Source: a virus
Length of the DNA: 23,648 bases
Virus record (IMG/VR): IMGVR_UViG_3300025645_000456
Span: 1 to 23,648 of that record
Strand: one strand, 5' to 3'
The position numbers were made by a program, and so were the translations under genes. A model generated the notes under the pieces. It made no database searches and was not told where the DNA came from. It saw only the letters and a list, made by a program, of their open reading frames with translations. Below are positions 1 to 23,648 of the stretch, in pieces. The first letter of the stretch is position 1. Every line of letters starts with the position of its first letter.

Positions 1-99
1 AAGGCAGAAGCTAAACGTAAATTTAAAGTATACCCAAGCGCATATGCAAATGCTTGGCTGGTTAGAACCTATAAGAAGCGTGGTGGCACCTACGCCTAA
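1..99 (+). CDS. C-terminal fragment of a small basic phage protein
   Basis: Frame 1 is open from the window edge to TAA at 97-99, giving 32 residues. The piece reads KFKVYPSAYANAWLVRTYKK and then a Gly-rich end. This Lys/Tyr-rich tail is a pattern I recognise from the ends of small basic proteins in phages and algal viruses, some annotated DUF5872. The start lies outside the window. The next gene begins 14 nt downstream after a GGAGAAG ribosome site, so it belongs to the same transcript as the basic proteins that follow. The function is unknown; a nucleic-acid-associated or virion role is only a guess from the charge. Confidence 0.6.
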   Translation, partial: KAEAKRKFKVYPSAYANAWLVRTYKKRGGTYA

Positions 100-113
100 A
101 TTGGAGAAGTAAA

Positions 114-434
114 ATGGGCATAGCAATTGTAGATAAAAAAACAAACCGTAAAATAGGGGGTACTCCCGGCGGTAAAAAGGTTGGCGAAAAAATGAAGGGT
201 AGTGGTCGTAATGCAGCCCCTCGTGACGCAAAACCGTTTAGAGAAAAGTTGATTAAATCAACAGCAACTAAAATAGCTAAAGCTGCAGACCCCGGTGGTA
301 GACTTAGTGACCAAGATATGGCTCGTGCTATGAATATAGCTCGTGGAATGATTGGACCAAAACAATCTAAAAGAATGGGCGGCAAAGTTGCACCAAAGAA
401 AATGATGCACGGCGGTAAGGTCAAGAAGAAGTAA
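114..434 (+). CDS. Small basic protein with a DPGGRLSDQD motif
   Basis: 106 residues, rich in Lys, Arg and Gly. The start ATG follows GGAGAAG with good spacing. Residues 59-69 read DPGGRLSDQDM in a predicted helical stretch. Nearly the same motif recurs in the large virion protein at 15263-17146, which suggests this is also a structural or virion-associated protein. The C-terminus ends in MMHGGKVKKK, a Met/Gly/Lys tail that recurs near the end of the basic protein at 21600-21857. There is no enzyme motif and no membrane segment. I do not recognise a named family. It is the second of four consecutive basic small proteins. Confidence 0.7.
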   Translation: MGIAIVDKKTNRKIGGTPGGKKVGEKMKGSGRNAAPRDAKPFREKLIKSTATKIAKAADPGGRLSDQDMARAMNIARGMIGPKQSKRMGGKVAPKKMMHGGKVKKK

Positions 435-436
435 GC

Positions 437-685
437 ATGGCGAAACCAAAGGGCGGCTTAACTAAATGGTTCAAGGAAGACTGGCGAGATGTAAAGACCG
501 GCAAGAAGTGTGGTCGTTCCGGTAAGGATAAAAAGAAACGTCCCTACCCAGCCTGTAGACCTGCCAAAGTCGCCAAGCGTATAACTAAAAAAGAAGCAGC
601 TAAGAAGACAGGGCCACGCAGAGTAAACTGGTCTGTTACAGCTTCAGGTAAGAAAAGGACGAAACGTGCCACCAAGAAAGCCTGA
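437..685 (+). CDS. Small basic protein, DUF5872-like style
   Basis: 82 residues, strongly basic throughout. The start ATG lies 2 nt after the previous stop. The N-terminal part has GGLTKWFKEDWRDV followed by CGRSGKDKKKRPYPACRP, with Cys residues at about 25 and 40. This W-F-K-E-x-W pattern plus a Cys-containing basic loop is one I recall from small phage and giant-virus proteins, some labelled DUF5872. The second half is a Lys/Arg-rich tail. The two cysteines could form a metal or disulfide pair, but two alone are not enough to call a zinc finger. Its function is unknown. The family name is uncertain; that it is a real gene is fairly secure from context. Confidence 0.65.
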   Translation: MAKPKGGLTKWFKEDWRDVKTGKKCGRSGKDKKKRPYPACRPAKVAKRITKKEAAKKTGPRRVNWSVTASGKKRTKRATKKA

Positions 686-689
686 TAAA

Positions 690-953
690 ATGCCAGCCCG
701 TAACAAGAAGAACTTCCGTTCCACGAAGTCTGGTGCGGGAATGACTAAGGCTGGCGTTGCTGCTTATCGAAAAAAGAATCCCGGCAGCAAGTTAAAGACT
801 GCTGTTACCGGAAAGGTAAAGCCGGGAAGTGCTGCAGCTAAACGTCGCAAGTCTTATTGTGCGAGGTCAGCCGGACAGATGAAGAAGTTTCCTAAAGCAG
901 CAAAAGACCCAAACAGTCGCTTACGTCAAGCGCGGAAGAGGTGGAAATGTTAG
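690..953 (+). CDS. Small basic protein, DUF6321-like
   Basis: 87 residues, very basic. The core has GAGMTKAGVAAYRKKNPGSK, then LKTAVTGKVKPGSAAAKRRK, SYCARSAGQMKK and DPNSRLRQARKRWKC. This succession matches what I know as DUF6321, found in many tailed phages of aquatic bacteria, with no assigned function. I chose ATG 690 because the family usually starts with MPARNKKNFRST. A GTG at 666 would add eight residues and overlap the upstream gene by 20 nt, and it has a GGA six bases before it, so it remains possible. The end overlaps the holin start by 7 nt. A nucleic-acid-binding role is inference from charge alone. Confidence 0.72.
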   Translation: MPARNKKNFRSTKSGAGMTKAGVAAYRKKNPGSKLKTAVTGKVKPGSAAAKRRKSYCARSAGQMKKFPKAAKDPNSRLRQARKRWKC

Positions 954-1330
954 CAGCCCTTATTGGACCAATAGCAGACCTTGCTGGAACGTGGATGTCC
1001 GGCAAAGTCGCAGAGAAGAAAGCCCAGTCAGCTACCAAAGTAGCTATGGCACAAGCAGAAGCCGTAGTTATGCAGAAAAAAGCTACGGGCGAAATTGACT
1101 GGGATTTGGAGATGGCGAAGGGTAGCCAGTCATCTTGGAAGGACGAATGGCTCACCATATTATTTAGTATACCGCTTATCTTAGCCTTCATTCCGGGGAT
1201 GGAAGACATTGTACGTAACGGATTTCAACAATTGGAGCAAATGCCTGAATGGTACCAGTACAGCTTGGGCGTTATTGTTGCTGCAAGCTTTGGAGTCCGG
1301 TCAGCGACAAAGTTCTTTGGTAAGAAATGA
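947..1330 (+). CDS. Holin, GTA-type three-transmembrane family
   Basis: 127 residues. Three hydrophobic stretches fit the GTA_holin_3TM family: an N-terminal one at about 1-17, WLTILFSIPLILAFIP at about 68-83, and YSLGVIVAASFGV at about 105-117. Between the first and second lies an amphipathic Ala/Gln/Lys-rich helix and the W-K-D-E-W motif typical of the family. Holins of this type make the inner-membrane lesion that releases lysozyme. ATG 947 is preferred over GTG 941 because GGAAGAG sits just upstream with proper spacing. The stop overlaps the next start by 4 nt (ATGA). It lies in one overlapping run with the two-helix protein, DUF1289 protein and lysozyme, so the lysis role is well supported by context. 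Confidence 0.82.
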   Translation: MLAALIGPIADLAGTWMSGKVAEKKAQSATKVAMAQAEAVVMQKKATGEIDWDLEMAKGSQSSWKDEWLTILFSIPLILAFIPGMEDIVRNGFQQLEQMPEWYQYSLGVIVAASFGVRSATKFFGKK

Positions 1331-1572
1331 CGTACACAATGGAGAAGATACTAGCATGGCGAATCCTTCCAAGACTAATGATGCTGGCAATGACACTAAT
1401 GAGCTATCAGGTGGTACAGTGGTTCATGGCTCTAGGTGCAAGTGCAACGACCCAACAAACTGCATTTGTATCGACGGTTGTAGGGGCTATGACGGGGGCT
1501 TTTGCTGTGTGGATGGGCCACGAGTCAAGTAGCACTGTAGAAACTAGGCCGCGTGACTCCAAAAGAAAGTAA
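1327..1572 (+). CDS. Two-helix membrane protein of the lysis cassette
   Basis: 81 residues starting in an ATGA overlap with the holin. There are two membrane segments, at about 15-35 (LPRLMMLAMTLMSYQVVQWF) and about 45-64 (TAFVSTVVGAMTGAFAVWMG), joined by a short Thr/Gln turn. A polar, basic tail follows. Position and topology suggest a second holin, an antiholin or another lysis accessory protein, but the sequence does not say which. I recall similar two-helix proteins beside this holin type in marine phages. The last 20 nt overlap the short DUF1289 gene. There is no signal-anchor/periplasmic coiled-coil layout, so it is not a typical inner-membrane spanin. Confidence 0.7.
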   Translation: MTYTMEKILAWRILPRLMMLAMTLMSYQVVQWFMALGASATTQQTAFVSTVVGAMTGAFAVWMGHESSSTVETRPRDSKRK

Positions 1573-1675
1573 AAGTCCCTGCAAAGGAATTTGTGTGTTG
1601 GACAAGGAACGAGTTAAGTGTATCGGGTGTGGACGAACCATCGAAGAGATAACTAACTGGGGTAAAACCAAATGA
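1553..1675 (+). CDS. DUF1289 four-cysteine mini-protein
   Basis: 40 codons from GTG 1553 to TGA 1673-1675. The residues run SPCKGICVLDKERVKCIGCG then RTIEEITNWG. The cysteines sit at 10, 14, 23 and 26 (C-x3-C-x8-C-x2-C), followed by the G-R-T-x-x-E-I-x-x-W signature of DUF1289 (SPC-x-G-x-C, C-x-G-C-G-R-T). Bacterial DUF1289 proteins are small and probably bind a metal or Fe-S centre; their function is unknown. The gene overlaps the membrane protein by 20 nt and the lysozyme start by 4 nt (ATGA), so it looks translationally coupled inside the lysis cassette. The GTG start is the only reasonable one, with AGG five bases upstream. The intact motif argues strongly that it is a real gene. Confidence 0.8.
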   Translation: MTPKESKSPCKGICVLDKERVKCIGCGRTIEEITNWGKTK

Positions 1676-2157
1676 AATACAGAACAGAACATTTCCTAGA
1701 TAAGTTAATTCACCATGAGGGTATGGTGCTTACTGTATATGAAGACAGTTTGGGCATCGAAACTATAGGAATAGGTAGGAACCTCAAGGACAGGGGTATC
1801 ACCAAAGAAGAGCTAGACTACATGGACATCCCTAACATGGATGTAGTCTACGAACACGGTATTACCGAAGCCGACGCTCGTTACCTTGCCATGAACGACA
1901 TACGCATTGTTGAAAACGAATTGTGTCGAGTACATCCTTGCGTCGAAGACTTAGATAGTGTAAGACAGTTGATACTAATGGACATGGCGTTTAATATGGG
2001 GGTTCCCAGATTGTGTAAGTTTAAGAACATGTGGGGTGCAATTTACGATGGTAACTACGAGATAGCATCTATAGAAATGATGGATTCCAGATGGGCAAAG
2101 CAAGTGGGTTCGAGGGCCGTTAAACTTTCGGATGCGATGAAAGCGGGGGAGTTTTAG
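1672..2157 (+). CDS. Endolysin, T4-type lysozyme (GH24)
   Basis: 161 residues, the usual size for a phage GH24 muramidase, which cuts the MurNAc-GlcNAc bond of peptidoglycan. The N-terminus carries HHEGMVLTVYEDSLGIETIG, with catalytic Glu16, Asp25 and Thr31 at exactly the E-x8-D-x5-T spacing of T4 lysozyme. The helical lobe includes LILMDMAFNMG, the family's N-M-G substrate-cleft region, and MDSRWAKQVGSRA near the end, the usual W-x-x-Q-x-x-x-R-A. There is no signal peptide or signal anchor, so export depends on the holin. The start is in an ATGA overlap with the DUF1289 gene. Confidence 0.93.
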   Translation: MKYRTEHFLDKLIHHEGMVLTVYEDSLGIETIGIGRNLKDRGITKEELDYMDIPNMDVVYEHGITEADARYLAMNDIRIVENELCRVHPCVEDLDSVRQLILMDMAFNMGVPRLCKFKNMWGAIYDGNYEIASIEMMDSRWAKQVGSRAVKLSDAMKAGEF

Positions 2158-2158
2158 G

Positions 2159-2383
2159 GTGGCATACACAGAAACAAAAAGTAAAGGGTCTTCAACAGTA
2201 AAACAAGTGTATTCAGGCCAAGACCCTAAAACGGGATTTAGTCGGTTTATTGGAAGTGCCAAACCTAGCAAGGGACGTAAGGCAGCAAAAAGCGCAGAAA
2301 CATCAATTTTTGAAGATGTTGGTATCGCGGTTTCTGAGTTTTATGAAAAAGCAAAAACAACTTATAAGGACTATGTAAAATAG
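2159..2383 (+). CDS. Unknown small basic protein
   Basis: 74 residues from GTG 2159, one base after the lysozyme stop, with a GGGGGAG ribosome site seven bases upstream. The first half is polar and basic (QVYSGQDPKTGFSRFIGSAK). The second half is a predicted amphipathic helix (FEDVGIAVSEFYEKAKTTYK). It has no Cys pair, membrane segment or enzyme motif, and I do not recognise a family. Its stop codon directly abuts the start of the oxygenase-like gene, so the two are probably translated together. Whether it helps that protein or belongs to the lysis/virion genes cannot be told. Confidence 0.6.
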   Translation: MAYTETKSKGSSTVKQVYSGQDPKTGFSRFIGSAKPSKGRKAAKSAETSIFEDVGIAVSEFYEKAKTTYKDYVK

Positions 2384-3457
2384 ATGCCACCTCGTAATCA
2401 CAGGGATTGGGTCAAGACTCCCAAAGTAGAACACATCAGTTCGTTGATTTATTCTAGTCACGACATCTACAAACAGGAACAAGAAAACATCTTTTCCAAA
2501 GTTTGGGTTCCCTGTTTTCACAAGAGCGAGTTACCGAACGAGTTAGATTTTCGAACAGGGCAGATAGCAGGACAGAACATCCTTGCTTACAACACAGGCA
2601 CAGAAATCAGAGCCTATCGTAACTACGACATAGTGCAGCCATCTGGTACGTTTGCTGCTCAAGTGGTTACTTCTGAACCACGATTACATTGTGAAGTGAA
2701 ACATGGCGGCATGGTCTGGATTACCCTAGACCCGAACCCTACCATGTCAGTAGAGGAGTGGACCTGTGGTGCTTTTGATTGTATTGAGGATGCTATCGAC
2801 ACTGAAGAAATGGAAGTTTTTCACTATCACAAGGCAGTAATAGATACAAACTACAAGCTGTGGCACGATACCAACAGCGAGTTTTACCACGATTTCATGC
2901 ACTACTTTAATCGTGTGTCAGGTTTTAACGATGAATACTTTGCTAGAAAGAACATACCATTCGATAACGGACATGTTAATGTTAGCAGCTTCACCGTTAA
3001 CTACGAAGAATACGATGGCTTTGAGGATAGAGGAGAGCTTAGTTTCCCTAACTTGCCACCCAATCAATGGTACATGGTTGACCTGTTCCCCGGATTTAAT
3101 TTTAATCTTCGCGGTAGTGCTTATCGAAGCGACAGCGTTACACCTCTTGGGCCAAACAAAGTTCTTATTGAGTTTCGCGGGTATGGTCTTAAAAAGGATA
3201 CCCCAGAGGAACGGCAGACTCGTATTAAGCATCACAACTCTATTTGGGGTCCATTTGGGCGTAACCTGCACGAAGACCTTATCGGCGTAGCAGGTCAGGG
3301 TACAACAATGCGCGAGGGAACCGAACCCCGTAACATCTTACACGGGCGGCACGAGAACAGCACCATCCACGACGAAGTTGGTATGCGCCACTATTACGCA
3401 GAGTGGAGCAAATGGATGGGCTTGGATGCAAGTAAGTCTTGGCAATTAGCGGCGTAG
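2384..3457 (+). CDS. Rieske oxygenase alpha-subunit-like protein lacking the Rieske cluster
   Basis: 357 residues. The N-terminal part matches ring-hydroxylating oxygenase alpha subunits: NIFSKVWVPCFHKSELP (about 35-51) and IRAYRN (75-80). Asn80 falls where the family has N-x-C-x-H-R-G, but YDIVQ follows, and the later C-P-Y-H-G-W pair is absent. Only about 25 residues separate Asn80 from the post-Rieske strand GGMVWITLDPN, against about 70 normally. The catalytic domain is well kept: NYKLWHDTNSEFYHDFMH with Glu166, His169 and His173 as bridge and iron ligands, LFPGFNFNLRG, IWGPFGRNL, and ED-297/298 supplying the acidic ligand. The closest relatives I can think of are methanesulfonate monooxygenase MsmA and similar alpha subunits. 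Chemistry without the cluster is unknown. The gene is in frame and intact and abuts its neighbours, so decay is unlikely. Confidence 0.8.
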   Translation: MPPRNHRDWVKTPKVEHISSLIYSSHDIYKQEQENIFSKVWVPCFHKSELPNELDFRTGQIAGQNILAYNTGTEIRAYRNYDIVQPSGTFAAQVVTSEPRLHCEVKHGGMVWITLDPNPTMSVEEWTCGAFDCIEDAIDTEEMEVFHYHKAVIDTNYKLWHDTNSEFYHDFMHYFNRVSGFNDEYFARKNIPFDNGHVNVSSFTVNYEEYDGFEDRGELSFPNLPPNQWYMVDLFPGFNFNLRGSAYRSDSVTPLGPNKVLIEFRGYGLKKDTPEERQTRIKHHNSIWGPFGRNLHEDLIGVAGQGTTMREGTEPRNILHGRHENSTIHDEVGMRHYYAEWSKWMGLDASKSWQLAA

Positions 3458-3459
3458 TC

Positions 3460-3618
3460 ATGTTTTGTCTTACTGTGGCTACCCCGGTTGAGGTGAAGGT
3501 TGATGTACACTCTACGCACAAATGGCTTTCTCACTGCCACGTGGCTATAACTGAACACGGGTTTAACAATCCTGATGCAAATTGCTTCTGCGTTGGAATG
3601 GATAAAGAGAATGACTGA
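3460..3618 (+). CDS. Short cysteine-containing protein
   Basis: 52 codons from ATG 3460, two bases after the stop of the oxygenase-like gene, to TGA 3616-3618. Cys occurs at 3, 26, 42 and 44, the last two as NCFCV. The middle reads WLSHCHVAITEHGFNNPDAN. No strong ribosome site is seen, so coupling to the upstream gene is likely. It overlaps the next gene by 8 nt (ATGACTGA), the same arrangement as many confirmed genes here. The layout of a Cys in a helix and then a C-terminal Cys resembles the small proteins at 4211 and 4423. The function is unknown. Confidence 0.55.
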   Translation: MFCLTVATPVEVKVDVHSTHKWLSHCHVAITEHGFNNPDANCFCVGMDKEND

Positions 3619-3820
3619 GACAGAAAAGCCTGTAGCCGTTAGCATCACTGAGAACAGTTTTGAACTGATATTGAGAATACTGGGCAACGAGTTCATTGCC
3701 ATCCGCATAGGGTCAACGAACTTTAGTGGTAAGCTTATAGCAGGTAGTATCCTGTTACTTTTCTTTACGTTTATGCTATTAGAAGTGTTTGGTTTATCTA
3801 GGATACTGGGCATTGAGTGA
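3611..3820 (+). CDS. Small single-pass membrane protein
   Basis: 69 residues from ATG 3611. A longer reading from ATG 3575 exists, but it would overlap the upstream short gene by 44 nt and adds residues with no obvious role. The first 40 residues are polar and include FELILRILGNEFIAIRIG. Residues 41-62 form one membrane helix (KLIAGSILLLFFTFMLLEVF). The short tail ends at TGA, overlapping ATG 3820 by one base. The topology suggests a cytoplasmic N-terminal domain anchored at its C-terminus, or the reverse. There is no family match that I know. Confidence 0.62.
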   Translation: MTETEKPVAVSITENSFELILRILGNEFIAIRIGSTNFSGKLIAGSILLLFFTFMLLEVFGLSRILGIE

Positions 3821-4218
3821 TGGCTACAAAGATAAGTGAGAATACAGAAGTTGCGTTACCCTTGCGTAACATAATTAGCATGGTGGCTGCTGCATCTGTG
3901 GCAACGTGGGCATACTTTGGTATTATCGAACGCTTGAATCAATTAGAAACTAACATCACTATGATGAAGTCTGACTTGGAACAGAACACAGAGTTTCGTA
4001 TTAAGTGGCCTCGTGGTGAAATGGGTAGTCTTCCAGCAGACAGCGAACAGTTCATGCTCATTGAACACATAGCTAGTGAACTAGAAAAACTACAGAACGA
4101 AATAGAAGACGGCAAAGCACCCTACGACCAACAGCAAAAATTAACGCTAGAGTTTTACGAAAAGCGTATCACGAACTTAGAAGATAACATAGAGAAGCTA
4201 AGAAACGGCGATGATTGA
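3820..4218 (+). CDS. Membrane-anchored coiled-coil protein
   Basis: 132 residues from ATG 3820 (TGATG junction). A GTG at 3817 would add one residue. One membrane helix lies at about 17-36 (RNIISMVAAASVATWAYFGI). A coiled-coil stretch follows (IIERLNQLETNITMMKSDLE), then the segment FRIKWPRGEMGSLPADSEQF and a second long charged coiled coil to the end. I recall the central R-I-K-W-P-R-G-E-M-G segment from hypothetical proteins of marine phages. The layout is like a signal-anchored periplasmic protein and, near a lysis cassette, could suit an inner-membrane spanin, but no outer-membrane partner with a lipobox is visible. The function is unknown. Confidence 0.68.
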   Translation: MATKISENTEVALPLRNIISMVAAASVATWAYFGIIERLNQLETNITMMKSDLEQNTEFRIKWPRGEMGSLPADSEQFMLIEHIASELEKLQNEIEDGKAPYDQQQKLTLEFYEKRITNLEDNIEKLRNGDD

Positions 4219-4426
4219 ACTTACTTTTGTATTGCTGTTAACTATGGGCAGTGAAAAGGTAGAGTACACCCCGTATGAATCTTTATCTCAGTGTTTATCG
4301 GTGCGGCGTAAGATAAAACGGAACACAGGCGTAACTCATAACTTTGACCAGAAGTGGTCCTGCAAAGAACTTAAAGTTAAAATAGATGAAGACACTGGCA
4401 GCATTTTAGAAATCGTAGAAGAATGA
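4211..4426 (+). CDS. Small protein, short hydrophobic N-terminus and Cys pair
   Basis: 71 residues. The start overlaps the upstream gene by 8 nt and the stop overlaps the next start by 4 nt (ATGA). The N-terminus MIELTFVLLLTMG is hydrophobic, possibly a short signal or membrane insert. Two cysteines follow, at 28 (YESLSQCLSVRRKI) and 51 (WSCKELKV). The pattern of hydrophobic start, helix with Cys, basic stretch, then Cys near a strand is shared with the next gene and partly with the gene at 3460. A disulfide-stabilised periplasmic mini-protein is a reasonable inference, not shown. Confidence 0.6.
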   Translation: MIELTFVLLLTMGSEKVEYTPYESLSQCLSVRRKIKRNTGVTHNFDQKWSCKELKVKIDEDTGSILEIVEE

Positions 4427-4602
4427 TTGTGTTTGTGCTGTACGTGTACTTAGGTGCAAATATAATAGACCGCACACAACAGTTCGTAGACATGGATAGA
4501 TGCCTATACTTTGCTCAGAGATTGTCGCGACAACAAGCTGTTCCGGCGGGTGGCGGTAAAAGAAAAAAGATAACCGCAGTATGTAGACCCCAACCAAAGT
4601 AG
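4423..4602 (+). CDS. Small protein, hydrophobic N-terminus and Cys pair (second copy of pattern)
   Basis: 59 codons from ATG 4423 (in ATGA with the upstream gene) to TAG 4600-4602. The N-terminus MIVFVLYVYLG is hydrophobic. Then QFVDMDRCLYFAQRLSRQQ carries Cys27, and KITAVCRPQPK carries Cys54. The architecture mirrors the 71-residue protein before it, including the MI start, and suggests distant paralogues or convergent exported mini-proteins. The next gene starts 13 nt downstream, and its ribosome site AGGAACC overlaps this stop codon. The function is unknown. Confidence 0.6.
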   Translation: MIVFVLYVYLGANIIDRTQQFVDMDRCLYFAQRLSRQQAVPAGGGKRKKITAVCRPQPK

Positions 4603-4615
4603 GAACCAACCAACC

Positions 4616-5110
4616 ATGATTGCAGAAACACTCGCGGGTATAGCCCTTGTAAAGAGTGCCGTAGATGGTATCAAATCTGCAATAGGAACCGCCAACGACA
4701 TTGGAGACATAGCAGGTTACATAGATAATCTGTTCGAAGGCGAAAAGCAGGTACAGCAAGTCCGTAACAAAAAAGCGGGTAACGTAAGTATTGGGGACCA
4801 GTTTGGCGTAGATACTGTTGCTCGTGATGTAATTGATGCACGTATCGCTGCAGAAAAACTCCAAGAAGTAGCTACGATGGTTGACATGCGGTTTGGTCCG
4901 GGAACTTGGAAGGGTATAGTCATTGAACGAGCTAATCGTATCAAGGCTGCAAAGGAAGCTGCAGCAGCAGCCCGAAGAGCAGAAAGGCTAAGACAAGAAG
5001 AAATGATGGAGAACATCAAGGTAGTGGCTCTGATAGTAATGGTTTTTGCAATCGGTATTGGACTCCTGATAGCGTTGATGGTTTCTACTGCATCTGCCTT
5101 CATTAATTAA
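4616..5110 (+). CDS. Membrane protein with amphipathic coiled middle
   Basis: 164 residues from ATG 4616, eight bases after AGGAACC. The N-terminus (MIAETLAGIALVKSAVDGIK) is a hydrophobic or amphipathic helix. Residues 54-65 include NVSIGDQFGVD. Residues 90-102 hold DMRFGPGTWKGIV. A Lys/Ala/Glu/Arg-rich coiled helix runs at about 105-133, and a clear C-terminal membrane helix at about 136-157 (VALIVMVFAIGIGLLIALMV). I recall this type as a widespread uncharacterised protein in marine phages. It is the last gene before a strong promoter, so it may end a transcription unit, but no terminator hairpin is seen. Confidence 0.72.
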   Translation: MIAETLAGIALVKSAVDGIKSAIGTANDIGDIAGYIDNLFEGEKQVQQVRNKKAGNVSIGDQFGVDTVARDVIDARIAAEKLQEVATMVDMRFGPGTWKGIVIERANRIKAAKEAAAAARRAERLRQEEMMENIKVVALIVMVFAIGIGLLIALMVSTASAFIN

Positions 5111-5114
5111 ATTC

Positions 5115-5143
5115 TTGACTAAACTTCAAAATTTGTATATAAT
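5115..5143 (+). promoter_or_regulatory. Sigma70-type promoter
   Basis: TTGACT at 5115-5120 and TATAAT at 5138-5143 are separated by exactly 17 bases, in an AT-rich stretch between two genes. This is close to the bacterial housekeeping consensus. The expected start is near 5150, directly before the AAGGGA ribosome site (5151-5156) of the gene at 5162, so the leader would be only about a dozen bases. It probably drives 5162 and the small virion genes behind it using unmodified host polymerase. Confidence 0.8.
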
Positions 5144-5161
5144 ACTTTTGAAGGGAACACT

Positions 5162-5386
5162 ATGAAACAACTTGCAATAGACGCACTGCGTTACAGATAT
5201 GAGGCACAGAAAAAAAGTGCGAAATATATTCTCACAAATTACTTCCAAAATCCAGCAGCTATTGGGGAGCATCCTGACCTTCTTGAAGAAATGGACAAAG
5301 CTATTGGAAGCTGGGAAGAAGCTAACAGTAAGCTTCAAGCTTTGGATGACATTACAGATGAAGGGTATCCGTCCCTGTTTGACTAA
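5162..5386 (+). CDS. Small helical phage protein of unknown function
   Basis: 74 residues from ATG 5162 with AAGGGA five bases upstream. Charged helices include ALRYRYEAQKKSAKYIL, followed by IGEHPDLLEEMDKAIGSWEE and NSKLQALDDITDEGY. I recognise the ALRYRYEAQ...IGEHPDLLEEMD pattern from many hypothetical proteins in marine and T4-like phages; no role is established. It is the first gene after the strong promoter and ends with an overlap into a likely 35-codon gene. It has no membrane segment and no cysteine. Confidence 0.75.
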   Translation: MKQLAIDALRYRYEAQKKSAKYILTNYFQNPAAIGEHPDLLEEMDKAIGSWEEANSKLQALDDITDEGYPSLFD

Positions 5387-5486
5387 TTACCTTGCACTGG
5401 GTTTGCTAAATTGCGGCAAGCCCTTTACTCGTGTAGGGAATTGGTTTTGGAAGTTGCACTGCAAGGTTATTCGTCGAGACAGATAG
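5379..5486 (+). CDS. Putative 35-residue amphipathic protein
   Basis: 35 codons from TTG 5379, overlapping the upstream stop by 8 nt, to TAG 5484-5486. Translation after the start is TNYLALGLLNCGKPFTRVGN and then WFWKLHCKVIRRD. The hydrophobic N-terminal half, W-F-W cluster and basic tail resemble very short phage proteins encoded in the same place in related genomes, as I recall them. No ATG is available, and the AAGGG upstream is rather far (13 bases). The same frame is open further upstream but there it shadows the preceding gene. The coding call is moderate; the function is unknown. Confidence 0.45.
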   Translation: MTNYLALGLLNCGKPFTRVGNWFWKLHCKVIRRDR

Positions 5487-5632
5487 TGAAGACTGTTATT
5501 TATCGGCACCAGAGACTAAAGCCATACAACTTGAGACACACTTCTTCACCCCCTTTGTTACTAAAAGAAAAACAACTAAAATTAATAAGTGAAACAGACT
5601 CGTTAAAGAAATACGTTATCATAGGAAAATAG
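5486..5632 (+). CDS. Putative 48-residue protein
   Basis: 48 codons from GTG 5486, sharing a base with the preceding stop (TAGTG), to TAG 5630-5632. The frame is open further upstream to a TTG at 5411, which would overlap the 35-codon gene. The sequence is basic (VIYRHQRLKPYNLRH, PPLLLKEKQLKLI, KKYVIIGK), with no motif I recognise. Support is the tight junctions on both sides and the lack of any other explanation for these bases. No good ribosome site is seen, so it may be non-coding. There is no RNA structure or tRNA here that I can see. Confidence 0.33.
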   Translation: MKTVIYRHQRLKPYNLRHTSSPPLLLKEKQLKLISETDSLKKYVIIGK

Positions 5633-5636
5633 GGCA

Positions 5637-6002
5637 ATGCCACAATTACAGTCTGGTTCCAAGTTTCGTACCGAAGTTGTGGCGTTAGGTTCTACGGATA
5701 AAACAAACGTATACACGGTACCTGCTAATTTCTCTTCTCATTTAGAAAACCTCTTTGTAAGTAACAATCACACGGGTAATGTGACGTTGAGCCTACATCT
5801 TTTTCACGCAGACGACAACACAGAGTATACACTAATGACTACTTACAACGTTTCTGGGGGTTCTTACGAATCAATTTTTACAGTAGACAAACCCTTATAT
5901 CTACATGCAGGTGACATTATTAAGTGTACAGCAGGTACGGCAGACAAGTTGGTTGTAACCACATCTTGTGAAGAATTTTTTGACGCGGCTCGACGGGCCT
6001 AA
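5637..6002 (+). CDS. Small beta-rich virion protein
   Basis: 121 residues from ATG 5637. The predicted fold is mostly strands: YTVPANFSSHLENLFVSNNH, NVTLSLHLFHADDNTEYTLM, SYESIFTVDKPLYLHAGDII and KLVVTTSCEEFF. The T-V-P-A-N ... L-F-V-S-N ... AGDII layout is common in small phage beta-sandwich structural proteins (decoration or baseplate/neck accessories). It opens the small-virion-protein run, with the stop 26 bases before the next start. Its exact place in the particle is unknown; annotation as structural rests on the pattern and location. Confidence 0.65.
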   Translation: MPQLQSGSKFRTEVVALGSTDKTNVYTVPANFSSHLENLFVSNNHTGNVTLSLHLFHADDNTEYTLMTTYNVSGGSYESIFTVDKPLYLHAGDIIKCTAGTADKLVVTTSCEEFFDAARRA

Positions 6003-6028
6003 CTTAGATACGATAGGAGACACAAATC

Positions 6029-6466
6029 ATGGCGATTACAACTGCAATGTGTAGTAGCTTTAAGCAAGAACTTCTGGGCGGTACACATGATTTGGATTCC
6101 GACAGCATCAAGGTTGCGTTAATTAAATCATCTATGTCTGGTACTTACAATGCTGCTACCACGAACTATTCAGATGTGACGGGGAATAGCGACGAAGCCA
6201 GCGGAACAAACTACACTACAGGGGGCCAAGTACTAGATAGCCCTGCTATTTCTTTGAGCGGAACCACTGCACTCGTTGATTTTGCAGACGAAGTATTTTC
6301 AAACGTAACAGTATCAGCAGATGGCTGTATAATCTACAATGCTGGGCAGAGCAACAAGGCTATTGCTGTTGTTGACTTTGGCGGCACAGTTTCAGCAACC
6401 GCTGGTAACTTAACGATTCAGTTTCCGGCAGCAGATGCATCTAACGCCATAGTCCGTATTGCGTAA
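6029..6466 (+). CDS. Virion structural (decoration-like) protein
   Basis: 145 residues with a strong AGGAGA ribosome site at 6015-6020, eight bases before ATG. The sequence follows a common phage pattern: SSFKQELLGGTHDLDSDSIK, VALIKSSMSGTYNAATTNYS, an NYTTGGQVLDSPAISLSGTT strand region, VTVSADGCIIYNAGQSNKAI and AVVDFGG, ending with TIQFPAADASNAIVRIA. I know this as an abundant tailed-phage structural protein, often annotated hypothetical or head/tail decoration. The low-charge, Ser/Thr/Gly-rich strands suit a surface-exposed virion protein. The strong ribosome site suggests high output. Confidence 0.7.
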   Translation: MAITTAMCSSFKQELLGGTHDLDSDSIKVALIKSSMSGTYNAATTNYSDVTGNSDEASGTNYTTGGQVLDSPAISLSGTTALVDFADEVFSNVTVSADGCIIYNAGQSNKAIAVVDFGGTVSATAGNLTIQFPAADASNAIVRIA

Positions 6467-6475
6467 GGAGTAGCT

Positions 6476-6871
6476 ATGGCAGTCATAGCACAGTCTGCAA
6501 GATATGGCTCTGGTTTATTCGGTGTATCAAAGTTTGGAGTTACAAATCTATCTAAGGTTCTTACGGGTGTAGTAGGCACTACTAACACACCGTCGCTTAC
6601 GCAGACTCACACCTCTAATCCCACTCTTACTGGTGTTTCCGCAACAACGTCGTTGGGTGCTGTAGAAATATTCATTGTTGTAGACGTTGTGGGAGTGTCT
6701 GCCACAGGTGCTGTAGGTTCAGTAGGAACATCTACTTCAGCCGGTTTGTCTGGTATTCAGGGAACATCTGCTGTAGGCACTATAAGCACCACAGCAGTTG
6801 TATTTAATTATAACGCGGTTCGTGACTTATACGATAGACGACGCACTGTTAATATTGAGAGAGCAGCCTGA
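6476..6871 (+). CDS. Low-complexity beta virion protein
   Basis: 131 residues from ATG 6476, five bases after AAGGAG. The middle is a run of short Gly-Val-Ser/Thr-Ala strand repeats: TLTGVSATTSLGAVEI, DVVGVSATGAVGSVGTS and AVGTISTTAVVF. The C-terminus DLYDRRRTVNIERAA has the R-T-V-x-hydrophobic motif that the next tiny gene also carries. Such Val/Thr/Gly repeat proteins are common fibrous or tail-associated parts in marine phages. It contains no catalytic motif. The stop overlaps the next start (TGATG). Confidence 0.65.
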   Translation: MAVIAQSARYGSGLFGVSKFGVTNLSKVLTGVVGTTNTPSLTQTHTSNPTLTGVSATTSLGAVEIFIVVDVVGVSATGAVGSVGTSTSAGLSGIQGTSAVGTISTTAVVFNYNAVRDLYDRRRTVNIERAA

Positions 6872-6978
6872 TGCCGCTAACAAGCTTTGAACGAACAGTA
6901 CTTGTAGTGTTGGACCCCAGAGTTGTCCTCATTGAAAGTATTGGCAACAGCTTTACCCGCACAGTTTACGTGGAGTAA
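6871..6978 (+). CDS. 35-residue RTVxV-repeat mini-protein
   Basis: 35 codons from ATG 6871 (TGATG junction) to TAA 6976-6978. The protein reads as three short strands each ending in a hydrophobic-arginine pattern: ERTVLVVLD, PRVVLIES and FTRTVYVE. The same R-T-V motif ends the preceding protein. I recall tiny proteins with repeated RTVxV strands beside these structural genes in marine phages. The tight spacing on both sides (overlap before, 3 nt after) supports a real gene. A small strand-adding subunit of the tail is inference. Confidence 0.6.
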   Translation: MPLTSFERTVLVVLDPRVVLIESIGNSFTRTVYVE

Positions 6979-6981
6979 TTT

Positions 6982-7329
6982 ATGTCTTACAAATGGCCCT
7001 TTAAAGACCCCGGAGAAACACTCGACTACAGTATAGACTGGTCGAGATTTCTTGGTTCCGCAACTATTTCTTCAGTTGTGTGGTCTGTAGAAACTAGTAC
7101 GTACTCTACTCGTACTGTTTTAGCAGCCGGAGAAGACCTGACTACTGCATCTAGTTCGGCAGTAACTGACAGTATCCAGAATGTTTCCCAAACAAACACT
7201 AATACGGTGGCTACAATAAACATAGCAAGCGGCGTTAACACAAGAGACTACACTTTCTTTTGTACTATAGTAGATAGCACGGGCAGCACAGCAATCCGTT
7301 CGGTTAACTTAAAAGTGAGGACACGGTAA
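6982..7329 (+). CDS. Small virion protein, Ig-like strand pattern
   Basis: 115 residues. The N-terminus WPFKDPGETLDYSIDWSRFL is a motif I know from phage structural proteins (K-D-P-x-E-x-L-D-Y-x-I-D-W). Alternating strands follow, such as ISSVVWSVETSTYSTRTVLA and the end YTFFCTIVDSTGSTAIRSVN. The overall pattern is one Ig-like or baseplate-accessory domain. ATG 6982 lies 3 nt after the mini-gene stop. The next gene, the tail adaptor, follows at once, so a neck or tail position is plausible. There is no membrane segment. Confidence 0.65.
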   Translation: MSYKWPFKDPGETLDYSIDWSRFLGSATISSVVWSVETSTYSTRTVLAAGEDLTTASSSAVTDSIQNVSQTNTNTVATINIASGVNTRDYTFFCTIVDSTGSTAIRSVNLKVRTR

Positions 7330-7332
7330 AAG

Positions 7333-8013
7333 ATGGCGTATGATTTTCTCAGCTTAACCAACGATGTTGCTAAACGTTTAAACGAAACAGAATTAACATC
7401 CACGAACTTTGCTGCTGCAGCAGGATTTTACTCTGCAATTAAAGAGGCTGTGAACTCTGCAATTCGACATGTTAATCAGTCTCATTTTGGCTGGCCCTTT
7501 AACCACAACGTTTACGAACAAACCTTAACTGCAGGTATAACTCGCTATCCTATCCCAACGCAAGCAAAATACGTAGACTTCGACACTTACAGAGTTCGCC
7601 GTAACACTACTCTGGGCGTAGGACGAGCGCAACATTTAACACAGTTATCCTATGATGAATATGTAGACATATATATTGACCAAGAGGATGAGACAGACGT
7701 TACAAAGGGGGCAGCACCTCAATTCGTATTTCGAACACAGAATGCAGAATTTGGTGTAGTTCCTATGCCTGACAAAGCATACCAAGTCGATTTTGAATAC
7801 TTCATGGACCCCGTTGACTTAATTCTCAATACAGATGTTCCTACAATTCCAGAACGGTTTCGTCACGTTATTATTGATGGTGCCATGTACTACGCCTACA
7901 TGTTTCGTGACAACATAGAGATGGCTTCAGTGTCACAGCGCAAATTTGATGAAGGTATCAAGCAGATGAGAACTGTAACTGTCAACGAAAACGTTTACAT
8001 GAGAGCATCGTAG
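7333..8013 (+). CDS. Tail adaptor (T7 gp11-like)
   Basis: 226 residues, about the size of T7 gp11-class adaptors. The N-terminal helices (SLTNDVAKRLNETELTS, AVNSAIRHVNQSHFGWPFN) are followed by strand-rich segments (VYEQTLTAGITRYPIPTQAK, YVDFDTYRVRRNT). A C-terminal helical part includes PERFRHVIIDGAMYYAYMFR. This layout matches podovirus tail-tube A or head-tail adaptor proteins that sit between portal and nozzle. The following gene is a nozzle or tail-hub candidate, the standard order in T7- and P22-like phages. The assignment rests on pattern, length and order; no search was possible. Confidence 0.7.
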   Translation: MAYDFLSLTNDVAKRLNETELTSTNFAAAAGFYSAIKEAVNSAIRHVNQSHFGWPFNHNVYEQTLTAGITRYPIPTQAKYVDFDTYRVRRNTTLGVGRAQHLTQLSYDEYVDIYIDQEDETDVTKGAAPQFVFRTQNAEFGVVPMPDKAYQVDFEYFMDPVDLILNTDVPTIPERFRHVIIDGAMYYAYMFRDNIEMASVSQRKFDEGIKQMRTVTVNENVYMRAS

Positions 8014-8016
8014 AGT

Positions 8017-9984
8017 ATGCCGGACCGTTGGCAAACATACGCCATCGAATTTAAGGGTGGCCTGATTACGAACCTGTCTCCGTTGCAGCATGGTGTTAAT
8101 GCTCCGGGGTCTGCTCGTATCCTGCGTAACTACGAGCCTTCTGTTCAGGGGGGTTATCGAACAGTCTTGGGGTACTCCAAGTACGACAGCAATTTGGTTC
8201 CCCCGTTTGGTACACCGCTGGTTCATGCAGGGTCGCAGTCAGGAACAACTCTTGTAATCGGAAACCTGTACACCACACCCGTTGCAGGGGATACCTTTAC
8301 TATAGCGGGGGTAACCGGAACGTACACAATTGCTGGAAGTGGCGTTAGTTTTAGTTCTACGAACAAACGAGCCACTCTAACTTTAACGTCTTCGCTTGCA
8401 AGTAGTCCCGCCGACCAAGCTGCAGTAACCTTCACATCTGGTGCGGGTATTATGCAGGGAGTTCATACCTTTGAAAGCGCAGTAATTGCAGCACGAGGGG
8501 ATGACCTGTTTAAATCAACAGGGTCTGGCTGGTCAAAGATAAACACGCCCAGCTATGGAACAGTGCTAGTAAATGCAGGTTCACAGACCGGAACGAGCTT
8601 AGACGTTGACGGCATAACCGGAACACCCCAAGCAGGTGATACTTTTACTATTGCAGGTGTAGCTTTAATATACACCCTAACAGCCACCCCATCAATAACC
8701 AGCGGTGGCGCAACCTTCGCTATCAATCCCGCCCTGAACAGCAGCCCTGCAGACAATGCTGTAATTACATTCCGTAGCGTAGACCGTTCAGGAATGGCTC
8801 GACACAGGTTCGCAAACTTTAATTACAGCGGCACTGACTTTATGGTAGGGGTAGATGGAGTTAATGTACCGTTTATTTATGATGGAAACACCTTTACAGC
8901 CCTAGACGGTATTCCTACAGAGGGCGTTGGAGCTAGCCACGTTGCAGACTTTAAGAACCAACTGTTTTTTGCAAAGGGTTCAAACCTCGTATTTACTTCC
9001 CCTTACACTTCTACTGATTTTTCTGCAGCCAATGGTGCGGGAACATTAAATGTAGGTAGTGCAATTACAGGGTTGATTATTTTTAGAGAACAGCTTATAA
9101 TATTTAGTGAGAGGTCTATCAAGCGATTAGTTGGAAACACCATTGCAGACTTTCAACTACAACCCATCACTCTTGATACAGGCTGTACAGAAACAGATAC
9201 AATTCAAGAGATTGGTGGGGATATCCTTTACTTAGGACCAGATGGGATTAGAAGCCTGTCTGCAACTGAAAAGATTGGGGACTTTAATTTAGCAGTTGCA
9301 TCAAAAGTTATACAGGATGATGTAACAGACTTTGTAACTGCCCACACCTCTTTTAGCAGCGTAGTCATCAGACCAAAGAGCCAGTATAGACTTTTGGGAT
9401 ACAACGCTAGTTTTACTGAATCTTCATCACGGGGTATTGTGGGTTCTCAAGTAGAACAGGCAATTAGCTGGGCAGAAATCAGAGGGTTCAAGGCGCATGT
9501 TGCCAGCAGCAACTTGTACGAGGGAACAGAAACCATCGTATTTGCTAATGACAACGGGTATGTTTACAAGATGGAATCTGGGAACAGCATGGACGGGGCT
9601 GACATCTTCTCCACCTTTGCAACACCCTTCATACCCATAAATGACCCTCGTGTTCGCAAAACCATATACAAGTTATTTTTGTACGCAGACCCAGATGGCA
9701 GTTTAATTAGTGAAGTAAACTTACTGTTTGATTTTAATGATTCAAATGTAATTCAACCCGCTGCTTTTAATTTCAACAACACATCGGGGTCAGGTGTTCC
9801 AGCATTCTACGGAACCGCCGTTTACGCAACAAACACCTACGGCGGCACAGTACAGAAATTATTTGAAAGCCAGACAGTCGGTTCTGGGTATGTTGTTTCG
9901 GTGCAGTTTCGCACAAACTCGACAAACGCACCACACTCACTAGACGCAGTTACGCTCGAATACGGCACTTACGGGCGGCGATAA
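8017..9984 (+). CDS. Tail hub/nozzle protein (P22 gp10 or T7 gp12 type)
   Basis: 655 residues. It begins IEFKGGLITNLSPLQHGVNA then PGSARILRNYEPSVQGGYR, the opening of podovirus tail-hub proteins: substrate-free beta propellers that stabilise packaged DNA and link adaptor to needle or fibres. Propeller-like strands include LIIFREQLIIFSERSIKRLV, ILYLGPDGIRSLS and FANDNGYVYKMESG. Two copies of a 70-80 residue inserted domain occur at about 65-141 and 181-253, each with AGSQ-(S/T)-GT, AGDTFTIAGV and SSPAD. The C-terminus has VRKTIYKLFLYADPDG and an FRTNSTNAPHSLDAVTLEYG end. Which of the two classes is closer cannot be settled by eye. Confidence 0.75.
   Translation: MPDRWQTYAIEFKGGLITNLSPLQHGVNAPGSARILRNYEPSVQGGYRTVLGYSKYDSNLVPPFGTPLVHAGSQSGTTLVIGNLYTTPVAGDTFTIAGVTGTYTIAGSGVSFSSTNKRATLTLTSSLASSPADQAAVTFTSGAGIMQGVHTFESAVIAARGDDLFKSTGSGWSKINTPSYGTVLVNAGSQTGTSLDVDGITGTPQAGDTFTIAGVALIYTLTATPSITSGGATFAINPALNSSPADNAVITFRSVDRSGMARHRFANFNYSGTDFMVGVDGVNVPFIYDGNTFTALDGIPTEGVGASHVADFKNQLFFAKGSNLVFTSPYTSTDFSAANGAGTLNVGSAITGLIIFREQLIIFSERSIKRLVGNTIADFQLQPITLDTGCTETDTIQEIGGDILYLGPDGIRSLSATEKIGDFNLAVASKVIQDDVTDFVTAHTSFSSVVIRPKSQYRLLGYNASFTESSSRGIVGSQVEQAISWAEIRGFKAHVASSNLYEGTETIVFANDNGYVYKMESGNSMDGADIFSTFATPFIPINDPRVRKTIYKLFLYADPDGSLISEVNLLFDFNDSNVIQPAAFNFNNTSGSGVPAFYGTAVYATNTYGGTVQKLFESQTVGSGYVVSVQFRTNSTNAPHSLDAVTLEYGTYGRR
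8209..8775 (+). repeat. Duplicated domain inside the tail hub gene
   Basis: Copy 1 covers about 8209-8439 and copy 2 about 8557-8775. At protein level both run V-(H/N)-AGSQ-(S/T)-GT, then AGDTFTIAGV, then SSPAD followed by V-(T/I)-F. Between them is a segment (FESAVIAARGDDLFK) that reads as the core propeller. The copies differ a great deal in DNA sequence, so the duplication is old and not a recent slippage. Confidence 0.75.
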
Positions 9985-9999
9985 AGGAAGGATATAAAG

Positions 10000-12588
10000 A
10001 TGGGTCAGGGCTATACAAGGAATGACACCTCTAACAACATAGCAGACGGAAACGTTATCAACGCCTCTGATTTGGACGGCGAGTTTAACGCGGTAGATGC
10101 TGCTTTTAACGAATCTTCGGGACACACTCACGACGGCACGGCTGACGAGGGTGCGCCTGTTACTGTCTTGGGTCCGGTGCAAGACTTTGTTGCAAGTGCC
10201 ACAGAGATTAAACCGAAAACCTCAAATACCCTAGACATTGGCACGGCCTCTCTGCAGTTCAAGGATATGTATTTGGATGGAACCGCTTACATAGATGGCT
10301 TGGGCGAGGACATCCTAGTTGCAACAGATAAGAAGGTGCAGTTCCGCGACACTGCTCTGTTTATAAATTCTAGCACGGACGGTCAACTTGATATTGCTGC
10401 GGATACAGAGGTAGAAATAACAACTGCCCTCGTGGAAATATCCGCTGATGCAACTGTTGGGGATGACCTAACACTAAAGTCTGATGCTGCCGTTCTTGGA
10501 TTTGGGGCAGACACAGATGTAACTCTGACTCACGTTGCTGACACCGGGTTGTTACTTAATGCAGCAATGGTAGTTCAATTCCGCGACTCAGCAATTAACA
10601 TTGGCTCACCTGCTGATGGTGACTTGGATATCAACGCAGATGACGAGATTGAACTCAACTCAACCCTGATTGATATTAATGGTAACTTAGATGTTAGTGG
10701 AACAATCGTAGGTGCAAGCACTCTTTCTGCAACAACAGGAACATTTAGTGGTATTCTAAAAACTGATGATGCGACTGAGGCAACAAGCACAACGGATGGT
10801 TCACTTCAAACTGACGGTGGTTTGTCTGTTGTTAAAGACGCTGTATTCGGTGATGATATTAAATTGTTGTCAGATAGTGCAGTAATTCATTTTGGTGCAG
10901 ATAGTGATATTACATTAACCCATGCGGCTGATACTTCTCTTGCTACAAATGGAGTAATGATTGCAACAACCTTTGAACCTACTGGTGACACAGCAGCCGG
11001 TGACAATGCAGCCATTGGGTATACCGCTGCTGAAGGTCTGATTCTGACAGGGCAAGGTTCTACATCAGACATCACGTTGAAGAACGATGCTGATGCTACA
11101 GTGTTCACTGTGCCTACTGGTACGGATGATATCCTGTTCCCAGACAATGCCAAAGCTATGTTCGGTGCTGGGTCTGATTTGCAGATTTACCACGATGGGT
11201 CGAATAGCTATATTGTAGATACTGGAACTGGTGGTCTTTTCCAAAAAGCTAATGCTGAATGGGCCGTACAATCACAAGGCACAGATGAGTATTTTATTCA
11301 GGCGGCATCTAACTCCTTTGTGAAGCTGTTTTTCAACGGCTCTGAAAAACTCGCCACCACCAACACAGGCGTGGATGTCACTGGCACACTTGTTTCTGAT
11401 GGATTGACAGTATCGGGTGATGCTGTATTTGAACCAGACAACGATGGTGTTCGCATTACTGGTACAAACTACGCAACATTGCGTTTGGAAGAAAATGACA
11501 CGACAGATTTAAACACGACAATGTTTAATTCTGCTGGCAAGTTTTCAATCTCTACTAGCAGCGATAACAGAGCATCTGCGACAGAACGAGTAACTCTTAA
11601 CCATTCAACTGGCAACTTAAATCTTCTATCGGACAGTGTGGGGATTGGTGCAGCCAATGACCAAGCTGTTGTTGCCGCTGCCGAACCTCTTGTTGTTACG
11701 GCTGATGGAAGTTCTGTTGGCACAAATGAAGTGGCGCATTTTGCGTATCCGCAAACATCAGGCAATCTCTTTGGCATGAGGCTAAGACAGGTTGTAACTT
11801 CTGGCGTGGTTAATCACACCTTTGCTACATATAATAATGGAACAGAGTATGCAAGCAACCTTGTTTTAGAGGGAGGCCAAGTCGCCATTGGTACAAGTTC
11901 ACCGGCATTTCAACTTGATGTTAGAGGGAATGTAGCGTCTAATTATCTTGCCTACTTCATTAACGATGGAAATAACTCAAATCGCTATGGGGTTTTAGTT
12001 CAAGCTGGTGCAGATAGCGGTGACGGAACTCTTATTGGTTTTAATGACGGTGATGGAACAGGCGTAGGTGGAATTACATTTTCTGGTGGCACAGTTACCT
12101 ATGGCGCATTTACTGCACAGCACCCTTGTATTATTCCTGACGCAGATAATGACCCAGATAGTGATTTACCTGCGTACCCATATGGAACACTGTTAGAAAC
12201 TACTAGCCTTTCATACATTCCAAAAAGTGATGGCACTGACAGTGAAAGGGGCATTAGATACCATGTGCGTAAAACCCAGACTGCCAATAGTAAAGCGGTT
12301 TTAGGTGCTTATGGTTGTTCTATGAATGGTGGACCAGAAAATCAAACCAACGAACATCAAGCTTTAGTTCTTGGTGATGGTCACATTCTTTGTAACAACA
12401 GTGGCGGCAATATAGAAATGGGTGATGGTATTTGTTCATCTGCCGCCGCTGGTATAGGCCAGAAAGCAACAGCTAATCCATCCATGATTATTGGTATCGC
12501 CCAAGAAGCAGTAACTTTTTCTAGTGACACCGAAACTAAATTAGTGGCTGTCCAATATGGTCTACAGCAGTTTATTCCGTGGAGTTAG
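10000..12588 (+). CDS. Tail fibre (receptor-binding) protein
   Basis: 862 residues with a strong AAGGAAGGA ribosome site at 9984-9992. The N-terminus GYTRNDTSNNIADGNVINAS and the SSGHTHDGT segment are typical of marine phage fibre attachment domains. The shaft consists of repeated strands (VQFRD...ADGDLDI; GADTDVTLTHVADT; LQIYHDGSNSYI). The last 160 residues form a distinct end domain: AFTAQHPCIIP, NEHQALVLGDGHILCNN, MGDGICSSAAAGIGQK, MIIGIAQEAVTF, and a final VQYGLQQFIPW. That end pattern recurs in marine phage fibres as I recall and may be a tip or maturation domain. It lies directly after the tail hub. No DGR-type reverse transcriptase is in the window. Confidence 0.85.
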   Translation: MGQGYTRNDTSNNIADGNVINASDLDGEFNAVDAAFNESSGHTHDGTADEGAPVTVLGPVQDFVASATEIKPKTSNTLDIGTASLQFKDMYLDGTAYIDGLGEDILVATDKKVQFRDTALFINSSTDGQLDIAADTEVEITTALVEISADATVGDDLTLKSDAAVLGFGADTDVTLTHVADTGLLLNAAMVVQFRDSAINIGSPADGDLDINADDEIELNSTLIDINGNLDVSGTIVGASTLSATTGTFSGILKTDDATEATSTTDGSLQTDGGLSVVKDAVFGDDIKLLSDSAVIHFGADSDITLTHAADTSLATNGVMIATTFEPTGDTAAGDNAAIGYTAAEGLILTGQGSTSDITLKNDADATVFTVPTGTDDILFPDNAKAMFGAGSDLQIYHDGSNSYIVDTGTGGLFQKANAEWAVQSQGTDEYFIQAASNSFVKLFFNGSEKLATTNTGVDVTGTLVSDGLTVSGDAVFEPDNDGVRITGTNYATLRLEENDTTDLNTTMFNSAGKFSISTSSDNRASATERVTLNHSTGNLNLLSDSVGIGAANDQAVVAAAEPLVVTADGSSVGTNEVAHFAYPQTSGNLFGMRLRQVVTSGVVNHTFATYNNGTEYASNLVLEGGQVAIGTSSPAFQLDVRGNVASNYLAYFINDGNNSNRYGVLVQAGADSGDGTLIGFNDGDGTGVGGITFSGGTVTYGAFTAQHPCIIPDADNDPDSDLPAYPYGTLLETTSLSYIPKSDGTDSERGIRYHVRKTQTANSKAVLGAYGCSMNGGPENQTNEHQALVLGDGHILCNNSGGNIEMGDGICSSAAAGIGQKATANPSMIIGIAQEAVTFSSDTETKLVAVQYGLQQFIPWS
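10336..10959 (+). repeat. Shaft repeats within the tail fibre
   Basis: Two kinds of module are repeated. Type A (VQFRD...(T/A)DG-x-LDI-x-AD) lies at about 10336-10443 and 10573-10680. Type B (SD-(A/S)-AV-x-x-FGAD-(T/S)-D-(V/I)-TLTH-x-AD) lies at about 10474-10569 and 10864-10959. Type B copies also share some wording at DNA level. They read as beta-helical or triple-beta shaft units. Confidence 0.7.
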
Positions 12589-12806
12589 TCCACATCATAG
12601 ATACCCTAATCGGGATAGTCGTAATGGGCGGTGCTTGGTATCTTGGCAGTGTAGCCAAAGAAATAAAACGAATAGACATTCTGGTTAATCGAACCCGTGA
12701 AGACTACGCAACTCGTGGTGAAACACGGGACGATATGCACCGTGTAATGGATGCGTTGCACAGAGTAGAAGATAAGCTGGACAAGGCTCTGGGAAGAGGA
12801 AGCTAA
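12579..12806 (+). CDS. Small membrane-anchored coiled protein
   Basis: 75 residues from GTG 12579, overlapping the fibre gene by 10 nt. There is no clear ribosome site, so translation is probably coupled. The N-terminal membrane helix is IIDTLIGIVVMGGAWYLGSV (about 6-25), followed by a charged helix IKRIDILVNRTREDYATRGE and the coiled end RVMDALHRVEDKLDKAL. A later start at ATG 12624 would remove half of the membrane helix. I recall similar short anchor-plus-coil proteins after tail fibre genes. A holin, spanin-like or fibre-associated role are all possible; none is shown. Confidence 0.62.
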   Translation: MELVHIIDTLIGIVVMGGAWYLGSVAKEIKRIDILVNRTREDYATRGETRDDMHRVMDALHRVEDKLDKALGRGS

Positions 12807-12809
12807 CCT

Positions 12810-14144
12810 ATGGTAAACATAGTAAAAGAAATGACATCGGCAGCGACGGGAGCAGCTACCGCACCCGGAACAGTGACGACAACTAAACTCACTGAGGATG
12901 CAGGGACTATTATACAGGACCCATCCCTAACAGGACTAGACCCTCTAGCCCCCACCGCTATTGCAGATACCACCGGACTTGTCACAACAACTCCTACCTC
13001 GTCTTCTCCAACTGTGGGACAAGTAGGCGCAATAGATGATGTCAGTTCTAAACTAGATACTTTAGGTCCTGCAACAGCAGCCCAACTAACTCCCACGGGT
13101 CCCTACGTTGACATGACAGGTGTACAGGCAGGCCCCTCTGCAGGGGCTATTGCTACTGCAGCAACAGACCAGCTAGACCCACGAGCTACCACACAATATC
13201 AGCTAGGCCAGCTAATGTCGTCCCTGCAAAGCGGGGGTCCTATGCCGCCGTGGGCCGCACCAGCGGTTCGCAAAATCGGTTCGGTTATGCAGGCTCGTGG
13301 CTTGGGTTCCAGTTCGATGGCAGGGGCGGCAATGACGCAAGCCCTCATGGAGTCTGGGGTGGCTATTGCCCAGCAGGATGCGAACAAGTACGCAACCATC
13401 CAGTTGCAAAACCTGAACAACAAGCAGCAAACTGCTCTTGCAAATGCCGCCACGTTCGCAGCGATGGACAAGGCGAACCTAAATGCCCGTATGCAGGCTG
13501 CAGTCACGAACGCACAGTCCTTACTTTCAGTAGACTTGAAGAACTTGGACAATGAACAGAAGTCCAGCACCCTAACCTATAGCGCACTTGTTCAGGGTAT
13601 GTTCAAGGATTCAGCAGAAGAGAATGCTCGAAAGCAGTTCAACGCCAAGAACCAGCTACAGGTAGAAGAGTTTTTTGCGGAACTAGGCGCACAGGTGGAT
13701 ACAGCAAATGCTAACCGTGTTGCAGCCATGCGGCAATTTAACACATCAGAAGTTAATGCAATGAGTCAGTTCAATGCGAATATGATAGACTCGCGGGACA
13801 AGTTTAACGCGCAAATGAAGTTCGCAGTTGACCAGTCTAACGTTGTGTGGCGTAGAGAAATTAACACCACGAACACCGCTCTTCAAAACGAAACAAACCG
13901 CATAAACGCCCAGAATGCTTTTAACATGAGCCAGAATGCCTTGAACAATCTTTGGCAGTCGTATCGCGACAACGCTTCTTGGAACTTTCAAAAGAGCGAG
14001 AATGCCAAGCAGCGCGAACACGACATTGGAACACTTGCAATGCAGTTCGCGAACAGCGAGAAGCTATACACCCAAGCTCAAAAGGATGAGTTGGCATCTG
14101 GTATTGGCAACTTTTTAGCGTCGTGGGCAGCTAGTGCTTTATAA
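12810..14144 (+). CDS. Internal virion protein (Asn/Gln/Ala-rich coiled coil)
   Basis: 444 residues from ATG 12810, nine bases after a GGAAGAGGA ribosome site. The first 130 residues are low complexity (Thr/Ala/Pro/Gly). From about 140 on, long helices rich in Asn, Gln and Ala dominate: YATIQLQNLNNKQQTALANA, FNAKNQLQVEEFFAELGAQV, DSRDKFNAQMKFAVDQSNVV and NETNRINAQNAFNMSQNALN. Near-periodic F-N-x-x-x-x-x-A-M spacing marks a long coiled coil. This pattern fits the DNA-ejection or internal core proteins of podoviruses (T7 gp14/gp15 position), which I recall from marine phages. It is followed by three other virion genes. Confidence 0.7.
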   Translation: MVNIVKEMTSAATGAATAPGTVTTTKLTEDAGTIIQDPSLTGLDPLAPTAIADTTGLVTTTPTSSSPTVGQVGAIDDVSSKLDTLGPATAAQLTPTGPYVDMTGVQAGPSAGAIATAATDQLDPRATTQYQLGQLMSSLQSGGPMPPWAAPAVRKIGSVMQARGLGSSSMAGAAMTQALMESGVAIAQQDANKYATIQLQNLNNKQQTALANAATFAAMDKANLNARMQAAVTNAQSLLSVDLKNLDNEQKSSTLTYSALVQGMFKDSAEENARKQFNAKNQLQVEEFFAELGAQVDTANANRVAAMRQFNTSEVNAMSQFNANMIDSRDKFNAQMKFAVDQSNVVWRREINTTNTALQNETNRINAQNAFNMSQNALNNLWQSYRDNASWNFQKSENAKQREHDIGTLAMQFANSEKLYTQAQKDELASGIGNFLASWAASAL

Positions 14145-14156
14145 AGGAATAATTAG

Positions 14157-14726
14157 ATGGATTTTTGGGACACAATTGTAGAGTACGCAGACAAAGCATG
14201 GGACTGGGGCGGGGACCTCGTAGGAGAGGGTGCCGATTGGTTAGTAGGCGTAGAACAATTTACAGATGAAGGGGGCGACTACTCCATAGGGTATGAAGGT
14301 GGGGTGATGGGCTTTCTAGACTCAGCTTTTGACTACAGCACAGGAAGCTCCACTATTCTAGACGCTGCCGGAAACATTATAGGCAGCGGAGCCAGAGCCT
14401 ACTTGCAATCACAAAAGGGAGGAGGACCGTTCCAAACTCCCCAAATAAAAGCTCCCAAAATTACCCGCTCAGCATCTACAGTAAATGTGGCAGGATTATC
14501 TTCTCTTAACAATCCCATAGGAGTAAACAACCCAGATGTACGAGCCGCTATGCAGCGACTTTCTCAGCGAACCAACGTCAACCCACAAATGCAAAGTATT
14601 TCACAACAGTACATGACAAAAAGACAGGGTGCGAAAACTATGGGATTAGAGTCAAGCTCTTTGGCTAGGGTCAGAACCGCACCGGCAGCTTCTGTTCGAA
14701 CAGAGTCCAAACAAGAGGTAGTATAG
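14157..14726 (+). CDS. Virion-associated protein of unknown role
   Basis: 189 residues with AAGGAA nine bases before ATG. The N-terminus is acidic and Trp-rich (MDFWDTIVEYADKAWDWGGD, LVGEGADWLVGVEQF). The middle is Gly/Ser-rich (AAGNIIGSGARAYLQSQKGG), and the last third is polar with VNNPDVRAAMQRLSQRTNVN and a basic end. There is no membrane helix or catalytic motif. Its place between the coiled internal virion protein and the SGHSL-type protein implies a virion or ejection role. I do not recognise a named family. The stop is immediately followed by the next ATG. Confidence 0.62.
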   Translation: MDFWDTIVEYADKAWDWGGDLVGEGADWLVGVEQFTDEGGDYSIGYEGGVMGFLDSAFDYSTGSSTILDAAGNIIGSGARAYLQSQKGGGPFQTPQIKAPKITRSASTVNVAGLSSLNNPIGVNNPDVRAAMQRLSQRTNVNPQMQSISQQYMTKRQGAKTMGLESSSLARVRTAPAASVRTESKQEVV

Positions 14727-15263
14727 ATGACTAGTATTGACCAGCGTTATGGCGATAGGTTCGCCCCTGCACCGTCGGGACATTCCTTAACTCAAGATAA
14801 TTCCCAGTGGCCTTGGGGGCAGCCCCCACAGGATGTTGACCCTGACCTTGCACTGGAAAAAGTGATTGCCAAAATCAAACGGCCCAAGTTGAAAGACGAG
14901 ATGCTAAAGCTGTTGATGATTGGTGTATCTATTGAAGTCATCATTGAGGGCATTATATTTCAGGGGTTCCAAGAGGGCATGTTTACCCCGGACATGGGTA
15001 TGCTTATGAAGCCGTCCCTTGCACTGTTCATTGCGGATTTGGCAGAGGAAGAGAATATCCCATACCGGCTGTTCGAGAATGACAATGCCGGTCAGGAACG
15101 TGAGATGGACGACGAGACATTCTTCCGCATGATGAAAGACAACAACCCCCGCATGTTTGAGTTTGTGCAGGAAAACATAAATGCCAAGATACGCTTGGGC
15201 ATGATGCCAGAACCGCCCGAAGAAGATAAGGGCTTTCTAACTGAAAAGAGGGGGGCGGAATAA
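14727..15263 (+). CDS. Virion structural protein, PAPSGHSLT type
   Basis: 178 residues starting immediately after the previous stop. It opens with FAPAPSGHSLTQDNSQWPWG, QPPQDVDPDLALEKVIAKI, then LLMIGVSIEVIIEGIIFQGF and FTPDMGMLMKPSLALFIADL. The P-S-G-H-S-L-T ... W-P-W ... P-P-x-x-V-D-P ... G-V-S-I-E-x-I-I layout is one I know from structural proteins of marine phages, always in the internal-virion neighbourhood. The two hydrophobic helices are probably buried contacts, not membrane spans. The end overlaps the next start by one base (TAATG). Confidence 0.68.
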   Translation: MTSIDQRYGDRFAPAPSGHSLTQDNSQWPWGQPPQDVDPDLALEKVIAKIKRPKLKDEMLKLLMIGVSIEVIIEGIIFQGFQEGMFTPDMGMLMKPSLALFIADLAEEENIPYRLFENDNAGQEREMDDETFFRMMKDNNPRMFEFVQENINAKIRLGMMPEPPEEDKGFLTEKRGAE

Positions 15264-17146
15264 TGAGCATTGGAATAGCATTCGCAACGGGGGCCTTGAA
15301 GGGCTGGACATCCACCAAAAGAGCTATGTTGGAGACAGAGAAGGCCAAGAAGGCAGCAGAAGTTGCAAATGAAAGGTTCTACGAAGAACAGTTTTTTGAG
15401 TTGGCTGGTAAGGAAGACGCGAACCCTAGTGTCCTCAGTGCATTGGCAAAAAAGACGGGTATGACAGATATTGAAATTGCCAACACGGTTAATAAAGTTG
15501 GAAGTACTTTTGGTTATAATCAACTTCAGTTTCCGAAGCCTTACAAAACATGGACAGAAGATATTTCCAGACTTCAGGATAAAACAAAAGCTGGAGGAAC
15601 TTGGCTAACTACATACAATAATATTTCTGCAGATATCACTCAACAAGACAGAATGATAAATCACTTTAGTCAAAATCCAGAAGATTTACAGTCTTTTAAA
15701 AATGATGTGCAGATGTACTCTGCCCTGTACATTGACGGTCAAAGACTAAACAAGGTGACTGGGAGTGTCGAGTCAGAATACATACACCCCGAAGACCAGT
15801 TTAAAAACCTGTTCACTTTTATGAATAAACTACAGCCTGCAATTAAAGGGGAGCCAAACGCTGCTAATCAGGTTACAGAAACCGCGTACTCAACGTTGAT
15901 AGAAAACGAAGTAACAATGGGGCTTATAAACAACCCTGAAAATGCTTTTGTATTTTCTTTTCTTACTGTCGATGGAAAAACAAAAAATGATGCCTACGAG
16001 TTTGCTGACCAGACTGATATAGATGCCGTAGGACGACTAGCCACAAATTTAGGATACGGTGGTGACAGAAAAGGAATACAAACACTGATAACAAACTATT
16101 CGGATATCGGACGAGCATCAAGTACGGAAGAAGCTTTTGATAGCCTACTATCTGCTGTAGAGATGGAAAAGCTGGGGTACGGAATGTTGTCCAAAACTCT
16201 TGGCGGTGACCAAGTTATGAACCAACAATTTTCACAATACATTAAAGACGAGTTTGGTGGGGACCATCGTGCGGCTATCCAAGCGTACGCTCCCCTAATT
16301 AAATTAAAAGAAGATAAGGTTCCTGTGGTTGCTGGTATACCAAAAAGAACAGTGATGAAACCCCCTGAAGATTATTTCAAAAACAACGGTCTTAAAAGAG
16401 CGAAAGTAATCGACCAGTATGAGGCAAACCAAACCGCTCTTCGTCAACTTGCCAAATTAAACGAATTGCTTCAACAGGACAATACCCCTACAGGTTTAAA
16501 AGCCGCAATGCAAGCTGTTGGTTTTGGTATTTTTGGAGAGGGCGGTCAGCTAAGTCAGTTTTTTGGAAGTTTTGAAACAGAAGATGGTACAAATGCAGAA
16601 ACTCTATCAGAAGTAGCAGTACGTGCAGGATTTCTTTCTAAAGAATCAGCCATGAATTTATCAGTAATTGATTCGTTGAAGTTATCTCTTGCAGCGCAGA
16701 TGGCTCGTGCCGTAGACCCATCAGGTCGCTTGTCGAACCAAGACTTTGAAATACAGTTACGACGTTTAGGTCAAACAGGGTTGTTTACATCTAAGCCACA
16801 GGCTACTGCTGGTTTAAGTCAAGTCATTGACGATTTCGAAACCAATAGTCGTCGTTTACAGGTTCTATATGAAGTTGCACAAGTTGATGCGACAGAATTT
16901 GGAAAACGTGAAATTCGCGTCTTAAAAGCTGACTCAGTAATTCGTCGTATTGAATATGCAAACTATACGAATACAACACCCAGAACTACCATAGACAACT
17001 CTACCAGTGAAGAGCCAAAGGACAATTTGGTGCTGGACCCTTCAGGGTATTATACGGATGGACAAGGTAACTTTTACACTGATAAGGACGGTACAAAACC
17101 AGCGGCTGCAGAAGATGTTTTAAAAGCAATGGGAGTGGGGACCTAA
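15263..17146 (+). CDS. Large internal virion protein with DPSGRLSNQD motif
   Basis: 627 residues, mostly helical. It begins with MSIGIAFATGALKGWTSTKR and a charged helix (EKAKKAAEVANERFYEEQFF). The body is charged and amphipathic with no enzyme motif. The C-terminal third contains LKLSLAAQMARAVDPSGRLS, NQDFEIQLRRLGQ (D485 to F495), a motif also present in the small protein at 114-434. Similar D-P-x-G-R-L-S motifs occur in phage ejection proteins as I recall. It is followed by a 1491-residue protein, and the pair fits the inner-core proteins of podoviruses that form a channel across the host envelope. Which T7 counterpart it matches is unclear. Confidence 0.68.
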   Translation: MSIGIAFATGALKGWTSTKRAMLETEKAKKAAEVANERFYEEQFFELAGKEDANPSVLSALAKKTGMTDIEIANTVNKVGSTFGYNQLQFPKPYKTWTEDISRLQDKTKAGGTWLTTYNNISADITQQDRMINHFSQNPEDLQSFKNDVQMYSALYIDGQRLNKVTGSVESEYIHPEDQFKNLFTFMNKLQPAIKGEPNAANQVTETAYSTLIENEVTMGLINNPENAFVFSFLTVDGKTKNDAYEFADQTDIDAVGRLATNLGYGGDRKGIQTLITNYSDIGRASSTEEAFDSLLSAVEMEKLGYGMLSKTLGGDQVMNQQFSQYIKDEFGGDHRAAIQAYAPLIKLKEDKVPVVAGIPKRTVMKPPEDYFKNNGLKRAKVIDQYEANQTALRQLAKLNELLQQDNTPTGLKAAMQAVGFGIFGEGGQLSQFFGSFETEDGTNAETLSEVAVRAGFLSKESAMNLSVIDSLKLSLAAQMARAVDPSGRLSNQDFEIQLRRLGQTGLFTSKPQATAGLSQVIDDFETNSRRLQVLYEVAQVDATEFGKREIRVLKADSVIRRIEYANYTNTTPRTTIDNSTSEEPKDNLVLDPSGYYTDGQGNFYTDKDGTKPAAAEDVLKAMGVGT

Positions 17147-17149
17147 CCT

Positions 17150-20100
17150 ATGGCAGAGCCACAAGAAGTTTCAAAGCCTGTGGAAGAACGGGACATTGTA
17201 GGATTCGATAAATCTGGGGATGCTCCGGCTACGGATACCAAACCCCAGCGCATATCTATTGCTCCCGTAGAAAGAATGGTTGAGCTAGGCGATGCTGCCA
17301 AGACAGATGTTGTTTTAGACCCTGTTGTTGGAGTCACGACAAAATCAACTGCCCTAGCTCCTGCTGCAGCAGAAGACATCCAAGCCCAACAGACGGGTAC
17401 TGCGTGGGAAGATGTTCTTGCGGGTAGGGTAGAACAGGTAGGCGACATTAAGATTAATGACCGTGTTTTGGAGTTTGCGAACAAAAATCCAAAGGCCATG
17501 CTTGCTTTGCGTTCTGCGTGGGCCAAGTCGTCACAGCCAAAGGTTCCCGGCGAGGACGTTATCATACCGTTCACTCGTGAGGGAGAAGTGGTTGCCTCTA
17601 CTGTTATAGAAGACCCCTTGATGGTTCCGGCTGCAGAACGCTACGCCCAAGGTCGCTTGGAACTAGACAACCTTGTTTCCCAATATGTACAGGACCCGAT
17701 GGTTCGTCAAATATTCGTGAACCGGTTTGAAACTGGGGACTTCTATAGCTCCCTAGAGACACGCCTAGCAGAAGCAGGGCAGTTCGTCGTTACAGGCATT
17801 CCTATGGCTAGTATCATGGGATATCATGCCTTGGGTGCGTACACTGACTCCCAGCAGAAGGGAACTACCTTTTCAGACGAGTGGAGTTCGCGGGGCAATG
17901 ACATAGACCAAGCCTTGGATTCTACCTACAAAGCCATAGATAGCGTATTGCCAAACCCAACTATGAAGATGGCGTTTAATGATAGCATTCACGATGAGCT
18001 ACAGACCAAACTAGACAACAACGAGATTACTGAGGAACAGTACAACTCTCGTGCAATGATTGAGTTAGAAGACGGTACGCTACAGAAAAAAGAATTTATA
18101 ACAGATGAAGCATCCGCAAACCTCATTGACCTAGCGTTTAACAGGTTACCTAAATCTCAAAAGTTCGGCGTTATGTTTCTTGAGAATGTGATTGGCCTAG
18201 CAGGTCCCGGTCAGGTTCGTAGTCTAGGGGCAGTTCGGAAGTTTGAAAAGTTAAAGGATTCGTACAAGGGTACTAAGACAGGCGATTTATTAGCTGATGT
18301 GGATGACCCGTTTGAGGCTGCTCAGATAATTAACAATGCGGCAGGACGAACCAAGATAAATATAAAAGCCTTGAGTGTTGGTATCGCTCAACAGAGAACT
18401 ACTCAGGCTATGGGTAGACTAGATACTGACCTGCGCGAACTAGACCTAGAGATGGACTCTCTAGTTCGTCAGGGTACGCTCAAAACCAGTTCGGAGTACA
18501 AGGTTCTGGAAGGTCAGCGTCAGAATTTAATTAACCGCAAGATGAATGCCAAGTATACCTTGAAGGCATATCCGTACTTGAAGCAAAATACAGAGGATGC
18601 GCTCATACTGTCGGCTGCACAACTTGGTGCGCGAGAGTACCTAGCTGAACCATTTGGACTAGACCCCATGACCGCCGAAGCTCTTGGGTTAGTTACTATG
18701 GCAGTAGGGGGAGCGTCTATAACTAGATGGGTAGGCGGCAAAGCTGCTAACTTTGTTAGCGCACCCAAGCTAGGTTTCGGAGATAGCGTACATAGTATTG
18801 CAGACATAGTTACCTTTGGAAAAATGAAAGGGTTTCAACTACAAGACAATACCATAAACGAATACATAAAAGCAGTACGACTCGAAACTAACAATCCTAA
18901 CTTTGATTTGACATCACAGCAGCGCAAGGGAATCAACTATTCAATCAGACTAATTAACAATACCACATCTCCCCAAGCCCGCGAACAGATTTTGCAGGCA
19001 ATTGATGACTACGTTGAATTACAGGATAGGATTGTGGGACAGTTCCCGGAAGCCGCACAAGCTCAAGCAAGAGAGTTGTTTACCCAATCATTCTCCACTG
19101 CCTCTGGACTAGGCCCTATGGCAGCGTTGCACTCATTGGCTGTAAATAAGATTGATGCTAAACAACTAAAGAAGTTCGACGGAACCTACATGACAGACAT
19201 CATGGAACAGGCCGATGCACAGGTTCGCGCAACGGAAGCTGCCTTAGATAACTTTCAGGAATTTATAAGAGGGACCGACGGAATTGCAGACCGGGAATCG
19301 TTAGAGGCGATGCTAGATAGCACCCGGAAGGCGACAGAGAAGTTTAAAGATGACTTGAGGAGACGAACAGAAACAACCCAAGAGGTTATGGCTGATATTC
19401 GCAAACAGGTTCTTGCAGACCCTACCATTGATATACCAGAAGGATTTCTTAAAAATCTGGTAGAAGTCGATGTTGCTATGAAGAAGCGGCTGGGTACACT
19501 TGTTGACGAACGTAAAGCAATAGGCGAAGTCGTCACGGATATCTATGAGGGCGTTACAAAGCGAGTAACAGCCCTGAAGGGTCGTCGAGGAAAGGGTAAG
19601 GGATACACAGCAGCACTGTCTCGTGCTATGGAAGATACCCTAGACGCTCACCTAGAAAGCATGTATGCAAAGGGCGATGCAGCTTACAACGGGGTTCGCG
19701 AAGCCGCTAAAACATCTGAGCCTATTGACATGCACGATGCTGTTGTTGACCTGATGAATAAAGCAGGTGACACAGACATGGCTACCTTCTTTAGTCCCAG
19801 CGGGCAGTTCTTTGCAGGACGTATGGGTCGCATGGCTTACAAAACATTTGATGACATGGTAAAACGAACCATACCCGAAGACGCTATGGCTGAAATTCGA
19901 ACTGTCTTAATAAGCAATGGAAGCGGTGAAGAACTCGTCAATAGCATGACAAACCTCGAAGTAGCCCTCGAAATGCAGCGAATCTCGCCCACCTTCCGTC
20001 CCTTTGCCAAGGCAAACGCCTACGAGGTCGATGAGATGCGACGTTCTTTTAGGGATTATGCCTATGGTGTTAGCAAAACCAAGCCTGAACTGGCTAATGA

Positions 20101-21625
20101 GGCTAAGATGTTTAAGCAGACTATGGACAGAGCTATTCGAAATCAAGACGAGGCAATGTTTAATCTGTTGTCCAAAGCTCGTACAAAATACAAAGACGAA
20201 ATAGGCGATAGACTACGAAGGGGCAGTACGGTTCGCAAACTGGACGACTCTAGGGAGGGTGGAGAGAAGGTATCTGTAGAAGCATCCGACATGACACGGT
20301 ATCGCTACGCAAACGAAACTCCTCTTAGTAACTACCGCCCAATAACAGGGAAGATAACAGGAGCCTTGCAGGGTAAACCTGCTGACCAAGAAGCTCTTAG
20401 AACTATGGTTCAAAACCTTGCAACCGACTGGGGCGATAGAGTCAACGGACAGGTGGTCTTTAATCTAGATACTCCTGAAGGCAAGGCCAAGTTCGAAGCC
20501 ATTCAAAATATACTTCACGAACAGGTGTACGCCGACTGGACCGAACGAGCCATAGCTGTCTTTGAAAAAACAGATGGCCCTGCGAGTATACTAGATGGCG
20601 GCTATAATTTTAAGAACCTTGCAGACCAAGATGTCATAGAAGAGATAACCACTATTAGAGTTATACAGGGTGGTGGTCCCCCGAAGGAAGTACCCCTGAT
20701 AAACCTAGGGGACATGTATGCCGACCAGAGGGACATAAGCAAGCTCATCAGGGACAGCAAGAATGTTCAGAAAAGGTACAAAGATTTTGCATCCGACTTT
20801 GCAGATGCTTCTAGCCAAGCTAAGTTAAATGCTGCGAACAACGTAAAGCTGGATGAAGATTCCCTAAACGTACTACAGAGGTTTACAGGAGATATAACTC
20901 CTGATGATTTCTACAACCTGTATGTCTTAAATGGTTCGCAAAGTAAGTTAGATACCCTACGAACCAGCTTTGTTTCTGCCGTTGTCAAAACAGGCAAGAC
21001 ACAAAAAGAAGCGGAAGCCATGCTAGACCGTGCAATCAGCGGCATGATATCCAAAGGCTTTATGAACCGTGGAAGTCTTCAGCCTGTACAGGGCATGAAG
21101 ATGACAGCCTTGAACATGGATAAGATGAAGGTTCGTCAATTCACAAGCCCTCAGACGATGCTCTTAGACATTCAGGATAATCGTGAAATACTAGACTCCA
21201 TGCTAGGAGCAGACCACGTAGATTACCTGCGCGATATTGCAGACTTCCTAGACCGTGCTGCTGGTTCCCGGATGAACATAGACGGCGTTGTAAACGGATA
21301 CTCTGTCAACGAGGGCTTGAGTCGCCTCTATAACATCAGCAGAGGAATGGTCAGCCCCCTCTACGTTACTTCAGAATTTGCAGTTAGAATTGCTGCACAG
21401 TCAGGTATAGAAACCCTACAACTTGCAGCCGGAAACAAAGAAGCGGCACGGATAATAAACAACATGTTCAAGTACCCTGAATTGGTTACACGGACAGACA
21501 TCGACAATTTGAATGGTCTATTGACTGAGTTTGTTTTTACAGAACTGGCTCGTATAGGCCAACGTGAACTACCCACACTATATGATGAGGAACAAGAAGA
21601 TGATGAAACCAATATCCAAGAATAA
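17150..21625 (+). CDS. Giant internal virion / ejection protein
   Basis: 1491 residues, the largest gene here. The first 60 residues are acidic and disordered-looking. Long helical regions follow (LDTDLRELDLEMDSLVRQ, KATEKFKDDLRRRTETTQEV, AMDRAIRNQ-type stretches), with limited hydrophobic patches such as ALGLVTMAVGGASITRWVGG. The C-terminal part has SVNEGLSRLYNISRGMVSPL, YVTSEFAVRIAAQSGIETLQ and RIINNMFKYPE, a pattern I recall from the ends of giant internal proteins of marine podoviruses. Size, place and composition match T7 gp16-class ejection proteins. I do not see a lytic transglycosylase E-S domain in the N-terminal region, so cell-wall cutting is not supported. The acidic end overlaps the next gene. 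Confidence 0.72.
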   Translation: MAEPQEVSKPVEERDIVGFDKSGDAPATDTKPQRISIAPVERMVELGDAAKTDVVLDPVVGVTTKSTALAPAAAEDIQAQQTGTAWEDVLAGRVEQVGDIKINDRVLEFANKNPKAMLALRSAWAKSSQPKVPGEDVIIPFTREGEVVASTVIEDPLMVPAAERYAQGRLELDNLVSQYVQDPMVRQIFVNRFETGDFYSSLETRLAEAGQFVVTGIPMASIMGYHALGAYTDSQQKGTTFSDEWSSRGNDIDQALDSTYKAIDSVLPNPTMKMAFNDSIHDELQTKLDNNEITEEQYNSRAMIELEDGTLQKKEFITDEASANLIDLAFNRLPKSQKFGVMFLENVIGLAGPGQVRSLGAVRKFEKLKDSYKGTKTGDLLADVDDPFEAAQIINNAAGRTKINIKALSVGIAQQRTTQAMGRLDTDLRELDLEMDSLVRQGTLKTSSEYKVLEGQRQNLINRKMNAKYTLKAYPYLKQNTEDALILSAAQLGAREYLAEPFGLDPMTAEALGLVTMAVGGASITRWVGGKAANFVSAPKLGFGDSVHSIADIVTFGKMKGFQLQDNTINEYIKAVRLETNNPNFDLTSQQRKGINYSIRLINNTTSPQAREQILQAIDDYVELQDRIVGQFPEAAQAQARELFTQSFSTASGLGPMAALHSLAVNKIDAKQLKKFDGTYMTDIMEQADAQVRATEAALDNFQEFIRGTDGIADRESLEAMLDSTRKATEKFKDDLRRRTETTQEVMADIRKQVLADPTIDIPEGFLKNLVEVDVAMKKRLGTLVDERKAIGEVVTDIYEGVTKRVTALKGRRGKGKGYTAALSRAMEDTLDAHLESMYAKGDAAYNGVREAAKTSEPIDMHDAVVDLMNKAGDTDMATFFSPSGQFFAGRMGRMAYKTFDDMVKRTIPEDAMAEIRTVLISNGSGEELVNSMTNLEVALEMQRISPTFRPFAKANAYEVDEMRRSFRDYAYGVSKTKPELANEAKMFKQTMDRAIRNQDEAMFNLLSKARTKYKDEIGDRLRRGSTVRKLDDSREGGEKVSVEASDMTRYRYANETPLSNYRPITGKITGALQGKPADQEALRTMVQNLATDWGDRVNGQVVFNLDTPEGKAKFEAIQNILHEQVYADWTERAIAVFEKTDGPASILDGGYNFKNLADQDVIEEITTIRVIQGGGPPKEVPLINLGDMYADQRDISKLIRDSKNVQKRYKDFASDFADASSQAKLNAANNVKLDEDSLNVLQRFTGDITPDDFYNLYVLNGSQSKLDTLRTSFVSAVVKTGKTQKEAEAMLDRAISGMISKGFMNRGSLQPVQGMKMTALNMDKMKVRQFTSPQTMLLDIQDNREILDSMLGADHVDYLRDIADFLDRAAGSRMNIDGVVNGYSVNEGLSRLYNISRGMVSPLYVTSEFAVRIAAQSGIETLQLAAGNKEAARIINNMFKYPELVTRTDIDNLNGLLTEFVFTELARIGQRELPTLYDEEQEDDETNIQE

Positions 21626-21857
21626 CAAAGGACTTCCTAAACTACCCAAATCAGTTCGTAACAGCATGGGCTTCATGGCTCGTGGCGGTAAAGCCAAGAA
21701 CTACGCCTATGGCTCTACGGTTCGCAGCCCCATGAACCCGGAAACAAACATGAACCCACAAATGAATCCTATGATGCCCCGCGCACAGAAGGGTATGATG
21801 CAGCCGATGATGGGTATGATGTATGGCGGAAAGGCCAAGAAAAAGAATGGCTCCTAA
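21600..21857 (+). CDS. Small Met/Gly/Lys-rich basic protein
   Basis: 85 residues from ATG 21600 (or 21603), seven bases after GAGGAA; longer readings from 21564 lack this support. It overlaps the giant virion gene by 26 nt. The sequence has GLPKLPKSVRNSMGFMARGG, a Pro/Met/Asn run (MNPETNMNPQMNPMMP), and MQPMMGMMYGGKAKKK near the end. The last part mirrors the MMHGGKVKKK end of the basic protein at 114-434. Met/Gly/Lys-rich proteins like this are common and uncharacterised in marine phages. The function is unknown. Confidence 0.62.
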   Translation: MMKPISKNNKGLPKLPKSVRNSMGFMARGGKAKNYAYGSTVRSPMNPETNMNPQMNPMMPRAQKGMMQPMMGMMYGGKAKKKNGS

Positions 21858-22008
21858 AATCAAAACAGTTCCGGCACCGCGAGGTTACCACTGGATGAAG
21901 AAGGGTGCGGGGTATCAGCTAATGAAAAACCCCAAGGACGGCTATAAACGTCACAAGGGGTCTAGTTTACGCGCTCGTTTCTCTGTTCAAGAAAAACACA
22001 GTAAATAG
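21847..22008 (+). CDS. Small basic protein, KTVPAPRGYHWM type
   Basis: 53 residues from ATG 21847, overlapping the previous gene by 11 nt. An ATG at 21823 would add eight residues but has no better ribosome site. It reads IKTVPAPRGYHWMKKGAGYQ, LMKNPKDGYKRHKGSSLRA and a basic end. I recall this P-A-P-(K/R)-G-Y-H-W-M ... L-M-K-x-P-x-x-G-Y-x-x-H-K-G pattern in very short phage proteins of unknown function. It is the last gene on the plus strand; the stop directly abuts the stop of the first minus-strand gene. Confidence 0.68.
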   Translation: MAPKIKTVPAPRGYHWMKKGAGYQLMKNPKDGYKRHKGSSLRARFSVQEKHSK

Positions 22009-22024
22009 TTAGATATATCTACTA
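22006..22024. repeat. AT-rich palindrome at the convergent gene junction
   Basis: TAGATATATCTA at 22010-22021 is a perfect 12-bp palindrome. It extends to an imperfect 19-base one (22006-22024) with a single bulged T. It covers both stop codons of the convergent genes. It has no GC stem and no T-run on either strand, so it does not look like an intrinsic terminator. Confidence 0.5.
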
Positions 22025-22233
22025 GACCTCTCCATCATCTCATTTCCTACTGATTTTAAATAACGCAAAAGACTTGCTACCTTGAAGGTTCCTTCATAAG
22101 ATGGCAGGTCTTTTTCCATTAGGCGGCTAAACTGTTCGGGGTCTACAGAGTCCATATCCAACTCTATGTTTCCCTTATCATTCATGTGTGCTGTGAACTT
22201 AAACAGTTCAGCTTTAGGATGCTTGTTGCTCAT
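22009..22233 (-). CDS. Unknown small protein
   Basis: 74 residues on the minus strand, from ATG at 22233 to TAA at 22009-22011. It overlaps the nuclease-like gene by 20 nt. Segments are FKFTAHMNDKGNIELDMDSV, DPEQFSRLMEKDL and VASLLRYLKSVGNEMMERS. The pattern is one short strand pair and two helices. It has no cysteine, membrane segment or known motif. It is the last gene of the minus-strand DNA-metabolism run, which suggests a replication or nucleotide-related accessory, but nothing in the sequence proves it. Confidence 0.6.
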   Translation of the reverse strand: MSNKHPKAELFKFTAHMNDKGNIELDMDSVDPEQFSRLMEKDLPSYEGTFKVASLLRYLKSVGNEMMERSSRYI

Positions 22234-22639
22234 CTTTGTACGCCTTAATTACATCAGAAGAAAACAGTTTCTGCAAGTTCACGAGGTACATCCGTGAAGC
22301 GTTATTGTCACCGCCACTCACGGACCTTTTATAGTCTAGGTTTTCAATGATTCGTTTTAGGGATGGTACGTCGAACACAAGGGTTGCAAAAGTATCCTCT
22401 CCTATGCACAGATTGTGGAACCAGTAGTCGGCTTCAGTAGCGTTGATACCACTAGGCTTTCCATAGGATTCATACTCAATCGCTATGTTGCCTGTATTCA
22501 CCCACATGCCTCGCTCAGACTTTACTTCTATCTTCTTGTCTGTGAGCATGTCAGCAACCCGCTGTTCGCGAACCTTACCATACGATAAGTCTAAGTCGAA
22601 CTTCTTACGGTCACTCACTACTGGCTCCATGCTGTTCAT
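22214..22639 (-). CDS. PD-(D/E)XK-like nuclease
   Basis: 141 residues. The pattern DLDLSYGKVREQRVADML, then DKKIEVKSE, then NTGNIAIEYESYGKPSG and TEADYWFHNL fits compact phage PD-(D/E)XK nucleases: Glu25 in the first helix, Asp34 before the strand, and the E-x-K pair Glu38/Lys40. G-K-P-S-G-I-x-x-T-E-A-D-x-W is a segment I recall from phage proteins of this group. It could act as a replication or recombination endonuclease or resolvase. The start is in a TAATG junction with the upstream gene. The family call rests on motif reading only; a structural prediction would settle it. Confidence 0.58.
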   Translation of the reverse strand: MNSMEPVVSDRKKFDLDLSYGKVREQRVADMLTDKKIEVKSERGMWVNTGNIAIEYESYGKPSGINATEADYWFHNLCIGEDTFATLVFDVPSLKRIIENLDYKRSVSGGDNNASRMYLVNLQKLFSSDVIKAYKDEQQAS

Positions 22640-22848
22640 TAGGCTGCTTCTTTCTTTAACGCTTCTGCGAGTGTCTTCATAAAAGTTGTCTGCGATGCCT
22701 GTAGCTGACCCATTCTAAGATTTAATTTGTGTATCTGGTCGCGTACATCTCTAAGCTGCATAACAAGATACTGTTCTGTATACTCCATCTTGTCAACATC
22801 ATATTCTACATCGTCCAACGTGACGGTGTTTTTTTGTTTCTTACTCAT
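22639..22848 (-). CDS. Small coiled-coil protein
   Basis: 69 residues on the minus strand. ATG 22848 is preferred over ATG 22857 because GAGG is then nine bases away and the start forms an 8-nt overlap (ATGAGTAA) with the zinc-ribbon gene. The N-terminus has VTLDDVEYDVDKMEYTEQYL, then a helix with heptad-like spacing (MQLRDVRDQIHKLNLRMGQL) to the end. I recall similar short L-D-D-V-E-Y plus coiled helix proteins in many phages, function unknown. It sits between the zinc-ribbon and nuclease genes in one transcript. Confidence 0.68.
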   Translation of the reverse strand: MSKKQKNTVTLDDVEYDVDKMEYTEQYLVMQLRDVRDQIHKLNLRMGQLQASQTTFMKTLAEALKKEAA

Positions 22849-22990
22849 TGTCTTCATCCTCTGGTAAATATACCATTACAAACGCATTGCAAGTTGGGCA
22901 ACTCAGGTTGGTTTCCATAACAAACCCATCTAGGTCTGAGTCATGGTCACCACCCCAAATTAACTCACTATTACAGTGCCAGCAATTCAT
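22841..22990 (-). CDS. Zinc-ribbon mini-protein
   Basis: 49 codons on the minus strand, from ATG at 22990 to TAA at 22841-22843. It begins MNCWHCNSELIWGGDHDSD and continues TNLSCPTCNAFVMVYLPE. The two C-x2-C knuckles (Cys3/Cys6 and Cys31/Cys34) make a zinc ribbon of a type I recognise as widespread in tailed phages, with W-G-G-D-H-D after the first knuckle. The role is unproved; nucleic-acid or protein contact is likely. The start is in an ATGA overlap with the ribonucleotide reductase stop, and the end overlaps the next start by 8 nt. Confidence 0.82.
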   Translation of the reverse strand: MNCWHCNSELIWGGDHDSDLDGFVMETNLSCPTCNAFVMVYLPEDEDNE

Positions 22991-23648
22991 GCTGCTGTCA
23001 AGTCTACGATTTCACACACCCCTGATGAACAGGCAAGCTCCTGCGAACCACTGGTGTTATCTTCTTTCTCGAACTCTGCTAGGTTCTCCCAGTCAATGTG
23101 AACCACATTCATACGCTCCTGCCACTCCGTATACTCATCAGGCTCTATGTCTTGATAGGGTGCCTGCTGATATGTGTGGTCACTGTGAGGCAGGAACGAT
23201 ACACCAGAGGCTACATCAAAGTTCTCGTACACCCATGCACCAACTTCCATCCACTCGTGTTCCTTCACAGTTACAGTGATGGATGGCTTGTGTTCGCACC
23301 AGTGTATAGCGTAAGTCTTCCACAGTTCTAACTGTTCAATAGCCGACATCTGTGTTCTTGTAACGGCACCTGATGGTGACTTCATAGGAAAGCTAAACAC
23401 AGTAACACTGTCAGGCTTACCCATGTCTCTCTCTGATGGCACACCACTATTGATAAGGAACTGTGTCAACGGGTCTTTGTTATCGCCGCGAACTGTCCTG
23501 ATAAAGTGGTCGTTGTGTCTTGCATGTATCCCGCTTGCTGCGTCCACCAGTTGAGACACAGTACCCGACGGCTTTACACAGGTGATTGCACTGCTCACTG
23601 GGATTCCAAGCATGTTCGCAAACTCCCGGTTCGTATCTACTGCGACTT
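22987..23648 (-). CDS. nrdJ: Class II (B12-dependent) ribonucleotide reductase, C-terminal part
   Basis: About 219 residues, open past the right window edge, so the N-terminal part is missing. The piece starts VAVDTNREFANMLGIPVSSA and holds AITCVKPSGTVSQLVDAASG, with the conserved C and PSGT of ribonucleotide reductases, HARHNDHFIRTVRGDNKDPL, and a C-terminal CSSGVC (C-x4-C) that would relay electrons from thioredoxin to the active site. The pattern matches monomeric, adenosylcobalamin-type enzymes such as the Lactobacillus leichmannii class. It makes deoxynucleotides for phage replication and needs host B12. The thiyl-radical cysteine lies in or near the missing or edge part. It leads the minus-strand run, with TGA overlapping the zinc-ribbon ATG. 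Confidence 0.88.
   Translation of the reverse strand, partial: VAVDTNREFANMLGIPVSSAITCVKPSGTVSQLVDAASGIHARHNDHFIRTVRGDNKDPLTQFLINSGVPSERDMGKPDSVTVFSFPMKSPSGAVTRTQMSAIEQLELWKTYAIHWCEHKPSITVTVKEHEWMEVGAWVYENFDVASGVSFLPHSDHTYQQAPYQDIEPDEYTEWQERMNVVHIDWENLAEFEKEDNTSGSQELACSSGVCEIVDLTAA

Follow-up and report, generated by a model that had tools for sequence, protein, structure and literature searches.

Our analysis of a 23,648 nt stretch of viral DNA (hereafter, the window) suggests that the ORF at positions 2384-3457 probably encodes the catalytic half of a split MsmA-type Rieske monooxygenase, which would be fed electrons by a Rieske/reductase chain of the host. At the sequence level, this reading draws on both halves of the enzyme, their reciprocal losses, their co-occurrence in genomes, their operon context and the strong purifying selection that acts on the catalytic domain.

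By its sequence, the ORF encodes a Rieske oxygenase alpha subunit, nearest to MsmA, in which the predicted iron site is kept and the Rieske ligands are gone (Table 1). The frame has no internal stop, and two further independent contigs (L003 and L004) encode a product identical over all 357 amino acids, which excludes a sequencing error or frameshift as the origin of the Rieske loss, an explanation that a previous sequence-only reading of this gene had considered. Pfam recognized no Rieske domain in the product; its sole match, over residues 141-346, was the catalytic domain PF00848 (E = 1e-7). In a phmmer comparison with the PDB, relatives aligned over residues 18-80 of the N-terminal frame and ended at Asn80, the very residue up to which the sequence-only reading had matched this frame to the Rieske domain of oxygenases; phmmer was informative for the N-terminal frame only, and Pfam and Foldseek served to locate the catalytic domain. 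An AF2 model of the protein (pLDDT 86.5, pTM 0.88) has an alpha-subunit fold according to Foldseek, with terephthalate dioxygenase as the top match (E = 5e-21) and a further match to the carnitine monooxygenase CntA (E = 1e-18). Among annotated phage genes, the nearest comes from the Puniceispirillum phage HMO-2011, where it is labelled "methanesulfonate monooxygenase alpha"; the two products are 73.9% identical.

Table 1. Features of the oxygenase gene and its surroundings in the window (residue numbers refer to the 357 amino acid product).
Feature	Position	Strand	Basis
Rieske-less MsmA-like oxygenase alpha subunit (probable catalytic half)	2384..3457	+	357 aa plus stop; open frame, PF00848, HMO-2011 homology, AF2 model
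Catalytic (mononuclear iron) domain	2774..3418 (residues 131-345)	+	Alignment; nearly invariant
Stripped Rieske-domain remnant without cluster loops	2513..2695 (residues 44-104)	+	0/149 Rieske ligands; fast-evolving, swapped among phages
Glu166, corresponding by motif to the bridging glutamate of CntA (E205)	2879..2881	+	Invariant; correspondence from motif, not superposed structure
His169, predicted iron ligand	2888..2890	+	149/149 phage, 17/17 cellular-collection Rieske-less, 62/62 intact MsmA
His173, predicted iron ligand	2900..2902	+	149/149 phage, 17/17 cellular-collection Rieske-less, 62/62 intact MsmA
Glu297-Asp298 (H-E-D motif), Asp298 being the predicted third iron ligand	3272..3277	+	149/149, 17/17, 62/62 (same three groups)
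Phage lysozyme/endolysin, upstream of the oxygenase gene, late-region context	1672..2157	+	phrog_7 endolysin, E = 3.5e-13

Alignment with intact MsmA showed that N80-Y-D-I-V-Q stands where N-V-C-P-H-R-G is expected, and that the phage protein has 47 residues fewer in the segment up to L-[RH]-C-E-V, in agreement with the replaced N-x-C-x-H-R-G and the missing second-pair segment that had been described from the letters. The MsmA-defining CXH-X26-CXXH motif is thus absent from the phage protein, whose homology to MsmA is clear in the catalytic domain (72% identity). Among viral-collection relatives, which were seeded from the window protein and HMO-2011 only and are about 73-100% identical, all four Rieske ligands (C-x-H ... 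C-x2-H) are missing in 149/149 and E166, H169, H173 and D298 are kept in 149/149 (151/151 for both counts when two phage-like contigs are included). Within this sample, the deletion is therefore common to all phage homologues, the HMO-2011 copy among them, and the four catalytic residues that the sequence-only reading had listed as kept are all present. The same reading had named C44/H46 and C103/H107 as a conceivable alternative cluster. This candidate fails, as C44 is variable (present in 34/83) and H46 and Cys103 have counterparts among the ordinary residues of intact MsmA, held in PVCHESEL and RLRCEVKFGG beside all four true Rieske ligands.

One scan of species-representative genomes identified 17 Rieske-less loci (proteins of ~360 amino acids, 74-79% identical to the phage protein) and 63 intact-type MsmA loci, mostly of ~410-430 amino acids, one of them cut by a contig end, with best-segment identities to the phage protein of 49-59% for nearly all. 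Two of the 17 Rieske-less loci (L083 and L098) resemble phage contigs binned in MAGs, and the rest are from SAR116 or related alphaproteobacteria. A prophage origin of the cellular copies was rejected for SAR116, where the msm operon lies on long contigs and in one case in a chromosome of 2,753,527 bp. In most cellular loci, a divergent msmEFGH-like ABC transporter is followed by a large fusion gene, MsmB, MsmC (a separate Rieske ferredoxin), a ~280 amino acid protein and the Rieske-less alpha gene, which is the last gene of the msm operon. This order is not universal: in SAR116, a distance of 9-13 kb sometimes separates the fusion gene from the Rieske-less one, which speaks against the split-enzyme reading. 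Neighbors of the SAR116 operon include genes for a TauE sulfite exporter, ketopantoate hydroxymethyltransferase, formate-THF ligase, FolD and molybdopterin oxidoreductases; the TauE and one-carbon genes fit with the release of sulfite and one-carbon units. The ~280 amino acid protein (L084 7656-8495 and relatives) is conserved, with no Pfam match and no convincing PDB match. We considered an NdmE-like role peculiar to the split system, which is left unsupported by these searches and by the presence of the gene near some intact msm loci as well.

The fusion encoded in the cellular msm operons (~800-857 amino acids) consists of an intact Rieske domain (PF00355) that keeps the long MsmA-type spacer, a decayed alpha catalytic domain, and a FAD reductase (PF07992 and PF14759). 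Its predicted structure (pLDDT 59) was too poor for use. The distribution of ligands between the two chains is reciprocal: fusions have the Rieske ligands in 12/12 cases and the iron motif in 0/12, the Rieske-less chains of cells and phages have the Rieske ligands in 0/166 and the iron site in 166/166, and intact MsmA has both (62/62 each, with an X at one Rieske ligand in one sequence). Likewise, the motif NYKLWHDTNxEFYHDxxHY, found in 61/62 intact MsmA proteins, and HED, found in 62/62, are both present in all Rieske-less chains and in 0/12 fusions. Identities to intact MsmA over the Rieske and catalytic parts (0.71 and 0.28 for the fusion, 0.23 and 0.72 for phage chains, 0.22 and 0.72 for cellular Rieske-less chains) point to mirror-image damage. 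The fusion of a Magnetovibrio MAG (L097) has its catalytic segment in register with the ligands replaced (NYKENHDDLIKFRQNITNK), and by its sequence looks like an intermediate state. One SAR116 genome (G004, loci L087 and L277) has two copies of the split system, and in another (G007, locus L278) the fusion is present as two frames with an internal TGA.

The two genes also occur together. The fusion was found in 10/10 tested genomes with the Rieske-less gene, and in 61 genomes of one SAR116 family both genes are present in the same 12 and neither in the other 49 (Fisher's exact p = 6e-13, a value that overstates independence because the genomes are related); in one of these 12 the fusion is split over contig ends and in another it is broken by a stop. 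No intact MsmA was found in the 12 two-gene genomes, one of which is the genome with the single 2,753,527-bp chromosome. When the whole order (136 genomes) is considered, an intact MsmA is present in a single additional genome, together with a classical msmABCD set and a different, free reductase. MsmA-sized frames (~414-482 amino acids) were found in nine of 297 genomes sampled from the order to which the Magnetovibrio MAG belongs, and the fusion in the MAG itself alone.

The Rieske loss as such was known before: the CXH-Xn-CXXH motif is missing from MsmA of HMO-2011 and from many MsmA sequences of ocean viromes and metagenomes, as well as from one of the pair of MsmA-annotated proteins in the HMO-2011 host, Candidatus Puniceispirillum marinum IMCC1322, in a study that defines MsmA by the CXH-X26-CXXH Rieske motif (Henriques and De Marco, 2015; PMC4433239). 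The HMO-2011 protein (ADW08429) and the second MsmA-annotated IMCC1322 protein belong to the same Rieske-less family as the window protein. The words "fusion" and "fused" were not found in the text of PMC4433239, which, as searched here, makes no mention of a lost iron site or a joined reductase in the other, Rieske-bearing IMCC1322 protein. Phage MsmA has been said in a review to act in methanesulfonate oxidation, and published SAR116 genome searches treat MsmA as a single gene. We found no description of a Rieske/reductase partner in the literature searched, to which the first description of HMO-2011 (Kang et al., 2013) did not belong; the missing partner is what is new here.

Within a single Rieske oxygenase chain, the distance from the Rieske center to the iron is too great (44 Å in CntA); electrons instead reach the neighboring subunit over ~12 Å via a bridging carboxylate, which in CntA is E205, mutants of which are inactive (PMC7948474). 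Since Rieske oxygenases transfer electrons between subunits, two half-dead chains can form one working enzyme. The bridging glutamate is invariant in phage, cellular and intact sequences. To our knowledge, its sole use is contact with the Rieske domain of a neighboring chain, and its retention as Glu166 argues for an alpha-type partner. The sequence-only reading had listed pairing with an intact host alpha subunit among its possibilities. A host partner of alpha type indeed appears likely, but probably not an intact one: in SAR116, the Rieske-less chain is always found with an iron-dead fusion, and the likely partner is thus a reciprocally damaged chain. Contrary to what had been expected, removal of the cluster need not stop catalysis.

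We infer that in SAR116 a duplicated alpha subunit gave rise to two complementary chains, one that has kept the Rieske cluster, lost the iron site and become joined to a FAD reductase, and another that has kept the iron site and lost the Rieske loops. In the putative complex, two kinds of chain would have to fit into a head-to-tail trimer, a point against the model; electrons would pass from NADH to the fused FAD reductase, perhaps to the ferredoxin MsmC, then to the fused Rieske center and through Glu166, the presumed crossing point over the subunit interface, to the iron. During infection, the phage iron chain may insert into the electron chain of the host, provided by a partner that the window's own host would also encode. 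The most likely result, and the putative benefit to the phage, would be more oxidation of methanesulfonate, the substrate suggested by gene context, to formaldehyde (one-carbon units) and sulfite.

Other accounts of the phage protein have to be weighed against the split enzyme. Direct feeding of an active oxygenase by MsmC, another host ferredoxin or peroxide, bypassing the fusion, is compatible with the presence of a separate Rieske ferredoxin in the operon and with an iron site that is invariant and under purifying selection. It is unlikely, given that, among the cellular genomes checked, those with the Rieske-less gene always had the fusion too, and that the phage chain keeps a glutamate whose known role is contact with the Rieske domain of a neighboring alpha subunit. 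We consider it quite improbable that the protein is a helper or decoy that enters the host complex and thereby blocks or diverts methanesulfonate oxidation: it could assemble with the host fusion via the conserved interface, and its N-terminal remnant diversifies fast, but a decoy need not keep the iron ligands and bridging glutamate that are invariant in 149 sequences, and its catalytic domain averages 92% identity to that of the host.

The location of the gene in the late region beside lysozyme and tail genes, and the failure to find partner genes in the phages, could also be taken to mean that the protein is no longer an enzyme and that the oxygenase fold has been reused for a small-molecule-binding or structural phage protein. 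The invariance of the iron site, a pN/pS of 0.08 and the near-identical cellular gene within the msm operon make this very improbable. Use of peroxide or binding of a small molecule by the phage chain, both raised in the sequence-only reading, are not needed to account for the data.

In the phages, the catalytic domain is under strong purifying selection (pN/pS 0.08, from a pN of 0.063 and a saturated pS of ~0.80), whereas the Rieske remnant at residues 44-104 evolves about six times faster (pN/pS 0.48). Comparison of the window with contig L060 (2058-3137) showed an identity of 0.38 over residues 44-104 and of 0.98 over residues 105-345, both flanks of the remnant being 93-98% identical. Residues 44-104 are exchanged as a module among phages: of 2149 pairs that share >97% identity in the catalytic domain, 1426 fall below 60% in the remnant, and more than a dozen remnant types exist. 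The remnant is well packed in the AF2 model (pLDDT ~97 over residues 31-80). We tentatively raise the possibility that it is a docking module fitting the diverged dead catalytic domain of the host chain, each phage suiting its own host lineage.

The gene is very common, with at least 599 confirmed relatives in IMG/VR, and it has the features of an auxiliary metabolic gene: it is phage-borne, under purifying selection and has a close host homolog, the SAR116 Rieske-less catalytic domain (mean identity 92%). An endolysin family is encoded within six genes of it in 97/152 phage loci. The fusion, MsmB, MsmC, MsmD and the ~280 amino acid gene are absent from the phage loci examined, msmB, msmC and msmD being present around the cellular Rieske-less gene, and no phage with its own Rieske half was found among the viral contigs scanned with the alpha part of the fusion (one query sequence). 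A tail protein and the ribonucleotide reductase encoded in the window indicate proximity to phages of the HMO-2011 type; of the phage-collection records of this type, that of the SAR116 phage includes the gene, and those of Roseobacter and Pelagibacter phages lack it. In the phylogeny, a fully supported branch (100/100) separates intact and Rieske-less chains, indicating that the Rieske-less form arose once in this sample. The tree sets the host genes among the phage genes, and a single phage clade was not rejected (AU p = 0.161).

Compared with classical MsmA of the msmABCD system, the phage protein is homologous over its full length outside the deleted loops and keeps all catalytic residues, and its cellular counterparts are located in msm operons; unlike MsmA, it lacks CXH-X26-CXXH and would require a partner for electrons, and the SAR116 reductase is of the BphA4-like FAD type and fused to the Rieske chain, whereas the classical system has a free MsmD. 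CntA and terephthalate dioxygenase, the best fold matches, differ in having both redox centers on one chain in a homo-oligomer; the similarity to CntA would extend to intersubunit transfer via the bridging glutamate. The closest architectural parallel is the NdmC/NdmD/NdmE N7-demethylase of Pseudomonas putida CBB5, in which NdmC is an iron chain without a Rieske center and the reductase NdmD carries it (PMC4408171). The SAR116 pair similarly comprises an iron chain without Rieske and a Rieske domain on a reductase fusion, the phage bringing the iron chain only. The likeness drawn here is one of architecture, and there are differences: the SAR116 Rieske chain retains a decayed alpha catalytic domain, the reductase type differs, no GST-like (NdmE) partner was recognized in the SAR116 operon, and the iron chain is phage-borne.

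The reciprocal decay of two alpha subunits into a split Rieske enzyme, in an abundant clade of marine bacteria, would explain in concrete terms how a phage oxygenase without a Rieske cluster can function. The long-repeated claim that phage MsmA influences the marine sulfur cycle becomes testable with a defined protein pair, ocean-survey msmA counts may include half-enzymes, and phage genes annotated as metabolic can rely wholly on a host partner.

Some individual loci deserve mention. The split msm operon of the 2.75-Mb SAR116 chromosome is interrupted by a three-gene cluster for a molybdopterin oxidoreductase (L276 10911-15501), possibly SoeABC (a sulfite dehydrogenase) or DmsABC. Bins labelled Planktomarina (L092) and Marinovum (L096) hold SAR116-type split msm genes and are probably contaminated, because the catalytic domain of L092 is identical to that of the SAR116 single cell L099. 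The contig L098 (PALK01000009.1), binned as "Rickettsiales", has the Rieske-less gene at 10001-11089 and looks like a phage of another lineage, encoding class I RNR large and small chains, ClpS and HSP20. On the apparent phage contig L083 (CAJQGR010000004.1), the next gene downstream of the Rieske-less gene (3793-4773) encodes an SbmA/BacA-like peptide transporter (PF05992, E = 7e-130), which is unusual for a phage.

Follow-up and report, generated by a model that had tools for sequence, protein, structure and literature searches.

Phages of the HMO-2011 type rank among the most abundant viruses of the sea, and the 'MsmA' that they carry has been cited as evidence for phages steering marine sulfur metabolism, despite lacking the needed cofactor. 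Canonical MsmA, the alpha subunit of methanesulfonate monooxygenase (MSAMO), the enzyme that turns methanesulfonate into formaldehyde and sulfite, as found in Filomicrobium and in SAR116 MED-G04, holds both a Rieske cluster (motif CXH-X26-CXXH) and an iron site in one chain, and its operon encodes a separate plant-type reductase, MsmD. In 2015 this motif, called specific to MsmA, was reported missing in the MsmA of HMO-2011, in one of two MsmA copies (the second) of IMCC1322 (Ca. Puniceispirillum marinum), and in virome and GOS sequences (PMC4433239). That report notes the absence of the motif alone, and contains neither a partner with a decayed iron site nor a proposal of complementation. The closest precedent for a cluster-less iron subunit working with a Rieske-bearing reductase is the 7-methylxanthine demethylase NdmC/NdmD(/NdmE) of Pseudomonas putida CBB5, which its published description sets apart as another Rieske-oxygenase family and reductase; NdmC is without a Rieske cluster, while the reductase NdmD carries an additional one (PMC4408171). 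In the carnitine monooxygenase CntA, the distance between Rieske cluster and iron is 44 Å within a subunit but 12.2 Å across the subunit interface, and mutants of the bridging residue Glu205 are inactive (PMC7948474). Because Rieske electrons cross between neighbouring subunits, a chain that holds only the cluster and a chain that holds only the iron can complement each other.

The stretch of DNA that we analysed, referred to as the window, is a virus record of 23,648 bases with lysozyme, tail and other structural genes. On its plus strand, positions 2384-3457 form an ORF whose 357-aa translation is a short MsmA-like protein, a homologue of Rieske oxygenase alpha subunits that bears the iron site and lacks the Rieske domain. 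Pfam analysis of this ORF matched PF00848 (Ring_hydroxyl_A, the catalytic part of alpha subunits in Rieske oxygenases) and found no Rieske domain (PF00355); full-length MsmA matched both. The protein is 74% identical over 351 residues to HMO-2011 gp61 (NC_021864), which, like the MsmA-like sequences from viromes and GOS (PMC4433239), belongs to the same family and lacks the same Rieske motif. Among 50,697 phage records, relatives were found only in two records of Puniceispirillum phage HMO-2011, where they are annotated as methanesulfonate monooxygenase. Of the HMO-2011-type isolates, HMO-2011 alone carries the gene; RCA-roseophages and other Roseobacter phages and pelagiphages are without it.

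A phage lysozyme gene (1672-2157, plus strand; PF00959, E 4.6e-9) lies just upstream of the short msmA, and a lysozyme is also found near the msmA gene of HMO-2011. Between the two genes of the window is a 74-aa ORF (2159-2383, plus strand) whose stop abuts the msmA start; HMO-2011 gp62 occupies the same place, yet the two are not homologous. Downstream, positions 3817-4218 of the plus strand encode a holin-like protein assigned to phrog_20984 (PHROGs); a single weak Pfam match of the downstream ORF to a kinesin coiled coil was dismissed as coiled-coil noise. The window's tail protein (8017-9984) is 56.5% identical over its full length to that of Roseobacter phage CRP-345, versus 38.5% to that of HMO-2011, where the match is confined to residues 257-655. 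With its HMO-2011-like structural genes and gene neighbourhood, the window is an HMO-2011-type marine phage. Near its N-terminus, the same tail protein seemingly repeats a domain of about 75 residues in two similar copies (a weak Pfam match, pb9 B domain). At the far end of the window, positions 22987-23646 of the minus strand encode a C-terminal fragment that, judged by eye, resembles a B12-dependent (class II) ribonucleotide reductase; the fragment had no Pfam match.

We then compared the protein with full-length MsmA, to which it is homologous outside the lobe and with which it shares an identical iron site. The stretch RAFL...GGFVW spans 84 residues in 34/34 full-length MsmA versus 37 in the window, and alignment to the canonical protein of locus L104 places 47 missing residues in a gap that contains all four Rieske [2Fe-2S] ligands (C86, H88, C115 and H118 in L104 numbering). 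The CXH-X26-CXXH motif is accordingly absent from the window protein. An earlier note on this DNA had described the loss of 45-50 residues at the cluster loop with the frame intact, and the alignment bore this out, with the reading frame unbroken. Its description of a clean excision stood only in part: the deletion is real, but it has no single sharp edge at present, as the 20-odd residues of the remnant vary among viruses. Residues 1-81 (2384-2626, plus strand) form the base of the former Rieske domain and keep its framework strands (residues 42-46, 55-61, 64-70 and 75-79, pLDDT ~97; omega 0.15). In the model, only the cluster-binding lobe is gone and the beta framework around it remains. According to the alignment and the table of ligands, the lobe is replaced by a remnant loop of residues 80-100 (2621-2683, plus strand; omega 0.43, mean identity 31%), followed by the strand LHCEVKHGGMVWITLDP (2684-2734, plus strand), which aligns to LRCEVKFGGFVWINLND of full-length MsmA.

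The remainder of the protein was, as the earlier note had stated, well kept. The bridging carboxylate Glu166 (2879-2881) and the iron ligands His169 (2888-2890), His173 (2900-2902) and Asp298 of the LHED motif (3275-3277), all encoded on the plus strand, are present in the window protein, in 195/195 non-redundant short forms and in 34/34 full-length MsmA. None of the 195 short forms has a Rieske ligand, and none has CXH...CXXH in the same chain. This count excludes L133 and L135, whose apparent status as short bacterial forms (84 or 158 residues) proved to be an artefact of masked or shifted sequence and a mis-set start. An AlphaFold2 model of the window protein (pLDDT 84.6, pTM 0.87) has the fold of a Rieske-oxygenase alpha subunit (VIA Z of about 32 over 322 residues), with Z values of 29-32 over about 300-320 residues for matches to the alpha subunits of the biphenyl, toluene and terephthalate dioxygenases and CntA. 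The window protein thus combines the Ring_hydroxyl_A fold with a 2-His-1-carboxylate site and a bridging Asp/Glu. The solved structures of CntA and of the terephthalate and biphenyl dioxygenase alpha subunits share with the model both the fold and the logic of the bridging carboxylate (PMC7948474); unlike the window protein, they have their own Rieske cluster. Among Rieske oxygenases its closest homology is to MsmA, at 53-59% identity across the protein to full-length MsmA encoded in msm operons, the range also returned for methylotrophs in a scan of 84,980 species' genomes. Within the catalytic domain the identity to full-length MsmA is about 76%, and the tree agrees on the affinity to MsmA.

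Relatives of the gene were found on at least 599 IMG/VR contigs, and with one pattern in all 195 short forms the deletion goes well past anything that chance would produce. Among the viral contexts, 178 contigs had HMO-2011-type neighbours, 28 had class I ribonucleotide reductase genes, and 2 had both. The viral group with nrdA/nrdB and a short msmA includes L178 (the same contig as L097 and L255), L269, L272 and L274-L280, some of them 80-220 kb long. Viral copies were free of stops in 273/274 cases, and omega values (NG86) for the viral short forms were 0.047 in the catalytic domain, 0.013 in the iron core and 0.43 in the remnant loop. The dN/dS comparison proposed in the earlier note revealed strong purifying selection on the catalytic domain, and together with the near absence of stops and the retention of Glu166 in 195/195 short forms it upheld the view that the deletion was selected and is not random decay. 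The other suggestion, of a deletion too recent for the bridge to have drifted, failed. The same deletion is found in hundreds of divergent relatives, which rules out a recent private event, and is common to a diverse clade of viral genes and chromosomal genes of SAR116, which stands apart from full-length MsmA on a long branch with full support. No partial-lobe intermediates were found in the alignment of full-length and short forms, where segment lengths were bimodal, either 84 or 34-44 residues.

The SAR116 genes provided a counterpart to the viral ones. In the scan of 84,980 species' genomes, a short gene 74-79% identical to the window was found on SAR116 chromosomal contigs of up to 606 kb, as part of an msm operon, a context that makes methanesulfonate its putative substrate. 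The order of this operon is a divergent msmE, a partner gene in the msmA slot, msmB, msmC, an ORF of 270-280 aa, the short msmA and a LysR gene. The partner ORF (796-857 aa) retains an intact CPHRG...CMFHAW, but its catalytic domain has decayed, and it is fused to an FAD/NADH reductase; in Pfam it matches PF00355, Pyr_redox_2 and Reductase_C without PF00848, while the short form matches PF00848 without PF00355. The fusion is present in nearly all copies, one partner ORF (in genome G007) stopping at 341 aa with no fused reductase in frame. The fused reductase is of the glutathione-reductase type in the partner loci L174:4157-6553, L089:3243-5690 and L083-L098, and it replaces the separate plant-type MsmD of canonical operons (L104:10306-11349). 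In most SAR116 loci the 270-280 aa ORF (L174:12555-13385; L089:6921-7745) immediately precedes the short msmA, and it has no Pfam or NCBIfam match; its relatives are found near full-length msm operons, often on the opposite strand. Between its msmC and its short msmA, the probable IMCC1322 genome has a DMSO-reductase-like cluster that encodes a molybdopterin oxidoreductase, a 4Fe-4S protein and DmsC (L174:7912-12502). A phylogenomic study of SAR116 mentions msmA next to dmsABC without noting a split (PMC8547437).

Decay in the partners was the reciprocal of that in the short forms. The Rieske ligands C, H, C and H are present in 17/17 non-redundant partners, none of which has an intact iron site: the bridging Glu, the first His and the Asp occur in none, and a His stands at the column of His173 in 1/17. 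Complete Rieske and iron sites are found in 34/34 full-length MsmA. We used amino-acid identity for the partners and bacterial short forms, since dN/dS had just 1-3 usable pairs there. Mean pairwise identity among partners was 96% in the Rieske lobe versus 24% in the iron core, and among viral short forms 31% in the lobe remnant (34-44 residues) versus 96% in the iron core; full-length MsmA had 88% and 96%, respectively. The probable IMCC1322 genome (G092, a single contig of 2,753,527 bases) encodes both partner and short gene; there, the partner's catalytic domain is still alignable to MsmA, with E replaced by K, H by Q, the second H missing or K by alignment, and LHED gone. The predicted structure of the partner, at modest confidence (pLDDT 68), is nevertheless a full alpha fold, with terephthalate dioxygenase as best match (E 6.9e-21). 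The absence of the Rieske motif was already published; the SAR116 partner with the reciprocal loss is new here, and the open literature that we searched held no earlier description of a split MsmA pair.

Of 136 Puniceispirillales genomes, 13 have an MsmA-like gene (E <= 1e-40). The short gene is present in 12, and 11 of these also have the partner; in the remaining one, the single-cell genome G005, the contig opens within the partner's reductase domain. The thirteenth, MED-G04 (G017), is the only SAR116 genome with full-length MsmA; its msmABCD is canonical, its plant-type reductase is separate, and it has no short gene and no partner. Both are present in two genomes outside this set (G011 and G016). 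Sixteen virus records, HMO-2011 among them, have the short gene only. Queries for a viral Rieske half returned no viral relative of the partner's Rieske lobe and, among the best 80 matches listed for full-length MsmA, short forms only; msmB, msmC, msmD and msmE were absent from the viral loci examined. The probable host of HMO-2011 (G092) has the split operon. SAR116 short copies as prophage genes were ruled out for loci flanked on both sides by msm and C1/sulfur genes. Short genes in two metagenome-assembled genomes, 'Hellea' (L082) and 'Rickettsiales SAT45' (L097), were not counted as bacterial, as both look like viral contigs; for L097 this is based on phage genes and an IMG/VR listing, and for L082 it is only a guess. 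The earlier note had named bacterial relatives with the same short lobe and a known activity as evidence that would go against its proposal: such relatives exist in SAR116, but no activity is known for them.

Taken with the biochemistry of related enzymes, the gene anatomy makes it fairly probable that the phage protein serves as the catalytic subunit in a split Rieske oxygenase of the methanesulfonate-monooxygenase type and draws its electrons from a host partner. The SAR116 enzyme would be divided between two alpha-type chains, a resident MsmA that keeps the Rieske cluster and a short MsmA that keeps the iron, and each may make up for what the other lacks when they assemble, together with MsmB and MsmC of the host, into a mixed oligomer. 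Electrons from NADH would then reach the Rieske cluster of the partner by way of the FAD reductase and MsmC. Glu166 would carry them over the subunit interface to the short chain's iron, the site at which methanesulfonate, or a C1-sulfonate related to it, would be oxidised. During infection the phage would make its own short catalytic subunit, presumably to its benefit, and the host would provide the Rieske partner, ferredoxin and reductase. On the split reading, Glu166 is invariant in chains without their own cluster because the bridge serves the cluster of the partner; most likely its role is the customary one, with the cluster on a different polypeptide. The whole alpha fold predicted for the partner is what should be expected of a ring subunit. 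A cluster-less catalytic chain together with a Rieske-bearing reductase, the anatomy of NdmC/NdmD, is found in SAR116, with the phage carrying the catalytic chain only. Unlike NdmC/NdmD, the MsmA-type pair has a partner that keeps a whole dead catalytic domain and a catalytic half that is carried by phage; unlike canonical MsmA, it does not have cluster and iron in one chain. Several points weigh against the split reading: in a trimer that joins two kinds of subunit head to tail, just one interface is productive; the model of the partner is of modest quality; the partner ORF of G007 lacks the fused reductase; and the reciprocal decay corresponds to one clade per partner and hence to one evolutionary history, not many independent ones.

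The same data bear on other explanations of the short protein. It might be reduced directly by the Rieske ferredoxin MsmC, or by another host ferredoxin docking in the space of the lobe, with the partner serving as a reductase carrier. An MsmC with a Rieske domain (Pfam) is indeed encoded in the same operon as the partner, and loss of the lobe could expose a docking site beside the iron. However, a Rieske lobe conserved at 96% and a whole dead alpha fold would be superfluous for a mere carrier, and NdmD, in contrast, dropped its catalytic domain; we consider direct reduction unlikely. Since the chain has no Rieske cluster and the phage genomes have no msmB, msmC, msmD or msmE, a new Rieske-independent function, for instance a peroxide-driven reaction or non-redox binding of iron or sulfonate, could also be envisaged. 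Such a function appears quite unlikely given that the bridging Glu is invariant (195/195) and that the catalytic domain shares about 90% identity with the short form of SAR116, a protein encoded in an msm operon with a Rieske partner. The new function that the earlier note had offered is likewise unneeded, as the equally short lobe of SAR116 is encoded next to a partner in which the Rieske cluster survives and the iron site is lost.

Judging from the geometry described in PMC7948474, a Rieske-less subunit entering a homotrimeric canonical MsmA would break some of its interfaces, and the phage protein could in this way be a dominant-negative decoy that shuts down the host oxygenase. A decoy would not need the constraint seen in the iron core (omega 0.013), and the catalytic subunit that the host itself encodes is built in the same way, which makes the phage copy a like-for-like substitute; we regard this role as very unlikely. 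The large internal deletion that took out a cofactor site is what a decaying pseudogene or an assembly artefact might look like, yet this explanation has next to no probability and is refuted by the intact copies (273/274 without stops), the low omega of the catalytic domain (0.047), the hundreds of independent contigs and the presence of the gene in the cultured phage HMO-2011.

The history of the two halves was approached with a tree built without the lobe columns and rooted on full-length MsmA. The short forms make up one clade (100/100) on a long branch separate from full-length MsmA, and within it the SAR116 short genes form one clade (99/95) nested in viral diversity; the partner has full-length MsmA of SAR116 as its sister group, at moderate support (86/74). 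A topology with all viral forms as one clade was not rejected (AU p = 0.135). These relationships hint that the two halves of the split operon come from different sources, the catalytic half perhaps from viruses. Compared with L030 and L059, the viral short msmA of the window (2384-3457) is a mosaic, with 98% protein and 92-93% DNA identity in the catalytic domain and 70-74% in the N-terminal 81 residues, which suggests recombination inside viral short msmA genes. The tree signal for a viral origin is weakened by this mosaicism of N-terminal and catalytic parts. As a tentative possibility, the split may have begun in viruses, with a Rieske-less phage MsmA borrowing the cluster of its host, SAR116 capturing the gene, and the host iron site then decaying. 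If true, this would give a bacterial enzyme with a catalytic subunit of viral provenance.

The host partner resolves the contradiction of a phage oxygenase gene without its cofactor: the phage gene need not encode a complete enzyme. The analysis predicts a split, two-chain methanesulfonate monooxygenase in SAR116. Markers of methanesulfonate oxidation that rely on the Rieske motif would count the partner, with its dead iron site, as a functional MsmA and overlook the catalytic chain. If the split pair is real, it would add a second example of a Rieske cluster relocated to a different chain, and the phage auxiliary gene would be one that works only in hosts with the other half.
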